A model generated the notes under the pieces. The model saw only the letters and a program-made list of their open reading frames with translations. It did no database searches and was not told the origin of the DNA. Positions 1 through 64,000 of a stretch of DNA of 64,000 nucleotides are shown in pieces (the first letter of the stretch is position 1; every line of letters begins with the position of its first letter). A program made the translations under genes and the position numbers. Source of the DNA: Verrucomicrobiota bacterium (GTDB taxonomy: Bacteria; Verrucomicrobiota; Verrucomicrobiia; Limisphaerales; UBA9464); the NCBI GenBank assembly GCA_947471985.1, contig CANIZL010000020.1, positions 1 through 64,000 of the forward strand, given 5' to 3'.

Positions 1-63
1 ACGACGGAGCAGTTCCGTTCGGTCGGTGTCGGAGAGAACGATGGGGAGCTTTGGACGAGCCAT
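1..63 (-). CDS. IS630-like transposase, N-terminal fragment cut by window edge
   Basis: Reading the minus strand from an ATG at 63 gives 21 codons, MARPKLPIVLSDTDRTELLR plus R, with no stop before the window edge. The opening MARPK followed by a short stretch, LSD and charged residues is typical of the first residues of IS630-family (Tc1/mariner-like, DDE) transposases, which start with a helix-turn-helix DNA-binding domain. Only this piece is visible, so the catalytic core and the state of the gene are unknown. The insertion sequence's end would lie to the right, probably between about 64 and 125, where the base composition becomes A/T-rich. The partner end is outside the window. The family call rests on a short match from memory. 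Confidence 0.5.
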   Translation of the reverse strand, partial: MARPKLPIVLSDTDRTELLRR

Positions 64-193
64 TCCGGAGATTGGCACGAAAAGGTGTTGTTAGTAAAGT
101 TATTTGTGAAACACTACACTAGATGGCGGGCGGCACGCTCCAGGAAAGACTTCTTGCCTCTGATTCATCGCTTCCGGCGGCCACTGCCCGCCA

Positions 194-287
194 GTGAACC
201 TGGCACGCTAATTCTGACACCGAGCCTGACACCGAGCCTGACACCGTGTGCGGGCACGCTATCCCCGGAACACTGAACCTGGTACCC
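194..287. repeat. CCTGGCACC-type repeat with 12-bp tandem repeat
   Basis: Two copies of a TGAACCTGGYAC motif (194-206 and 274-286) bracket a 12-bp tandem repeat, TGACACCGAGCC, present 2.7 times at 215-247. The same core motif recurs in the gene-poor stretch around 49-50 kb. No open frame here looks like a gene. The stretch 64-304 otherwise holds only the presumed end of the insertion sequence. Confidence 0.6.
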
Positions 288-304
288 AGTTCGTGGGGGG
301 AGGG

Positions 305-1030
305 CTAGTGGCGGTCGGAGCTGCGGGCGTATTGGCGGGCGAGTTCTTCCGGGGTGGCGCCGCGGCGCCAGGACCATTGCAGGCGGGCCATCAGCCACCA
401 GGTGCGCAGGACGCCGTGACGTTCAAAGCGGCGTGCACTGGTCGAGACCGTCGCCGAGGCCAAGGCGAGGCGGCCTTGCGTCTGTAGGGCACGGCAAAGC
501 GCAAATTCCTCCATCAAAGGGAGCGACGGGATGCCGCCAATCGCCGCGAGAACTTCCCGGCGGACGAAAATGGCTTGGTCGCCAAAGAGGCGGCCGGTCA
601 GATGAAAATAGGCGGCGGAGCGCCAGCGGGCCGTCGAGCGCAAGAGCCAGGGGGCATCGCGGAATACCTTGTGAAATCCGCCACCCACCACCGGGGCGCA
701 GGATCCGCGGGAAACCGACTCATTGCCAGTGGGCGCTAGGGCGGCGGCGATAGACCGGCCGGCGTCTGGGGGGAGCCAGGTGTCCGCGTGCACCAACACA
801 ATGACGTCGCCGGTCGCGGCGGTGGCTCCAACGCGGAGTTGGGCCCCGCGTCCGCGTTCGCCGGTTATCCAGCGGGCGCCCGCGGCTTCGGCGATCGATT
901 GGGTGGCGTCCTGACTGCCGCCGTCGCTGACGAGAATTTCTTGGACCTCCGGGACCGCCTGCGCTTGAGCGAGCGTGGTCGGCAGGGCGGCGGCTTCGTT
1001 CAGGGTCGGAATCACGACGGTGAGGCGCAT
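305..1030 (-). CDS. Family 2 glycosyltransferase, TIGR04283-type
   Basis: A 241-residue cytoplasmic or membrane-associated GT-A glycosyltransferase, which would transfer a sugar from an activated donor to an unknown acceptor. The N-terminus has VIPTLNE (residues 6-12) and VSDGGSQDAT (about 34-43), the donor-binding signature of family 2 enzymes. HADTWLP (about 81-87) stands at the DxD position. The C-terminal half has GDQAIFVRRE, PLMEEF and TSARRFERHG, which I recognise from the TIGR04283 subfamily often annotated with arsenosugar biosynthesis. No arsenosugar gene is beside it, so that role is not supported. About 13 residues around GNESVSRG look like an insertion relative to the usual form. 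The upstream gene on this strand ends in a terminator, so this gene is probably transcribed alone. Confidence 0.85.
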   Translation of the reverse strand: MRLTVVIPTLNEAAALPTTLAQAQAVPEVQEILVSDGGSQDATQSIAEAAGARWITGERGRGAQLRVGATAATGDVIVLVHADTWLPPDAGRSIAAALAPTGNESVSRGSCAPVVGGGFHKVFRDAPWLLRSTARWRSAAYFHLTGRLFGDQAIFVRREVLAAIGGIPSLPLMEEFALCRALQTQGRLALASATVSTSARRFERHGVLRTWWLMARLQWSWRRGATPEELARQYARSSDRH

Positions 1031-1155
1031 GCGGGGGATTCCGGAAAGGGGTTGGGGCAGGGCGGCCGGCGGCGGGAACGGGAACGCCGGAGCGGGGGAA
1101 CGAATTTCGGCGGCAGGGCTGGTCGCGGGCGGGAGAAAGGCGGGCGAACGGACGG

Positions 1156-1203
1156 AAAAAGCGAGCCGGAGGTTCGGGGCGCCCGGGCCCGCGAACCTCC
1201 GGC
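1156..1203 (-). terminator. Intrinsic terminator after the PfkB-type kinase gene
   Basis: A perfect 12-bp stem (GCCGGAGGTTCG at 1165-1176 against CGAACCTCCGGC at 1192-1203) with a 15-nt GC-rich loop. On the minus strand it is followed within four bases by five T (1156-1160). It lies 11 bp after the kinase stop codon. Confidence 0.85.
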
Positions 1204-1213
1204 AGCGGTCGTC

Positions 1214-2116
1214 TTAGAGCTTGGTGATCTTCAGCAACTCCTTCACCCGCGCGGCGATCTTTTCCTGGGTAACCTTGGTGGTGACCTGGAGTCCAAAGCC
1301 TTCGCAGCAGAAACTCGCCACCACCGCGCCGTGCACCATGGCCATCCGGAGATGGGAATCCACGGAACCGCCCTTCGACGCCAGATACCCCATCATGCCG
1401 CCCACGAAGGAATCACCGGCGCCGGTGGGATCGACGACCTTGTGCAGCGGATACGCGGGGGCAACGAACAGGCCCTTGGGGGAGCTGAGGATCGAGCCGT
1501 GCTCGCCCTTCTTCACGATGATGTATTTGGGTCCCAACTGATGGAGCTTGGGCAGGGCCGCCACGACGTTGTCTTCCTTCACGAGCTGGCGGGCCTCGCT
1601 GTCGTTGAGCACCAGACAGTCGACGCGCTTCAACAGCCGCAGGACCTCCTCGAGCGTGATGTTGAGCCAGAGATCCATCGTGTCGGCGACGACGAACTTG
1701 GGCTTGCGCAGTTGGTCGAGGACGCGGTTCTGGACCTGCGGCGAAATGTTGGCGAGCAGCACGTAGCCGGCGGTTTCGCAGGGACCGGGCAGGGCGGGCA
1801 TCCAGCCGTCAATCACGCCGAGGATCGTCTCCAGCGTGCGACGGTTGTTCATGTTGACCTCATACTCGCCCGACCAGTGGAAGGTCTGACCGCCTTTGAC
1901 GACCTCGAGGGCCTGGAGATCGATGCCGTGCTTGCGGTAGAGATTGATGTATTTGCGGGGGAAATCACTGCCGACCACGCCGACCAATTGGACGGGGCAG
2001 AAAAAGCTCGCCGCGACGGCCGCGTGACTGGCGGAGCCGCCGAGCAGTTTGGGGTTTTCGGAATAGGGCGTGCGGATGGAATCCAACGCGGTGGTGCCAG
2101 CGACAAGAACACTCAT
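1214..2116 (-). CDS. PfkB-family sugar/nucleoside kinase
   Basis: A 300-residue cytoplasmic kinase that would phosphorylate a sugar or nucleoside with ATP. The ribokinase-fold signature DPTGAGDSFVGG, which holds the catalytic Asp and the anion hole, lies near residue 230. The N-terminal glycine motif is GGSASHAA (about residue 29), equivalent to the GGxxxN substrate-binding region. The ATG at 2116 is chosen; the TTG at 2128 is in frame but less likely. The substrate cannot be read from the sequence. Similar 'sugar kinase' proteins, with LLANISP in the middle, are common in Verrucomicrobiota and other phyla. The gene is divergent from the amidohydrolase-like gene and ends in a strong terminator. 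Confidence 0.88.
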   Translation of the reverse strand: MSVLVAGTTALDSIRTPYSENPKLLGGSASHAAVAASFFCPVQLVGVVGSDFPRKYINLYRKHGIDLQALEVVKGGQTFHWSGEYEVNMNNRRTLETILGVIDGWMPALPGPCETAGYVLLANISPQVQNRVLDQLRKPKFVVADTMDLWLNITLEEVLRLLKRVDCLVLNDSEARQLVKEDNVVAALPKLHQLGPKYIIVKKGEHGSILSSPKGLFVAPAYPLHKVVDPTGAGDSFVGGMMGYLASKGGSVDSHLRMAMVHGAVVASFCCEGFGLQVTTKVTQEKIAARVKELLKITKL

Positions 2117-2264
2117 GGGAATGCGCAATAATCTGAGATATACCGTTACAAATACGTGGGGCGCTACCGCGCCGGGCGGGGATTCTATCGTGGCGCCGGG
2201 GGCGGGGAAGGGGAATTGCCGAAAGAATCACCGAAACTGGCGGGTGGCGGATTGGGGGCGGAAG

Positions 2265-2308
2265 GGTGGCACGCGGAGGCGCGGGGACGCGGAGGCGGTG
2301 AGAAGAAG
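2265..2308. repeat. CACGCGG/GACGCGGAGG dispersed repeat, copy 1
   Basis: CACGCGGAGGCGCGGGGACG and the following GCGGAGGCGG form a purine-rich repeat. A close relative lies inverted at 28124-28170. It sits between divergent genes and abuts the presumed 5' region of the amidohydrolase-like gene. Confidence 0.6.
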
Positions 2309-2376
2309 TGGGTGATGGGGCAAGTTTTCGTCGGTGCTGGCTTGACTCGGTCCTTGAAAACAGACACCCAAGGGCC

Positions 2377-3708
2377 GTGCAAGGTCATTTCTCGCCGGGT
2401 CGGTGGCCGGGGATCGTTGGTTTGGCGATCCTGGGGTGGATGGGTGCGGGGCTGCACGCCGCCTCGCTGCGCCTGGTGGGCGGTCTCGTTCACACCGTGT
2501 CCGGACCCACGCTCACCAATGTGCCCGTGCTGGTGCGCGACGGAAAGATCGTCGCGGTGGGGCCCGGTGCCGAAGGTCCGGCCGATGCCACCGTGGATCT
2601 CGCGGGGCAACACCTCTATCCGGGACTCATCGCGCCCACCACGGTGCTGGGATTGCTGGAAATCGACGGCGTTCGTTCGACCCGCGATACCACGGAGGTG
2701 GGCGAATTCACGCCCGAGGTGAATGCCTGGGTGGCGGTGAACCCGGACACCGAACTCATCCCGGTGGCGCGCGCCAATGGTTACACTCACGCCCAAGTGG
2801 TGCCGCTCGGAGGCACGGTCAGCGGGGTCAGTGGCGTGATTCAATTGAAGGGCTGGACCACGGAGGATCTGGCCATCCGGCGCGCGGCGGCGTTGCACGT
2901 GTTTTGGCCGAGCTTTGAACTCGATCTGACGCCCAAGCATCTGGCTCCCAATAAGGACAAATGGAAATCGCCGGAAGACCAGGTCCGGGAGCGGGAGCGT
3001 CGGCTGCGCGAAGTGGACGCGTTTTTTGCTGAAGCGTCGGCATATCACCGTGCGAAGGACGCGGCGGCGAAGACCAACGCCAGCAGTTGGAAATCGGTGC
3101 CGTCGTGGGAGGCCATGGGGCCGGTCCTGCGCGGGGAATTGCCGGTGTGGTTGCATGCCGATGAAACGCGGCAGATTCGTTCGGCCGTGGAATGGGCAGG
3201 ACAGCGGCATTTTGCCGCGGTGGTGGCGGGCGGGCGGGATGCGGCGGTGTGCGCGGGTTTGCTGGCGTCCAATCACGTGGCCGTGGCGTATGAGCACGTC
3301 TTCACGCTGCCGCCCCGGGATAGCGACAGCTACGACGTGCAATTCGCCGCGCCGGCCGCGCTCGCGCAGGCGGGGGTGCCGGTGGCGTTTACCGAAGGGA
3401 CGGATCGCTTCGGGGCGTCGGGGATTCGCAACATTCCGTACGGTGCAGCTCAGGCGATGGCGTTTGGGTTGTCGCGGGACGAGGCGATTCGGGGGCTGAC
3501 TTTGTATCCGGCCCGGATGCTGGGGCTGGCGGATCGATTGGGGTCCATTGAAGCGGGCAAGGAGGCGACGTTGATTGTGGTGGATGGGGATATTCTGGAT
3601 ATCCGGCGGCGGGTCACGCGGATGTGGATCCGGGGGGAGGACGTGTCGTTGGAAAGTCGGCATACGCGGCTGTATGAGCGGTATCGGCAACGGCCGAAGG
3701 CGTTGTGA
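2377..3708 (+). CDS. Secreted amidohydrolase-superfamily protein lacking the HxH motif
   Basis: About 443 residues if it starts at the GTG at 2377. The first in-frame ATG is 2440, and the frame is also open from a GTG at 2308. The 2377 start gives a fitting signal peptide (hydrophobic GIVGLAILGWMGAGLHA). The fold is that of imidazolonepropionase-like amidohydrolases: N-terminal LVRDGKIVAVG beta-sandwich strand, YPGLI, and a C-terminal LYPARMLGLADRLGSIEAGK and DADLIV-like return to the sandwich. After YPGLI the usual DxHxH metal ligands are replaced by APTTVLGLLEID. Later candidate ligands remain (LHADE near residue 265, YEHVF, TEGTD). Family members of this form are known in PVC and Bacteroidetes genomes; whether they hydrolyse anything is unknown. 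It stands alone. Confidence 0.8.
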   Translation: MQGHFSPGRWPGIVGLAILGWMGAGLHAASLRLVGGLVHTVSGPTLTNVPVLVRDGKIVAVGPGAEGPADATVDLAGQHLYPGLIAPTTVLGLLEIDGVRSTRDTTEVGEFTPEVNAWVAVNPDTELIPVARANGYTHAQVVPLGGTVSGVSGVIQLKGWTTEDLAIRRAAALHVFWPSFELDLTPKHLAPNKDKWKSPEDQVRERERRLREVDAFFAEASAYHRAKDAAAKTNASSWKSVPSWEAMGPVLRGELPVWLHADETRQIRSAVEWAGQRHFAAVVAGGRDAAVCAGLLASNHVAVAYEHVFTLPPRDSDSYDVQFAAPAALAQAGVPVAFTEGTDRFGASGIRNIPYGAAQAMAFGLSRDEAIRGLTLYPARMLGLADRLGSIEAGKEATLIVVDGDILDIRRRVTRMWIRGEDVSLESRHTRLYERYRQRPKAL

Positions 3709-3893
3709 GGCGCGGACTGCTTGCCGGCGGGAAAGTCAGGGAGATAGGGGGGGTGATTGGGGAACAACGACTCGCCGACTAGAAATTCAGCGGCACGCGG
3801 AAAGTCGGCGGTTCCGGGGCGGTGGATTCAGGTGCAACTTCAGGTTGCCCCACTGGGGGGGGCTTCGCACTGTACGCCTTCGTTTTTGCACGC

Positions 3894-5696
3894 ATGAAAC
3901 GCACGCATCATTGCAGTGAGCTGCGCCCGGCCCACGCCGGCCAGACGGTCATCCTCGAGGGCTGGGTCCACAGTCGCCGCGATCTCGGCGGTCTGCTCTT
4001 CATCGATCTGCGCGATCGCGAAGGGCGCACCCAGACGGTTTTTGATCCCGCCGATATCCCGGCGGATCTGGTGGCTCGCGCCGCCCGGTTGCACAGCGAA
4101 TCCGTCATCCGGGTCAGCGGTCTGGTTCGGCCCCGGCCCACCGGCACCGACAACGCCAAGATCCCCACCGGTCAGGTGGAGGTGATGGTGCGCGAATTGA
4201 CCATCCTCAATGAGGCGGCGGTTCTGCCGTTCCCGGTGGATGACCCCGAACTGGCCAACAAGGTCAACGAAGAACTGCGTCTCCAGTACCGTTATCTGGA
4301 TCTGCGCCGCCCGGAGATGATGCGCAATTTGCGCACCCGTTCCAAGGTGGCCATCGCCACGCGCAGTTACATGGACGAGCAGGGCTTCCTGGAAGTGGAG
4401 ACCCCGACGCTGTTCAAGTCGACCCCGGAAGGCGCCCGCGAATTCCTAGTGCCGAACCGCCGCGATCCCGGGACCTTCTACGCCCTCCCGCAGTCGCCCC
4501 AGCAGTTCAAACAGATCCTCATGGTCAGCGGCGTGGAACGTTATTTCCAGCTCGCCCGTTGCTACCGGGACGAGGATTTGCGGGCCGATCGCCAACCCGA
4601 GTTCACGCAGGTCGACATCGAAATGTCGTTCATCGATCGCGAGGACATTTACGCCTTGATCGAAGGGTTGTTGAAGGTGGTCTGGCGCACCGCGCTGGGA
4701 CGCGAGATTCCGACGCCCTTCAAGCGCATCAGCTTCCAGGAAGCGTTGAACCGCTGGGGTATCGACAAGCCGGATACCCGGTTTGGGATGGAACTGGTCG
4801 ATCTCAGCGAGGACTTCCGCGGCAGCAAGTTCGGGGTCTTCGGCAATGCCGTGGCCAACGGCGGGCACGTGAAGGCGATCAACGCCAAGGGCCTGGCGGG
4901 GGCGACGCAGGGGCAGTTGGAGACGATGACCGAATACGCGAAGAGTTTCGGCGCCAAGGGTCTGGCGTTCATCAAGGTCGAGGGCGGCGAATGGAAATCG
5001 CCCATCGTGAAATTCTTCAACGAAGCCGAGAAGGCCGCGTTGATCAGCAAGCTGGCGATCGAGGAAGGCGATTTGATCCTCTTCGCGGCCGACCAATGGC
5101 TCAATGCCTGCGAAATCCTCGGCAAGATCCGGCTCTATTGCGCGGAAGTGCTCAAGACGCAGGGCAAATTGGTGATCCCGACGGATCGCTTTGATTTCCT
5201 CTGGGTCGTCGACTTCCCGCTGCTGAGCTACGACAAGGAGATGAACCGCTGGTACTCCAGCCATCATCCGTTCACGGCGCCGGTGGCGGAGGACATCCCG
5301 CTGCTGACCACCGATCCGAAGAAGGTCCGCGGCCAGCACTATGACATCGTGGTGAACGGTGTGGAGTTGGGTGGGGGATCGATCCGGATTCATCAGCCGG
5401 ACGTGCAGAAGACGATTTTTGAGGACGTCCTGGCGATTCCGGCGGAGGAGACGCAATCGCGTTTCGGCTACATGCTGGAAGCCTTCAAGTACGGCGCACC
5501 TCCCCACGGCGGCATTGCGCTCGGCTTCGATCGCCTCTGCGCGATCCTGTGCGGGACGACGAGCATCCGGGACGTCATTGCCTTCCCGAAGACGGCGAAG
5601 GGTGTGGATTTGATGACGCAATCGCCGGCGAATGTCTCGGCGCGGCAGCTCAAGGAACTGCATCTCGAAGTGAAGGCGGCGAAGAAGGACGCCTGA
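3894..5696 (+). CDS. aspS: Aspartate--tRNA ligase
   Basis: A 600-residue bacterial-type class II synthetase that charges tRNA(Asp) with aspartate. The ATG at 3894 gives the standard N-terminus MKRTHHCSEL. The anticodon-binding OB fold has GWVHSRRDLGG (residues 26-36). Motif 2 is seen as CYRDEDLRADRQPEFTQ near residue 222, and motif 3 as GIALGFDRL near 539. The GAD insertion domain lies between about 300 and 420. The Leu in RRDLGG is the residue reported for discriminating AspRS enzymes, whereas His is found in some non-discriminating ones; this is a hint only. A gene for a housekeeping enzyme here marks the region as stable chromosome. A perfect hairpin terminator follows. Confidence 0.98.
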   Translation: MKRTHHCSELRPAHAGQTVILEGWVHSRRDLGGLLFIDLRDREGRTQTVFDPADIPADLVARAARLHSESVIRVSGLVRPRPTGTDNAKIPTGQVEVMVRELTILNEAAVLPFPVDDPELANKVNEELRLQYRYLDLRRPEMMRNLRTRSKVAIATRSYMDEQGFLEVETPTLFKSTPEGAREFLVPNRRDPGTFYALPQSPQQFKQILMVSGVERYFQLARCYRDEDLRADRQPEFTQVDIEMSFIDREDIYALIEGLLKVVWRTALGREIPTPFKRISFQEALNRWGIDKPDTRFGMELVDLSEDFRGSKFGVFGNAVANGGHVKAINAKGLAGATQGQLETMTEYAKSFGAKGLAFIKVEGGEWKSPIVKFFNEAEKAALISKLAIEEGDLILFAADQWLNACEILGKIRLYCAEVLKTQGKLVIPTDRFDFLWVVDFPLLSYDKEMNRWYSSHHPFTAPVAEDIPLLTTDPKKVRGQHYDIVVNGVELGGGSIRIHQPDVQKTIFEDVLAIPAEETQSRFGYMLEAFKYGAPPHGGIALGFDRLCAILCGTTSIRDVIAFPKTAKGVDLMTQSPANVSARQLKELHLEVKAAKKDA

Positions 5697-5734
5697 TTCC
5701 GAACACCGGTCGCCGCAAATGGCGACGCAACCCT

Positions 5735-5775
5735 CCGCGGGGCATGGCTGAAAGGCCATGCCCCGCGGCGTTTTT
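5735..5775 (+). terminator. Intrinsic terminator after aspS
   Basis: A perfect 14-bp stem (CCGCGGGGCATGGC at 5735-5748 and its complement at 5755-5768) with a six-base TGAAAG loop, then CG and five T (5771-5775). It starts 38 bp after the aspS stop. Confidence 0.93.
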
Positions 5776-5878
5776 GGGGTGGTCCGCGCTCCGCCGAGGG
5801 CGGGGGGTAAATCTTCCGGGTCCGCGCTTACTTTCCTTGGCCACTGGGGCCTCGTTCGGGTACAGCTTCACCGAACGT

Positions 5879-8800
5879 ATGCCGTCCCGCACTTCACCCC
5901 TTGCCGTGACCGCTCCGGCGGTTCCGAAACACCGTGAGTTCAAGAAACTCATGGCCGCCAATCGTTCCGAAATCGCCATCCGGATTTTCCGGGCGGCGAC
6001 GGAGTTGGGACTCAAAACCGTGGCCGTTTTCGCGCAGGAGGACCGCTTCTGTATGCATCGGTTCAAGGCCGATGAAGCGTATACGGTGGGCATCGGCAAG
6101 GGGCCGGTGGCGGCGTACCTCGACATTCCCAGCATCATCGCGATGGCGGTGGAGCGGGGCGTGGATGCCATTCATCCCGGCTACGGATTTTTGTCGGAGA
6201 ACGCCAACTTTGCCCGGGCGTGTGCGGCGGCCGGGATCGCGTTTGTCGGTCCGCGGCCGGAATTGCTCGACATGATGGGCGACAAGACCGCGGCGCGCTC
6301 ACTGGCCCAGCGCATCAATGTGCCCACGTTGCCGGGGACCGAAGAGGCGATCACCGACCGGGACGAGGCGATGAAGACCGCCCGGCAGATCGGCTTTCCG
6401 CTCATCATCAAGGCGGCGTTTGGCGGGGGCGGTCGGGGCATGCGGGTGGTGCACAAGGCGGCGGACCTCGGCGGGTTGCTCGACGAGGCCCAATCCGAGG
6501 CCGAGCGGGCCTTTGGCAATGCGGCCGTGTTTCTCGAGAAATACATTCCCCACGCGAAACACATCGAGGTGCAGATCCTTGGGGACCAGCACGGCAATGT
6601 GATCCACCTGCACGAGCGCGATTGCTCGATTCAGCGGCGGCATCAAAAGGTGGTGGAAGTGGCGCCGTCCTTCGGCTTGCCCGAAGGCGTCATCCAGGAG
6701 TTGTGCGAGGCGGCGGCGCGGATGGCCCGTGAAGTGCGTTACGACAACGCGGGCACGATCGAGTTCCTCTACGATCTGGATCACCACAAGTGGTACTTCA
6801 TCGAGATGAACCCGCGCATTCAGGTGGAGCATACCGTGACCGAAGTCATCACGGGGCTCGACCTCGTTCGGGCGCAGATTCTCATTGCCCAGGGCCATAG
6901 TTTGCACAGCCGGGAAGTCGGCATGCCGAAACAGGAGGATGTCCCGCGCAACGGCTACGCGATTCAGAGCCGGGTGACGACCGAGGATCCGGAGAACAAG
7001 TTCATGCCGGATTACGGCAAGCTGCTGGCGTATCGGTCGCCCGGCGGGTTCGGCATTCGCTTGGACGGCGGCATGGGGTATTCCGGCGCGGTGATCACGC
7101 CGTTTTACGATTCCATGCTGGTGAAGGTGATTGCGTCGGGTCAGACCTACGAGATCGCGATGGACCGCATGGACCGTGCGCTGCGCGAGTTCCGGATCCG
7201 CGGGGTGAAGACCAACATCCCCTTCCTGGAAAACGTCATTCGCAATCCGGTTTTCCGTTCCGGGCAGGCGACCACGACGCTCATCGACACCACGCCGGAG
7301 CTCTTTTCCTTCAAGTCGCGCAAGGATCGGGCCACGAAGCTGCTGACGTTCCTGGGCAATGTGATCGTCAACGGCAACCCGCACGCGAAGGGTTTCGTGC
7401 CGGCGAAGGCGCTGGCCCTGTCGAAATCCCCGCTGAGCGGCGCGGCCACGCCCGGAGCCACCCCGCCGCCGGGAACCCGCCAGATGTTGCTGGAGTTGGG
7501 ACCGAAGAAATTCGCCGAATGGACCCACAAGCAGAAGCGCTTGTTGGTGACGGACACCACCTTCCGCGACGCCCATCAGTCGCTCATGGCCACGCGGGTG
7601 CGCACGTACGACATGCTGGCCTGCGCGGAATCGCTGGCGTACCGCGTCGGGGGCGGCGCGAATGGCCTGTTCTCCCTGGAGATGTGGGGCGGCGCGACCT
7701 TCGACACGGCGATGCGTTTCCTCAATGAGGATCCGTGGGAACGCTTGCGGACGCTGCGGGCAAAGATCCCGAACGTCTGTTTCCAGATGCTTTTCCGCGG
7801 TTCCAACGCGGTGGGTTACTCGAACTATCCGGACCACGTGGTGGCGGGCTTCGTGAAGCACGCGGCGGAGTCGGGCATGGATATTTTCCGGATCTTTGAT
7901 TCGCTGAACTACCTGCCGAACCTGCGGGTCGCGATGGAAGCGGTGCAGGGAACGCATGCGATCTGCGAAGGGGCGTTGTGTTACACCGGCGACATCCTGG
8001 ACGACCGCCGGGATAAATTCTCACTCCAGTATTACGTGAAGCTGGCCCAGGAACTCGAGCGCATGGGCGCCCATTTCCTGGCGATCAAGGACATGGCCGG
8101 CCTGTGCCGTCCGCTGGCCGCCAAGAAACTGGTCAAGGCGCTCAAGGAAGCGGTGGGATTGCCGATCCACTTCCACACCCATGATACCGCCGGCACGCAG
8201 GCGGCGGCGATTCTCAATGCGAGTGAAGCCGGAGTGGATGTGGTTGATCTGGCGCTGGCGAGCATGTCGGGCAGCACGTCGCAGCCGAATCTGAATTCGT
8301 TGGTGGCGGCGTTGCAGCATTCGCCCCGGGACACGCGTCTGGATTTGCCCGCGCTGAACGAATTTTCCGATTACTGGGAGAAGGTGCGGGAACAGTACGA
8401 GCCGTTCGATACGGCGCCGAAGACCGGTTCCGCCGAGGTGTATCTGCACGAGATGCCAGGTGGCCAGTACACCAATCTCAAGGAACAGGCCGCGAGCATG
8501 GGCGTTTCCCATCGCTGGCCGGAGATCGCCCGCACGTATGCCGAGGTGAATCAGTTGTTCGGCGATATCGTGAAGGTGACGCCGTCCAGCAAGGTGGTGG
8601 GCGATATGGCCTTGTTCCTGTTCAGCCGCGGGATCAAGCCGGCGGACGTGGTGAATCTGGAACCCGGCACGACGAGTTTCCCGGACAGCGTGGTGGACAT
8701 GCTGGGCGGCGGACTGGGCTGGCCCGAAGGCGGATTCCCGGAAGCCGTGCAACGGGTGGTGCTCGGCGAAAAACGCGCCAAGGAAGCGCATCAGGCTTAC

Positions 8801-9421
8801 GCCGAGGGCCGCACCGGCAACGCCGCGCCGCCGGTGCACTTCGACAAACTCCGCAAGGAACTCACCGACAAGCTCAAACGTGATCCGTCGGCCGACGACA
8901 TCTATTCGCACCTGATGTATCCGGCGGTATTTGCGGAGTTTGAAAAGCACCGGAAGGAATTCGGCGACGTCAGCGCGCTGCCGACGTCCGCCTTTTTCTA
9001 CGGCCTGCGCCGTGGCGAGGAGATCAATGTGGAGATCGAAGCCGGGAAATCCCTGATCATCCGGCTGATCAACGTCAGCGAGCCCGACAAGGATGCGCGT
9101 CGGACGGTGACGTACGAACTCAACGGCATCACCCGCGAGACGTACATCGCGGACAAGAAGGTGGCGCCGCAGACCAAGAGCCGGGTGAAGGCGGATCACG
9201 CGGATCCGTTGCAGTTGGGCGCGCCGATTCCGGGCCTGATCAGCAGCATCGCCATCTCGGTGGGGCAGAAGGTCGCCAAGGGCGAGAAGCTCTTGATGAT
9301 GGAAGCGATGAAGATGCAGACCACGGTCTATGCTCCGGTGGACGGTGTTATCGCGGAATTGCCGGTGGCGCTGGGCGATACGGTCGCCAGCAAGGACCTG
9401 TTGGTACGGCTGCGGGTCTAA
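5879..9421 (+). CDS. pyc: Pyruvate carboxylase
   Basis: A 1180-residue single-chain biotin enzyme that makes oxaloacetate from pyruvate, bicarbonate and ATP to refill the TCA cycle. The biotin carboxylase domain fills residues 1-490, with the ATP-grasp glycine loop GGGGRGMRVV near 180 and EMNPRIQVEHTVTE near 308. The carboxyltransferase TIM barrel begins at VTDTTFRDAHQS near 557 and includes DMAGL and HFHTHDT. The C-terminal biotinyl domain carries the lysine of MEAMKMQT near 1144. The domain order and length match alpha4 pyruvate carboxylases. The ATG at 5879 is chosen; a second at 5951 (MAANRSEIA) would remove a 24-residue extension that may be spurious. It begins about 100 bp after the aspS terminator and ends in its own terminator, so it is a single transcription unit. 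Confidence 0.97.
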   Translation: MPSRTSPLAVTAPAVPKHREFKKLMAANRSEIAIRIFRAATELGLKTVAVFAQEDRFCMHRFKADEAYTVGIGKGPVAAYLDIPSIIAMAVERGVDAIHPGYGFLSENANFARACAAAGIAFVGPRPELLDMMGDKTAARSLAQRINVPTLPGTEEAITDRDEAMKTARQIGFPLIIKAAFGGGGRGMRVVHKAADLGGLLDEAQSEAERAFGNAAVFLEKYIPHAKHIEVQILGDQHGNVIHLHERDCSIQRRHQKVVEVAPSFGLPEGVIQELCEAAARMAREVRYDNAGTIEFLYDLDHHKWYFIEMNPRIQVEHTVTEVITGLDLVRAQILIAQGHSLHSREVGMPKQEDVPRNGYAIQSRVTTEDPENKFMPDYGKLLAYRSPGGFGIRLDGGMGYSGAVITPFYDSMLVKVIASGQTYEIAMDRMDRALREFRIRGVKTNIPFLENVIRNPVFRSGQATTTLIDTTPELFSFKSRKDRATKLLTFLGNVIVNGNPHAKGFVPAKALALSKSPLSGAATPGATPPPGTRQMLLELGPKKFAEWTHKQKRLLVTDTTFRDAHQSLMATRVRTYDMLACAESLAYRVGGGANGLFSLEMWGGATFDTAMRFLNEDPWERLRTLRAKIPNVCFQMLFRGSNAVGYSNYPDHVVAGFVKHAAESGMDIFRIFDSLNYLPNLRVAMEAVQGTHAICEGALCYTGDILDDRRDKFSLQYYVKLAQELERMGAHFLAIKDMAGLCRPLAAKKLVKALKEAVGLPIHFHTHDTAGTQAAAILNASEAGVDVVDLALASMSGSTSQPNLNSLVAALQHSPRDTRLDLPALNEFSDYWEKVREQYEPFDTAPKTGSAEVYLHEMPGGQYTNLKEQAASMGVSHRWPEIARTYAEVNQLFGDIVKVTPSSKVVGDMALFLFSRGIKPADVVNLEPGTTSFPDSVVDMLGGGLGWPEGGFPEAVQRVVLGEKRAKEAHQAYAEGRTGNAAPPVHFDKLRKELTDKLKRDPSADDIYSHLMYPAVFAEFEKHRKEFGDVSALPTSAFFYGLRRGEEINVEIEAGKSLIIRLINVSEPDKDARRTVTYELNGITRETYIADKKVAPQTKSRVKADHADPLQLGAPIPGLISSIAISVGQKVAKGEKLLMMEAMKMQTTVYAPVDGVIAELPVALGDTVASKDLLVRLRV

Positions 9422-9467
9422 ACGGGCCGACCGGCCTCAGGGTCGGTTGAGCTACGCAAACTGGATC

Positions 9468-9509
9468 ACCGGGGTGTCGGGCGCAGGCCGGACACCCCGG
9501 TTGTTTTTT
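9468..9509 (+). terminator. Intrinsic terminator after pyc
   Basis: An 11-bp perfect stem (ACCGGGGTGTC at 9468-9478 and GACACCCCGGT at 9491-9501) with a 12-base loop, followed by TG and six T (9504-9509). Confidence 0.93.
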
Positions 9510-9581
9510 AGCGGCCGCGTTATGTGCCGGGCGCTGGAAGTGTGGCCGGTGATTTCGTGTGCGGTGACGCGGAGCCAACCG

Positions 9582-10550
9582 TCAGTTTTTCTTACCTTGG
9601 CGCCACTGATCGAGGGCCACGGCGAGAACGATGACGGTGCCGATGACGATCTCCTGGGCGAAATTGGGCCAACCGCACAAGCTCGCACCGTTGCGCAAAA
9701 CGGCCATCACCAAGGCCCCAATCAGGGAACCCAGGATGCTGCCGGCGCCGCCGCTGAGACTGGCGCCCCCAATGACCACGGCGGCAATGATGTCCAGTTC
9801 CAGGCCCTGGGCGATGGATGGATCCCCTTGGGTGAGGCGGGATAGCTGCATCCAACCGGCGAGTCCGAAGAACAATCCGGCGACGCCGTAGATCTGGATC
9901 CGGGTCAAACCGATACGGATGCCGCACAAGCGGGCGGTGGCTTCGCTGGACCCGAGGGCGAAGATCCGGCGGCCGAAAATGGTGCTCCGCAGGATGAAAG
10001 CAGTGAAGACGGCCAGCCCGAGCGCGAGCCAGACACCCGGGGGCAGGGGGAACAATTCCCGCGGCGCCGAGCGAGCCATCAGGCTGTTGATCGGCGCGTC
10101 ACCCGGAATGCTGATCGTCTGGCTGTTGCCCAGCCATTTGGCGGAACCGCGGACAATACCCATCATGCCCAAGGTCACGATGAAGGGCAGGAGGCGCAGA
10201 CCCGCGATGAGACTGCCATTGATGAGACCGATGGCACCGCCCGCCAGAATCACGGCGGCGGCCGCGGGCCAGGTCCCCCAGCCGGTGGTCAGCAATTTCG
10301 CGCCCAGCACGCTGGTGAGCGCCACCACGGCGCCGACGCTGAGGTCGATGCCGCCGCTGATGATGATCAGGGTCATGCCCAAGGCGCCGACCGAGACGAT
10401 GACCGTCTGGACGAGCACGGTCTTCAGGTTGCCGGGGGCAAAGATGAAGGGCCGGGCCTCGGTCAGGGCAAAGAGGCCGCAGACGAAGAGCAGACCCACA
10501 AAGGGGCCGCCGACCTGCAGCCAGCGGGCGAGACGGATCTTGGAGATCAT
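9582..10550 (-). CDS. Ribose/sugar-type ABC transporter permease
   Basis: A 322-residue inner-membrane permease of the BPD_transp_2 (RbsC/AraH) family, with about nine hydrophobic segments. The region GMTLIIISGGIDLSVGAVVAL (about residues 57-77) is the family hallmark. EATARLCGI (about 203) and VVIGGASLSGG (about 258) are the cytoplasmic coupling-loop and late-helix motifs. Such proteins import sugars together with an ATPase (RbsA type) and a binding protein (RbsB type). Neither is found downstream or upstream in this window. The upstream gene on this strand, a secreted TIM-barrel isomerase, ends only 30 bp away, so the two are probably cotranscribed. The substrate cannot be inferred beyond 'sugar'. 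Confidence 0.92.
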   Translation of the reverse strand: MISKIRLARWLQVGGPFVGLLFVCGLFALTEARPFIFAPGNLKTVLVQTVIVSVGALGMTLIIISGGIDLSVGAVVALTSVLGAKLLTTGWGTWPAAAAVILAGGAIGLINGSLIAGLRLLPFIVTLGMMGIVRGSAKWLGNSQTISIPGDAPINSLMARSAPRELFPLPPGVWLALGLAVFTAFILRSTIFGRRIFALGSSEATARLCGIRIGLTRIQIYGVAGLFFGLAGWMQLSRLTQGDPSIAQGLELDIIAAVVIGGASLSGGAGSILGSLIGALVMAVLRNGASLCGWPNFAQEIVIGTVIVLAVALDQWRQGKKN

Positions 10551-10580
10551 ACGCAGTCGGGGATTCGCGCCGGGCGCGGG

Positions 10581-11657
10581 TCACCGGACGCCGAGGCCGA
10601 TCACTTCGCGGAGATAGCGGAGACTCCGTTCCAGCTCTCCGCGCTGGCTCTTCGGATCATTCGAATCGTGCTGGGGAATCGCCCGTCCGCGGCGCACGAG
10701 TGCTTCAAATTGCGCCAGTTCGGCGGCGGGCTTTTTGGGGAAGTTCTTCCAGAAATCCGCTTCCAGATAGGGGAACTCCACGGCGAACCCGCCAATGGTT
10801 TCCACGTTCACCGCCGCCTGCGGGCAGAGTTGGGCGTAGCGTTGGAAATAGGCCTTCCAATCAATGATCCCGCCTTCACCAAAAGCAGTCCACTGCACCT
10901 TCGCGCCCTTCTCGGTGGCCCAGACGGCGGAGTCCCGGAGGCTCGTGGAAATCGTATAGGGGCCGAGGATTTCCAGACTTTGCCGGGGATCCTCCAGCGT
11001 CCACAGGGCGTTGCCGGAATCCAGATTGGCGCCGACCCAATCGCGGCCGGCGGTTTCCATCAGGCCGACCAGCTCACGGGCGGTCATGTCGCCGGCGTGG
11101 TTTTCGATGGCCACCTTGATCCCGAGGTCGCGGGCCAGACTTCGTTGGGACTGGAGCACCCGGACCGTGTCGGCGATGCGGGCCTCGATGCCGCCGGGCG
11201 TGGCGCGGTCTTCGCGGCCGCCGAGGACCACACGGAAAAGGGGCGAGCCGACCGCCTTGGCGAGTTTCAGGCCCAGCGCGAGATGCTCCTCCGCGGTGCC
11301 CCAATCGCGCTTGAAGCGGACGGAGGTGGGGCAAATCGACCAGGATCCCAGCAGGATCGCCAAGCCCTTGTCTGCGGCGTACTTTTGCAACTCCGTAGCG
11401 GCGGATGCTTCGAGTGAACCGAGCCCGGGGAGGTCGGTGATGAAGAGCGTGTCGAGCTTCAGATCGGCTGCGAAATCCACGAGCGCGCGGCCCTTTAAGC
11501 CGAGGGCGCGCACCGCGAAGTTGTCCATGCCGAGCGGGATGCGGACGCTTTGGCCGGCGGCGTTGGAGAGGCCGGCAGCGCGGACAGACCCGGGCCCGGT
11601 GGTGGCGAGAACTGCCCCACTGACCGCCAGGGTGCGAACGAAATCACGTCGATTCAT
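10581..11657 (-). CDS. Exported sugar phosphate isomerase/epimerase-like TIM barrel
   Basis: A 358-residue protein with a Tat-like signal (MNRRDFVRTLAVSGAVLA) and an AP endonuclease 2-type TIM barrel, found in sugar isomerases and epimerases. Candidate metal ligands sit in the usual places: Glu in VAIENHAGD (about 186), Asp in GANLDSGNA (about 213), and Glu in NVETIGGF (about 285). The Tat signal fits a cofactor-bearing enzyme folded before export to the periplasm. It lies 30 bp upstream of the sugar permease on the same strand, which supports a role in handling an imported or modified sugar. The exact substrate is unknown. Exported members of this family are common in Planctomycetota and Verrucomicrobiota. 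Confidence 0.82.
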   Translation of the reverse strand: MNRRDFVRTLAVSGAVLATTGPGSVRAAGLSNAAGQSVRIPLGMDNFAVRALGLKGRALVDFAADLKLDTLFITDLPGLGSLEASAATELQKYAADKGLAILLGSWSICPTSVRFKRDWGTAEEHLALGLKLAKAVGSPLFRVVLGGREDRATPGGIEARIADTVRVLQSQRSLARDLGIKVAIENHAGDMTARELVGLMETAGRDWVGANLDSGNALWTLEDPRQSLEILGPYTISTSLRDSAVWATEKGAKVQWTAFGEGGIIDWKAYFQRYAQLCPQAAVNVETIGGFAVEFPYLEADFWKNFPKKPAAELAQFEALVRRGRAIPQHDSNDPKSQRGELERSLRYLREVIGLGVR

Positions 11658-12043
11658 GCGGAAGAACCCCTACTTCGCATCTCGACGCCCCTCAAGGCAA
11701 GGGCGCTTTTGCCGTAGGGAGGAATTCGGGCGTTCCTCGGCATGATCTTGGAGAAGATGGGGAGGAGTTCGCGGTGGGAAACGGCGTGGAATTCACCGGA
11801 CGCGTCAGAAGTCGCGATAGCGTCGTGGACTGCGGTAGTCCCCTACCGCTTTGGAGTGGGATGTGGAAGCGCCCGTGGTGTCCGGAGACACTGCGGTACC
11901 TGCCCGCTGGTGATTTGGGCGCCGATCCGACTCGCGAGTTTGATTTCCAAAGCGTCAGAGGACTGCCGCAGTCCACGACCTCGCGGGATTCTCACGCCGT
12001 GTGAGCCGTCGCGATGGCGTCGTGGACTGGGGAGACTCCCGAT
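11658..12043. other. Gene-free stretch holding a REPIN-like element
   Basis: This 386-bp stretch lies between the TIM-barrel gene and the CxxCH dehydrogenase gene. It holds the inverted hairpin pair listed separately (about 11810-11990) and a possible degraded third arm at about 12006-12036, where GTCGCGATGGCGTCGTGGAC is kept but the hairpin is weakened. No coding signal was seen. Confidence 0.75.
11810..11990. repeat. REPIN-like element: two inverted REP hairpins
   Basis: The left arm reads AGTCGCGATAGCGTCGTGGA, then a hairpin GCGGTAG-TCCC-CTACCGC at 11832-11849, then TTTGGAG. The right arm is an inverted copy with its hairpin at 11952-11969 (GCGTCAG-AGGA-CTGCCGC, one mismatch). The distance from hairpin edge to hairpin edge is 138 bp. 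The same architecture, with 137 bp, is found twice at 36.5-36.9 kb. The inner sequence is also related when one copy is turned round (compare 11914-11938 with the complement of 36567-36590). Confidence 0.75.
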
Positions 12044-15000
12044 TTACTTGGCGGCCGTTTGGACGGGTTCGAGTCGGAGGTCGCTCCAATAGGCGAATTC
12101 CCAGTTCCAATCCGTGGCGGCGTTTTCCAGGCGTAGCACGATGCGGCGGCCGGCGAAGCGGGCGAGGTCCAACCGGACGTTGCGCCAACGGACGCCGTCC
12201 GTGGCGTGATCGATGACCTGCCGGTGGAGAACCTCGCCGTCGGCCACGATGCGCAGTTCCCAATCGCCGCGTTCGTGCGCGGCCACGGAGAAGCTCAGGG
12301 CCATATGCTCGTCGGGCGCAAAATTGATCGCGCGCACCAAGGCCGCGGGTGTACGGGCATCGATGGGATGCGTCATCAGCACGTTTTTGCGGCCGGCGAA
12401 TTCCGGGAACTTCGCCGGGGCGCCTTCAAACGGCGGGCAATCGACCTGCCAGCCCGGCGCCCAAAGTGCGAGCGCCTCGCCGTCGGTGGGACGTTCCACG
12501 GCAGCGGACGTGTTTTCGCCGGACAGTTCCTTGCGCCGTTCCTCGTTCAGCGGCTTGCCGTCCTGGGGCGGGGCCAGGATGTACCAGATCAGATTCCGGA
12601 AATCCGCGTCAGGCATCTGTTCCAGTCCTTCGGGCATCACGGAGTTCTCGGTGACGGTCAGTGATTTCACGTCGCCCTTGTTCACGATTTCCTCGGCGGG
12701 GCCGGCCATCGCCAGGCGCACGCGCACCGCGGTGTTTTCCACCAGGCGCCCGCTTAGGGTGCGTTCGTCGCGGGTTTCGACGATTACGTTTTCGTAGCCC
12801 TGACCGATGATTTCGTTCGGATGGATGACGTTATGCAGCAGCGCGTCGAGCGAGCTGCGGCCAACGCCAGTGAGGTCCGGGCCCACCTGGGCGCCTTCGC
12901 CGTGGAGGAGATGGCAGACGAGGCAGGTTTTTTTCGCCAGTTCATGTCCGGCGGCGAGATCCACCGGGCCGTTGAGCACCACCCGGCGTTTTTCAGCAAT
13001 GAGCTTGAGTTTGTCGGCCGGGGTGCCGCGCACTTTGCCGAAGAGTTGTTCGGCCTTCGCCCGTTCCGCGTCGCCCTTGTCGTTGGCCAGGGTGCGGATA
13101 ACCGCGGGCGGCAGTTCGCCGCGCTTGATGTCGCCCTTTTCAACGGCGTTCAAGAGGGGCCATTTCCACTGCCAACGGGTGGGTGCGATCTCGGCGACGG
13201 CGGCGCGCACGGCGGGTGAATGGTGACTCCAACCCGCGAGCAACAACTTGCCGGAATCTTCGTTGCCCACTTCGGTGAAGGCGCGCACGGCGGCGACCTT
13301 GACGGCGTCGGGCGCGGGGCTGTCGATGACGGTCTGCAGGGCTTTGCGGGTGTCGTCGGCCTTGTGTTGGCGCGAGGCTTCAATGGCCTTCAATCGTTCC
13401 GGCACGGGGGTGCCGGCGTCGGTGATCTTGTCGAACAACCCTTTCAACGCGGCGGCATCGCCCCAAGTGGTGCCCAGGCGCTGGGCGCGGGTGACGACTT
13501 CGGGATTCGAACTGGCCAGCCACTTCTTGAGCAGCGGCTCCGTGGGATGTTGCGGCACCATGGCCTTGCCGCGCTGGCCTTCGATCAAACCATCGAGCAC
13601 CGCCACGAGCAGGGGCGAGGTGACGTTGAGTTCCTCGGCCAGTTCCAGGCTTTTATCGACCAGCCAGTTTTGACGGGCATCGCAGAAGCGGCGGACGGTT
13701 TTGTAGGCGAGCCGGGCGGACAGCGGGAGATGGGATTCGCCATTTTCGACAAACCATTTGGCCGTCGCACTGGGATCGTACATCAGGCTCGGCTCCAAGG
13801 CGGTCCAGATCAGAAAGGGCAGGTCGCGGTCGGTGGTGTCCTTGGCGTGATCCAACAGAGCCAGGGCGACTTCCGCGACGAACGGGCCGCTGGTGGACGG
13901 TTCCGTGCGCGGGGGCGAATTGATTGTCAACGAGCCGCTGCTGTACTCGCGCAGGGCGCTGGCGACACCGGCCTGGACGGTGGCTTCCTCATCGGCCGCC
14001 AGGCGTTTGAGACGTTGCAGCGAGGCGTCGGTGCATTGATTCCATTCGCCGGTGAACAGGGCGGCCCAACGGCGCAGGGCGGGCTCGGTCGCGGCGGCGG
14101 CATCGTCGAGAATCGCATTATCGATCTGGCCGGAACTGTAGAGCGTCCAAAGCGAAGCCAGCCGGGTGTTGAGATTGGGGCCAAAGCGGAATTGCTGGAT
14201 GAGTGCCGCCTTCACGGTGGCAATGTCGCTGCGGCCATTCAGCAGGCGTTGGGCCGTGCGGCGTTGCCAGACATTGGCGTGACCCAGTTGCTTGACCAAT
14301 TCCGCGCTGCTCAACCGGCCCAGATCGTAGTCGGCGGCGGGACGGGACGGCACGGGCTGGCCGGGTTGATCACCTGTGTAAACCACCCGCCAGATCCGAC
14401 CGTGTTCGCGATCCACGCCACCGGGATCGGCGTTGGCGTTCTGGTAGCAGGGGTACTTGTCGTACCAATCCATGATCCACACCGCCCCATCGGGTCCCGT
14501 CTGGGTGCTGACCGGCATGAACCATCCGTCGTTGCCGCGCACGAAATCTCCGTTCGCGGACGCCACGAAGGTGCTGCCCTTCGTCGTCAGGCGATCCCGA
14601 TGGATGGCGTTGTCGTGGATGTTTCCCTGCAGGGCCATGCCCTGGAATTCGGCTGGATATTGATTGCCCTGGTAGATGTCCACCCCGGCGTAGGCCGCCA
14701 TGTGATGGGCATGATCGACGATGCTGGGCAGCACTTCATAGGCGTACGGATACGGCGTCTGGCCGGCCTGACGCTGATACATGCCGCCCGGGGCGAGGTG
14801 GAAAAAGTGATCAATGACGCAGGCGCTGACGAAGGCATTGCCGGCGGCATCGAAGTCCACGCCCCACGGATTGCTGGTGCCTTCGGCGAAGACCTCCAGG
14901 CGTCGATTGCGCGGCTGGAAGCGCGCGACGCCGGCAGTGAGGACGGTCGGGGTCCCGGGTTTATCGGGATCGGTGGTGCGGGAAATGGTAAACACCCCGT

Positions 15001-15640
15001 GGGTGAGGTACATTTGCCCGTCTGGTCCCCAGGTGAAGCCGTTGAGCAATTCGTGGCGGTCTTCCATTCCGAAGCCGGTCTGCACCACCGTACGTTCGTC
15101 GGCGACGCCATCGCCGTCAGTGTCCCGGAGGAAATAGAGATTGGGTGCGGCTCCCACGTAGACGCCGCCGTTGGCACAGAGCAGGCCGGTCGCGAGAGTG
15201 AAGCCGTCGGCAAACACCGTGACTTTGTCCACGCGGCCGTCGCCGTCGGTGTCTTCGAGAATCTTAACGCGGTCGCGGCCCTTTTCGCCGGGCTTGGTGC
15301 CGCTGGGGTATTCGTACAATTCCAGCACCCAGAGACGTCCGCGTTCGTCCCAGGACATGGCCACGGGGTTCACGACATCGGGTTCCGCGGCGAACAACCG
15401 CATTTCGAAGCCCTTCGGGACGGTGAATTTCTTCTGAGCGTCGGCGGGCGATAGCGCCGGCGTGCTGGCGGCGACGTGCTGGCCGGTGGTCTGTTTGCCG
15501 GGCGGCTGATTGGTGTAGAGCGGGAAGCCAAATTTGGGATGACGCAGCTCGGCGGACTGCGCGGTAGCGGCGAGGGCGAGGCCGACAACGAGGTTGACGG
15601 AAAACGGCAACGCTCCCGGGGAACTAAAAGAGGACTTCAT
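12044..15640 (-). CDS. PVC-type heme-binding CxxCH membrane-bound dehydrogenase
   Basis: A 1198-residue secreted protein; the ATG at 15640 gives MKSSFSS and a signal peptide ending near residue 32. Residues about 70-450 form the beta-propeller 'membrane-bound dehydrogenase' domain: VPKGFEMRLFAAEPDVVNP, DTDGDGRVDKVTVFADGF, and WIMDWYDKYPC. Helical HEAT-like repeats follow (about 470-880). A cytochrome c motif TCLVCH is at about 905, with HLLHGEGAQVGPDLTG after it. This is the standard PVC-type layout. The C-terminal ~140 residues (from WAPGWQVDCPPF on) form an extra beta-rich domain, perhaps a carbohydrate-binding sandwich. Such proteins are thought to oxidise sugars or alcohols in the periplasm, passing electrons to the heme. 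Substrate unknown. Confidence 0.9.
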   Translation of the reverse strand: MKSSFSSPGALPFSVNLVVGLALAATAQSAELRHPKFGFPLYTNQPPGKQTTGQHVAASTPALSPADAQKKFTVPKGFEMRLFAAEPDVVNPVAMSWDERGRLWVLELYEYPSGTKPGEKGRDRVKILEDTDGDGRVDKVTVFADGFTLATGLLCANGGVYVGAAPNLYFLRDTDGDGVADERTVVQTGFGMEDRHELLNGFTWGPDGQMYLTHGVFTISRTTDPDKPGTPTVLTAGVARFQPRNRRLEVFAEGTSNPWGVDFDAAGNAFVSACVIDHFFHLAPGGMYQRQAGQTPYPYAYEVLPSIVDHAHHMAAYAGVDIYQGNQYPAEFQGMALQGNIHDNAIHRDRLTTKGSTFVASANGDFVRGNDGWFMPVSTQTGPDGAVWIMDWYDKYPCYQNANADPGGVDREHGRIWRVVYTGDQPGQPVPSRPAADYDLGRLSSAELVKQLGHANVWQRRTAQRLLNGRSDIATVKAALIQQFRFGPNLNTRLASLWTLYSSGQIDNAILDDAAAATEPALRRWAALFTGEWNQCTDASLQRLKRLAADEEATVQAGVASALREYSSGSLTINSPPRTEPSTSGPFVAEVALALLDHAKDTTDRDLPFLIWTALEPSLMYDPSATAKWFVENGESHLPLSARLAYKTVRRFCDARQNWLVDKSLELAEELNVTSPLLVAVLDGLIEGQRGKAMVPQHPTEPLLKKWLASSNPEVVTRAQRLGTTWGDAAALKGLFDKITDAGTPVPERLKAIEASRQHKADDTRKALQTVIDSPAPDAVKVAAVRAFTEVGNEDSGKLLLAGWSHHSPAVRAAVAEIAPTRWQWKWPLLNAVEKGDIKRGELPPAVIRTLANDKGDAERAKAEQLFGKVRGTPADKLKLIAEKRRVVLNGPVDLAAGHELAKKTCLVCHLLHGEGAQVGPDLTGVGRSSLDALLHNVIHPNEIIGQGYENVIVETRDERTLSGRLVENTAVRVRLAMAGPAEEIVNKGDVKSLTVTENSVMPEGLEQMPDADFRNLIWYILAPPQDGKPLNEERRKELSGENTSAAVERPTDGEALALWAPGWQVDCPPFEGAPAKFPEFAGRKNVLMTHPIDARTPAALVRAINFAPDEHMALSFSVAAHERGDWELRIVADGEVLHRQVIDHATDGVRWRNVRLDLARFAGRRIVLRLENAATDWNWEFAYWSDLRLEPVQTAAK

Positions 15641-15786
15641 GCGGGCAATGCCGCAAATACCGACGAGAAACACCGGCTGGTCAATTCAGTTCGACCGCCG
15701 GAAACTCCGGGCGGGTTCGTCGCGGGGCGGGGTGCTTGGGGGGATTGCCCAGTTGCTTGCGACGCAACTGGTCCGAGTGTGCCGCC

Positions 15787-16527
15787 GTGATCGAGCACCA
15801 ACGTGACCGAGCCCCGAAGCCAGCTGGGTGGCGTTCGGGCTGGCGCCGCGTGGGTGTGCTCGCGTTGGTGCTGGTGGGCGTCGTGCTGTTGTTTCGCTCT
15901 TTTCCGGTGGGTGGCTACGTGACGTCGGCCTTGGAATGGGTCCGGGGGCAGGGGGCTTGGGCACCGTTGCTCTTTATCGCCGTGTACGTCGTGGCCTGCG
16001 TGCTTTTCGTGCCGGGCTCCCTGATCACGCTCGGGGGCGGGGCGCTCTTCGGTTGGTGGTGGGGTACCGTGTATGTTTTCGCGGGGGCCCTCGGTGGGGC
16101 GACGGTGAGCTTTCTGCTGGGCCGTTTTGTGGCGCGGGATTGGGTGACGCGGCGATTGGAGTCGCAGCCGCGGTTTCGGGCACTGGACCAGGCAGTGGGG
16201 CGGGAAGGCTGGAAAATAGTCCTGCTGACGCGTCTGTCGCCGGGATTCCCCTTCACGCTGCTGAATTATGCCTACGGCGTAACCCGGGTCTCCCTCCGCG
16301 ATTATGTATTTGCCTCCGCGGTGGGGATGCTGCCGGGCACCATTTTGTACGTTTACCTCGGGACCGTGGCCGGCGATCTGTCGCGGCTCGGACAGAGTCG
16401 CACCCGATCCACCGCCGAATGGGCGCTGCTCGCGGCAGGTCTGTTGGTGACGGTGCTTTTGACGTTTTACCTGGCCCGTTTGGCCCGGGAAGCCCTCGGT
16501 CGACGCCTGCCGCCAGCCACTGAGTAG
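15787..16527 (+). CDS. TVP38/TMEM64 (DedA/VTT-type) membrane protein
   Basis: About 246 residues with a GTG start at 15787; the frame is open from an ATG at 15736, and the true start is uncertain. Five or six membrane segments are visible. The VTT-domain signature is clear: FVPGSLITLGGGALFG (about 72-87), a glycine-rich re-entrant loop, then LTRLSPGFPFTLLNYAYGVT (about 138-157) and LPGTILYVYLGTVAG (about 178-192). VTT proteins are linked to lipid or membrane homeostasis. The next gene, 27 bp downstream, is a mercuric-reductase-like flavoprotein. In other bacteria these two families occur fused in one protein, so the pair probably works together. Confidence 0.9.
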   Translation: MIEHQRDRAPKPAGWRSGWRRVGVLALVLVGVVLLFRSFPVGGYVTSALEWVRGQGAWAPLLFIAVYVVACVLFVPGSLITLGGGALFGWWWGTVYVFAGALGGATVSFLLGRFVARDWVTRRLESQPRFRALDQAVGREGWKIVLLTRLSPGFPFTLLNYAYGVTRVSLRDYVFASAVGMLPGTILYVYLGTVAGDLSRLGQSRTRSTAEWALLAAGLLVTVLLTFYLARLAREALGRRLPPATE

Positions 16528-16554
16528 TCCTGGAACCTGAATCTCTCTTTGCTG

Positions 16555-18090
16555 ATGTCGTTCCCGCTTGAACCCGATGACGCCGCGAATCGCGCCTTAC
16601 AGGCCTCCGTGCACCCGGCGGATTGGAAGAATCCCCCGGCGCGCGGGCGCTACAATCTCGTGGTGGTGGGCGGCGGCACGGCGGGACTGGTGACCGCGGC
16701 GGCGGCGGCGGGTTTGGGAGCGAAGGTGGCGTTGATTGAACGACACCTGTTGGGGGGCGATTGCCTCAATGTCGGCTGCGTCCCGTCCAAAACACTCCTG
16801 CGCAGCGCGCATGCGGCGGCGGAAATGCGGGCCGCGGCGGACCTGGGCGTCCGGGTGCCGCCGGGGGATTGGGTCGATTTTGCCGCGGTCATGGACCGGG
16901 TGCGGCGCGTGCGTGCGGAGATGGCCCCGCATGATTCCGCGGCGCGCTTTCGGAGTTTGGGCGTCGATGTGTTTTTCGGGGCGGCGCGGTTTACGGATCG
17001 GACGACGTTGACCGTCGGGGATCAGTCGCTGCGGTTTCATCGGGCGGTCCTGGCCACCGGCGCCCGGGCGGCGGTGCCGGAGATTCCGGGGCTGGCGACG
17101 GCCGGTTTTCGCACGAATGAAACCATCTTCAACCTGACGGAGCGACCGCGCCGGCTGCTGGTGTTGGGGGGCGGTCCCATCGGGTGTGAACTCGCGCAAG
17201 CGTTCGTTCGCCTGGGCAGTGAGGTGACGCTGTTGCATCACGGGGATCGGTTGTTGCCCCGGGAAGATCCGGATGCGGCGGCGATGCTTGCGGGTCGATT
17301 GCGGGCAGAGGGCGTGAACGTGGTGTTTTCCGCCGAGGTGCTGGCCGTGGCGCGGGAGGGCGACCGCCGGACGGTGACCTATCGGGCGGGCGAACAGACG
17401 CAATCGGCGACGGTGGACGAGATTCTCGTGGCCACGGGGCGAAGGCCCAACGTGCGGGATCTCGGCTTGGAATCTGCGGGCGTGCAGTACGACGAAAAAT
17501 CCGGTGTCCGGGTGGACGACTTTTTGCGGACCACGAACCCGGCAATTTATGCCTGCGGCGATGTCTGTCGGCCGGAGAAGTTCACGCACGCGGCGGACGT
17601 CGGTGCGCGGATTGTGGTGCAGAATGCGCTGTTCAGCGTGGGGCCATTGGGCCGGCGGCGGTGGAGTGCTGTGAAGATCCCCTGGTGCACCTACACCGAT
17701 CCGGAAGTGGCGCACACCGGGATCACGCTGGCCGAGGCGGCGGCGCAGGGGCTGGCGCTCGAGACGTTTCAACAGCCGCTGACGCAGGTGGATCGGGCGA
17801 TCACGGACGGCGCCACGGAAGGATTTGTAAAAATCCACGTCCAGCGCGGCACGGATCGCATCATGGGCGCGACGGTCGTGGCCCGGAATGCGGGGGACTT
17901 GATCAGTGAGATCAGTGTGGCCATGGCCGGCGGAGTAGGTTTGGGTCGGCTGGCCGGGGTGATTCATCCGTATCCGACGCAGGCGGAAGCGATCCGCAAA
18001 TGCGGGGATCTCTACAATCGCACCCGGCTGACACCGACGGTGAAGACGTGGTTTGGCCGGTGGCTGCGGTGGCGGCGGGGCGGGGAATGA
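16555..18090 (+). CDS. Mercuric reductase-like FAD/NAD(P) disulfide oxidoreductase
   Basis: A 511-residue flavoprotein. The FAD-binding dinucleotide motif VVVGGGTAGLVTA lies near residue 39. The redox-active disulfide is in GGDCLNVGCVPSKTL (Cys at about 69 and 74). The NAD(P) site is LVLGGGPIGCELAQ near 203. The second FAD motif, IYACGDVC, is near 335, and the C-terminal dimerisation domain ends in HPYPTQAEA (about 475), with a His where dihydrolipoamide and mercuric reductases have HAHPT. It lacks the C-terminal vicinal Cys pair of MerA and has no HMA domain, so mercury reduction is unlikely. The ATG at 16555 is chosen over an in-frame TTG two codons earlier. It follows the TVP38 gene in the same direction. 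Confidence 0.92.
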   Translation: MSFPLEPDDAANRALQASVHPADWKNPPARGRYNLVVVGGGTAGLVTAAAAAGLGAKVALIERHLLGGDCLNVGCVPSKTLLRSAHAAAEMRAAADLGVRVPPGDWVDFAAVMDRVRRVRAEMAPHDSAARFRSLGVDVFFGAARFTDRTTLTVGDQSLRFHRAVLATGARAAVPEIPGLATAGFRTNETIFNLTERPRRLLVLGGGPIGCELAQAFVRLGSEVTLLHHGDRLLPREDPDAAAMLAGRLRAEGVNVVFSAEVLAVAREGDRRTVTYRAGEQTQSATVDEILVATGRRPNVRDLGLESAGVQYDEKSGVRVDDFLRTTNPAIYACGDVCRPEKFTHAADVGARIVVQNALFSVGPLGRRRWSAVKIPWCTYTDPEVAHTGITLAEAAAQGLALETFQQPLTQVDRAITDGATEGFVKIHVQRGTDRIMGATVVARNAGDLISEISVAMAGGVGLGRLAGVIHPYPTQAEAIRKCGDLYNRTRLTPTVKTWFGRWLRWRRGGE

Positions 18091-18106
18091 ACGGCAGGAA
18101 GGGAGG

Positions 18107-18123
18107 AGCGGCGGGACGCCGCT
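18107..18123. repeat. Solo REP-like hairpin between convergent genes
   Basis: A perfect 7-bp stem, AGCGGCG-GGA-CGCCGCT, followed by TGCCACTTTGGAG, which resembles the hairpin and TTTGGAG flank of the REPIN arms. It lies in the 48-bp gap between the converging flavoprotein and ribokinase genes and could also act as a weak bidirectional terminator. There is no T-run. Confidence 0.5.
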
Positions 18124-18138
18124 GCCACTTTGGAGAGC

Positions 18139-19077
18139 CTACTGGCGCGGGAAGGCTTCGATTTCGGCGCGGGTGGGGAGGCTCGATTGGGCGCCTTGGC
18201 GGGTGACCGCGATCGCGGCGGCGGTGCCGCCGAAGCGGGCGGCTTCGGCCAGTCCGGCGCCCTCCAACCAGCGCGTGAGAAATGCCCCGATAAAAGTGTC
18301 GCCCGCCCCAACGGTGTCGACCGCTTGCACCGCAAGGCCCGGCACGTGGCCCGTAAATTCCCGCCCCGCCACCCACACGCCTTGCGAACCCAGCGTGATC
18401 AATATCTCGGCCTCAGGGGCCTGTTCCCGCAGGGCGCGGGCGGCGACGGCCGCGGTGGCCGGGTCGCGGACTTCGCACCCGGTGAGTCGGGAGGCCTCGC
18501 CTTCGTTGGGAATGACGAAGCGACAGCATCGTAGCAGTTCCACCGGAACCGGCGTGAACGGCGCGGGATTCAACAAGACGGGTACGCCGGCGCGGTGGGC
18601 GAGTTCACAGGCGGTTTGGACACCGGCGAGCGGAGTCTCCAGTTGGATCACTAGGGCCCGACTGCTCCGGATTCGCTCCGCGTGCTTTTCAATGTCCGCG
18701 GGCAAGAGCGTGTCGTTCGCTCCATTCGCCACGACGATCTGATTCTGTCCTGAGGCATCGAGCACGATCATCGCCGTGCCGCTCGCGACGGTGTCCCTCC
18801 GGGCGACGGCGGAGGTGTCGACGCCCAGACTTTGGAGGTTGGCGAGCATTTCGTCGCCGAACGCATCTCGTCCCACCGCGCCGATGATGCCGACCGATTG
18901 TCCGAGTTTGGCGAAGGCGCAGGCCTGATTGGCGCCCTTGCCGCCACAAGCGCGGCGGAAGTTGCGCCCCAGGATCGCTTCACCCGGGGTGGGAAAACGG
19001 GGAACCTCGATCACGAGGTCCATGTTGAAGCTCCCGACCACGGTGATCGGGCCGGAAAGGTTCCCCGCAGCGCTCAT
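18139..19077 (-). CDS. rbsK: Ribokinase
   Basis: A 312-residue PfkB-family kinase that would phosphorylate ribose at O5. The substrate-binding motif GGKGANQA lies near residue 45, and the preceding GSFNMDL (about 13-19) is typical of true ribokinases. The C-terminal catalytic motif is DTVGAGDTFIGAF near 252. The ATG at 19077 overlaps the mazG stop (ATGA), so translation is probably coupled. It is the third gene of the proB-mazG-rbsK run. Ribokinase-type substrate motifs make the call fairly firm, but related nucleoside kinases cannot be excluded. Confidence 0.9.
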   Translation of the reverse strand: MSAAGNLSGPITVVGSFNMDLVIEVPRFPTPGEAILGRNFRRACGGKGANQACAFAKLGQSVGIIGAVGRDAFGDEMLANLQSLGVDTSAVARRDTVASGTAMIVLDASGQNQIVVANGANDTLLPADIEKHAERIRSSRALVIQLETPLAGVQTACELAHRAGVPVLLNPAPFTPVPVELLRCCRFVIPNEGEASRLTGCEVRDPATAAVAARALREQAPEAEILITLGSQGVWVAGREFTGHVPGLAVQAVDTVGAGDTFIGAFLTRWLEGAGLAEAARFGGTAAAIAVTRQGAQSSLPTRAEIEAFPRQ

Positions 19078-19787
19078 TTCCCTTTGGATTTGCGGGCTGG
19101 AGCGGCGGCGGGAGTCGGGGTGGCCCGGGATTCCTGCCGGCGCCAAAGCCGTTCCTGTCGCTGGATCTCCTGACGCAGCAAATCTTCCGCGCTCCAATCC
19201 CGGTCCTGGCACCACTGGGCCAGCGCGAACAATTCCTTTCCGACGGCGGCGGGCGTCCGCTTCCGGGCGGGCTTCGCGGCGGGGGCGGGAGCGAGGCCGG
19301 CTTTTCGGGCCTTTTTTAACAACTTCTGGGCCTTCATCAGGGCCGGCAGTTGGGTCGGGACACCGTCCAGAGCGGATTTGCGCTCGTGCTTCGAACCCGC
19401 TTTTTCGCTGCGTTTGATCTGCTCCCAGTTGGCCCAGACCTGATCGACATCCTTCACCTTCACTTCCCCGAACACGTGGGGATGTCGACGGATGAGCTTG
19501 TCGACGAGCCGTTGGGTGAGGGCATCGAAATCAAACGCCCCGCGTTCGCGGGCCAATTGGGCGTGGAAGACCACCTGCAACAGGAGATCGCCAAGTTCCT
19601 CCGCCATCTCGTGGTCGTCGTCGGCCTCAATCGCATCGAGCAATTCGTACACCTCCTCGACCGCGTGGTACCGCAGGGTCTGATGATCCTGCTCGCGATC
19701 CCAAGGACAACCTTCGGGGGAGCGGAGGGCGGCCATCACCTCGAGCAATTGGCGGATGGGCGGGGAACGACGGGTGGGAGCGCGCAT
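19074..19787 (-). CDS. mazG: Nucleoside triphosphate pyrophosphohydrolase MazG
   Basis: A 237-residue cytoplasmic enzyme that hydrolyses (d)NTPs to the monophosphate and pyrophosphate, cleaning the nucleotide pool. The first MazG domain is complete: CPWDREQDHQTL, the metal-binding EEVYELLDAI and EELGDLLLQVVFH (about residues 20-75), then RRHPHVFG. In the second half, where the family normally has a second EExxE helix, there is an Ala/Pro/Lys linker (APAPAAKPARKR) before a remnant GKELFALAQWCQ. Only one catalytic domain is therefore likely. The ATG at 19787 is chosen, giving MRAPTRRSPP. It begins 35 bp after the proB stop and overlaps rbsK by ATGA. Confidence 0.93.
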   Translation of the reverse strand: MRAPTRRSPPIRQLLEVMAALRSPEGCPWDREQDHQTLRYHAVEEVYELLDAIEADDDHEMAEELGDLLLQVVFHAQLARERGAFDFDALTQRLVDKLIRRHPHVFGEVKVKDVDQVWANWEQIKRSEKAGSKHERKSALDGVPTQLPALMKAQKLLKKARKAGLAPAPAAKPARKRTPAAVGKELFALAQWCQDRDWSAEDLLRQEIQRQERLWRRQESRATPTPAAAPARKSKGK

Positions 19788-19822
19788 GATGACGAGAGTT
19801 GACGGGGTTCGGTAAAGCGGCG

Positions 19823-20899
19823 TCAGAGGACCACCAGATCGTCCCGATGCACGACTTCGCCGCGCTGGGTTTTGTGTTCGCGCACGGCGGCGGCGGACAG
19901 GCGGGTGAGGCCGCGGGCGATCTCGGAGCCGTCGGGCGCCATCAAGCGGACCACATCGCCGGCGGCGAATTCGCCTTCGCACTGGGTGACGCCCACGGCG
20001 AGCAGGCTGCGACCCTGTTCCTTCACGGCGCGGGAGGCGCCGGCATCGAGGGTGAGGGTGCCGCGGACGTGATGGTAAAAAGCGATCCAGCGTTTGCGGC
20101 TACTGAGACCCGCGGTGTTGGCGAGGAAGACCGTGCCTTCATCGGCCCCGCCGAGGATTCGTTCCAAGCCGTCGAAGCGGCGGCCCGAGGCGATCACCAA
20201 CGGAATGCCCGATCGCATCACAATGCGCGCCGCGGTAATCTTGGTCGCCATGCCGCCGGTGGCGGTCAGGCTGGTGGTGCCGCCGGCCATGGCCACGATG
20301 GATTCGTCGATTCGTTCCACCACGGACAACCGATGTGCACCCGGTTTGCCGTAATCCTGAATCAAACCTTCGGCGGTGGTGAGGATGACCAGCAGATCGG
20401 CCGGCAACAGGCTGGCGACGAGGGCGGAGAGTTTGTCGTTGTCGCCGAATTTCAACTCGGTCACGGAGACGACGTCGTTCTCGTTGATAATCGGAATGAC
20501 GCCGCGCTTGAGCAGGGTCAACAGCGTGTTGCGGGCATTGAGGTGCCGGGTGTGGTCGGCGAGATCCTCGTGGGTGAGCAGCACCTGACCGACGGTGAGG
20601 TTGTAGTGGCGGAACAGCGCCTCATACATGGCCATGAGGCGGGACTGTCCGACGGCGGCGCAGGCCTGGCGCTCGGCGAGGCTGCCGGGCCGGGCCTCGT
20701 AGCCGAGGGCGCCCATGCCGGCGCCCACGGCGCCGGAGGTGACGAGCACGACCTCGCGGCCGGCGGCGCGCAACGCGGCCAGTTGCGCCACGAGCTGGGC
20801 AAATTGGACCTGATCCGGTCGCATCCGGGCGTCGGTGAGGACCCCGGTTCCCAGCTTCACCACAATCCGCTGCACATTTCGAAACAGCTCAGAACGCAC
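19823..20899 (-). CDS. proB: Glutamate 5-kinase
   Basis: A 358-residue cytoplasmic enzyme making glutamyl 5-phosphate, the first step of proline synthesis. The amino-acid kinase domain starts at RIVVKLGTGVLT (about residues 11-22). It has VTSGAVGAG (about 52), PIINENDVVS, and FGDNDKLSALVA (about 155). The C-terminal PUA domain (about 275-358) has GTLTLDAGASRAV. A GTG start at 20899 gives the usual N-terminus VRSELFRNVQ; the frame is open further upstream, but that part is unlike the family. It is the first gene of the minus-strand run proB-mazG-rbsK. proA is not in the window. Confidence 0.95.
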   Translation of the reverse strand: MRSELFRNVQRIVVKLGTGVLTDARMRPDQVQFAQLVAQLAALRAAGREVVLVTSGAVGAGMGALGYEARPGSLAERQACAAVGQSRLMAMYEALFRHYNLTVGQVLLTHEDLADHTRHLNARNTLLTLLKRGVIPIINENDVVSVTELKFGDNDKLSALVASLLPADLLVILTTAEGLIQDYGKPGAHRLSVVERIDESIVAMAGGTTSLTATGGMATKITAARIVMRSGIPLVIASGRRFDGLERILGGADEGTVFLANTAGLSSRKRWIAFYHHVRGTLTLDAGASRAVKEQGRSLLAVGVTQCEGEFAAGDVVRLMAPDGSEIARGLTRLSAAAVREHKTQRGEVVHRDDLVVL

Positions 20900-21035
20900 A
20901 CCGGGGAAGTTAGCCGATGGCAATGCCACTGGATAGGGTGAACACGCGGTGGTCGGTGGGTACGGATACGCCGGGGTGAGGCGCGGGATTTTTCTGCTGT
21001 CCCTTCCCGGGCGGGCCGCGCACGTTGGCGGGGCC

Positions 21036-21830
21036 ATGCTGGAAGTAGTTGGTTTGACCAAGACCTACGGGGAGTTTTCGGCGGTGAAGGATTTGAGCTT
21101 CACGGCCGGGCCGGGTGAATTGTTGGGGCTGGTGGGGCCCAATGGCGCGGGAAAAACCACCACACTCCGCTGTCTGGCCGGCATTTTTCCCCCAACCCAC
21201 GGCCGGATCACCATCGCCGGGCACGACCTGCTCGCGCAGCCGGTGGCGGCGAAGCGGGAGCTGGCGTATTTTTCCGACGAACCCCGGCTGTTTGATCACC
21301 TCACCGTGCGACAGCACCTGATCTTCACGGCGCGGTTGTATCAAGTGTTGGATGTCGATTCCCGCATTCCGCCGCTCCTGGAGCAGTTGGATTTGGTGGA
21401 TCAGGCCGATCAACTCCCGGGGGAACTCTCCCGCGGCATGAAGCAAAAGGTGCAGTTGGCCTGCGGTCTTTTGCATTCGCCCCGGGTCCTGTTCTTCGAT
21501 GAACCCCTCACCGGCTTGGATCCCTTCGCGATTCGGAAGACGAAGGATTTGATCCGGGGCCAGGCGGCGGCGGGGCGGACCATCGTGATCAGCTCGCACC
21601 TGCTGCATTTGCTCGAAGAGATTTGTACGCGGGTCCTCATTTTGCAGCGCGGGGTCAAGGTGGTGCACGGGACGCTGGCGGAGATTCGGGCGCAATTCGC
21701 GGGCGGCTCGGCGGATGCCAGCCTGGAGGACTTGTTCCTCAGCATCGCCGGTCCCCAGCCGGTGGAGGCGCCCGCGCCACCGCCGTTGGTGCCGCCGTCG
21801 GTCACCCCACTGCCGCCTCCCTTGCCATGA
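21036..21830 (+). CDS. ABC transporter ATP-binding protein (exporter type)
   Basis: A 264-residue cytoplasmic ATPase. Walker A is GPNGAGKTT at about residue 33, the signature is LSRGMKQKV near 132, Walker B is VLFFDEPLTGLD near 152, and the switch His is in SSHLL near 189. It resembles the one-domain ATPases of ABC-2-type exporters. The last ~25 residues are almost only Pro, Val, Ala and Leu (EAPAPPPLVPP), an unusual flexible tail. The ATG at 21036 is the natural start. Its stop overlaps the next gene's start by ATGA (21827-21830), so ATPase and membrane protein are probably made together. The substrate is unknown. Confidence 0.93.
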   Translation: MLEVVGLTKTYGEFSAVKDLSFTAGPGELLGLVGPNGAGKTTTLRCLAGIFPPTHGRITIAGHDLLAQPVAAKRELAYFSDEPRLFDHLTVRQHLIFTARLYQVLDVDSRIPPLLEQLDLVDQADQLPGELSRGMKQKVQLACGLLHSPRVLFFDEPLTGLDPFAIRKTKDLIRGQAAAGRTIVISSHLLHLLEEICTRVLILQRGVKVVHGTLAEIRAQFAGGSADASLEDLFLSIAGPQPVEAPAPPPLVPPSVTPLPPPLP

Positions 21831-23593
21831 CGTTTCGAGCCCTGGTGGGAGCGTTGTGGTATTTGCAATCCCGCTCCGTCGTCAATTCGATCAAGGCGCG
21901 GCTTCGGCGGTTGCGTCAGCCCAAGTACCTCATCGGCGCGATCTTTGGCACCCTGTATCTGGCGAGCGTTTTTGGCCGATGGATACTGGGGGGAATGCTG
22001 TTCCGCGCGAACCGTCCACCGGCGGCGGCACAGTCCGTCGCGGAAGCCGCGGATGCGGAGAATCTCGGAGCAGCGGTGCTCTTTGGATTCCTGCTGTCGG
22101 GTTGGTTTTTTGCCAAGGATCGGGCGGCTCTGGCTTTTACGGAGGCGGAGGTCATGAACCTCTTCCCGGCGCCGCTGCCGCGCAGCCTGCTGCTGGCGTA
22201 CCGGATTCTGCGGGGACAGACGGCGATCCTCTTCACCACGCTGATGCTGCTGGTGTTCACCGGGCGGATTGCCCTGGGTTTTGGGGCGATTCTACCGGCG
22301 CTCGGTTGGTGGGTCGTGTTGTCCACGGTGAGTCTGCATGGCTTGGGCGCCTCGTTTGCGGTGCAACGGCTCACGGAACGCGGACTGGCGAGCGGCTGGC
22401 GTCGTTTGCTCACCCTGGCGGTACCGGGGACGGCGGCCGTGGTGCTGTGGCTGTGGTACCTTTCGCTCCCCCAGCCGCCGACGCTGGAAGCGGACGACAC
22501 GGCCAGCCAGTTCATCCTGCGCTGGCAGCATTTTGCCAGTGAAGTCTTTCACAGCGGGCCGGCGCCGTGGCTGCTCTGGCCTTTCCGACTGGTGGTGCGA
22601 CCGCTCTTTGCCACGGGGTTTCTGGATGGGTTGGGTCGTTTCGCGCCGGCCCTGGCGCTGCTGGCTTTGCAGGCGGTGTGGGTGTTGCGTTCGGCGGTCT
22701 CGTTTGAAGAGGCCACGCTGGAACAATCGCGGCGAACGGCCGAACGCGTAGCCGGGATGCGGAGCGGGCGTGGTCGGATCCGTCGTCCAAGCCGGTCGGC
22801 CGAACCCTATGCCTTGTCCCCGATCGGGGCCCGCTGGGTGGCCCTGTGGTGGTGCGGTTTGATTGAATCGCACGAGACCCCGCGGCGCTGGCTCCTCATC
22901 GCGGGCGTCACGCTGGCGGGCGTGATCGGAGTCCGGCAGCTGGTCACCGACGAGTCCGTGCCGCTGGCGTTGGGAATGATCGCGACGGGCCTTTGCGGAC
23001 TGATGGTCCTGATCGGTGGTCAGACGGCGGCGCAGCGTTTTGCGCGAACGTTGCGCGAACTGGATTTGTACAAGGCGTTCCCGATCGCCGGCTGGGAGAT
23101 TTTTTTGGGCACAATTCTCGGCGGGATCACCAGCTCGCTGCTGATCGAATGGCTGCTGCTGGCCGCGGCCGCGGCTTTACTCGCCGGCCAAGCGATGGGC
23201 CCGCTGACGGCGATTGGATCCCCGACGGTTGTTCTGGGCTCCCTGGGCCTGCTGGCTCCGGTTGCGACCCTGTTTTTGGCGCTGCCGGTCAGTTTGGGAT
23301 TCGTCCTTTTCCCCGCGTGGTTTACGGCCGCGCGGGAGAATCCCGGCGTGGAAATGATGGGGCAGCGGATGCTGTTGGGTATTCTCCAACTGCTGATCTT
23401 GCTGGTGGCCGCGGTGCCGGTCGCCGTGACGGCCGGGCCGGTTTATTTTCTCGGCGACTGGTTGTTGGGAACGACGCCGGCGGTGCTGGCGTCGGCGGCC
23501 ACGGCGGCCCTGGTGCTGGCGGCTGAGTGCGCCGTCGGCATTTGGTGGATCGGCCGGCGGTTCGATGGCTTGAACGCGGCCGACGAAAGCTGA
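21827..23593 (+). CDS. Putative ABC exporter membrane protein, 588 residues
   Basis: A large integral membrane protein with about 10-12 hydrophobic segments spread over its length. An N-terminal amphipathic basic stretch (SIKARLRRLRQPKYL) precedes the first helix. The length is above that of ordinary ABC-2 permeases (about 250-400) and fits the 'putative ABC exporter' class with two bundles of helices. No enzyme motif is visible. It starts inside the ATPase stop codon and would be its transmembrane partner. It converges with the DUF1501 gene, leaving only 7 bp between the two stops. Confidence 0.75.
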   Translation: MTFRALVGALWYLQSRSVVNSIKARLRRLRQPKYLIGAIFGTLYLASVFGRWILGGMLFRANRPPAAAQSVAEAADAENLGAAVLFGFLLSGWFFAKDRAALAFTEAEVMNLFPAPLPRSLLLAYRILRGQTAILFTTLMLLVFTGRIALGFGAILPALGWWVVLSTVSLHGLGASFAVQRLTERGLASGWRRLLTLAVPGTAAVVLWLWYLSLPQPPTLEADDTASQFILRWQHFASEVFHSGPAPWLLWPFRLVVRPLFATGFLDGLGRFAPALALLALQAVWVLRSAVSFEEATLEQSRRTAERVAGMRSGRGRIRRPSRSAEPYALSPIGARWVALWWCGLIESHETPRRWLLIAGVTLAGVIGVRQLVTDESVPLALGMIATGLCGLMVLIGGQTAAQRFARTLRELDLYKAFPIAGWEIFLGTILGGITSSLLIEWLLLAAAAALLAGQAMGPLTAIGSPTVVLGSLGLLAPVATLFLALPVSLGFVLFPAWFTAARENPGVEMMGQRMLLGILQLLILLVAAVPVAVTAGPVYFLGDWLLGTTPAVLASAATAALVLAAECAVGIWWIGRRFDGLNAADES

Positions 23594-23600
23594 GTTCGGA

Positions 23601-25030
<1,430 letters not shown>

Positions 25031-25034
<4 letters not shown>

Positions 25035-27895
25035 TCGTGGGTGATGGTTTCGTCGAGGTTGAGCAGCACGCGCGCCACCACGGTGTACGCGGCGAGTTGG
25101 GTCGGGGTGACGCCGGCCGGGAGTTGGGCAGTCGGGATGTTGTTCGTGCCGGTGGCCAGTTCGGCGGCGGACACCCAGCCGTCCCGGATGTGGGCGCGTT
25201 GTTGTTGCAGCAGTTCCAGTAGTTCGTGTTGCTCGGCGTCCGTCGGTGGCCGGGCGGTCACTTGCCGGAAACCGTGGCGGATCCGCTCGGCGTCGGTGTT
25301 TCCGCCGTCCGTCACGATCCGCCGTGCCAGCGCCTGGGCGCATTCCACAAAGAGCGGTTCATTCAAGGACGTGAGCGCCTGCATCGGCGTGTTGGAACGG
25401 GTCCGGCGAACGCACGCCTGATCGCCATTGGGCGTGTCGAAGGCCTGCAGCATGGGATACGGCGTGCTGCGTCGACGGAACGTGTAGAAGGCGCGGCGGT
25501 AGCGGTTTTGATCGGTGGCATCCACCCACGGAAACGCGCCGTAGCTGTTGGGCGGAACGAACAGAAAGGCCGGGGCCGGGGCGAAGACCGAGGCGCCGCC
25601 CACGGTGGGATTCAAGAGGCCGCTGGCCGCGAGGGCGATGTCGCGCACCACTTCGCCGTCCACGCGGAAACGGGCGCCGCGCGCCAGCAGGCGATTATAC
25701 GGATCCCGCTCCAACAGGGCCGGGGTGACGTGACTGCTCTGCCGATACGTGGCGCTCAGGAGGATGAGCCGGTGCAGGTGCTTGAGGCTCCACGGCCGCG
25801 GTTCCCCGGCGGGTTCGCCGTCGAGATGCGTCTGGGGCGCGACGAATTCGGAGGTCAACCAATCCAGCAACTCCGGGTGACTGGGTGCGTCCGAGCGCAA
25901 TCCAAAATCTTCCGGGGTCGTTACCAATCCCGCCCCGAAATAGGCCTGCCACACCCGATTCACCAGCACGCGGGCAGTGGTGGGATGGCGCGGATCCGCC
26001 AACCAGCGAGCCAGGCTGAGTCGTGGCGGTTCCTTGCCGGTTTCCACGGGAGGCAGAAACGCCGGGACTCCGGGCTCGACCTTGGGGCCGGGCTTCAACC
26101 AATCGCCGCGTTTTAAAAGCGCCGTCTCGCGCGGAATGGCCCGGCGATGGAGCGTCAAGGCGGTACCGCTGGCTTCCGGATGCTGCGCCCAGCGTTGCTC
26201 GATCTCCATGTTGGCGGCGGCGAACTCCGGCACGGTGGTTCGCCAATAACTGAACATCCGCTGCTGTTCGGCCGCCGACCGATTAGCCGCAGGCACGGCG
26301 AACAATTCCCGCACGTGCCGGGGCAGGGGATCCGCCACGGCGTTGGACACGGTAGTCAGGCTGAGACGGAAACTGCCGATTTCATCGTGGCATTGCAGTT
26401 TGAAGGTGAGTTCCGTGCCGCTGGCAAAACCGAAGCGATTCACCGCGGGGAACACGGCCTTCCGATCCACGTTTCGCCGACCCGGGCCGGCGTCCAGGGT
26501 CCACGCCGTTTGATCGCGGCCGTCAATGGCCAGGACGACCGGTCCATTGGCGCTGCCGTCCTTGCCGGGTGGGGTCGCCGGTTGGGCGAAATCGGCGGTG
26601 GCGTTGGTGAAGACGATCCGGGTGCGATTGGTAAGGTCGTTGAGCGGCGCGACCTCCAGGGTGAATTCGCGCAGGGCGAATTGTCCGCGATCACCGCGGC
26701 CCGGTCCGTGCATCGGGAGATTGGCATTCGCGAGCGCCTCGAGTCGGACGGCAGCGACGTTGGTCAGCGTCGTGCGCGCACGGATGCGCCAGGTGCCGCC
26801 GGAAAAGCGGTGTCCGCCGGCCAGCAGCGACTGATCCTTCTGCACTTCCAGTTTGGAAAGCCCCCCGGGGTCGCCGTATTCCACCAGCTCGGGCAGACTC
26901 CATTCGGTCACGTCCCCGCGGACCTGAGCTTCCCAGGCGGCGAGGCGTTCCGGCCAGTCCGGATGTTCCGCCCGCAAACGGTCCTCGATCCGTTGGATGT
27001 CGCGTCGGACACCTTCCAGTCGTTCGCGTTCGGCCGCTCCATAGACGGGAGCGGTCAACTCATCCGCATCGTTGAGGTAGGCAAACAACCGGTAGTACTC
27101 CTCCTGCGAGATCGGATCGTACTTGTGGTTGTGGCATTGCGCGCACTGGATGGTGAGCCCGAGCACCGCTTTGCCGAGGCAATCCATCCGATCAAACATC
27201 GCCTCCATCCGGAATTGTTCCGGATCGATGGCCCCCTCCTCGTTGATCATCGAATTGCGCAGGAAACCGGTCGCAATGATTTGATCCTGGGTGGGGTCAG
27301 GCAGGAGATCCCCCGCGATTTGTTCGATGAGGAAGCGGTCGTACGGCTCATCGGTGTTGAGCGCGTTTACCACCCAATCGCGGTAATGCCACATTTCGCG
27401 GGCGCGATCCTTTTCGTAGCCATTGGAATCCGCGTACCGGGCGGCGTCGAGCCAGTGCCGGCCCCAGCGTTCGCCATAGTGCGGCGAGGCGAGCAGCCGT
27501 TCCACGACCCGCGCATAGGCGTTGGGCGCGGTATCCGCGAGAAAGGCATCCACCTCGGCGGGCGTGGGCGGCAGGCCGGTGAGATCCAGCGCCGCGCGAC
27601 GGAGGAGTTGAACGCGGCCGGCCTCGGGGGTGGGTTCCAGATGTTCCCGGTCCAGTCGCGCCAGAATGAAGGCATCCAGCGGCGTTTGCGCCCACTTCGC
27701 TCGGGTGACCGCCGGCAGGGACGGTCGCCGCGGCGTTTGAAAGGCCCAATGCCGGGCGGTGGCCTCCGCCAGTCCGGCCGCCCCGCGAGCGGTGGATGAC
27801 ACATCCGCGGCGTGTGCCGGGACGCCCCCGCTGGTGATTAGCAGCAGGCAGATCGGCAGGAACCGAAAAACCGGAATGAAGTTTCGTGCCATCAT
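25031..27895 (-). CDS. DUF1549/DUF1553 (PSD1) secreted protein with CxxCH motif
   Basis: A 954-residue protein with a signal peptide (about residues 1-29). The DUF1549 (PSCyt2) domain is clear: [62 protein letters not shown], and [12 protein letters not shown] near residue 252, where CxxCH may bind heme. The central 300-530 region is beta-rich, perhaps a lectin-like insert. The C-terminal DUF1553 (PSD1) domain has [27 protein letters not shown] and ends with LDETITHE. An N-terminal planctomycete cytochrome C domain is absent. The stop overlaps the start of the DUF1501 gene. The two proteins probably act together in the periplasm; the reaction is unknown. Confidence 0.94.
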
Positions 27896-28223
27896 GACTT
27901 TTTAAGCGGACGCCCCCAGTCGCGAAAACTTCACGGCGGGTGGACGGAATTTACCGCAGGCTACCCATTCCGCCGGAACCCCACAAAAGCAAACGCCCGG
28001 AAATCCCGTGGGCGTCGATTTGAACCCGCAGGTAGCGGCCCGAACGCAGGAAGAGCTTTTTCAGGGAAATTCACGGGAACGCGCGGAAATTTGGGAGTAA
28101 CCGCCGTTTTGATCAGCTGCTTCGTTCTTTTCTCCTCCGCGTCTCCGCGTCCCCGCGTGACCCAGCGACGTTTGGCCGCCGGGTTCGAATTGCTTCCACG
28201 GCTCCGAATCCCATTCTGCCGGC
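27896..28223. other. Intergenic stretch between divergent genes
   Basis: These 328 bp lie upstream of both the PSD1 gene (minus) and the CocE/NonD gene (plus), so they should hold both promoters; no convincing -35/-10 pair was found. The inverted copy of the CACGCGG repeat lies at 28124-28170. A weak hairpin (ACGCCC/GGGCGT around 27993-28013) was seen. Confidence 0.6.
28124..28170. repeat. CACGCGG/GACGCGGAGG dispersed repeat, copy 2 (inverted)
   Basis: Read on the minus strand it gives TCACGCGGGGACGCGGAGAC and then GCGGAGGAGAAAAGAACG, matching the repeat at 2265-2308 in its core and purine-rich tail. Both copies lie between divergently transcribed genes. Confidence 0.6.
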
Positions 28224-29882
28224 GTGAAATCACTTGTCTGCCGCTGGGCGCTCCTGTGCTTCGCCAGCCTGGTCGGGGCGGCGGAATTGCCCCCGCTCGA
28301 TCTCGGCGGGGTGCGGGAAGAGCACCTGTGGGTGCGGATGCGCGATGGGGTTCGCCTCTCCGCCTATGTCTATTTCCCTGCGGGTGCCGGTCCCTGGCCG
28401 GTGGTTTTTGAACAGCGGTATGCAGTCATCACGGGTACGGAATCGCGTCGGGAATTGGCCTCCATCGCCCGGGCCGGATTCGTCGCCGCCCGCGTCAGTT
28501 TTCGCGGTGCGCAAGTGTCCGAGGGCGTCTGGCAGGGCTACCGCGCGCTCGGGTGGGGCGAGCTGCGGGACGGCTACGACCTCTGCGAATGGTTCGCCAC
28601 CCAGCCCTGGAGCACGGGCAAAGTGGGCACTTTCGGCGGATCCCAGGGCGGCTTTGCCCAGAATTTTCTCGCGGTCACGCGTTCGCCGCACCTGGTCTGC
28701 CAGTACATGACCGACACCGGGCTCAGCTTGTTCCAGGAAGGGTATCGCATCGGCGGCATCACCCGGCCCGAGCGGTTTAAAAAGATGGATGAAGTGGCCC
28801 GGAATCCCGCGGACAACCGGGCGTTGCTGGCGGAGTGGTTCCGTCATCCCACCTATGACGCGTATTGGCGCGACGAGGATTGCTCCCGGCATTTCCGCGC
28901 CATGAACGTGCCCTGTTTCACGGTCGGAAGCTGGTACGATTTCATGTCGGTGGGCAGCCTCGATAGTTTCGTCGGCCGCCAGCACCACGGCGGGTCCCTT
29001 TCGCGGGGTCGACAGCAACTGCTGCTGGGTCCGTGGCTGCACGGCGGATTGCCCAAATCGAATCGCATCGGCGAACTCGAGTATCCGGAGAACGCGCGCT
29101 TCGACACCCAGGCGCACATGCTCCGCTGGTTCGCGCATTATCTCCAAGGCGTGGACAACGGGATCGAGAAGGAGGCGCCGGTGCGGTATTACGTGATGGG
29201 TGCCGTGGGCGAACCGGGCGCGCCCGGCAACGAATGGCGGACGGCGCCCGACTGGCCAATCCCGGCGAAGGAAGTTCCCTACTACTTGCAGGCCGGGGGA
29301 CATCTCGAAACCACCCGGCCGCACGCGACCCGTTCGAGCACGACCTACCTCAGTGATCCGCTGCATCCGATGGAAATTCCCGGCACCAGTTTTCCGGGCG
29401 CCCGGGATGCCCGGAAATTCGAGCAACAGGCCGAAGTTCGCACCTTCACCACGGCGCCGCTAACGGAACCCGTCGAGTGGACTGGCAAGATTCGCGCGGA
29501 GCTGTATGTGGGATCCACCGCCCGGGACACGGACTTCATCGTGCGGGTGAGCGATGTCTATCCCGATGGCCGCAGCATTCTCATCGTGGATTACGTCCGC
29601 CGGGCGCGATATCGCGATGGTTGGACGACCGAGAATTTCCTGGAACCGGACCGCGTGTATCGGGTGGCCTTTGATGTGGGCTCGCTGAGTCAGGTTTTCA
29701 ATCGCGGCCATTGCATTCGGGTGACCGTGGCCAGTACGGGTGCGCCGTTCATCGAGCCGAATCCCCAGACGGGCGCACCGCTCACCTTGGATTTCCCGGC
29801 GCAGACCGTGACGGCGACCAACACGCTCTTTCATCAACGCGGTCAGGCCTCGCACATTGTGGCTCCGGTGGTGACCCGATAA
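28224..29882 (+). CDS. CocE/NonD family secreted hydrolase
   Basis: A 552-residue alpha/beta hydrolase of the X-Pro dipeptidyl-peptidase (S15) class, which includes cocaine esterase and acylases. A GTG at 28224 gives MKSLVCRWALLCFASLVGAA, a signal peptide. The nucleophile elbow is GGSQGG (Ser near residue 137). The catalytic Asp is probably in GSWYDFM (near 238), and the His in LGPWLHGG (near 272). The C-terminal jelly-roll domain (about 390-552) has YVGSTARDTDFIVRVSDVYPDGRS, typical of PepX_C. It would cleave an ester or amide outside the cytoplasm; the substrate is unknown. It stands alone between divergent and downstream genes. Confidence 0.92.
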   Translation: MKSLVCRWALLCFASLVGAAELPPLDLGGVREEHLWVRMRDGVRLSAYVYFPAGAGPWPVVFEQRYAVITGTESRRELASIARAGFVAARVSFRGAQVSEGVWQGYRALGWGELRDGYDLCEWFATQPWSTGKVGTFGGSQGGFAQNFLAVTRSPHLVCQYMTDTGLSLFQEGYRIGGITRPERFKKMDEVARNPADNRALLAEWFRHPTYDAYWRDEDCSRHFRAMNVPCFTVGSWYDFMSVGSLDSFVGRQHHGGSLSRGRQQLLLGPWLHGGLPKSNRIGELEYPENARFDTQAHMLRWFAHYLQGVDNGIEKEAPVRYYVMGAVGEPGAPGNEWRTAPDWPIPAKEVPYYLQAGGHLETTRPHATRSSTTYLSDPLHPMEIPGTSFPGARDARKFEQQAEVRTFTTAPLTEPVEWTGKIRAELYVGSTARDTDFIVRVSDVYPDGRSILIVDYVRRARYRDGWTTENFLEPDRVYRVAFDVGSLSQVFNRGHCIRVTVASTGAPFIEPNPQTGAPLTLDFPAQTVTATNTLFHQRGQASHIVAPVVTR

Positions 29883-29978
29883 CGCCGGTGCGGCTGGGCT
29901 CGCGGAGGGGGCGGTCGAAACGGCGACCGGTGTTGGCCGAGGTTGCGTCGTGCCGGCGCCGGGCGCCATGCTGGTCCC

Positions 29979-30986
29979 ATGGTTGTGAGTCGTAAACGAA
30001 GTTGGATGGTTCTGTTGGCATTGCCGTGTGCCCTGATCGCACCGCTGGCGTCCATGGGCGCGGAAAGCATCGCGAGCACCGCAGTGACCCGGGTCCTTCC
30101 GGGGCGGGGATTGGCTCAGCACGATTTTCTTTACGCGGGCGAATCCAAGAACCGACGGGCGTTTATTGTTCGCGGCGGCCGGGTGGTGTGGTCGTACGAA
30201 GACCCCGACGGTCGCGGTGAAATCAGCGATGCCGTACTGCTGTCCAACGGCAATCTGCTGCTCGCCCACCAATACGCGGTAAAATTGATTTCACCGGCCA
30301 AGGAGGTCCTGTGGAACCTGAATGCCCCCAAGGGCACCGAGATTCACACGGCCATGCCCATCGGCTTCGAGCACGTGCTCTACGTGCAGAACGGGGATCC
30401 CGCCGTGGTGAAAGTGGTGAACCTCCGGACGGGCAAAACGGTGAAGGAATTTCCCGTCACCGTGGGTAATCCCAAGGGCGTTCATGGGCAGTTCCGTCAC
30501 GGTCGGCTCACGGCGCGCGGAACCTTGCTGCTGGCCCACATGGATCGGAAATGCGTGGTGGAATATGACGCCCAGGGACGGGAGATCCGGACGATCGCCG
30601 CTCCGAATCCGTGGGGTGTCACGCCCTTGAAAAACGGCAATCTGCTCATCGTGGATCGCCCCTCGATCCGCGAAGTGAACCCGCAGGGCGACACCGTTTC
30701 GACGCTCACTCCGGCCACCGATTCACCGGACTTTCCGCTCACCAGCCTGCAGCTCGCGTGGCGGCTGCCGAACGGCAATACGCTGGTGAACAATTGGTTT
30801 AACGAATGGAGCGGCACCGTGGACCGGGCCCATCCCCCGGTTCAGTTGGTGGAATTCACTCCGGATAAAAAGATCGTCTGGGTATTGAGCGCTTGGGAGA
30901 ATCCCGATCTGGGGCCCGCCACGACGATTCAGATTCTGGACGAACCCAGCGCGCCGGAGCAGGTCACGTTTGGCGATATTAAATGA
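29979..30986 (+). CDS. Secreted PQQ/NHL-like beta-propeller protein
   Basis: A 335-residue protein with a signal peptide (RKRSWMVLLALPCALIAPLA) and repeated four-strand blades. Blade-like turns include LLSNGNLLLAH, RLTARGTLLLAH, PLKNGNLLIVD and RLPNGNTLVNN, a pattern seen in PQQ-like quinoprotein repeats and in arylsulfotransferase-type propellers. No catalytic residue can be named, so it may be a binding protein. The ATG at 29979 is chosen because it gives a good signal peptide. The stop overlaps the start of the DTW-domain gene (ATGA at 30983-30986). The functional link between a secreted propeller and a cytoplasmic tRNA enzyme is not obvious. Confidence 0.78.
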   Translation: MVVSRKRSWMVLLALPCALIAPLASMGAESIASTAVTRVLPGRGLAQHDFLYAGESKNRRAFIVRGGRVVWSYEDPDGRGEISDAVLLSNGNLLLAHQYAVKLISPAKEVLWNLNAPKGTEIHTAMPIGFEHVLYVQNGDPAVVKVVNLRTGKTVKEFPVTVGNPKGVHGQFRHGRLTARGTLLLAHMDRKCVVEYDAQGREIRTIAAPNPWGVTPLKNGNLLIVDRPSIREVNPQGDTVSTLTPATDSPDFPLTSLQLAWRLPNGNTLVNNWFNEWSGTVDRAHPPVQLVEFTPDKKIVWVLSAWENPDLGPATTIQILDEPSAPEQVTFGDIK

Positions 30987-31726
30987 GCGATCGAATGAAT
31001 TCCGCCGTACCGGGCGGCATCGTGGATCGCGCGGCCTATCTGGCCCGTCGGGAGCAGCAAGGCCGTCGTGCGGAGCCGCGGGTGCGGACCGTGTGCCCGG
31101 TGTGTCGCAAGGCCGCGAATACGTGCTATTGCGCGCATATTCGGAGTTTCAATGCCGGGCCCACGTTTGTCATCCTCATTCACCCCAAGGAGAATCGAAA
31201 ACGCGTCGGCACCGGCCGGCTCTGTCACCTCTGCATTCGCAATTCGGAGCTGATCGCCGGGATTGATTTTTCCGGGGACGCCCGGGTGCGGGAGATTCTG
31301 GCGGATCCCACGAAGTGGCCGGTCGTGCTGTATCCCGGGCCCAACGCCACCGACATCGGCGAAGCGGGCGGAGCGACGTTGGCGGCGTCGGTTCCGGCGG
31401 GACGGCAGTTGGTGATTTTCGTCATCGATGGCAGTTGGGCCTGTGCCCGGAAGATGCTGCGTCTGAGCGCCAATCTCCGTGCGTTGCCCCAGATCCGCTT
31501 TAACCCGCCGAGCCGCTCCATTTATCAGATCCGCCGCCAGCCCAAGGACCTGTGCCTTTCGAGCCTCGAAGCGATGCACTTCGTGATCGAATACTTGAAC
31601 GGCACGGCGCGTTGGCGCAGCGAGCCGGGGCACGAGAATCTCCTGGAAGTCTTCCGCCTCATGATCGCCCAGCAGCTCGCCTTCGTGGTGCATCCGGACC
31701 AAAAGGCCACGCGCGGGATTCGCTAG
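30983..31726 (+). CDS. DTW domain protein, tRNA-uridine aminocarboxypropyltransferase
   Basis: A 247-residue cytoplasmic enzyme of the DTW family, which adds the acp group from S-adenosylmethionine to a tRNA uridine (acp3U). The N-terminal zinc-type cluster CPVCRKAANTCYC (about 39-51) and IHPKENRKRVGTGRL (about 66-80) are diagnostic. The DTW motif itself appears as IDGSWACARKM (about 152-162), with GSW where DTW or ATW is usual. FNPPSRSIYQIRRQP follows. The C-terminal part is complete (SLEAMHFVIEYL). It is translated from a 4-bp overlap with the upstream propeller gene. The target tRNA position is inferred from the family only. Confidence 0.88.
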   Translation: MSDRMNSAVPGGIVDRAAYLARREQQGRRAEPRVRTVCPVCRKAANTCYCAHIRSFNAGPTFVILIHPKENRKRVGTGRLCHLCIRNSELIAGIDFSGDARVREILADPTKWPVVLYPGPNATDIGEAGGATLAASVPAGRQLVIFVIDGSWACARKMLRLSANLRALPQIRFNPPSRSIYQIRRQPKDLCLSSLEAMHFVIEYLNGTARWRSEPGHENLLEVFRLMIAQQLAFVVHPDQKATRGIR

Positions 31727-31735
31727 GCGGGCGTG

Positions 31736-31749
31736 GAGCCGGCCGGCTC
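31736..31749. other. Perfect 14-bp palindrome between converging genes
   Basis: GAGCCGGCCGGCTC is self-complementary. It lies in the 21-bp gap between the DTW gene and the converging AHSA1-VOC gene and touches the latter's stop codon. There is no T-run, so a terminator role is uncertain. Confidence 0.35.
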
Positions 31750-32707
31750 AGGTGTCGGCGGCGGCCTGACGGAGTTGGGCGATGTCGAGTTTCACCATCT
31801 GGAGCATCACCTGCAGGACGCGCTGGGATTTCGCCGGGTCCGGGTCGCCCAACAACTCCCCAAGCGCGGTGGGAACAATCTGCCAGGACAGGCCAAATTG
31901 ATCCTTAAGCCAGCCACACTGTTGCACGGAACCGCCGGCGGTGAGTCGGTCCCAATAGTAATCCACCTCCTCCTGCGTTTCGCAGCTCACAAAAAAGGAT
32001 ACGGCCTCGGTGAACTGAAAAGTGGGTCCGCCGTTCAGCCCCATAAACTCCAGTCCGGCGAGGCGGAAATTCACCACCATGGGCGAGACACTGGTGACTT
32101 CTGAGTCGGGAAAAATCTCCGTATAGAAACGGGCCGCCGACTCGGCCTGGGTGTCGAACCACAGGAAGGGCGTGATTTTCTGGCCGGTAGAAATCAGCGG
32201 AGTGCGCGCCAGGAAGGTCTCCAGTTGTTCAAACGAGCCGCTCCATCCCTGCTGCATGCCCGCGTGGGCGCTGTTGAATGTCTGGATTTCCTCCACGGTG
32301 GCGTTGATGGGGAGCCAGCTCAGGTTGACGACCGTGGTCTCGCCGGATTCGGTGAAGGTAACGGTCGTCAGCATCTCATGCGGCCATGGGTCGCTGAAGG
32401 GAGGTCGAACCACCTCGCCGGCCGGATTGGAGAACGAGTTCACCCAGACGAGTTTTTCCTGGGGCACGATTTCCCGGTAGAGGCAACGACCCCAGTTCTC
32501 GTGTCCGTCGGGCGTTTTCATGCAGTAGTGATAAATACCCCCGGGGCGGAAATCCTGCGTGGCCACGGGGGTGGTGATGCCTTTGGGACCGAACCACTGC
32601 GCCATTTGCCCGCGATCCGTCCAGGCGCGCCAGACGCGGGCGCGCGGGGCGGTAAAGGTTCGGGAGACGGTGAACTCGTGAATGGGAGTCAATTTGGGTG
32701 AACTCAT
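31748..32707 (-). CDS. AHSA1 (SRPBCC) - PhnB-type VOC fusion protein
   Basis: A 319-residue cytoplasmic protein with two domains normally found in separate proteins. Residues about 10-165 are an AHSA1/SRPBCC domain: FTAPRARVWRAWTD, WFGPKG, and the C-terminal helix GMQQGWSGSFEQLETFLA. Residues about 170-300 are a PhnB-like VOC domain: TPFLWFDTQAESAARFYTEIF, EFMGLNGGPTFQFTEAVSFFV, and DQFGLSWQIVPTALGELL. Both families are small-ligand-binding folds; PhnB-like VOC proteins usually lack known enzyme activity. In many soil bacteria they sit side by side with extracytoplasmic sigma factors, which are not seen here. The two domains are joined without a break in frame. Confidence 0.92.
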   Translation of the reverse strand: MSSPKLTPIHEFTVSRTFTAPRARVWRAWTDRGQMAQWFGPKGITTPVATQDFRPGGIYHYCMKTPDGHENWGRCLYREIVPQEKLVWVNSFSNPAGEVVRPPFSDPWPHEMLTTVTFTESGETTVVNLSWLPINATVEEIQTFNSAHAGMQQGWSGSFEQLETFLARTPLISTGQKITPFLWFDTQAESAARFYTEIFPDSEVTSVSPMVVNFRLAGLEFMGLNGGPTFQFTEAVSFFVSCETQEEVDYYWDRLTAGGSVQQCGWLKDQFGLSWQIVPTALGELLGDPDPAKSQRVLQVMLQMVKLDIAQLRQAAADT

Positions 32708-33137
32708 GGTGGCGAGAGCGGAATACTTTCTGGGCTAGGACAGCCTCGGGTCAAAACCTGTTTGGCCCGTGCGGGAGCAGCGATCTCCAAAACGCCGCGG
32801 GCCGACCGAGGGCGGTGGCCCAGTCTGTGGCGCTTTGATTTATCGCTTCCGGTCACGGTTGACGCTTTTTGTGGCGGACCTTTCGGTGCGCTGGAGGACT
32901 GACGAACGGGCGTCCGCCCGCGGGACATTTTGGGGTAAGAATTTTCAGCAAGTGGGTGATTTTCACTCGGTCAGCGAATTTTCCCCGGGGAATGCTGGGA
33001 GCGGCGTGAACAGTTATGGGTAAGGAAGTGCGGCCAGAACGGCGGATCGTGCAAGGGCTCCGCGTCGGGAACACCGGAGCCGCCCGTCGCAGGATTCTTT
33101 TTTTGTCCGACCGGGAGGCATCCCGGAGCTTGCCCGC
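32708..33137. other. Intergenic stretch between divergent genes
   Basis: 430 bp lie between the AHSA1-VOC gene (minus) and the NAGPA-type gene (plus). A TTGACG followed by T-rich DNA around 32853-32866 could be a -35 region, but no matching -10 was found. No repeat or coding signal was recognised. Confidence 0.5.
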
Positions 33138-34091
33138 GTGTCACTGGAAGTTCCCCCTACGTCGTCCCCCGGCTCGATCGAGCAGCGGCGGCCCGCGGTG
33201 CGGCGTCGACGTAGGCCGCGCGTGGCGTTGGGGCTCGCCACGGGGATGGTGTTTTTGGGCCTGGGGATTTCCCATTGGTGGGGCGTACGCCTGCCGGCGT
33301 TTCTCGAAAGTTGGCCGGCCCCCGACACGGGATTTGAGCCGTGGCGGCGCCTGGGCGTGGGAGTCGAGTATGCCCGCGCGAGCCTCTCCCAGCCTCGCCC
33401 GGTGAAATGCCACGCACTGCGGATCGATCTCCAGAATCCCGCCGTGCAGGTGGTCGTACCCCGCGGGCGTGGCGATGGGGAAGGCGTGGCGCAGGCCCTG
33501 TTGCCGACGTCCTGGCTGCGACGTCATGGTTTAATTGTGGCGATGAACGCCACGCCGTTTACGCCCTACCAAATTCCCCCGTTCGTGCGCACGCACCTAC
33601 AGGGGTTGGCGGTTTCCGCCGGTGAACAATGGTCGCCGCCGGTCCCCAATCTCGATTCATTTGTGCTACGTCCCGATGGGCAACCGGCGCTGGTTCCGGC
33701 GATGACCAATACGGGCCCAGTGGCGGAGGGGGTCGGCGGCTTCCTGATCGTCTTGTCCGAGGGAAAGGTCCGGGACGAAACGTTGGAAGTGGACTCCGCC
33801 ACGTTTGTCGGATTTTCCGCGGATCATCGCTGGTTGTACTGGCTCGTCGCGGATGGCGGTCAGCCGGGCTACAGCGAAGGGGTAACCCCTCGGGAGGGCG
33901 GCGTGCTAATGCAGCAGTTAGGCGCAGCGAACGCGTTGCGTTTGGACGGCGGTGGTTCGAGCGCGCTGGTGGCCTCGGACGGATGGTTTGGCGCCCGGCT
34001 CCTGAATCGGCCCCGGAGTCCGATCTATGCCGGTATCTGCCGACCGGTCGGCAACGTGCTGGGGGTTCGACTGCGGTCGTCTGGTCCGTAA
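33138..34091 (+). CDS. Phosphodiester glycosidase (NAGPA) family protein
   Basis: A 317-residue protein with an N-terminal basic stretch and one membrane helix (RVALGLATGMVFLGLGISHW, about 28-47), so it is probably anchored with its catalytic part outside the cytoplasm. The NAGPA/DUF2233 domain is seen in HALRIDLQNPAVQVVVP, LIVAMNATPFTPY (the place of the usual N-terminal NGGFF-type motif), GGFLIVL, and the hallmark ALRLDGGGSSALV near residue 275. Family members cleave glycosyl phosphodiesters such as those on teichoic-type or lysosomal glycans. A GTG at 33138 is the only good start. It converges with the DUF4476-like gene. Confidence 0.88.
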   Translation: MSLEVPPTSSPGSIEQRRPAVRRRRRPRVALGLATGMVFLGLGISHWWGVRLPAFLESWPAPDTGFEPWRRLGVGVEYARASLSQPRPVKCHALRIDLQNPAVQVVVPRGRGDGEGVAQALLPTSWLRRHGLIVAMNATPFTPYQIPPFVRTHLQGLAVSAGEQWSPPVPNLDSFVLRPDGQPALVPAMTNTGPVAEGVGGFLIVLSEGKVRDETLEVDSATFVGFSADHRWLYWLVADGGQPGYSEGVTPREGGVLMQQLGAANALRLDGGGSSALVASDGWFGARLLNRPRSPIYAGICRPVGNVLGVRLRSSGP

Positions 34092-34130
34092 CGGACTTGC
34101 TGGATTCTCGCTCCGGGATACCCCCGTTAA

Positions 34131-34859
34131 TTACTCCGGCCGATTTTTCGCCGGGACGTTGCGGGAGGTGATGGCCTGGGTGAGTTGGTCCTTGTAGTTG
34201 GCGAAATTGAACTTCGCGTAGAGCAAATACAGGTTCTCGGGGTCCTGAACCCAGGACAGCGCCTGCTGGGCCGCCGTCAGCCGATTGTTCTCAAACGTAA
34301 ACACGCCCAATAAGTCGGCCAACTGCGCGGAAGTGATCCGATCCTGCGCCTTCCGGGCGACGACCTTGAGCAACGTGAGCCGGTTGTTTTCGAAGGGCTC
34401 CGACTTCAGGGTCGTTTTGATTTCCTCAAATTCCGCGCGGGTCAGCGGTTGGGGGCCGGGCGCGGCCACGGGACCCGTCGGCGAGCGACGTTGGGCCGCC
34501 AATCGGTCATGCATCCGGAACACTTTCGAGAAGGTCTGAAACGCATCGTAGACTTCGTAGTAATTCTCCGGATCCACGGTGCAGTGATACGCCGACACAA
34601 CGAATTCCACCCGTTGATCCTCATTCGGAATGGACTGCGCCAGACGCCGGACCTGGGCGCTCGACAACCCTCGGCGGAAGAATAATTCCCGTGCCCGATG
34701 CAGCCGCCCAGGCCCGTCCTCGGACTGCTGCAAGGTTTGGAAATGTCGCTGAAATTCCGGTTCGGCGAACGGGCGGAAAGCCTCGGGTTTCTCCTGGGCC
34801 ACTGCGGAGAAGGTCAAAAAGGCGAGGAGGACGAGGAAGAGAAGGGTGGGGCGGTGCAT
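34131..34859 (-). CDS. DUF4476-like secreted protein with internal duplication
   Basis: A 242-residue protein with a signal peptide (MHRPTLLFLVLLAFLTFSAVA, cleavage near Ala21). Two similar helical segments are visible. One is RGLSSAQVRRLAQSIPNEDQ with VDPENYYEVYDAF. The other is DRITSAQLADLLGVFTFEN with VQDPENLYLLYAKF. The phrase FENNRLTLLKVVARK is typical of DUF4476, a small helical domain of unknown function described in Bacteroidetes. The role is unknown. It converges with the NAGPA-type gene, and no partner was found. Confidence that it is a real gene is high; the family name is moderate. Confidence 0.8.
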   Translation of the reverse strand: MHRPTLLFLVLLAFLTFSAVAQEKPEAFRPFAEPEFQRHFQTLQQSEDGPGRLHRARELFFRRGLSSAQVRRLAQSIPNEDQRVEFVVSAYHCTVDPENYYEVYDAFQTFSKVFRMHDRLAAQRRSPTGPVAAPGPQPLTRAEFEEIKTTLKSEPFENNRLTLLKVVARKAQDRITSAQLADLLGVFTFENNRLTAAQQALSWVQDPENLYLLYAKFNFANYKDQLTQAITSRNVPAKNRPE

Positions 34860-34913
34860 GGGAAAATGCCTTGGGTAAACGTTTGCTTCTGCGTCGGCCG
34901 AAACTGACGTGCG

Positions 34914-34942
34914 AAGGGCCGCCCCTATTCAGGGCGGCCCTT
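34914..34942. other. Perfect hairpin upstream of the DUF4476-like gene
   Basis: An 11-bp perfect stem, AAGGGCCGCCC at 34914-34924 and GGGCGGCCCTT at 34932-34942, with a seven-base loop (CTATTCA). It lies downstream of the PQQ-type dehydrogenase on the minus strand, 107 bp after its stop. There is no T-run on either side, so it may be a Rho-independent terminator without a tail, a repeat, or a regulatory site. Confidence 0.45.
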
Positions 34943-35048
34943 ACCTCATATTCAGAGGGTGATTTATCCGGTCCTTAACCCCGGCTATAGCGCTTAGGAT
35001 CAAGGTTATATCCGCGCGCCTCCCGGCTCCCCGCTGGACGTATAGCGG

Positions 35049-36269
35049 TTACGGCTTCCAGACGATCCGCGCCAGAGCGTCGTTCGTCGACCCCTTGGTT
35101 GCCCCGCCGTGGGTCAGGAAATAAATCGCACCGTCCGTCCCCAGCTGCAGCGCCACCGGGCCGGCGGTGAGACCTTGCAGGAAGGCTTCGGACTCGCCGG
35201 CCTGGCCCGACTTCCGATCGACGGCCGCCGAGCGGATCGACTTGCGGCTGAAATCCGCATAGAAAAGTGACCCCTGATATTTGGCCGGGAAGGCACCGCT
35301 CGATTTCGTGGACCGATACAGCAGCGCGCCCGTGCAGGAGGCCCCGGTGTTGCGCACGTACTTGAACCACGGATCGGTGAAGCCCGCCGCGCGATTCGTC
35401 CGCGACGAGGTCATCAGGCCGTCACCGAAAACCTTCGGCCAGCCGTAATTGGCGCCGGGGAGCAACCGGTTCACTTCGTCGAAGTCATCCGCGAGATCGC
35501 CCCCGTTTTCCGCGAGCAGGACGTACCCGGTCGGGGCGTCATAGCTCAGCGCCCAAGGTTGGCGATGTCCCCGGGTGTAGACGAACCGCTGCGGACCCGA
35601 CGCCTTGGCGTACGGATTGTCGGAGGGCACGGAGCCATCGAAGCCGACCCGCAGCACCTTGCCCCGCAAATCGCCCAGCGCCTGCGCCTTGTTGTCCGGA
35701 TCGTCGCAATACTTGCGCAGATTCGCATTCTGGTTGTTCTCCCCGGTGGTCACATAAAGCACGCGTTCCTTGGGGTGAGCCAGGAGTCCGCCGCCGACGT
35801 GTTGGCCGGCCTGATCGCCTTCCCATTCAATGACGACCTTCTCGCTTTGGGGATCCATCCGGGCGTTCGCGCCGGTGCCGGTGATGGTCCAGCGGGCCAC
35901 CCGGGACACGTATTTGCCCTCGGGCGCTTTGGTGGAGTGATAGGACAGGAAAAGGTGCGGGGTCCGCGGGAAGTCCGGATGAAACGCCAGGCCGTGCAGT
36001 CCGCGATCGCCGCTTACGTCGGTCGCCACGGTGCCCACCGAGGTGGCCGTATGCGTGGCGGTGTCGACGCGCCAGACATTGCCGGCGCGGCCGGTGACCC
36101 AGGCGGCGCCATCGGGGGCGAAGGCCACATCGAGCGGATCACTGATGAGTTCGGAACCGGCGATCACTTCGACGGCAAAGCCCGTGGGCAGATGCACTTC
36201 GGCGCGGGCCGCGCAGGACAGCGAAAGAACGGCAAAAAGCAGGGCAGGGAGGCGACGACAAGGAGACAT
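35049..36269 (-). CDS. PQQ-dependent sugar dehydrogenase (glucose/sorbosone type)
   Basis: A 406-residue periplasmic beta-propeller oxidoreductase. A signal peptide (MSPCRRLPALLFAVLSLSCAARA) precedes LPTGFAVEVIAGSEL. The GSDH family is seen in GDRGLHGLAFHPDFP (about 78-92), the catalytic His region, followed by LFLSYHSTKAPEG, DQAGQHVGGGLLAHP, VLYVTTGENN, RGHRQPWALSYD (about 247), NGGDLADDFDEVN and ANYGWPKV. Such enzymes oxidise aldoses using PQQ and pass electrons to a quinone or cytochrome. The PQQ biosynthesis genes are not in the window. The start ATG at 36269 is chosen for the signal peptide. Its upstream region is the repeat-rich stretch at 36.3-37.1 kb. Confidence 0.9.
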   Translation of the reverse strand: MSPCRRLPALLFAVLSLSCAARAEVHLPTGFAVEVIAGSELISDPLDVAFAPDGAAWVTGRAGNVWRVDTATHTATSVGTVATDVSGDRGLHGLAFHPDFPRTPHLFLSYHSTKAPEGKYVSRVARWTITGTGANARMDPQSEKVVIEWEGDQAGQHVGGGLLAHPKERVLYVTTGENNQNANLRKYCDDPDNKAQALGDLRGKVLRVGFDGSVPSDNPYAKASGPQRFVYTRGHRQPWALSYDAPTGYVLLAENGGDLADDFDEVNRLLPGANYGWPKVFGDGLMTSSRTNRAAGFTDPWFKYVRNTGASCTGALLYRSTKSSGAFPAKYQGSLFYADFSRKSIRSAAVDRKSGQAGESEAFLQGLTAGPVALQLGTDGAIYFLTHGGATKGSTNDALARIVWKP

Positions 36270-37150
36270 AATGTGTGAGTGAATTGCGCGACGTTGGCGC
36301 GACGGATTCCGGCAAGCAACAGAACCGTGGCGGTGAATGCTGGGCGGCGTTGGGGGCAAAAGCCGTCTTATCCGTTTTAATCCGCCACGTGGAGGAGCGG
36401 AGGGGAAAGGACCTGTGCGCCCGCTTGAATCGGAGCGGACTCTGGAAAAAGCGGGTCTGGGGACCTGTTCCTTTTCGAGAAGACGCTCCCGCGAGCACCT
36501 GTGCGGTCGTGGAAGGCCGCAGGTCGTGGACTGCGGCCGCCCTCTGCCGCTTTTCTCCGAAAACCTGCGAGCCGGACCCACGTCCGAATACCCAGCGCTT
36601 ACGCATCATCATTCTCTGCACGCCCGGTGTTGGTTCGCGCCCCTCTCCAAAGCGGCTGAGGACAACCGCAGTCCAAGACGCTCCCGCGACTCCAAATGCG
36701 GCCGGCGAATTCCGCCAGGTCCTGGACTGCGGCAGCCCTCTGCCGCTTTTCTCAGAAAACCTGCGAGCCGGACCGACGTCCACAAACCCAGCGCTCGCGC
36801 ATCACTCTTCTCCGCATGCCGGGTGCTGATCCGCGCCCCTCTCCAAAGCGGTGGAGGACAACCGCAGTCCAAGACGCTTGCGCGAGTCCTGATGCGATGT
36901 GTGAATCCCCCGAAGTCGTGGAGTGCGCCCACCCCGGGTCTAACCGGCCAAAACCCCTTGCCCCTCGGAGCCCGCACCGCAAAATGGGGTTCATGTACCA
37001 CTTCGCGCCAAGCCACACCCCGTTCCGCGGAGTCTCGGGAAACCCAGTCCCAACCCTTAACCCTTTCGGCCGCACACCCCAGCCGGATGCGCTCGGCGGT
37101 CCTTGGTGGTGACCGGCGTGCCCGTCTGCTCACAATCTCATTCTTAAAGT
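36270..37150. other. Repeat-rich gene-free stretch
   Basis: 881 bp without a credible gene. The central part holds two tandem REPIN-like elements. The rest (36270-36500 and about 36890-37150) has no recognised signal. Open frames across it change frame between copies and read as translations of the repeats. It separates the divergent dehydrogenase and redoxin genes. Confidence 0.8.
36505..36887. repeat. Tandem pair of REPIN-like elements, 196-bp period
   Basis: Two direct copies with a period of exactly 196 bp at two separate anchors: CTGCGGC at 36531 and 36727, and GCGCCCCTCTCC at 36637 and 36833. Each copy contains a plus-oriented hairpin (36533-36550; 36729-36746, perfect GCGGCAG-CCCT-CTGCCGC) and a minus-oriented one (36652-36669; 36848-36865). 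In each, hairpin edge to hairpin edge is 137 bp. The copies differ at scattered bases, so the duplication is not recent. The same element, in the opposite orientation, occurs at 11.8-12.0 kb. Confidence 0.8.
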
Positions 37151-38293
37151 ATGAAACGTATTGGTCTTTGGGCCGTGGTCTTGTGCCTCGCCACAACCGT
37201 CCTGCGCGGCGCCGACGCCCCGGCGCATCCGACCCTGGCCTTGGGCAGTGACGCCCCGGACTTCGATCTCCCCGGCGTCGATGGGCAGAATCACACGCTC
37301 GCCGAATACGCCCGTGCGGATGTCCTCTGCGTGGTGTTCAACTGCAATCATTGTCCCACCGCCCAGGCCTACGAGGAGCGCATCAAGGCCCTCAGCCGCC
37401 GCTTTACCGCGCCCAAGGTCGCTGTGGTGGTCATCTCGCCCAACAGCAGTGCGGCCGTGCGCCTCGATGAACTGGGGTTTTCCGACGTCGGCGATACGCT
37501 CGACGAAATGAAAATCCGGGCCAAGGAACGCGGCTTCAATTTTCCCTACCTTTACGACGGCGAGAACTGCGCCGTGGCGAAGAAATACGGACCCGTGGCC
37601 ACACCCCACGCCTTTGTTTTCGATCGCGCCCGCAAACTCCGCTACGTCGGCCGCATCGACGACAACGAACGCGAGAGCCTGGTGAAATCGCACGACCTGG
37701 CGGATGCCATCGAAGCCCTGGTGGCGGGCCGCACCCCGACGGTGGCGCAGACCAAGGTGTTTGGTTGTTCCACTAAATGGGATTCCAAAGTGGAGGGCAA
37801 TACCCGGTGGCTGGAAAAGGTGCGGAAGGAGCCGGTTAAACTGGACGCCATTACGGCGGCGGGACTGAAGGAATTGGTGAGTCAACCGTCGGGCAAGGTT
37901 CGCATGATTCACCTCTGGGCCACCTGGTGTGGCCCCTGTGTTTCGGAATTCGATGAAATCGTGGAAACGAATCTCCGTTTCCGTCACCGGGACTTCGAAT
38001 TGATCACGGTGGCCGCCCAATTTCCCGACGAGCAAGCCAAGGTGGAGCGGTTTTTGCAAAAGAACCATTCTTCCGCCCGCAATCTGATTTTCGCCGACAC
38101 GGACAAGTACAAGATGATGGAGGCGTTGGACGCCAAGTGGAGCGGGGAACTTCCCTACACCCTGCTGGTGGGCGCGGACGGCAGAGTGCTGCACCGTTTT
38201 GACGGCGCCCTGGATTTCATCGAACTCCGCCGCCACATCGTCGCCGCCCTGAACGCCGTCACTCCGTGGAAGCCGGCGACCGCGCCGTTGTAA
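37151..38293 (+). CDS. Secreted redoxin with two thioredoxin-like domains
   Basis: A 380-residue protein with a signal peptide (MKRIGLWAVVLCLATTVLRGADA). The first domain (about 28-200) is an AhpC/TSA-type redoxin: LGSDAPDFDLPGVDGQNHTL, and VVFNCNHCPTA with a C-N-H-C active site near 63, then VATPHAFVFDR. The second domain (about 230-375) is a TlpA/ResA-like thioredoxin with HLWATWCGPCVSEFDEI, a true CGPC pair near 258, and LPYTLLVGADG. The two would act in periplasmic disulfide or peroxide chemistry. Single-domain forms with NCNHCP are widespread in PVC bacteria; the two-domain form is less usual. Start at the ATG 37151. Confidence 0.9.
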   Translation: MKRIGLWAVVLCLATTVLRGADAPAHPTLALGSDAPDFDLPGVDGQNHTLAEYARADVLCVVFNCNHCPTAQAYEERIKALSRRFTAPKVAVVVISPNSSAAVRLDELGFSDVGDTLDEMKIRAKERGFNFPYLYDGENCAVAKKYGPVATPHAFVFDRARKLRYVGRIDDNERESLVKSHDLADAIEALVAGRTPTVAQTKVFGCSTKWDSKVEGNTRWLEKVRKEPVKLDAITAAGLKELVSQPSGKVRMIHLWATWCGPCVSEFDEIVETNLRFRHRDFELITVAAQFPDEQAKVERFLQKNHSSARNLIFADTDKYKMMEALDAKWSGELPYTLLVGADGRVLHRFDGALDFIELRRHIVAALNAVTPWKPATAPL

Positions 38294-38398
38294 GGACACG
38301 GGTAATCGAATGGGAATCCGCCGCCTTACTTCACCGGAGAATTTTGCGCTCTGTGAGGGAGGGTTTCAGTTCGCGCTTCTCTGAATGCATCTCCCTTT

Positions 38399-39481
38399 AT
38401 GACGCTGCGGATTGGCTTTTGGCTGGCGGGAATCGGGGGACATCTCCTGATCGGTTCCTGTGCGGCGGCACCGGTTTATCATCTCCAGGGTACTTACTCT
38501 TTTCTGCGTCGTACCGAGCCCCGGGCCGGTGTGCCTTTGCAACCGGTCGCCACGCGGCCGTTTGAGGTGTTCGTCAGCAATGAGCGCTATGCCATCGATA
38601 CCTTTGATGAGTTAAATAATTTTCCGATCCACATCCGGGGTAACTCCGAGGAGACGTATGTTTTGGTTCAGTATCCCACGGAAGTCGAAGCGTCGGTGGA
38701 TTTTTCCCCGGTGCCGCGGAGCGAATCGTTTCGGGTTTTGGGTGTCCTGTGGTTCGCCCTGGCTTCGGGCAATTTCTTTGCGACCACGGTGGCGGAACAG
38801 CGGTGTGCGAACTTGAAATGGGCGCTGAGCTCGGATCCGTTCGTCCAATTCGAGGCACCCGCATCCACCTTTCAGATCGGCCGCCTTCCCGCGCTGCCGC
38901 TAAACGCGTCCATGCACTGCGGCGGTCACCTGCAGGCCGGTGGACTTTCGGGGACGTATGCCGCTCCGTTCGACAAGGGATTTGAATTCGCCACGTATGA
39001 AACTGCGGGTTCGAAAACCTCCGGTGAACTGAGTTTTCCGGCGACGTCGACGTTTCGCTTTCTCATGCCGCAGGAACCGGCGACGACCGTTCGGGATGTC
39101 GTGGCCAGTTTCGAATACAAGATATCGGTGGATCTCGTCGGGACCGATGTCCCGGAGGAGGCATTTCGCGTCGCGACGAAGCCGTCAGTTGTCGGCGTGA
39201 CGGATTATCGTTTGTACCGGTCGTTTCCGATCAATTATTGGGTCACCAACAACCAGTGGCTCCGGTCGGATCAGCTCCCGAAGTTCAGTGCGAAATACCA
39301 GCGAAAAATGGAGGAGAAGCTGGGGCTTAAGGCGGTGAACACACTGGACAAGTTGGCCCGGCTGGAACGTACGCCCCCGAATGCCGGGGGCAGGAGTTGG
39401 AAGCCGGTGGCGGTTTTGTCGGGGGTCGCGGTAACGGCCTTCGCACTCGCTTGGTGGATGCGGAGACGTCGCCGGAAATGA
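38399..39481 (+). CDS. Unrecognised secreted protein with C-terminal membrane anchor
   Basis: A 360-residue protein I do not recognise. The N-terminus (MTLRIGFWLAGIGGHLLIGSCAA) looks like a signal peptide. The C-terminus has a hydrophobic segment (VAVLSGVAVTAFALAWW) followed by MRRRRRK, so the protein is probably held in the membrane with a short basic tail inside and about 310 residues outside. The body is rich in Thr, Ser, Phe and Tyr and looks beta-stranded. No catalytic motif is visible. The preceding redoxin ends 105 bp upstream and the next gene, also unrecognised and membrane-anchored, starts 109 bp downstream on the same strand. Confidence 0.7.
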   Translation: MTLRIGFWLAGIGGHLLIGSCAAAPVYHLQGTYSFLRRTEPRAGVPLQPVATRPFEVFVSNERYAIDTFDELNNFPIHIRGNSEETYVLVQYPTEVEASVDFSPVPRSESFRVLGVLWFALASGNFFATTVAEQRCANLKWALSSDPFVQFEAPASTFQIGRLPALPLNASMHCGGHLQAGGLSGTYAAPFDKGFEFATYETAGSKTSGELSFPATSTFRFLMPQEPATTVRDVVASFEYKISVDLVGTDVPEEAFRVATKPSVVGVTDYRLYRSFPINYWVTNNQWLRSDQLPKFSAKYQRKMEEKLGLKAVNTLDKLARLERTPPNAGGRSWKPVAVLSGVAVTAFALAWWMRRRRRK

Positions 39482-39590
39482 GGTGTGGTGGAAGTGGAGA
39501 TGGCGCCCCCGCCAGGGTCGCGGAATTTCTAATATTTCGGAGGCGCTGACCAGTTTTGCGCGGTATTGCAACGAGTCCGTTACCCGACTT

Positions 39591-41018
39591 ATGCCAACCT
39601 TATTTAGCCCGCCGACCTCCTGGGCCGCTGCGGATGTTCCGAAGGCGTCCTCCCCGTGGTTCCGCCGGATTGCGCTCTTCGCGGTCTTGGTGCTGGGGTT
39701 GGCCGCCGTGGGTGTCGTGGTCTACTGGCCGGCGTCGAAGGCGACGCCCGTCACTGTCGGGAGGTCCAATGGCACCGAGATTTGGATCGATCCGCCCAGC
39801 GTGGGAAAGCAGCATGTGTTCGGCCGGGAATTGTTGCCCGCTTGGTTGCGTGCGCGGTTGCCCTTCGTCATTCAGCGATCCCGCTTCTTCAATTTCGACG
39901 TGGCCCAGACGATCAGTACCGATCGCGACGATTTGGTAATCAGTTTGCGGGGGTATAATCGGTTGCTCGGCGAGCCGGTCGATGTGCAGGATTTTGCGGT
40001 GGGAATCCGGGCGGCGAACGGCGATATCTATCCGGCCATTGGGCGGTGGGCCATGGGGGGAGTAAACGGGATGATGCGGAGCAGCGTGAGTTTCCCGGGG
40101 TGGCCCCGGGGGGAACGTACGTTCCATTTTATTTTGATGCCGTGGTCCCGTGGCAAGGGGCCGAAGGAAGCGTCGTTGGAGGTGGATATTCCCAACCCGT
40201 CGTTTCGCGAAGCTGCGGAACCCAGCTGGAGTGCGCAGCCGCTGCCGGCAAGTCTCGCCACGAATGGGGTTGAAATTCGGCTCGTCCGCCTGGAGCACTA
40301 CACCAACGGTGGGCCCGGAATTTATTGGGAAATCCCGAGCGTTCATTGGCGTCCGGTGTTTGAGTTGTGGCGGAACGGTCAGCTGGACCCCGATTGGGAG
40401 TTGGCGTCGTGGGAGGCGGTCGCGCAGAGTGGGAATCGAGGCCAGAAATTGGGGTTGCACGAGACCCCGCTTCAGATCGACGGGCAATGGTTTCGTCGGG
40501 GCGCGGCGTCCGTTTTAGCGACGGATCGGCTTTGGAGTTTCACCAACCTCAGCTTTCCGCTGCCGACGAATGGAACGGCGATGGAGATCGCAGCGGAAGG
40601 CCTGGGGTACCCGGTGGTGGTGGCTGGGCTCTTTCCGGCCGGGGACCACACCTTCGAAAATGGCCAGTATAAAGTCGGCCCGCCGGAACGGTGTGTCGGG
40701 TGTGCCGGCTGGATGAATCGACAAACGGTGTCTCGCACGGGAGTCACGAATGAGTCCACGATCAATCCGCTGAACGATGTCTTGATCCTCCGCAGCCGGG
40801 ATTTTTCGACCGACACCCGATTGATCGGGCGCCTGACCGATTCGGCGGGGCAGGTCCATGTAGGCGAAGCCAAGACGGGATGGACTCCGGGCGGGCCGGG
40901 TGAACGCCTGGTGGCGCGGGATTTTACGAACCGCATCGCGGCCGGACCGGCCCGACTTGAACTGATCGTGCAACCGGAGTTGCGGGCGCGTTTTGTGGTT
41001 CGACCGACGCTGCCGTAG
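39591..41018 (+). CDS. Unrecognised membrane-anchored extracytoplasmic protein
   Basis: A 475-residue protein with no recognised family. A membrane helix (RIALFAVLVLGLAAVGVVVYW, about residues 25-45) is followed by ~430 residues that would lie outside the cytoplasm and look mostly beta-stranded, with many Trp, Arg and Gly. A Cys pair (ERCVGCAGWMNRQ, near 368) is the most distinctive motif. Near the C-terminus, TDSAGQVHVGEAKTGWTPG suggests a beta-sandwich. The ATG at 39591 is the best start; the frame is open from 39483. The last codons and stop (40997-41017) resemble the DNA repeat that begins immediately after the gene, so the C-terminus may have been altered by the repeat. Confidence 0.65.
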   Translation: MPTLFSPPTSWAAADVPKASSPWFRRIALFAVLVLGLAAVGVVVYWPASKATPVTVGRSNGTEIWIDPPSVGKQHVFGRELLPAWLRARLPFVIQRSRFFNFDVAQTISTDRDDLVISLRGYNRLLGEPVDVQDFAVGIRAANGDIYPAIGRWAMGGVNGMMRSSVSFPGWPRGERTFHFILMPWSRGKGPKEASLEVDIPNPSFREAAEPSWSAQPLPASLATNGVEIRLVRLEHYTNGGPGIYWEIPSVHWRPVFELWRNGQLDPDWELASWEAVAQSGNRGQKLGLHETPLQIDGQWFRRGAASVLATDRLWSFTNLSFPLPTNGTAMEIAAEGLGYPVVVAGLFPAGDHTFENGQYKVGPPERCVGCAGWMNRQTVSRTGVTNESTINPLNDVLILRSRDFSTDTRLIGRLTDSAGQVHVGEAKTGWTPGGPGERLVARDFTNRIAAGPARLELIVQPELRARFVVRPTLP

Positions 41019-41497
41019 TTCTTGGTTCTTGGTTCTTGGTTCGACCGCCGTTGCCGTACGCGGGGGCGTCTTTTAGGTAGGCGGGGAGCGCCGGTGTTCG
41101 AATGGAGACGCCGGAGAACATCGTTGGGTAGTCCTACGCCTTATCGCTCCCCGTTGGGGCGCAAACCGGCCGGGGCGGAGGACCCAGTCCGCTGGGCTGG
41201 GCTAAGAAATGCCGCACCTTTGGCGCTGGGGAATGGGATCGATAGAGACCGGAACCATTCGATCTTCTGCGGAGGCAATTGGGATTGGGCAGAGGAACGT
41301 TGCCCTTTGGCGCCGGGAATGGGATTCGTGGCGGCAAGAACGGGACGGGCTCGATATAGTATTCGGTCCAAGGGGCCATCGTGCGTGGGGCGTTTCTCTG
41401 GGGGGTGGTGGCTCGCGGGACCCCGGCAGCGACGAAAATGGGGCAAAAATCGATTGTCGATCTCGGGGTGTTATGAAATTCTAACGGCGTTGGCGCC
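41019..41497. repeat. Repeat block left of the ankyrin gene
   Basis: 479 bp without a credible gene, built from repeats. The heptamer TTCTTGG is present three times (41019-41039), then GGTTCGACCGCCGTTGCCGT (41038-41057). A block from TTATCGCTCCCCGTTGGGGC to GGAATGGGATCGATAG (41141-41244) recurs at 44190-44293. A degenerate copy of TGCCGCACCTTTGGCG plus GGGAATGGGAT lies 91 bp further on (41301-41333). No coding signal was recognised. Confidence 0.75.
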
Positions 41498-44014
41498 ATG
41501 GACCCATTCCGAACTTACATTTTTTCGTCGTTCCCCGCCCTTTTGCGGCTGTGCCGATATTTTGGGATGGGGTTGATCGTTGCCGTTCTTGGGGGACCGC
41601 TCCTGCTGCTGCGATCGGCGGAGATCCTACCGGTGACACCCGAGGAAGCGGGGCGCTGGCGGAGTGCGCCGGAATGGCAGCAATTGGAGAGTGCTTTTGA
41701 ACGGGGCAATGAGGCGGAGATCCTCAAACTATTTCGCGCTCAACCACGGCTCGCGCTGTGCTTTGAAATTCCGTTCAAGTCGATTATAGGCTGGGCCGCG
41801 GCGAACAACGCCACCAATCTTCTGGCCCAGGCGCTGCGCGGAGGCTGGGGCAGCGGTGCTTCCACGCCGGAAAGGTTTCGTGAACCGCCGCTGGGTGATG
41901 CGGCGGAGGCGGGGTGGCCTGATTCGATCCGGATGTTGCTCGCGTCCGGGGCCGACCCGGAGCCGGCCAACTCTTTTGGCGGTACTCCATTGCAGCGCCT
42001 GCTGAGCAATTGGAACCTCGCGGGCCAGCAAGTCGCGCCCAAACTCCAGAAGCAGGAATCACTTCGTCTTCTATTGCACGCTGGTGCCAACGTCTTTGCC
42101 CTACATCTGCCCGGAATAGCCGCCATAACTTTGATTCCAGGGCCGGACGATCCGTCTCCAATCGCGGAGATCCTGACCAACGCACTGCCAAGCCGCTCGG
42201 TGAACACGAACGGGAACACCTTGCTGCATGTCGCCGCTTTTACCGGTTCACCAGAGTCGGCCGTTGTGCTGGCTCAGCGGGGCATGGACATCGGGGCGAC
42301 GAATGCCCTGGGCTGGACCCCGTTGCACGCCGTGGCGGCAACGCTCGAAGCGGATCCGCAGTTCCGGTGGAACGCTGACATAGGTGAATGGAAGTCCTTG
42401 AGCAGCGGCTTCAGTCTCCCCGCCGAGGTTCGCGCGGCCACGGCGTCGCAGCTGCTGGCGCTGGGCGCGAGGCACGATGTGTTCAGTGCCGCGGGACTTG
42501 GTGATCTCCCAGCGTTGCGAGCACTAATCAAAGAGGATCCGACCCGGGTTCGGGGGCGGGATTTGCGGAATCGAACAGCTCTGCACTGGGCCGCCTTGGG
42601 TAATCAGGCCGGTACCGTGCGGGAACTGCTGGCGGCCGGGGCGGAGGTCGGCGCCGCCGACCGGCAGGGTAATACGGCGTTGCATCTGTCCCTGTTGACA
42701 GTACAGACGGATGTCCTGGCGGAATTGATCCGGGGCGGCGCGCCTTTGGATATCGCGAATCGTGATGGAGTGGTCCCGCTGGGCTTCGCGGTGGAACACG
42801 AGGAAGCCCTGATTAGGCTCCTAGCCGCGGGCGCACAAGCGAATCCTGCAAACGCCGAGGCACCCCTGATCCAGGCCGCCACCCGGGCCGCGCTCGTTGC
42901 ACAGCAGAACCCCAGCGTGCCAGTGTCCCCGCCGGGATGGCCGGCGACACCATTTTATCGGCCGCCGAAGGAGTTGGATGCGGTGCAGCGATTGCTCCGG
43001 GCGGGTGCGCGGGTTAGCGCGAAAACTGCGGACGGCGTTACATCGCTGGAAATCGCCTGTCGGCGGGGCGCCCTCAATCTAGTCGAAACACTGGTCCGCG
43101 GTGGGGCGCGGCTGACAGTCACCAATTCGCAAGGGGATCCGGTCTGGTTTGATTTGCTCCGATACCCGGCGGAGTTGGCCTACAGCGAGCCCGCCACCGC
43201 TCTGCACCAGGTGGCGACCCGCCTCCCGGCAGCGGCGCAAGGCGCCCTGCGCGGTGGCGGCCTCATGCCGGCGACACCCACGACGCAGCGGAAACCCGTG
43301 CTGCCGTTCATTCAGGAATTGGGTGCGGAACTCACCCGAACCAACGCCAATGGCCGAACGGCCCTGCATGCGCTCGTTCGCCCGGCCCGGTCCGTCGAGC
43401 CGCTGATGATCTGGCCCTTCGACGAACCGTCGGCAGGCCGGGCGCCGGGTGCAGCTGCCGATCCGGCTGCGGTCCGCATTAAATCGCTATTGACCGCCGG
43501 TCTGTCGCTCGAGGCGCGGGATCGGGACGGGTACACTCCCTGGCTGCTGGCCATGCGCGCTTTGGACTATGATCTCGCGAAACTTCTGGCGGCCGCCGGG
43601 GCCAATCCCGCGGCCACCAATGCGGCCGGACAGAATGCGCTGCACCTGATCTGTGAGCCCGATGCCAAGGTGGGATGGTCCGGGACGAACGCCCCGCCGC
43701 GCTTCATCGGGCCGCTCATCGGGAAACTGGTAAAGCAGGGAGTTGACCCGAAGGCCCGGGATCGCGAGGGCCGCACGCCCTTGCACTATGGAGTTGCCCG
43801 ATTCAATCCGCTGTTCGTCGGGGTGGAATTGGTGGATGCCGGCGCCGATCCCAATGTTCAGGACAACACGGGCCGAACACCGATGCAATGGGCCGCGGAA
43901 CTGGGGCGGCAGGATTTGGTACGCTTCTTCCAGGATCCCGTCGGGGCCCATCCGTTCAAAAGGCCTTCTAAACGGCCGTCCGGGCCCCCGCCAGCCCCCG
44001 CACCCGCGCCGTGA
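41498..44014 (+). CDS. Large exported ankyrin-repeat protein
   Basis: An 838-residue protein with an N-terminal hydrophobic segment (YFGMGLIVAVLGGPLLLL, about 21-38), so it is probably exported or anchored. Ankyrin repeats run through most of the rest, each with the TPLH/TALH and LLxxGA pattern: NTLLHVAAFTGSPESAVVLAQRG, GWTPLHAVAA, RTALHWAALGNQAGTVRELLAAGAEV, NTALHLSLL, NALHLICEP, and RTPLHYGVA. The repeats are irregular and separated by longer loops. The C-terminal ~20 residues are Pro-rich (PSKRPSGPPPAPAPAP). Ankyrin domains bind other proteins; the partner is unknown. The gene is bracketed by direct repeats, and the next gene is on the other strand. A second start (MGLIVAV) is possible at 41567. 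Confidence 0.88.
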   Translation: MDPFRTYIFSSFPALLRLCRYFGMGLIVAVLGGPLLLLRSAEILPVTPEEAGRWRSAPEWQQLESAFERGNEAEILKLFRAQPRLALCFEIPFKSIIGWAAANNATNLLAQALRGGWGSGASTPERFREPPLGDAAEAGWPDSIRMLLASGADPEPANSFGGTPLQRLLSNWNLAGQQVAPKLQKQESLRLLLHAGANVFALHLPGIAAITLIPGPDDPSPIAEILTNALPSRSVNTNGNTLLHVAAFTGSPESAVVLAQRGMDIGATNALGWTPLHAVAATLEADPQFRWNADIGEWKSLSSGFSLPAEVRAATASQLLALGARHDVFSAAGLGDLPALRALIKEDPTRVRGRDLRNRTALHWAALGNQAGTVRELLAAGAEVGAADRQGNTALHLSLLTVQTDVLAELIRGGAPLDIANRDGVVPLGFAVEHEEALIRLLAAGAQANPANAEAPLIQAATRAALVAQQNPSVPVSPPGWPATPFYRPPKELDAVQRLLRAGARVSAKTADGVTSLEIACRRGALNLVETLVRGGARLTVTNSQGDPVWFDLLRYPAELAYSEPATALHQVATRLPAAAQGALRGGGLMPATPTTQRKPVLPFIQELGAELTRTNANGRTALHALVRPARSVEPLMIWPFDEPSAGRAPGAAADPAAVRIKSLLTAGLSLEARDRDGYTPWLLAMRALDYDLAKLLAAAGANPAATNAAGQNALHLICEPDAKVGWSGTNAPPRFIGPLIGKLVKQGVDPKARDREGRTPLHYGVARFNPLFVGVELVDAGADPNVQDNTGRTPMQWAAELGRQDLVRFFQDPVGAHPFKRPSKRPSGPPPAPAPAP

Positions 44015-44474
44015 TTCAAGACCCGGAATTGGATGGAGGGATGGAGTGGGGGAGTGATGGAGTGATGGTTCGTGGTTCGTGGTTCGTGGTTCGTGGTTCG
44101 TGGTTCGACCGCCGTTGCGGTTCGGGGGGAAGGGAGAGCACCGTGGTTCGCTTTGAAATGCGGGAGGACCCAACGGGTGGCCTTACTCCCTATCGCTCCC
44201 CGTTGGGGCGCAAACCGCGCGGGCCGAGGACCCAGCCCGCTGGGCTGGGCTAAGAAATGCCGCACCTTTGGCGCTTGGGAATGGGATCGATAGCGATCGG
44301 ATTGGCCGGCTTTCCGAGGTCGACCTTGGGGCAACGACTCGGGTGTGCCGCACCTTCGGCGTGGGGGAATGGGCAGTGGGGCAGTTGCGCCCGAGATTTT
44401 CGGAACGGGAACGGTCGTCCTCCTCACGCATTTGTTGTTAACGGTCCGCGATTCGGCCGCGCGGGCAGCTTGGG
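44015..44474. repeat. Repeat block right of the ankyrin gene
   Basis: 460 bp with the same repeat set, in the same orientation, as the block left of the ankyrin gene. The heptamer GGTTCGT occurs almost six times (44067-44107), leading into GGTTCGACCGCCGTTGCGG. The TATCGCTCCCCGTTGGGGCG to GGAATGGGATCGATAG block is at 44191-44293, and a degenerate copy of its last part lies 87 bp on (44346-44372). No gene or terminator was recognised here. Confidence 0.75.
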
Positions 44475-47072
44475 TCAAGGCAGGACGAGGACTTCGCTGC
44501 TGTCCATTACTTTGGGACTGTCGGCCGCGGCGCCGCCGAAGGTATAGGGGGCGGGCGTGGGAAGCATGGCCCGGTAGCCGCCATCGTAGTCCCAGGTGGT
44601 GACGTAGACCTTCAGGCCGGATAGCGATTTCGTCGGGCCCAGCAAGGCGGCCGGTAGGACCAAGCTGATTGTCGCGGCGTTGCGGTCGACGGAAAGCAGG
44701 GCCGCGGGCGTTATGGGCGTGCCTTCCTGCGTGGCCGTGGCGCCTTTGGATTCGAATGCGGCGTTCGACCAACCGTTGACGCGCAGGCGCAGGTGCCAGC
44801 GCATGCCCGCGGGCAGGTTGGCATTCTGCAAGGGTAGCACACGCGTGCCGCCGTCCCGGCCCGGTAGTTCGAGAAAGATCGTGAACGCCACGTGGTCAAA
44901 GCCGTTCGGCGGGTTCCAGATCGCGGTGACTTCGTGCAGTTTCAGGTCGAGGCGGAGTGCGCTTCCGGCGGTCAGAACTTTCACGCCGTGCAGATCCATT
45001 TGCCGGTGACGGCCCCAGCTCGAGTGGGTGGGGTAGCGGTACTGGCCGTTCGGGCCGAGGTCGTCGCCGACGGGATCGTTTTGCTCGGCGGCGAGGGTCC
45101 ATTCCCGCGTGACTTGGAAGGTCGCCGATTCGGAGGTGGCAGCGGGGGTGTCGGACCAGGCCGTAATCGTGTGCGGGGTTTTCGGATCGACCATGCGCGT
45201 GGTGTCGATCAGGGCCTGCCAACGGCCGTCGGGTGCGGGTTGGACGGATTGCGCGTGGGTCAAATCGCCATCGACCACGAGGCTCAGCGCGGGCACTTCG
45301 CGCGCCGTTCCACGGACGATGAAGTCCTCGGTCACCCGGGGCGCCGTCAGCGGATCGAGAGTGACCGTGGCGGTTGGGGGCGCGACGTCGCGGCGGCGCG
45401 TCGTGGCTTGCCAGACCCAGCCGGCGCGGGGCGGCAGCTTCAGCGTGATGCGTCCGGCGGGGCCGACGATCAGGTCCGCCGGTGTGCCGTCGAGTCCGAA
45501 GAGGCCTTGCAACACGGTGCCGGCGGGCCAGTCGGTCGGCAGATTGTCGAGCAGGCTCTCGTCGGTGGATGAATTCAGCCCCACCAGCGCGGCTTCGCCC
45601 TCGTGGGTCATGCGCCAGGCCAGCGCGCCGGGGGCCGAGGGATTGCTCTTCAACACGGCCGGCGTGCCGCGCGAGAACAGGTGATTGTCGCGACGCAACC
45701 GGGCGGCCGCGGCGATGAAACGGTAGAGCGATGTGTCGGGGTTGAAGTGGTCGCGACCTCCGGAGCCCCAGCCGGCGGCGAACATCGCGGCGCGGGGTTG
45801 GGTGAAGCCTTGCTCGGTGCCGTAGTAAATGACCGGGATGCCGGGGAGCGTCATCAGCGCCAGCAGCGCCTGCTTCAATCCGGCTTCGGTGCCGCCGGCG
45901 AGGAAACGGTCGACGTCGTGGTTGTCGACAAAGGTCGGCATCAGGTGCGGTCGCGCGTGCACTTGCATCGTCCGCGTGATGCGGTAGGCCAATTCGGCGG
46001 TGGGTCGTCCGCGCGCGAAGACGTCGCCCAGCGTGCCGTACAACGGAAAGTTCAACATCCCGGGCAACCGCGGTTCGCCGGCGGGACCCGTCATATAGCC
46101 CTCGATCTTGCGCGCCTGCTCGTCGTGGTAGGGTTGATCGATGCCGAAGCCTTCGCCGAAGAGATGGAACTGTTGGCGTCCGGTGCGCCGGGCCAGCGTG
46201 GCGATGCCGGGGGCGCGCCAGTCCGCAGCGTGCAGGAAATCGGTGAAGTAGTCGGGTGGCACGTAGAACGCCGTGTCGACGCGGAAGGCATCGACGCCGA
46301 CCTGACGGATCCAGTGGCCGTAGCTGGCGCGCAGGGCGCGGCGCACGGTGGGATTCTCGGTGTTCAGGTCGTCCAGGCCGGACAATTGGAAGTTGAGTTC
46401 CTGGAATCGCTCGTTGAAGTCGGCGATGCCGGGCGTCCAGTGGTAGATGCCGGCGCGTCGATGCGCCGGATTGCGCGGGTCATTGCGATCGAAGGGCCGC
46501 TGGGTGGGTGCGGGTACCGGGGTTGAGGTCCGCGACGGCACGTAATGGTGGGTCGGGTCGTGGGCGTCCCAGCCGCCCGGGTAGTCGAAGTAGTCGCCGG
46601 TGTGATTGACCACGATGTCCTGCACCAGATACATGCCGGCCGTGTGCAATGCGTGGGACAGTCTTTGGTAATCGGCCAACGTGCCGAGGTGGCGGTCGAC
46701 CTGCCGGAAGTTCTCCGCCCAGTAACCGTGGTAGCCGGTATAACTGCCGCGGGGATTAATCCATTGATTGGCCACCGGGGGAGTGATCCACAAGGCCGTG
46801 GCGCCGAGTCCGCGGATGTAGTCCAGCCGTTGGGCGAGCCCGGCCAGATCGCCGCCGTTGTAGTGGGGCTCGGATCCGGCGCGGAATTCACCGGTGTGGA
46901 GGTCGTTGTTGGACGGGTCGCCGTCGGCGAAGCGATCGGTCACCACGAAGTAGATGATTTGATCGCGCCAATCCGGTGAGGGCACATGGAGTTTCAGCGG
47001 CGCGGCCTCGATCACGCTGGCGCCCGCGAGGGCGAGGGCGAGGGCGGGCAGGGCGCTGGGCGAACGGGGCAT
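44475..47072 (-). CDS. Secreted GH13 alpha-amylase-family enzyme with glucodextranase-like C-terminal domain
   Basis: An 865-residue protein with a signal peptide (RSPSALPALALALAGASVIEA). The GH13 barrel fills about 30-500. Region I is DIVVNHTGDYFDYPGG. Region II has the nucleophile Asp in AFRVDTAFYVPPDYF (about 264). Region III has the acid/base Glu in LFGEGFGIDQ (about 305). Region IV is TFVDNHDVDRFLAGG (about 386). After a beta-domain and an Ig-like segment (about 600-680), the C-terminal ~180 residues (DPVGDDLGPNGQYRYPT to TWDYDGGYR) match the C-terminal domain of glucodextranase, often surface-attached. It would hydrolyse alpha-glucans in the periplasm or outside. Start ATG at 47072. It is divergent from the Gfo/Idh/MocA gene. 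Confidence 0.92.
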   Translation of the reverse strand: MPRSPSALPALALALAGASVIEAAPLKLHVPSPDWRDQIIYFVVTDRFADGDPSNNDLHTGEFRAGSEPHYNGGDLAGLAQRLDYIRGLGATALWITPPVANQWINPRGSYTGYHGYWAENFRQVDRHLGTLADYQRLSHALHTAGMYLVQDIVVNHTGDYFDYPGGWDAHDPTHHYVPSRTSTPVPAPTQRPFDRNDPRNPAHRRAGIYHWTPGIADFNERFQELNFQLSGLDDLNTENPTVRRALRASYGHWIRQVGVDAFRVDTAFYVPPDYFTDFLHAADWRAPGIATLARRTGRQQFHLFGEGFGIDQPYHDEQARKIEGYMTGPAGEPRLPGMLNFPLYGTLGDVFARGRPTAELAYRITRTMQVHARPHLMPTFVDNHDVDRFLAGGTEAGLKQALLALMTLPGIPVIYYGTEQGFTQPRAAMFAAGWGSGGRDHFNPDTSLYRFIAAAARLRRDNHLFSRGTPAVLKSNPSAPGALAWRMTHEGEAALVGLNSSTDESLLDNLPTDWPAGTVLQGLFGLDGTPADLIVGPAGRITLKLPPRAGWVWQATTRRRDVAPPTATVTLDPLTAPRVTEDFIVRGTAREVPALSLVVDGDLTHAQSVQPAPDGRWQALIDTTRMVDPKTPHTITAWSDTPAATSESATFQVTREWTLAAEQNDPVGDDLGPNGQYRYPTHSSWGRHRQMDLHGVKVLTAGSALRLDLKLHEVTAIWNPPNGFDHVAFTIFLELPGRDGGTRVLPLQNANLPAGMRWHLRLRVNGWSNAAFESKGATATQEGTPITPAALLSVDRNAATISLVLPAALLGPTKSLSGLKVYVTTWDYDGGYRAMLPTPAPYTFGGAAADSPKVMDSSEVLVLP

Positions 47073-47285
47073 GGGACCGGGAAACTCGATGGCGGCTGAA
47101 GTGCGGGACGGTTCGACCTTCTGCGGGAATTGCGGCGGCGCATTCTGAACGCCCGCACGGCCCGGAAGGTTTGTAGTATGGGGCTCATACAAGCGGACCG
47201 CCGGGAACTTTCACGTTTTTCACGCCTACCCCCTCGGCGCGCGGTTGGACGGGCGAAAGGGTTTTGAAGGGATCCGTTTCCTCCC

Positions 47286-47292
47286 GGGGGAG
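47286..47292 (+). promoter_or_regulatory. Ribosome binding site that favours the 47302 start
   Basis: GGGGGAG with nine bases before the ATG at 47302. The alternative ATG at 47314 has only AGGGG three bases away, too close. This supports MQGRMINVG as the N-terminus. Confidence 0.55.
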
Positions 47293-47301
47293 CGATGGTT
47301 T

Positions 47302-48354
47302 ATGCAGGGGCGCATGATCAATGTCGGTATCATCGGCACGGGCTACATGACCGTGGCTCATCTCAAGGCGTACGCGAAGGTCCCGGGCGCCCGAATCGCC
47401 GCCCTTGCGAATCCGAGCGGCCGGCATCTCGATGGCGACTTTTCGCAGGTCGCCGGCAACGTGGGCGATCCCAGCCCGCTGCGGCTCGATATGTCTTCGG
47501 TGAAGGCGTACCGGGACATCAGCGCATTGCTCGTGGATCCGGACATTCAACTAATCGACATCTGCACGCCCACCCGAACTCATGTCGAGCTGGCGCTCGC
47601 GGCCCTGGCGGCGGGTAAACATGTGCTCGTTGAGAAGCCGCTGGCGCGGACATCCGTGGAGGCACAACGGCTGGTGGAGGCCGCAGCGGTGGCGGCGGGG
47701 CGGGGCGTCTTCCTCATGCCGGCGATGTGCCTGCGGTTCTGGCCGGAGTATGTTTGGCTGAAGCAGGCGGTGGTCGCCGGCACCTATGGCCGGGTGTTGG
47801 ATGCGCGATTCCGGCGGGTCGCCCAAGCGCCGGCCTGGGGGCACAACCATTTTCTGCAGGGCGGGGAATCCGGCGGAGCCTTGTTGGACCTGCACATTCA
47901 CGACGTGGATTTCCTGCTGTCCTGTTTCGGCAGTCCTGCGGCGGTGTTTGCCAGCGGATATAGCAAGGTCAGCGGGGCCACGGATCATGTCCTCGCGATG
48001 TACCAATATCCGGGAGGACCCACGGTGAGTGCCGAGGGCAGTTGGGCGATGACCGAGGGCTTCGGATTCAGCATGTCCTATACCGTCAATTTTGAACGGG
48101 CCACCCTGGATTTCGACAGCGCCCGGGGGGCGGATGCCTTGCGGCTCATCGTGCGCGGCGGGCCGCCGGCGACCCTCAAGCCGGATGGCGGCGACGGGTA
48201 TGTCGGGGAGTTGAAGTACTTTCTGGACTGCATTCACCGGGGCCAGCCCCCGAGCACGGTCACGGCGGCGGACGGCGCCAGCGCGGTGGCTTTGTGCGAA
48301 GCGGAAGAGGAGTCAATTCGCTCGGGGAAACTGGTGTCGGTGAGTGGAAAGTAG
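47302..48354 (+). CDS. Gfo/Idh/MocA family oxidoreductase
   Basis: A 350-residue cytoplasmic NAD(P)-dependent sugar or cyclitol oxidoreductase. The Rossmann motif is NVGIIGTGYM (about residues 6-15). The conserved middle motif DICTPTRTHVELALAALAAGKHVLVEKPLA (about 87-116) contains the EKP Lys. The C-terminal domain has QGGESGGALLDLHIHDVDFL (about 181), with the HxxD-type His and Asp of the active site, and YVGELKYFLDCI near the end. No exact substrate can be named. It follows a divergent GH13 gene, which fits a role in sugar catabolism. Confidence 0.93.
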   Translation: MQGRMINVGIIGTGYMTVAHLKAYAKVPGARIAALANPSGRHLDGDFSQVAGNVGDPSPLRLDMSSVKAYRDISALLVDPDIQLIDICTPTRTHVELALAALAAGKHVLVEKPLARTSVEAQRLVEAAAVAAGRGVFLMPAMCLRFWPEYVWLKQAVVAGTYGRVLDARFRRVAQAPAWGHNHFLQGGESGGALLDLHIHDVDFLLSCFGSPAAVFASGYSKVSGATDHVLAMYQYPGGPTVSAEGSWAMTEGFGFSMSYTVNFERATLDFDSARGADALRLIVRGGPPATLKPDGGDGYVGELKYFLDCIHRGQPPSTVTAADGASAVALCEAEEESIRSGKLVSVSGK

Positions 48355-48396
48355 TGGCTGGTTTTCCGGCGAGTGCCGGGGCCAGACTGGCTCCGT

Positions 48397-48918
48397 ATGT
48401 CGGACTGGTATGACAAATTGATTTCGGTACAGGGTCCCGACTCCATTCGTCGGGATGTGCTGTTCGGGGCCCCGCTGTAGAATTATCCGGAGTGGACATT
48501 TCGATGCTCGGCCGGGACGGCGCAGCCCTCGTTGTGCCAATTGAGGGACGGCCGTACGCAACTGGTGTTTGAGGTGCGGTCGATGGGGACGCCCTGGGTT
48601 GGTTTTATCCCCGCCTCGGCGCGCAACTTGGCGGCCTTGGAGGAATTCCTCGGGCGGGTGGCGGCGGCGACGGCAGGCGGGGCGCCATGGCCGGACACGG
48701 TGACGATGCCGTCCCTGCCGGACCGGCACTTTGATTCGGCGGTGGAATTGGCTTGGTGTGCCGATGCCGCGGGAGGCGCTCGGATGCAGTTCACGATCCG
48801 CGGCCCGCGCGGCTATCTCCGCCAGGAACTCGACTGGACGCCCAAGCTGGCCGGCGATTGGGGCGAGATGCTCGCTCAAGCCCGCGCCCGGGCGACCCCT
48901 TGGCCGGCGGCGGAGTGA
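48397..48918 (+). pseudogene. Small gene interrupted by an in-frame amber codon
   Basis: A reading frame starts at ATG 48397 (MSDWYDKLISVQGPDSIRRD and a few more residues) and meets TAG at codon 28 (48478-48480). It then continues in the same frame for another 145 codons to a stop at 48916-48918. The part after the TAG (NYPEWTFRC, TAQPSLCQLRDGRTQLVFEV, EFLGRV, RGYLRQELDW) reads as normal protein. I do not recognise the family. It may be a fresh pseudogene, an assembly error, or a gene that starts at a TTG (48532) downstream. Both parts have similar codon use. It follows the Gfo/Idh/MocA gene by 42 bp. Confidence 0.55.
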
Positions 48919-48955
48919 GTTGGTGGGATTTTTGGTGATGAGGTTATCACGCAAG

Positions 48956-48991
48956 ATGCTTGAAGTTAATTAGATAGCGAGCCTGGCACCC
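48956..48991 (+). repeat. Gene-poor stretch repeat, copy 1
   Basis: ATGCTTGAAGTTAATTAG, then GATAGCGAGCCTGGCACCC with the final G of the first part shared. The GGCGAACCTAGCCCC half-site follows 34 bp after the CCTGGCACC core. The first bases are within a short open frame that probably is not a gene. Confidence 0.6.
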
Positions 48992-49387
48992 TAGCCGGTC
49001 ACGGTAAAAGGCGAACCTAGCCCCGTTTCTCGGCATCGCCCCCGGGGGGCGGTGTGCGTGAATCTGACTATCCTCAGTGAGATGCTCGGCATTGAGGACT
49101 TCATATGCAGGTCGCAAAGGAGTCCCGCCTATCCCCCCGGGCTTCCGGTCGTCAGAGCGCCCGCGGTTTCCGGCTGGAGGGTTCCGACGGTGCGGGCTGG
49201 AGTGCTCATCGGTCGTCACCCGACAGAGGTTTGGGGTTGCCGGGATATGCCGGAGGCCGTCGGCAATGCCGTACTTGCCCGCCGAATTGCTTTCGGGGAA
49301 GAGCGCCCAACTCCGGGCCTGAGCTTGGGCTCCCGGCGGACCTGTTGAGCCTCGCTTGGTGGGCTATGCTGATTTGTGGATTTTTTT

Positions 49388-49426
49388 AAAAGTCTAAAAG
49401 GCAATAAGATAGCGAGCCTGGCACCC
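49388..49426 (+). repeat. Gene-poor stretch repeat, copy 2
   Basis: AAAGTCTAAAAGGCAATAAG, then ATAGCGAGCCTGGCACCC. A matching half-site, GGTGAACCTGGCACTA, follows with a 35-bp spacing between the two CCTGGCAC cores. Confidence 0.65.
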
Positions 49427-49711
49427 AAATCGAGGCGGGCCGAAAGGTGAACCTGGCACTATAGTTTGGCATGGGGCCATCCCGTGGCGGTCCCATGCCA
49501 AACGGAATTGCCTCCCCCGAAGAGGGTGCGCCCCCGGCGCGCTACCTTGGGTTACGCTCGATCCATTTTCGCTCGCCTCAACGAGGTCGCCTCCGTGCGC
49601 CGATCCGACCGAACTCTCATCGGTGTCGGTATTGAAATTCGTAGATCCCCGGGTGGCCGAGCGGACTCGGAACCCGAGCACCGGCGGATTTCACATAAGG
49701 GACATTTTCAC

Positions 49712-49750
49712 AAAATGCTGAATGATAGTCCGATAGCGAGCCTGGTACCC
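49712..49750 (+). repeat. Gene-poor stretch repeat, copy 3
   Basis: AAAATGCTGAATGATAGTCC, then GATAGCGAGCCTGGTACCC. The half-site GGTGAACCTGGTACCAC follows at exactly 35 bp between cores. Here both cores carry the same C-to-T change (GGTACC), so they co-vary. Confidence 0.65.
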
Positions 49751-49862
49751 TAATTTGGGTGCCACGGAAGGTGAACCTGGTACCACTTGCTGGCCGGGGA
49801 ATGGTCTCGCGGACCATTGGAGCCAAGGCTGGCGGGGGCGTGCCTGGTTGGCGGCTTATGGT

Positions 49863-49901
49863 AAAGTGTTGGAAGGTAATTTGATAGTGAGCCTGGCACC
49901 C
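49863..49901 (+). repeat. Gene-poor stretch repeat, copy 4
   Basis: AAAGTGTTGGAAGGTAATTT, then GATAGTGAGCCTGGCACCC. No second half-site was found 35 bp downstream in this copy. Confidence 0.6.
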
Positions 49902-50267
49902 TGTTTTGGGCGGGGGTTGGCAGTTCGGCGGAATCGAGACAGGTTGGGTACTTCGGATGGCGTACCGGCTCGAGGCGCGATGTGGGTTTGGCCGCCGTCG
50001 AGAGTGTGGCCGGCGCGGGCCTTGAGGGCGGTGCGGGGCGGAGCGGCGGATTGTTGGCGGGAAGCGGGGCCCCAGTCGGGGTAGCGCGGCGATCGGGCGA
50101 CTCGACGGTGACTGCATCCGGTTTCAACCGGCTTGGAGGGGAGGTCATCGGCTCCATTTCGTCGGGCGTCCACGAGACGCCGGGCGGGGTAATTCTCAAG
50201 CCGCAATCGGATATGAAAGCGGTTCTCTCCGGATCGTCGGTTTGAGTTGTCTGTGGGTGGAAATTTT

Positions 50268-50858
50268 ATGAAACATATGTGGCTTTGGATCTTGGCGGTG
50301 GTGGTGGGCGTGGGCTTTTTGCTGGCAGGGTGCCAGGCGACGCGCGCGGGGTACGAGTCCGCGCCGTACCGGGTGGTGCGGTCGGACGGGAAGTTCGAGC
50401 TGCGGGATTATCCGGCGCTTACCGTGGTGGAGACGCCGATGGCGGATCCGGCCGGAAACGACGGAGGGTTCATGCGGTTGTTCCGGTTCATCACCGGCGC
50501 CAACGAAGGGAAACAAAAGATCTCCATGACCACGCCGGTCTTCATGTCGGTTGGGGCTTCCAATAGGACCATGGCGTTTGTGCTGCCGGCCAAGATGGCG
50601 ACCGCCAACGTGCCCAAGCCGGCGGATGGCGCGTTGACGGTGCGTGAACTGCCGGCCGGCCGATTTGCGGTCTTGCGCTTCCGGGGCGCTCGGAGCGCGG
50701 AGAATGAGGCCGAATCCCTGGCGCGCTTGCAGGCGTGGCAGGAACGGGAGCACCTGACGGCGCTGTCCGGTCCGGTGTACGGCTATTTTGATCCGCCGTG
50801 GACCCCGTCCTTCCTACGCCGCAACGAAGTAATGCTGCGGACCGAAGAACAGAAATAG
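50268..50858 (+). CDS. SOUL-family heme-binding lipoprotein
   Basis: A 196-residue protein with a lipoprotein signal (hydrophobic WLWILAVVVGVGFLLAGC, the last four being the lipobox LAGC, Cys about residue 22). The SOUL domain begins at ESAPYRVVRSDGKFELRDYPAL (about 30-51). It continues with FMRLFRFITGANEGKQKI, SMTTPVFM (about 85), and the C-terminal YGYFDPPWTPSFLRRNEVML, a very typical family ending. SOUL proteins bind heme or other ligands; this one would sit in a membrane facing the periplasm. The ATG at 50268 is supported by GGTGGA six bases upstream; a TTG at 50247 is less likely. It stands alone. Confidence 0.92.
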   Translation: MKHMWLWILAVVVGVGFLLAGCQATRAGYESAPYRVVRSDGKFELRDYPALTVVETPMADPAGNDGGFMRLFRFITGANEGKQKISMTTPVFMSVGASNRTMAFVLPAKMATANVPKPADGALTVRELPAGRFAVLRFRGARSAENEAESLARLQAWQEREHLTALSGPVYGYFDPPWTPSFLRRNEVMLRTEEQK

Positions 50859-51050
50859 GGTGTTCCCGCCCGCTCGGGCCTTTTGGGGACTGCGGCCCGC
50901 GGGGTGCCGAATTTGGTACGTCCGACGGCAGCGCGCAGCCGCTGTATTTTGGCGACTGCGCCACGGTGAGGCCGGTAGCGCCGTTCAACCAGCCGCCCCG
51001 ATGACGGAGACGAAGTGCCGATTCTCGCCCCTCGCCGCAGCGGCGATGCC

Positions 51051-54000
51051 CTATTCGATTTCGAGCTTGATGAATTCGCTCGGAGTCGAGGAGGAAATCG
51101 GGTGTTCCCAAACGACTTTCTGGTGGCTCGGATAAAGGGTCGCGCCGATGGGCACCCATTGGTCATCAAGCTGCCGGCGTTTGAAGAGACGCAGTTGGGT
51201 GTTCTGCTCCGGCGTAAACTCAGCGTGAAGTAGATCCCCGGACCCCGCCTTCAGGCGTCGGAAACTGAGGGCCGTCGGTTTCCGAATCGGAGATGTCAGG
51301 GCGATTAGCTCCTGGAGATTGGAGGCGCCGTCGCCATCGAAATCATCGTTGGGACCTTGTTGGAGCGTGTGAAAGTTCGCGTACTCCCATTCGTCGGGCA
51401 ATCCGTCGCCATCACTATCGATCGGCAAGGCATCGTCCAGCACCGGGCCGTGGAAAAGATCCTGCCAGCCATAGGGGTCGCCCGGGGCGAGAGCTGCACG
51501 ACTCGTAAAAGCCAGGGTTCGTCCGTCCGCACTCAATAAGGGGTTTACTCCCCCAACCGCCGCGCCCGGATCCGCGGCATAGATGATGCCCCGTTGTCGG
51601 TCCCGGACGTAGATATGACTCGCCGGCGTCGCTCCTTGAACCAAAGCCATATTGGAGCGAAAGGCGACGAAACGTCCATCGGCGCTGGCGGATACCCCAC
51701 TAATGCGGCTCCCCGAATTGGATCCGGCAAGCGGAGTGGAGACCACTTCAAAACCAACCCCGGTGACGGGGGCAACGATCAGATCCTGGCCAAGGTCAGA
51801 TCCTGCCGTGGGCGACTGGGAGGTCACAATGAATCGGAGGTGGCGCCCATCCCCGGTGAACTGCAGGTCGGAAAAGGCCGTCGCGGCCTCATTCCGGTAA
51901 ATCTCGACCGGAGCGCCCGTCCCGAAAGTGCCCGCCACATTAATTGATTTGGCGATTCCAAAAGGGGCCGGTGTAAAAGCGATTTGCGCGCCGTCGGGGC
52001 TAAGCGCCAGGGAAGTTATATTGGTCTGCCACGTCCGCACGGTGCCCAAGGCTGAGAGTTGGATCTCCGCGACCTCAAAAAAGCGGCCGGCCGACGATCC
52101 TCGCGCCGCGACAACGATCGCTCCGTCATCGCTGATCCGAACCTGTTCCGAACTCGAGGGACCCGCGAAGGAATAGAGCCAGCGGATCTCCCCAAGCGCG
52201 GCGTTGAAGACATAGACTCCGCGGCCCGGAGCGGGCGCCGGATTGATCAATCCCGCTGTGGAATCGGCAATAAAGGCCACCCACTGGCCGTCCGCACTGA
52301 GGACGGGATTCGAGATTTGGTTCAGAGCCCCGTTTTCTGTTGCGGCCCGACGGCTGATGCGTTGGGTGCGGCCACTTGATAGATTTTGATGATAGGCTTG
52401 GACAATGGCACCGTTGGTCCCGTAGGTCAGGCCCGGCGCCCGACTGAAATATACCACACACCGGCCATTGGCCGACAGGATGGGAGCAAACGAGTCGCCC
52501 GGCCCCGATAAACCGTTGGTCCCCCGACTGACGAGGGAGATGTGGCCGGAAACACCGTCATATAGGAAGACGTCCCCGTGCACATTCTGATCCTGGGGGC
52601 TCCACTCGGCGGAAATGCTGGTGAAAACAATCCGCTGCCCGTCGGCGCTCATGGCCCGTTCCCCCACGAACTGTCGACCGTCCGCGAAGGGTAGGTGGAT
52701 GCCCGGGAGGGCCGGACCCGCAGGTGTAATCCTGCCGGTAGTCACATTCGCCAGAAATAAATCGATCGCGTGATTTTGGTCGCCCGGGACGATGTCGGGT
52801 GAGCCGCTCGTGAAAGCGAGTTGCTGGCCGTCCGGGCTGATCACGGGAAATGCCGTACCGAGATCCACCGCTTTTCCGTCCGTCCGTTGTGAAATTAACT
52901 GACTTTGCCCGCTCGCCAGTTCCCACCGATACAAGGATCGTGACGGAGAGTTCGTGGTTGCGAGAGCCGTGAAAAACAACGTGTGGCCGTCGGGGGCCCA
53001 GGTGATTTCGTCCGGGAGGAGCGGAGCCGGCGAAAGTCCGCGGGGCGGAACCGTGAGTGCAGCCGTGGCCAAGGTCTGAAGACCCGCTTCCGGCGACCAG
53101 ACGCGAAGGGTATTCGGATCGGTAGGTTGCGCCGGGTCCAAATACAATAGGGCCAACGTTCGTCCGTCGGCGGCCATGGCCGGACCCGGGTCGCCAGCTC
53201 CCGGATTCTGCCGATATGAGCTGCGGGGAATGACGTTCAAGCTCGTCCCCGCTGCGAGATCCCACCAGAAGATCGCGCCGATGCCCGGGCTCTGAGGATT
53301 CGACGACGCACCCGGGACACTATCAAAACGTGCCGCCAAAGAGCGTCCGGAATCGGACAGCACCGCGGACGAACTGGCGATGGATCGCCCGTTTCGCGTG
53401 GAATTGAAGGGCGCTTCCAAACGCGATTCCGTTCCCAACTCGAGATCTGCAATAATGAGATCCGTGGCTCGCTGCGCACCGGTCGGCGCTGGGGAGATAA
53501 CGGCGGCCAATCGATAGGCCAGGTAGCGACCATTTTCCGACACCCCGACCAACTCCGGACTGGACGCCCGGGTTTCGCTGGGCTGCTGGCTAATCCGGCG
53601 TCGAACTCCGCTTTGGGTGTTCCACAAGTAAACGTCGGCGACCGAATTGGTGTCATCGTTCGTCAACCGCGCCTGAGTGACGAAGGCGATCCATTGTCCG
53701 TCGGGCGTCATGAGACCGTCGATGCACGGGATGGAGGCGATGGCCCCGGCGGCCGTGGCGTTGGCGGCCCGACTTTCGCCGGACGCGGTGTCGATCAGGT
53801 AAAGCTGGGAGCATTGGTCCGGATCGCTCCGATTCGACGCTCGTACCAGGAGGCGGGAGCCATCGACGGACGCGGCGAGCGTCACGACCGAACCAAAAGG
53901 CGGCGACGGAACCAGTTCGACGGCGTCGGTGGCACTATTTCGACGGAACAGGCGCAACGAAGCCGTAGCGGGCGGGTTGGTTACAATCGTGTTGGCGCTG

Positions 54001-54200
54001 GAACTGAAATACAGGAAGCGACCGTTGCCGGAAAAACACGCTGCCCCGGAAATGCCGTTCCCGGTCGTTGAAATATCGACGGGAGGATTGGGGATCAAAA
54101 GCGGCAGGACCGGAATCGCGGCCACGGCAGGCCACGACACTATGAGCGCGGCGAGAATCCGGGGCATTTTTGCACCCCGAGAAATTGGCGGGCTTTTCAT
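51051..54200 (-). CDS. Large secreted TolB/WD40-like propeller protein with calcium-type motif
   Basis: A 1049-residue protein with a signal peptide (MPRILAALIVSWPAVAA, after a short lead). It contains about 15-18 propeller blades of the TolB/WD40-like (PD40) type, each with a phrase such as VSENGRYLAYRL, SPDGQQLAFTSGS, SADGQRIVFTSIS, SADGQWVAFIAD, or SPDGAQIAFTPAP. The C-terminus (about 970-1010) has DSDGDGLPDEWEYANFHTL and DDFDGDGASNLQELIALTSP, two thrombospondin type 3-like calcium motifs, found at the ends of many secreted Verrucomicrobiota proteins. Function is unknown. The ATG at 54200 is chosen; 54167 is an alternative. It starts 34 bp after the stop of the pseudopilin gene and is probably cotranscribed with it. 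Confidence 0.87.
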   Translation of the reverse strand: MKSPPISRGAKMPRILAALIVSWPAVAAIPVLPLLIPNPPVDISTTGNGISGAACFSGNGRFLYFSSSANTIVTNPPATASLRLFRRNSATDAVELVPSPPFGSVVTLAASVDGSRLLVRASNRSDPDQCSQLYLIDTASGESRAANATAAGAIASIPCIDGLMTPDGQWIAFVTQARLTNDDTNSVADVYLWNTQSGVRRRISQQPSETRASSPELVGVSENGRYLAYRLAAVISPAPTGAQRATDLIIADLELGTESRLEAPFNSTRNGRSIASSSAVLSDSGRSLAARFDSVPGASSNPQSPGIGAIFWWDLAAGTSLNVIPRSSYRQNPGAGDPGPAMAADGRTLALLYLDPAQPTDPNTLRVWSPEAGLQTLATAALTVPPRGLSPAPLLPDEITWAPDGHTLFFTALATTNSPSRSLYRWELASGQSQLISQRTDGKAVDLGTAFPVISPDGQQLAFTSGSPDIVPGDQNHAIDLFLANVTTGRITPAGPALPGIHLPFADGRQFVGERAMSADGQRIVFTSISAEWSPQDQNVHGDVFLYDGVSGHISLVSRGTNGLSGPGDSFAPILSANGRCVVYFSRAPGLTYGTNGAIVQAYHQNLSSGRTQRISRRAATENGALNQISNPVLSADGQWVAFIADSTAGLINPAPAPGRGVYVFNAALGEIRWLYSFAGPSSSEQVRISDDGAIVVAARGSSAGRFFEVAEIQLSALGTVRTWQTNITSLALSPDGAQIAFTPAPFGIAKSINVAGTFGTGAPVEIYRNEAATAFSDLQFTGDGRHLRFIVTSQSPTAGSDLGQDLIVAPVTGVGFEVVSTPLAGSNSGSRISGVSASADGRFVAFRSNMALVQGATPASHIYVRDRQRGIIYAADPGAAVGGVNPLLSADGRTLAFTSRAALAPGDPYGWQDLFHGPVLDDALPIDSDGDGLPDEWEYANFHTLQQGPNDDFDGDGASNLQELIALTSPIRKPTALSFRRLKAGSGDLLHAEFTPEQNTQLRLFKRRQLDDQWVPIGATLYPSHQKVVWEHPISSSTPSEFIKLEIE

Positions 54201-54234
54201 GGGCAATGTCGTGCAGGTTGGAGATTGCGGCGGA

Positions 54235-55071
54235 TCAAGGAACCGTGGTTCTTTCCTGCAGCCAGCGGTAATCTGCGGGACGGTCGGTGTCGCCATTGGA
54301 AAATAGGATGCCGCCTCTGGTTATTACCGTGGGATCCGTCCAACGGCGGTTTTCAACATGACTGTCCGCGAAACTGAGGTTTGCCGACTGTTGATGATAG
54401 CTCGCGGGATAATCGACCCAGGCGGGCGTGGCGCTCGTATCGGGAGGATGGATGAACCAGCCATCGTTGATGGAGGCGGGATTTTCCTCCGTCGCGACCC
54501 AGGTCATGGCCGGGCCCAGGATCAGGTCGCTCTGTTTGCGAAAGACGCGCCCAGCGCCCCAGGCGTTGATAGGGTTCATGAAACCATTCACCGAGATACT
54601 TCGGACTTTCGGGGGCCCGGTGGGGCCGACGGTCGTGACATCGGCGGGGCAGCGGTAGGCGGCCAGGGATTGGACGTAGGGGTAGATCAGGGAATCCTGG
54701 ATGAGCGCCGTATTAGTCCAACTGGGAGCCGTAGACATGTTCCCCATGCACCACTGTTGGTTTAGCCCGTAATTCTTTTTGGGATTGGTACTATCGACGA
54801 GGACGTCCAGTCCACCAGTCCGGCAGATTTCTTCGCGAAAATCGCCCGAGTACACACTGAAAGCGCGGCCGATTTGGCGCAGGTTATCCTGACAATTTAG
54901 CAGGTCGGAGGCCGGTCGGGCTTTGGCGAGAGCCGGGAGGAGAAGTCCGGCCAGCACCAGCAGAACCCCCGTTACCGCCATCAATTCAACGACGGTGAAC
55001 GCCCTTGAACGGGGCCGGCGGGAGTGCGTGGCGGTGGTCGTTGGAGGGGTTCGATGGACGGAGGTGTTCAT
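54235..55071 (-). CDS. Type II secretion-like pseudopilin (prepilin N-terminal domain)
   Basis: A 278-residue protein. The prepilin peptidase site is RAFTVVELMAVTGVLLVLAG (about residues 23-42), with cleavage before Phe and the usual Glu at position +5. The rest is a globular domain outside the membrane, with NCQDNLRQIGRAFSVY (about 58) and the tail LSFADSHVENRRW, an H-x-DG-like ending found in pseudopilins of the DUF1559 relatives in PVC bacteria. These proteins are thought to form short pilus-like structures used in secretion. No secretion machinery gene is in the window. It precedes the propeller protein gene by 34 bp. Confidence 0.9.
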   Translation of the reverse strand: MNTSVHRTPPTTTATHSRRPRSRAFTVVELMAVTGVLLVLAGLLLPALAKARPASDLLNCQDNLRQIGRAFSVYSGDFREEICRTGGLDVLVDSTNPKKNYGLNQQWCMGNMSTAPSWTNTALIQDSLIYPYVQSLAAYRCPADVTTVGPTGPPKVRSISVNGFMNPINAWGAGRVFRKQSDLILGPAMTWVATEENPASINDGWFIHPPDTSATPAWVDYPASYHQQSANLSFADSHVENRRWTDPTVITRGGILFSNGDTDRPADYRWLQERTTVP

Positions 55072-55201
55072 ACCAGGAACTCGGATTCTGACACGGAGGC
55101 CAGCGACCCCTCACGGAAAAAATGACGCTGCCGGCCGGGGGGAGGCGGCCTAACGTCAGGCGGGTCGGGCGACGGGATTTGGTGCGGCGCCTTCCCTGTG
55201 G

Positions 55202-55220
55202 AAGCGGCGTCCCGCCGCTT
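55202..55220. repeat. Solo REP-like hairpin
   Basis: A perfect 8-bp stem AAGCGGCG-TCC-CGCCGCTT followed by TCCGATC, lying in the 231-bp gap between the pseudopilin and HEAT-propeller genes. The GCGGC...GCCGCTTT pattern resembles the REPIN arms near 36.7 kb. Confidence 0.5.
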
Positions 55221-55302
55221 TCCGATCACCCGGCCCTATCCGCACATTTTCACCGGTTACGGCGACAACAACTGCCCTGGACCGCTCCAGCCGCTCCCTC
55301 CC

Positions 55303-57825
55303 TCACTTTCCGGGCAAGGTCCAAGCGCAGAGCTGGTGCCCGGCGGTGTAGAACAGCTTGCCGTCCGGAGCGAAGGCCATCGCACTGATAAACAGTTTGC
55401 CGAAATCGGGGGCGGCGAGGCGAATCTCGCTGGTCAGGGAACCCGTGGTGATATCGAAAATCCCGACACGGATTTCGAACATAGCGCGGGGCTTCAGATG
55501 GATAATCATCGTGGCCGCCGCAAGCTGCTGTCCGTCGGGGGACACGACGAGGCAGGGCCGGGTTTGGAACGGCTCCGGGACGGGCCACGGGAGGTCGAGT
55601 CGCAGCTCGCCCGTGACGGTGTCCCAGACTTGCACTCCCTCGGCGGTGGATGCGGTGGCGAGGATCTTCCCATCCGGGGTGCACGCCAGACCGGCGATGG
55701 TCCCGGAAAACTCCGGAAATTCGCGAAGCAACTGGCCGCTGGCCGCGTCGAACACGCGCGCGAAATGCGTCCAGTTGCCCCCGCCAATCGCAAATATACG
55801 GCCAGCGGCCGAGAGCGACACCTGAGCCCGCTCACCGGGCGAGTCGGCCGCCAACCGCCACAAGTTCCGGCTGGCCCTCAAATCATGAACACCCAAGGGA
55901 AAACCCAATCGCGATAGGTTTTCATCAAACACCACAGGATGCCCCGGCAAGGCATCGATGGCTCGCTGGGTTATCGAACGGTCTTTCAGATTAATATCAT
56001 GAACCACCGATTTTCCGTCGAGGTTGGATCGATACAGCAGTAGGTGTGAGGGTTGGGTTGAGAAGATAAGGTGCTTTTCGGTGGAGTCCGACGGGAGGGT
56101 TATTTCCCAGAGTACTTGCTGGGTCTCCACCGCACGCACGACGACGGTTTGGCTCTCATGGGACACTATCGCCATGAGCCGGCTGTCGGGCGAGACCGCC
56201 AGGGATTGGGCGGAGATCTCGCTATTGCCGGCAATCGGGGCGGACCAAGCGGGCGTGGTAAGCAAGGTTTGGGCTAACGGGACCCGCGCAGGTGGCGGAA
56301 ATGCGGGCGCGCCGAAGTGGGTCCGGAGCAGATTGCGCCAATGGTTCAGCACATCGCGTTGATCCGGCTGGTTGGAATTGGGCTGCTGATTGTAGATAGC
56401 ATGCTCCTTAACGAGGGGGGCCGGGAGGGTTGCGTTGACGTGGATCAGGATTTCCGCGAGGCACGCCCAGTCGGCACGAGTGAAGCGAGCGTCGCCCACG
56501 ATTCGCGTCAGCAAGGCGGAAGTATCGGGGCGCGCCTCCTTCTTCAAGGCCGCCAGAAAGACCTGTGGCGGGTGGTCGGAGTTCCGCTCCGCCACCCGCA
56601 GGGCGGTGTAGAACCAGCTGGCGAGGAAATCCTGCTCCGCCGCACCGCGCAGGCGCCAGAGTGCGAGCGCCAGCTCGGCGGGTCCCTGGCTGCCGATTTT
56701 GGCCTTGAGGGCCGCGGCTGATTTCTCCGGATTTATGAGACCCCGCAATTCGGCGGCGGCGACGACCCAGGCGGCGGAGTCCTCGTCGGCCGCGGCTTCC
56801 ACCGCATCCGCGTCGCTGGCGCGCAGCAGTTTGGTCGCGTGAGCGAGGACCAACCGTTGCATCCGACGGTAAAAATACCGGGTGGGCTCGCCCTCCACAC
56901 AACTCAAACGGAAGTCCGGCGCCTCGAAAACCGGCTGGCACTGGAGGAATTTCAGCAGGTTGTCCGATCCGATGGGTTCGAGAGCCTTGGCCAGGCGGTC
57001 ACCGGGCACAAGTTCGCTGGAGGAATCGCGATATACGCCCGCACAGATATAGAGCAGCGTCCAGCCCCGTTCTACGGGCGGCAGCGCGTCCACCTCGGCC
57101 AGCACCCGGGCGATGTCCGCCTGATACTTTGGTTGATACGGCAAGGTCTCCCGCGTGGCGCGCTTCATTTTCGCCAGCAGCCAGCTCGGGTTATTCGTGC
57201 GGTTGCCCCGTTCCGACCAGTATTGGCGGAACTTCCCTAACAGCCCGGGGGTGTCCAATGGCGGGGTTCCACGCCGAACCAGCAGCCTGGGGGCCGCCAT
57301 TTGAGCGGCCTCGAGGTAAAAGCTCAGCATGGCTCTGGCCACGTCCCCGACGGATTGCGGGGATTCCACCTCGGTAACGGAAAGTGGGCCGGGCCGACTG
57401 TTGAAGGACCGATGTAGGTTTGGGAGAGTCGCGGCCGTGTCCCGGGCCAGCGTGGCGATGGCGGGCAGGTCCTGGGGATCCTCGCGCATGAAGAGGGCGC
57501 CCAAGGCCAAAGTGCGCACCTTGGGGTCGGCATCTTGCAGAAGCAGGGTCAGCGCCGGGCGTTCGTTCGTGAGGGAGTGCAAGTCGGCCAGGAGTCCTTG
57601 CTGCTCAGCCACTAGGTTCGTCGGCCACTGGCCCTCGGACCGACGATTGCGGATAATGTCCTCGGTGGCCAAGTGGGTGACGCGCCCGGCGAGGGCACTT
57701 AGTTGCTGACGGATGGCTTCGGGGCTGGGGGAAGCCGCCCGACCGGCCAGCATCAATAGCACCCCGATCGCCCAGACGAGGAGAAGGAGGCGAAGGTTTA
57801 TTTCGCAGCGTATTTTCCGTCGCAC
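55303..57825 (-). CDS. Membrane-anchored HEAT-like plus WD40-like propeller protein
   Basis: An 840-residue protein with a GTG start (57825) and an N-terminal membrane helix (INLRLLLLVWAIGVLLMLAGRAA). Residues about 40-480 are mostly helical, HEAT-like segments such as LLLQDADPKVRTLALGALFM and LALALWRLRGAAEQDF. From about 540 on there are WD40-type blades: SLAVSPDSRLMAIVSHESQ, LACTPDGKILATASTAEGVQVWDTVTGEL, VVSPDGQQLAAATMI and AFAPDGKLFYTAG. Helical and propeller parts are both protein-binding platforms; the partner is unknown. It lies 92 bp upstream of the symporter stop, on the same strand. Confidence 0.82.
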   Translation of the reverse strand: MRRKIRCEINLRLLLLVWAIGVLLMLAGRAASPSPEAIRQQLSALAGRVTHLATEDIIRNRRSEGQWPTNLVAEQQGLLADLHSLTNERPALTLLLQDADPKVRTLALGALFMREDPQDLPAIATLARDTAATLPNLHRSFNSRPGPLSVTEVESPQSVGDVARAMLSFYLEAAQMAAPRLLVRRGTPPLDTPGLLGKFRQYWSERGNRTNNPSWLLAKMKRATRETLPYQPKYQADIARVLAEVDALPPVERGWTLLYICAGVYRDSSSELVPGDRLAKALEPIGSDNLLKFLQCQPVFEAPDFRLSCVEGEPTRYFYRRMQRLVLAHATKLLRASDADAVEAAADEDSAAWVVAAAELRGLINPEKSAAALKAKIGSQGPAELALALWRLRGAAEQDFLASWFYTALRVAERNSDHPPQVFLAALKKEARPDTSALLTRIVGDARFTRADWACLAEILIHVNATLPAPLVKEHAIYNQQPNSNQPDQRDVLNHWRNLLRTHFGAPAFPPPARVPLAQTLLTTPAWSAPIAGNSEISAQSLAVSPDSRLMAIVSHESQTVVVRAVETQQVLWEITLPSDSTEKHLIFSTQPSHLLLYRSNLDGKSVVHDINLKDRSITQRAIDALPGHPVVFDENLSRLGFPLGVHDLRASRNLWRLAADSPGERAQVSLSAAGRIFAIGGGNWTHFARVFDAASGQLLREFPEFSGTIAGLACTPDGKILATASTAEGVQVWDTVTGELRLDLPWPVPEPFQTRPCLVVSPDGQQLAAATMIIHLKPRAMFEIRVGIFDITTGSLTSEIRLAAPDFGKLFISAMAFAPDGKLFYTAGHQLCAWTLPGK

Positions 57826-57917
57826 ACCTGCCCTAAAAACCGCGGCAAGGCGTAAGTTGCGGGCCCAATGGGGGGATCCCCGCGGCTCTGCCGGCCAACG
57901 GGGATCAGGCGCGGACT

Positions 57918-59774
57918 TCAGGCCCCCGGGGCTTTATCGTCGTCCAGGACGCGCCAGCCGCGCCGGTTCAAGTCCCAATAGACAAAGGCACCGGCCAGCG
58001 CACCCACGGCGAGGAAAACCAGCCCGAGCAGCACCTGTCCGAACAGGATTTTGCCCACGCCAAACAGGGCGAGATAGATCATGACGCAGCCGGCGAACCA
58101 ATCGGCGAGATTGCTGAAGCCGTCGCGACGGGGTTTCACCTCGGACGCTTCGCGGGCGACCGGACCCCATAGGGTGGGACTCGGCTGCACGCGGCGGTAG
58201 AACTTCAACAGCGTGGACTGAGCTTCGGGCGCGGTCGCATACGTGACCACCAGCCACACCACGTTGGAACACACGACGGTGATCAACACGGTCCAGGCAA
58301 ACGACCGCGGATCCTCCGTGCCGCCGGCGACGCCCAAGGCCTCGCGCAGCGAGATGGGGCCAAATTGGAGCAGCATCGAAACCACGAAGGAGGCGCCCAT
58401 GGCCGAGACCTCGCTCCAGGCGTTGATGCGCCACCAGAACCAACGCAGGATGAAGACGCTGCCGGTGCCGGCGCCAATAGCCATGAGGAATTTCCAGGCC
58501 CCACTAATGGAATCCTGATAATAGGTGACGGCCGACGAGGCGACCATCAGCAGGAGCGTCGCCACTTGGCCCGCGCGCACATAGTGGGCATCGGAAGCTT
58601 TGGGCTTCAGGAACCGCTGATAGAAATCATTGATGAGATACGACGCGCCCCAGTTGAGCTGCGTGGCCACGGTGGACATGTAAGCGGCGGCAAAGGCGGC
58701 GACCATCAGGCCGGCCAGCGCGGGCGGAAATACGTTGGGATCGACGATGGTTTTCACAAACCCCGTTTCTTTGTCCTTCAAGTCGGGATAGAGGACCAGG
58801 GAGGCGAGGGCAGTGAGAATCCAGGGCCACGGCCGGATGGCGTAATGCGCGATGCTGAACCAGAGCGTGGCCAGCAAGGAATGGCGTTCGTCCTTGGCGC
58901 AGAAGATGCGTTGGGCGACGTAACCGCCGCCGCCGGGTTCGGCGCCCGGATACCACGTCGCCCACCAGGTGACGGCGAGATAGACGAAGAAGGTGATCAT
59001 CGGCATCCAAGGGGAACCAATCTCGGGAGTGAACGAGAGAATGGAGCCGCCACCCCCGCGGGTTTGATCGAGCGCATGCAGTTTGCTGATCATCACATCC
59101 ATGCCGCCCGCCGCCCGCACGGCATAGAAGGCGAGGACGATCACCATGCCCATTTTCAGGACGAACTGGAACAGGTCCGTGACCAGAACGCCCCAGAGAC
59201 CGGAGAGGGTGGAAATGGAAGCGGTCACCAGCATGATGCCGAAAACAATAACCAGCGCGGCCAGTTTCGGATCCGTGATGGCGAAGCCAAAGGCCTTCAA
59301 TTCGAGTCCGGGGAAGATGATCATGAGGATCTTCACCATGGCGAGATTGACCCAGCCGAGAATGATGCAGTTGATGGGCAGGCCGAGGTAGAGCGCCCGG
59401 AAGCCGCGCAGGAAGGCCGCGGGACGACCGCCGTAGCGGAGTTCGGCGAATTCAACGTCGGTGACCACGCCGGCGCGGCGCCACAGGCGGGCGAAGAAGA
59501 AGACGGTGAGCATCGCGCTCAGCAGCATGTTCCACCATACCCAGTTGCCGGCGATGCCATTGGCGGCGACGAGACCGGTCACGGCGAGCGGGGTATCGGC
59601 GGCGAACGTGGTGGCCACCATGCTGGTCCCGGCCAGCCACCAGGAGACACGCCGGCCGCCGACGAAGAATTCCTCAGTCGAACCGGTGGCCTGACGTCGG
59701 TACCAGAGCCCGATGAGCAGGTTGATCAGGAAGTAAGCGGCAATGATCGACCAATCGAACCACGTGAGATGCAT
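57918..59774 (-). CDS. Sodium:solute symporter
   Basis: A 618-residue inner-membrane carrier with about 13-14 hydrophobic segments. The SSS-family regions are clear: FFVGGRRVSWWLAGTSMVATTFAADTPLAVTG (about 36-67), GRPAAFLRGFRALYLG (about 121), and YMSTVATQLNWGASYLINDFYQRF (about 366), the last holding the sodium-site segment. Such proteins use the sodium gradient to import sugars or other small solutes; the substrate is unknown. The ATG at 59774 is chosen (MHLTWFDWS), since the longer frame has no membrane logic. It is divergent from the OsmC operon. Confidence 0.94.
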   Translation of the reverse strand: MHLTWFDWSIIAAYFLINLLIGLWYRRQATGSTEEFFVGGRRVSWWLAGTSMVATTFAADTPLAVTGLVAANGIAGNWVWWNMLLSAMLTVFFFARLWRRAGVVTDVEFAELRYGGRPAAFLRGFRALYLGLPINCIILGWVNLAMVKILMIIFPGLELKAFGFAITDPKLAALVIVFGIMLVTASISTLSGLWGVLVTDLFQFVLKMGMVIVLAFYAVRAAGGMDVMISKLHALDQTRGGGGSILSFTPEIGSPWMPMITFFVYLAVTWWATWYPGAEPGGGGYVAQRIFCAKDERHSLLATLWFSIAHYAIRPWPWILTALASLVLYPDLKDKETGFVKTIVDPNVFPPALAGLMVAAFAAAYMSTVATQLNWGASYLINDFYQRFLKPKASDAHYVRAGQVATLLLMVASSAVTYYQDSISGAWKFLMAIGAGTGSVFILRWFWWRINAWSEVSAMGASFVVSMLLQFGPISLREALGVAGGTEDPRSFAWTVLITVVCSNVVWLVVTYATAPEAQSTLLKFYRRVQPSPTLWGPVAREASEVKPRRDGFSNLADWFAGCVMIYLALFGVGKILFGQVLLGLVFLAVGALAGAFVYWDLNRRGWRVLDDDKAPGA

Positions 59775-59938
59775 GAGCGGAAAGGGGACGGTAAAACTGC
59801 GGGATAATTGCGGCGGATGTTGCGTCCCTTCACCCCGGCTTGGCAAATGCAACCTGCGGGGCAGGGGGTGGGGTCGACTTCGGCGACCCTTGCGCCGGGG
59901 CTCCTTTTAGTGGTTCATTAGTCCTCCTTCGCACTGAC

Positions 59939-60430
59939 ATGGCCGAATATAAAGCGACCCTACACTGGACCCGCGCGGGCGGGGATTTTCTTCCGGGCCG
60001 ATACTCGCGGGAGCACACCTGGAGCTTTGATGGCGGGGTGACGGTGCCCGCTTCGGCCTCGCCCTCGGTGGTGCCGGTGCCGTATTCAAACCCGGCCTGT
60101 GTGGACCCGGAAGAGGCCTTTGTCGCGGCGATTTCCAGTTGTCACCTGCTGACGTTTCTTTTCCTGGCGGGGAGGGAGGGATATTTGGTGGAGGATTATC
60201 GCGACACCGCGGTGGGCGTGATGACCCCGAATGCCGCGGGGATTCCCTGGGTGAGTCGGGTGACGCTGCGGCCGGTGGTGAATTATGGGGGCGAAAAGCA
60301 GCCCACGCCGGCGGAGGAAGCGGAGTTGCATCATCGGGCGCACGAGCAGTGCTATATCGCCAATTCGATCAAGACCGAGATTCGCATCGTCGGTGGACTC
60401 CAGTCGGCTGAACTTTCCCATCTGACCTGA
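59939..60430 (+). CDS. OsmC/Ohr family peroxiredoxin-like protein
   Basis: A 163-residue cytoplasmic protein of the OsmC family, which reduces organic hydroperoxides. The two redox cysteines sit in SSCHLLTFLFLAG (about residue 68) and AHEQCYIANSI (about 141), the latter being a family hallmark. The ATG at 59939 gives MAEYKATLHWTR, typical of this subgroup. One base separates its stop from the start of the ankyrin gene, so the two form an operon. It is divergent from the symporter gene. Confidence 0.94.
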   Translation: MAEYKATLHWTRAGGDFLPGRYSREHTWSFDGGVTVPASASPSVVPVPYSNPACVDPEEAFVAAISSCHLLTFLFLAGREGYLVEDYRDTAVGVMTPNAAGIPWVSRVTLRPVVNYGGEKQPTPAEEAELHHRAHEQCYIANSIKTEIRIVGGLQSAELSHLT

Positions 60431-60431
60431 A

Positions 60432-61112
60432 ATGAAACCAGATCCGCTGGAACGAATCGCTGCGGGCCGGACCGATTTGGTGATGGCCTACATTGCGGCC
60501 GGCCAGCCGGCCACGACGGTGGGCGCCGACGGGATGTCCCTGCTGCAATGGTGTGCTTATTACGGGGACGTGAGCGCGATCCGTTTTTTGCTCGATCACG
60601 GCGCATCGCTGGGCGCGCTGGGACCCAATCTCGATCTCAACGGGGCTGCCTTTCACGGGCATTGGCGGCTCTGCGAATTTCTGATCGAACACGGGGCCGA
60701 TGTGAATCAACCGCTCGCGGATACGGGAGAGACGCCGCTGCACGCTGCGCTTTGTACGACGGATCGGGTGGCCCATGACCGGGTGCTCCGGGTGTTGCTT
60801 CGACACGGGGCGCGTCCGAACGAGGTCACCAAGCCCGGGGTGGAAACGGGCGGCTTTATGCGGGATTGCCGGACCCGGGCGGAGACACCGTTGCATCGCG
60901 CCGCGGCGTTCGGCGCGGAAGATACGGTGGAGTTGCTGCTGGCAGCCGGAGCCAATCGCGAGGCGAAGGATATGAACGGAGACTCGCCCCTGACTTGGGC
61001 GAGTTGGCATCTCCGTCCGGACGCCATTCTCCGGCTGCTGTGTTATGGCAATTTCCGCGTACGGCCGAATCGCCGCTCGATGCGGGCGAATCTGGTCGGG
61101 GAACCGGAATAG
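60432..61112 (+). CDS. Cytoplasmic ankyrin-repeat protein
   Basis: A 226-residue protein without a signal peptide. Five or six ankyrin repeats are visible: GMSLLQWCAYYGDVSAIRFLLDHGAS, GAAFHGHWRLCEFLIEHGADVN, ETPLHAALCTTDRVAHDRVLRVLLRHGARP, ETPLHRAAAFGAEDTVELLLAAGANRE, and DSPLTWASWHL. It is translated one base after the OsmC stop. Elsewhere an ankyrin protein is needed for full activity of a neighbouring catalase, so a helper role for the OsmC protein is plausible but unproven. Confidence 0.92.
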   Translation: MKPDPLERIAAGRTDLVMAYIAAGQPATTVGADGMSLLQWCAYYGDVSAIRFLLDHGASLGALGPNLDLNGAAFHGHWRLCEFLIEHGADVNQPLADTGETPLHAALCTTDRVAHDRVLRVLLRHGARPNEVTKPGVETGGFMRDCRTRAETPLHRAAAFGAEDTVELLLAAGANREAKDMNGDSPLTWASWHLRPDAILRLLCYGNFRVRPNRRSMRANLVGEPE

Positions 61113-61148
61113 CCGGCTCCCCGCGGTGGGGTTCCTTTCCTCGCCGGT

Positions 61149-64000
61149 TTAAGGTGCGCGGCGCGCGCGGACGAAATCCGGTCCGGGGCCGGTGATGGCT
61201 TCGGCCGCGGGGATCTCGCTGAAGCGCGATTGCAGTTGGAGGGTGCGCCAGGTTTGCCAAGCCTGCGGGTTCAATCCGGTTTGTCGCTCCAGGCGGATTT
61301 GGTCCCCGGGATGTCCGTAGATTCGCAATGCGCGCTCGGGCGAGGGGAAGTCCACCAAAGGATCCACGCCGATCACGGCGACGCGGCCCGAGGTGAGACG
61401 GGGACGGCTCAGCAATTCACCTGTGCTCCGTTGGCCCACGGCGGAATCCAACCGGATCAAAACGATGGCCGACGGCCGGTTCGTTTGGGCCCGGAAACTT
61501 AAGCGACCGATCTCCCGATCGCCGGTGAGCACCCGGCCGGGCAGGGTGCGGAAATGGGTTTCGTAGCTGTTCGGACCGGTCGGGGTGACACTGGCTTCGC
61601 CGATCTCCGGCGCCGTGAGCGTCAGGACAAAGTCGACCAGGTGATCCGTCTCCAAGGCGTTTTGCACGACGAGTTCCGTGAGGTCATAGCCGGAGACCAG
61701 CCGGATCGGCAGGCTGGCGGATTCACCGGTGTAGAGGTTGGTCGTGCCAAGCGAGAGTTCGAATTCCGGCCGCGTGTCGCGCACGACCAAGGGAAACTCC
61801 ACGGCGGTGACCACGAGTCCGTCGGATACGAGGATGGTGACGTGATTGGTCGCGGGACCATCGGCGGCGCCGGGGCGCCAGTGCAGCCGGCCGCTCAGGG
61901 CGTCGACGGTCAGCCCGACGGGTACGGGCGGTTGCAGGCGATACTGAAGAACCTGCACCGGCAGATCGAAATCGGTGGCGTGCACGGTGAGTTCGAAGAG
62001 ATCGCCTTCGTTGACCACCTGGGGTGGTATCGCCTCGACGACCGGCGGCGTGTTCACTTCGCGCACGATCACCGTCACCAGGCCCGTGCTGCTCAGCGAG
62101 GGCAGGCCGTGATCGGTGACGACCACATTGAACTTATTGGTGGCCGGACTGGTGCCCTCGCCCACGGCCCAGCGCAGGACCCCGGTGCGGGGATCCAGCG
62201 TGGCTCCGGCAGGCGCGCCCGGCAGCAGGGCGAACGAGAGCAGATCCGGCGGCAAGTCGCCGTCGACGGCGGCCAGGGTGATCTGGAGCGCGGTACCTTC
62301 ATCGATGGTGATCGATTGAGTCGGTGTGGTGAATCGGGGCGGTTGATTCGTGCGGCCCACGGTGGTGCTGGCGTCGGCGATGGAGGGCGCATCCTCGCGC
62401 ACTCCGGCCGCGCTGACGGCGACGGAATAAAAGCGGTAGTGTCGGCCGGTTTCGCCGGGGTAGAGCGCCCCCAGCGTGCTCAAATTGGTTCGCCACGCGA
62501 CGAAATCTCCGGCGTCCACGGCCGCGAAAATGTCGTAGGTCACCGGGTCACCCCCGGGATTGTTGCGCAACGTCCATTGCAGGGGGATGACGGTGCTGCT
62601 GCTCGCGGGCAGGGGTTGAACTTCACTGCTGGGTTGGGCGAGATTTATCGGGGTCCGCGGTCCATAAAGGATGCGATAACGCACCGGACCGGCGGCCGTC
62701 TGATCGATGAAATGGAGGGTGCGCTCGTACCGGGGGCGTCGTCCGCCGGCGATGAAGGTGCGGTCGGTGGTCCAGAAATTGGCGCTGGGCAGGGCCTGGG
62801 GCAGGGCCTGTCCATCCGAGACACGGATGACGCCCTGCGGCTCGTAGTCGGCCAGCGTGGGATCGAGTAGGCGTCCGTAGGTCCAGCCAGCTGCGGCCGT
62901 GATCTCGAGCGGCCGCTCGAGATGCCCCACCGGTTCAAAGGGCCCGAACGTACCGGTGCGCACGACCCGGACGACGTTGGTGGAGCCGTCACTCCGGTAC
63001 AGCGTGTCGGGCAGGAAGTCATCGTCCTGCACGTCATTCACCAGGTAATCCGGCTGTACCGCGTCCGTGCCGCTCACCCGCACACTGCGGATCAGTTCGT
63101 GGATCGAGACCCGGTCGATGGTGGAAAGCTCCGGGAAATTCTTCAACGGACCGACGTTTTCAAACGTGGCCGAATAGTCGATGAACTGGCCCTGGAGCGA
63201 CGACTTAAAGAACCACCGACCGCTGCGGATGGCCCCGGGTGGAAGGTCGCCGAAGTCAGCCGTGAGGGACGGCGTGATGGATTGCCCGGCGATCTCGGTA
63301 CCGAGCAGGCGGAAATCGATGAGCAGGCCTTTTTCGTTTTCGATGATCTTCGGCTGACTCGATGTGATCTTGAAGGCGCGGGCCGTGCCGAAGCCGTGAT
63401 TGCGCACCTGTACGGCCAATTCATAGGGCAGGCTGGGTTCAACGACGTCGGTGAAGGGGTCGTCCGCCAGGACGTCCCGTTGATGGAAATAGGTCAGGGA
63501 CAGTTGGGGATTCGGGTAGACGGTGATCGGTGCCGGGGCGAGCGGGACGTCCACGGTGACTCCGGCCTGAGTGTAACGCAGGCGGCCGCCGACGAGATAG
63601 CGGACGGGTTCGGCGTTGGTGGCGGCCAGGTTGCCGGGGACGATGAGCCACTGGGCACGGCCGGAGGCATTGGTCCCCACGCGGCCGGTGCCGGCGACAT
63701 CGCTCAGACCCGTGAGCGTGGGCGGCAGGACGCCGAAGCGCGGGCCGACGGGATTGCCCGCGAAATCGCGCAGGTCCAATTCAACGAGCACATCCGTGAG
63801 GGGATCGGCGGAATTATTGTCCAACTCCAGGGTCGCCAGGAAGGCGGAACGGGTGGTCACCGCCTCCTGATCCAGTCGGAGTCGGACGCGGGCGCAAACG
63901 CCGCCACCGCTGCCCGCGAGATTTTCCCGCACCGTGGCGATTGCCGCCCGCAAGCCGGCTAGGGGATCGCCGCCGAAGCCATCGCGCTCATCTGCGGCAA
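61149..64000 (-). CDS. Large secreted protein with Ig/cadherin-like domains, 5' end beyond window
   Basis: The frame is open from the stop at 61149 to the right edge, giving at least 949 residues; the 5' end is missing. A TTG near 63953 is in frame, but there is no reason to place the start there. The visible part starts in a Gly/Asp-rich stretch, then has beta-domains, including YPNPQLSLTYFHQRDVLADDPFTD and an edge-strand rich region. Two tandem cadherin/Ig-like (putative 'He_PIG') repeats follow (TPTQSITIDEGTALQIT, FALLPGAPAGATLDPRTGVLRW; VVEAIPPQVVNEGDLFELTVHATD, RLQPPVPVGLTVDALSGRLHW). The end has a jelly-roll-like domain. Such proteins are usually on the cell surface. Function is unknown. 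Confidence 0.85.
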   Translation of the reverse strand, partial: AADERDGFGGDPLAGLRAAIATVRENLAGSGGGVCARVRLRLDQEAVTTRSAFLATLELDNNSADPLTDVLVELDLRDFAGNPVGPRFGVLPPTLTGLSDVAGTGRVGTNASGRAQWLIVPGNLAATNAEPVRYLVGGRLRYTQAGVTVDVPLAPAPITVYPNPQLSLTYFHQRDVLADDPFTDVVEPSLPYELAVQVRNHGFGTARAFKITSSQPKIIENEKGLLIDFRLLGTEIAGQSITPSLTADFGDLPPGAIRSGRWFFKSSLQGQFIDYSATFENVGPLKNFPELSTIDRVSIHELIRSVRVSGTDAVQPDYLVNDVQDDDFLPDTLYRSDGSTNVVRVVRTGTFGPFEPVGHLERPLEITAAAGWTYGRLLDPTLADYEPQGVIRVSDGQALPQALPSANFWTTDRTFIAGGRRPRYERTLHFIDQTAAGPVRYRILYGPRTPINLAQPSSEVQPLPASSSTVIPLQWTLRNNPGGDPVTYDIFAAVDAGDFVAWRTNLSTLGALYPGETGRHYRFYSVAVSAAGVREDAPSIADASTTVGRTNQPPRFTTPTQSITIDEGTALQITLAAVDGDLPPDLLSFALLPGAPAGATLDPRTGVLRWAVGEGTSPATNKFNVVVTDHGLPSLSSTGLVTVIVREVNTPPVVEAIPPQVVNEGDLFELTVHATDFDLPVQVLQYRLQPPVPVGLTVDALSGRLHWRPGAADGPATNHVTILVSDGLVVTAVEFPLVVRDTRPEFELSLGTTNLYTGESASLPIRLVSGYDLTELVVQNALETDHLVDFVLTLTAPEIGEASVTPTGPNSYETHFRTLPGRVLTGDREIGRLSFRAQTNRPSAIVLIRLDSAVGQRSTGELLSRPRLTSGRVAVIGVDPLVDFPSPERALRIYGHPGDQIRLERQTGLNPQAWQTWRTLQLQSRFSEIPAAEAITGPGPDFVRARRAP

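Follow-up and report, generated by a model that had tools for sequence, protein, structure and literature searches.

The window, by which we mean the whole 64,000-nt stretch of DNA analysed here, contains three inverted pairs of a hairpin arm of about 34 nt, at positions 11822-11979, 36523-36679 and 36719-36875. Each arm is built of GTCNTGGACT, followed by a hairpin of the form GCGGYAG-NCCN-CTRCCGC and then by TTTGGA. In the first pair, the left arm (11822-11855, forward strand; 57.4 bits, E = 7.5e-11) is an A arm, a REP consisting of the tag GTCGTGGACT, the hairpin GCGGTAG-TCCC-CTACCGC (11832-11849) and TTTGGA; outside it lies a tail (11809-11821, forward strand) typed as A, with the mini-hairpin CGC-GATA-GCG (11813-11822). 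A 90-nt inner spacer (11856-11945) separates it from the B arm on the reverse strand (11946-11979; 57.4 bits), a REP whose hairpin, GCGGCAG-TCCT-CTGACGC, has one mismatch. The two 34-nt arms are 88% complementary and form a head-to-head dimer. Beyond it, a B-type tail and linker (11980-12018), recognised from a 51-nt repeat at 11785 and 11982 (family D12), lead toward the degenerate remnant of a further arm (12019-12032, forward strand; GTCGTGGACTGGGG), which matches the arm profile weakly.

The second site holds two units that together make a 196-bp tandem repeat, with 89 nt between the arms of each. Unit 2 comprises an arm with a B-type tail (36523-36556, forward strand; 45.6 bits) and one with an A-type tail and the stem GCGGTTG/CAGCCGC (36646-36679, reverse strand; 53.3 bits), and a tail-to-tail linker of 39 nt (36680-36718) joins it to unit 3, in which a B-tailed arm with the stem GCGGCAG/CTGCCGC (36719-36752, forward strand; 48.0 bits) faces an A-tailed arm (36842-36875, reverse strand; 55.8 bits). 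The start of a fifth, degenerate arm (36915-36929, forward strand; GTCGTGGAGTGCGCC) was read directly from the sequence. Judging by the degenerate arms near 12019 and 36915, both sites may be what is left of longer arrays. A preliminary description of this DNA had reported two inverted hairpin arms spanning 138 nt from outer edge to outer edge (11832-11969) and copies at 36.5-36.9 kb measuring 137 nt from hairpin edge to hairpin edge, and both distances were recovered; the inner part, which it had called related in inverted orientation, is so over 128 nt at 73%.

Folded as single-stranded DNA, the 158-nt unit reaches -46.8 kcal/mol (z = -8.4), and none of 200 shuffled sequences was equally stable. 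The RNA of the surrounding stretch also folds better than its shuffles (z = -7.6). This strong RNA fold is what one would expect if the elements were now structural sequences maintained by the host (terminators, gene-end RNA hairpins, or DNA-binding sites of the kind proposed for BIMEs) and inherited vertically, their mobility long over and any RAYT association a relic, a reading that we regard as possible but doubtful. Against it, convergent gene ends are not preferred in the window's genome (7 convergent, 11 tandem and 9 divergent settings in a crude ORF survey), and the interval 11500-12200 contains a single terminator-like site, near the shuffle mean. A terminator role was accordingly rejected, there being no convergent-gene bias and no excess of terminator-like sites.

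We built a covariance model from 42 arms of the window's genome and searched it against the 6.38-Mb, 180-contig assembly, which yielded about 136 arms, many contig ends among their locations. Of 57 arm clusters, 3 lie within a long ORF by crude longest-ORF gene calls. In the fetched stretches of this genome, the spacer measures 88-97 nt in 52 of 53 inward pairs, whose tails lie outside, and falls at 88-93 nt with few exceptions; all 37 outward pairs have a linker of 38-42 nt; same-orientation neighbours occur as one pair only. By simple arithmetic, less than one neighbouring pair is expected from 136 arms scattered at random over 6.38 Mb. The preliminary description was to fall if a paired inverted arrangement at ~137 bp proved absent genome-wide; pairing at a fixed distance is instead found throughout the genome. 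The arms are therefore high-copy short palindromes arranged mostly as inverted doublets at fixed spacing, which is the organisation of REPINs.

The outer tails are of two kinds, A (CGC-N3/4-GCG), seen 60 times in this genome, and B (CC-N4-GG), seen 56 times, and 49 of the 52 pairs with both tails typed are A-B heterodimers. Since the pairs are mostly A-B and the spacings fixed, the arrays read A>90<B-39-A>90<B, an organisation resembling that of E. coli BIME-2, which is composed of Y and Z2 REPs. They are often tandem with a 196-bp period, the units being joined by the 38-42-nt linkers.

Arms were detected in 33 of 58 genomes of the order, the window's own included, with at least 121 arms in some. 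The inward spacer is genome-specific, at about 90, 56 or 10 nt; the outward linker is constant across several genera (37-42 nt). Among 84,980 species genomes, the exact arm pattern occurred in Verrucomicrobia MAGs; the exceptions were one contig each under the labels Methylacidiphilum, Acidimicrobiia and 'uncultured bacterium', of which the Acidimicrobiia contig may be mis-binned. The pattern was not found in viral contigs. Across genomes the stem takes the forms GCGGTAG/CTACCGC, GCGGCAG/CTGCCGC, GCGCCAG/CTGGCGC and GCGCGAG/CTCGCGC. In a set of 189 unique cores drawn from about 20 assemblies, 92.8% of cells were paired and the co-variation score was 0.209 versus 0.080 ± 0.006 after shuffling, a procedure that leaves the relatedness of the cores in place (0 of 500 shuffles reached the observed value; slid controls ≤0.064). 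The recurrence of four different complementary stems in different genomes would be hard to explain otherwise. Co-variation of the stems, the other point on which the preliminary description was to stand or fall, is thus present, and the hairpin is kept by compensatory changes. Its observation that stem variants come in matched pairs holds strongly between genomes and less well inside the window's genome, where imperfect stems such as GCGGTTG/CTACCGC and GCGGCAG/CTGACGC are frequent.

Inverted repeats at a fixed distance could also be the terminal inverted repeats of MITEs derived from a DDE-type insertion sequence. We consider this extremely unlikely: inward dimers, outward dimers and arrays are all present, the hairpins within the arms co-vary, the gene that arms do flank encodes a Y1 RAYT (below), and no autonomous DDE element bounded by arms with target duplications was seen. 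An unbiased clustering of proteins, run for any family recurring beside arms, returned none, and so no recurrent transposase family.

Using PF01797 as a probe for a partner gave 26 Y1 matches in the window's genome and 31 in six arm-rich relatives, none of them arm-associated at the profile used. The partner escaped this probe owing to the low Pfam scores of the cognate RAYT (the protein described next reaches 15.9 of 23 bits); two cognate RAYT genes did appear among its results, as low-scoring matches only. By listing arm pairs 350-2800 nt apart with ORFs between them, we found in a relative, G022, a protein of 191 aa encoded between two dimers. NCBIfam model NF047646 identifies it as a REP-associated tyrosine transposase (E = 3.5e-21, about 75.7 bits with a curated cut-off of 80), and this model is matched by all 14 aligned members of the cognate RAYT clade, which are ~190 aa long. 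Matches to the cognate RAYT occur in 18 of the 58 genomes of the order and are strong (E<1e-50) in 16, mostly as a single copy. Each of the 18 strong gene copies is flanked on either side, at no more than 300 nt, by hairpins that carry the tag GGA[C/G]TGC and mostly end in CGCTTT; shuffles predict 0.12 genes with such two-sided flanks. Two-sided tagged hairpins were absent from the other Y1 loci searched (0 of 9 alpha or beta RAYTs and 0 of 29 others).

The window's arm profile recognises the flanking arms in G022, G030, G005, G010, G009 and G041. In other genomes the tag and the lower stem are kept and the hairpin tops vary widely, one example being GCGGTGAC-TT-GTCACCGC of G036; in G026 and several others the RAYT-flanking arms belong to a hairpin subfamily other than the counted arms. 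Arms are present in 15 of 16 strong-RAYT genomes versus 18 of 42 genomes without (Fisher p = 3.7e-4). Searches by protein and by profile gave no match for the cognate RAYT in the window's own 96%-complete, 180-contig assembly, and it was likewise not found in the arm-rich genomes G019 and G008. The Y1 (RAYT-type) transposase flanked by the same hairpin, which the preliminary description had proposed to look for, is therefore borne out in relatives and not in the assembly from which the window comes. Its broader suggestion, that Verrucomicrobiota may have an equivalent of REPINs, gains support from the pairing, the co-variation and the RAYT flanking in relatives.

The window's genome does carry multicopy Y1 transposases, the alpha and beta RAYTs, and the stop codon of one alpha-RAYT (C1:131128-132189) is followed at 36 nt on the 3' side by an arm, which would fit mobilisation of the elements by these enzymes. 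We judge this very unlikely. The homology among alpha copies ends about 70 nt short of that arm, the other alpha and beta genes have no arm or tag nearby, the beta genes have repeats of their own, and several arm-rich genomes lack these RAYTs. Given the homology boundary, we set aside the alpha-RAYT next to the arm as a coincidental neighbour, an unrelated mobile RAYT.

We next turn to the cognate protein and the tag. A profile of 14 members had TnpA-REP 4er8 as its only PDB match (E = 5.6e-9); the catalytic Tyr115 of 4er8 aligned with an invariant Y132, and its HUH motif with HYH (YYH in one member). With an HUH motif, a single catalytic Tyr and homology to TnpA-REP, the protein is a RAYT. 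The arm tag is GGA[C/G]TGCG...CGCTTT, and the hairpin foot reads TGGA[C/G]T-GCG in arms of the window's genome and of relatives alike; GT[AG]G at the hairpin foot is absent from both sets, so these are not canonical GTAG REPs. Nor do they fit the CGTC REPs (CGTC beside an AT-starting stem of 8-9 bp, a CCA tail and no RAYT): CGTC occurs in the A tails only, 7 nt off the stem, the stem starts with GC, and a RAYT is present in relatives. In the E. coli protein, GTAG is read by W94, Q95, E100, H101 and R104 (PMC6006769). At this guide-reading site the new clade keeps W and keeps E or has D, with Q95 replaced by F or H, H101 by T and R104 by T or S. The replacements of Q95, H101 and R104 fit the absence of GTAG, and the replaced residues may read GGA[C/G]. 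We lean, if modestly, toward a separate Verrucomicrobiota RAYT clade that uses a GGA[C/G] guide for GTAG and whose guide-reading residues changed alongside, RAYT and REP having co-diversified across the order with hairpin subfamilies tied to each genome's RAYT.

Taken as a whole, we put at roughly 85% the probability that the pairs are REP dimers (REPINs) in BIME-like tandem arrays, members of a Verrucomicrobiota REP family that has a tag other than GTAG and a RAYT clade of its own, and processed as single-stranded DNA. The unit would then be a non-autonomous element: both arms would fold as hairpins on the strand exposed in replication, a RAYT dimer would bind both hairpins, and the RAYT tyrosine would cut near the tags, re-insertion of the piece multiplying the units. 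Tandem arrays could arise from repeated insertion or from slippage between units. For the window's own genome we infer mobility from the dispersal of related copies together with the RAYT, and the cleavage chemistry is likewise presumed.

The history of the copies bears both on REPIN mobility and on maintenance by the host. Two closely related genomes, G019 and G022, have dimers in common at orthologous sites, as vertical inheritance of host-maintained sequences would have it; the sites compared were shared, unresolved or had the dimer collapsed in G022, and no insertion event was caught at them. One apparent empty site between the two was rejected, as the alignment shows a palindrome collapse and no insertion. 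At this site G022 has a solo hairpin and G019 an outward dimer, and the 90 nt absent from G022 are bounded by direct repeats CTGCCGC, so that the solo hairpin looks like the product of a palindrome-mediated deletion; a central deletion of such a kind has been proposed for 'double-foot' REPs (PMC6006769). Divergence of the copies in the window's genome (median nearest identity 87%, against 93% for the less diverged copies of G026 and VHDE) and the lack of a cognate RAYT in its assembly also speak for host maintenance; G026, whose dispersed copies are near-identical at up to 99%, speaks against it. Under the REPIN reading, the unit population of the window's species is probably decaying, or else its RAYT gene is hidden in repeats that were not assembled, because the copies have diverged (87%) and no RAYT was found.

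The arms are themselves a target. An insertion sequence with the ends CTCATCCTTACCCACA and TGTGGGTAAGGGTGAG has 19 junctions, of which 17 clearly and 1 in degenerate form lie at the hairpin loop of an arm; both orientations occur. The sites are on contigs C30, C38, C46, C51, C87, C100, C104, C105, C154, C161 and others of the window's assembly (G000; L054, L071-L081, L225-L232). Contigs of this assembly break at the element, and its transposase is missing from the assembly; in relatives, a search for further copies by end sequence gave chance-like matches. REP-targeting insertion sequences belong to several families (IS1397, IS621, ISPpu9/10, ISRm22; PMC1525189), and the present one resembles them in inserting at one position in REP hairpins, differing in that its terminal repeats, CTCAYCCTTACCCACA, are ~16 nt long and that it is apparently accompanied by an 8-bp duplication, AGTCCTCT.

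Detailed work on REPIN/RAYT systems comes mainly from Gammaproteobacteria, in which the key tag is GTAG. Of these systems, E. coli BIME-2 (alternating Y and Z2 REPs; TnpA-REP/yafM, RAYT group 2) is similar in having two kinds of arm alternating in opposite orientation in tandem arrays, a RAYT flanked by the same dimers (here in relatives) and a RAYT profile that matches 4er8; it differs in that our elements lack GTAG, carry the tag GGA[C/G]TGCG...CGCTTT and have Q95, H101 and R104 replaced (F/H, T and T/S). The REPINs of Pseudomonas fluorescens SBW25 (Bertels & Rainey 2011, PMC3116915) share the inverted REP doublets, a spacing fixed per genome, a foldable spacer, compensatory changes and RAYT adjacency, but differ in sequence family, tag and hosts, and the long tandem arrays of A/B heterodimers are a feature of the window's species. 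REPs in Verrucomicrobia themselves were already known, namely GTAG-17 to -20 of Opitutus terrae (PMC3733652). Compared with the GTAG/CGTC superfamilies of that study, our elements are also verrucomicrobial REPs with HH and TT dimers, heterodimers and clusters, whereas their foot is neither GTAG/GTGG nor CGTC with an AT-starting stem, and their spacers measure 88-93 or 38-42 nt. Among the TnpA-Y1 proteins of PMC6006769, whose text does not name Verrucomicrobia, subclass 2.8 shares the HYH form of the HUH motif and a proline-rich N-terminus, and class 3 has REP-like hairpins without GT[AG]G; compared by their descriptions, both differ, subclass 2.8 being reported with GT[AG]G REPs and class 3 with a CnGA foot. 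We found no description of a GGA[C/G]TGCG tag or of such a RAYT clade in Verrucomicrobia in the openly searchable literature.

This is a known kind of element, here carrying a different recognition tag. With another tag, altered tag-reading residues, and hairpins and enzyme that vary in parallel among relatives, the RAYT's choice of REP and of cut site becomes testable by swaps. The family further accounts for a large class of the intergenic repeats of Verrucomicrobiota genomes and for many breaks in their assemblies.

Several other repeats were encountered. Between 48952 and 49903 the window has four copies of a ~42-nt repeat with the core GATAGCGAGCCTGGCACC, seemingly a second, unrelated REP-like family. 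Repeats of this type also flank the 348-aa beta-RAYT genes of the window's genome (L036, L037, L040, L042-L046), which number about 18 copies and share 86-92% identity over ~1.4 kb. Judged by these copies, the beta-RAYTs appear to move themselves; the usual RAYT, unlike them, is single-copy. The alpha genes are a second mobile RAYT lineage (L067:2059-3157, with copies on C3, C40 and C137), 92-95% identical, in which the 3' homology stops within the C-terminal coding region. In G019, dispersed repeats of ~260 and ~155 nt (L268:9089-9351 and 17432-17588) have dozens of matches in G022 and are unrelated to the arms. Within the window, finally, the segments 41014-41253 and 44078-44301 (families D3, D9 and D10) are 85-90% alike and lie ~3.05 kb apart, bracketing a gene at 41498-44014; this arrangement suggests a duplicated flank or a mobile unit around that gene.
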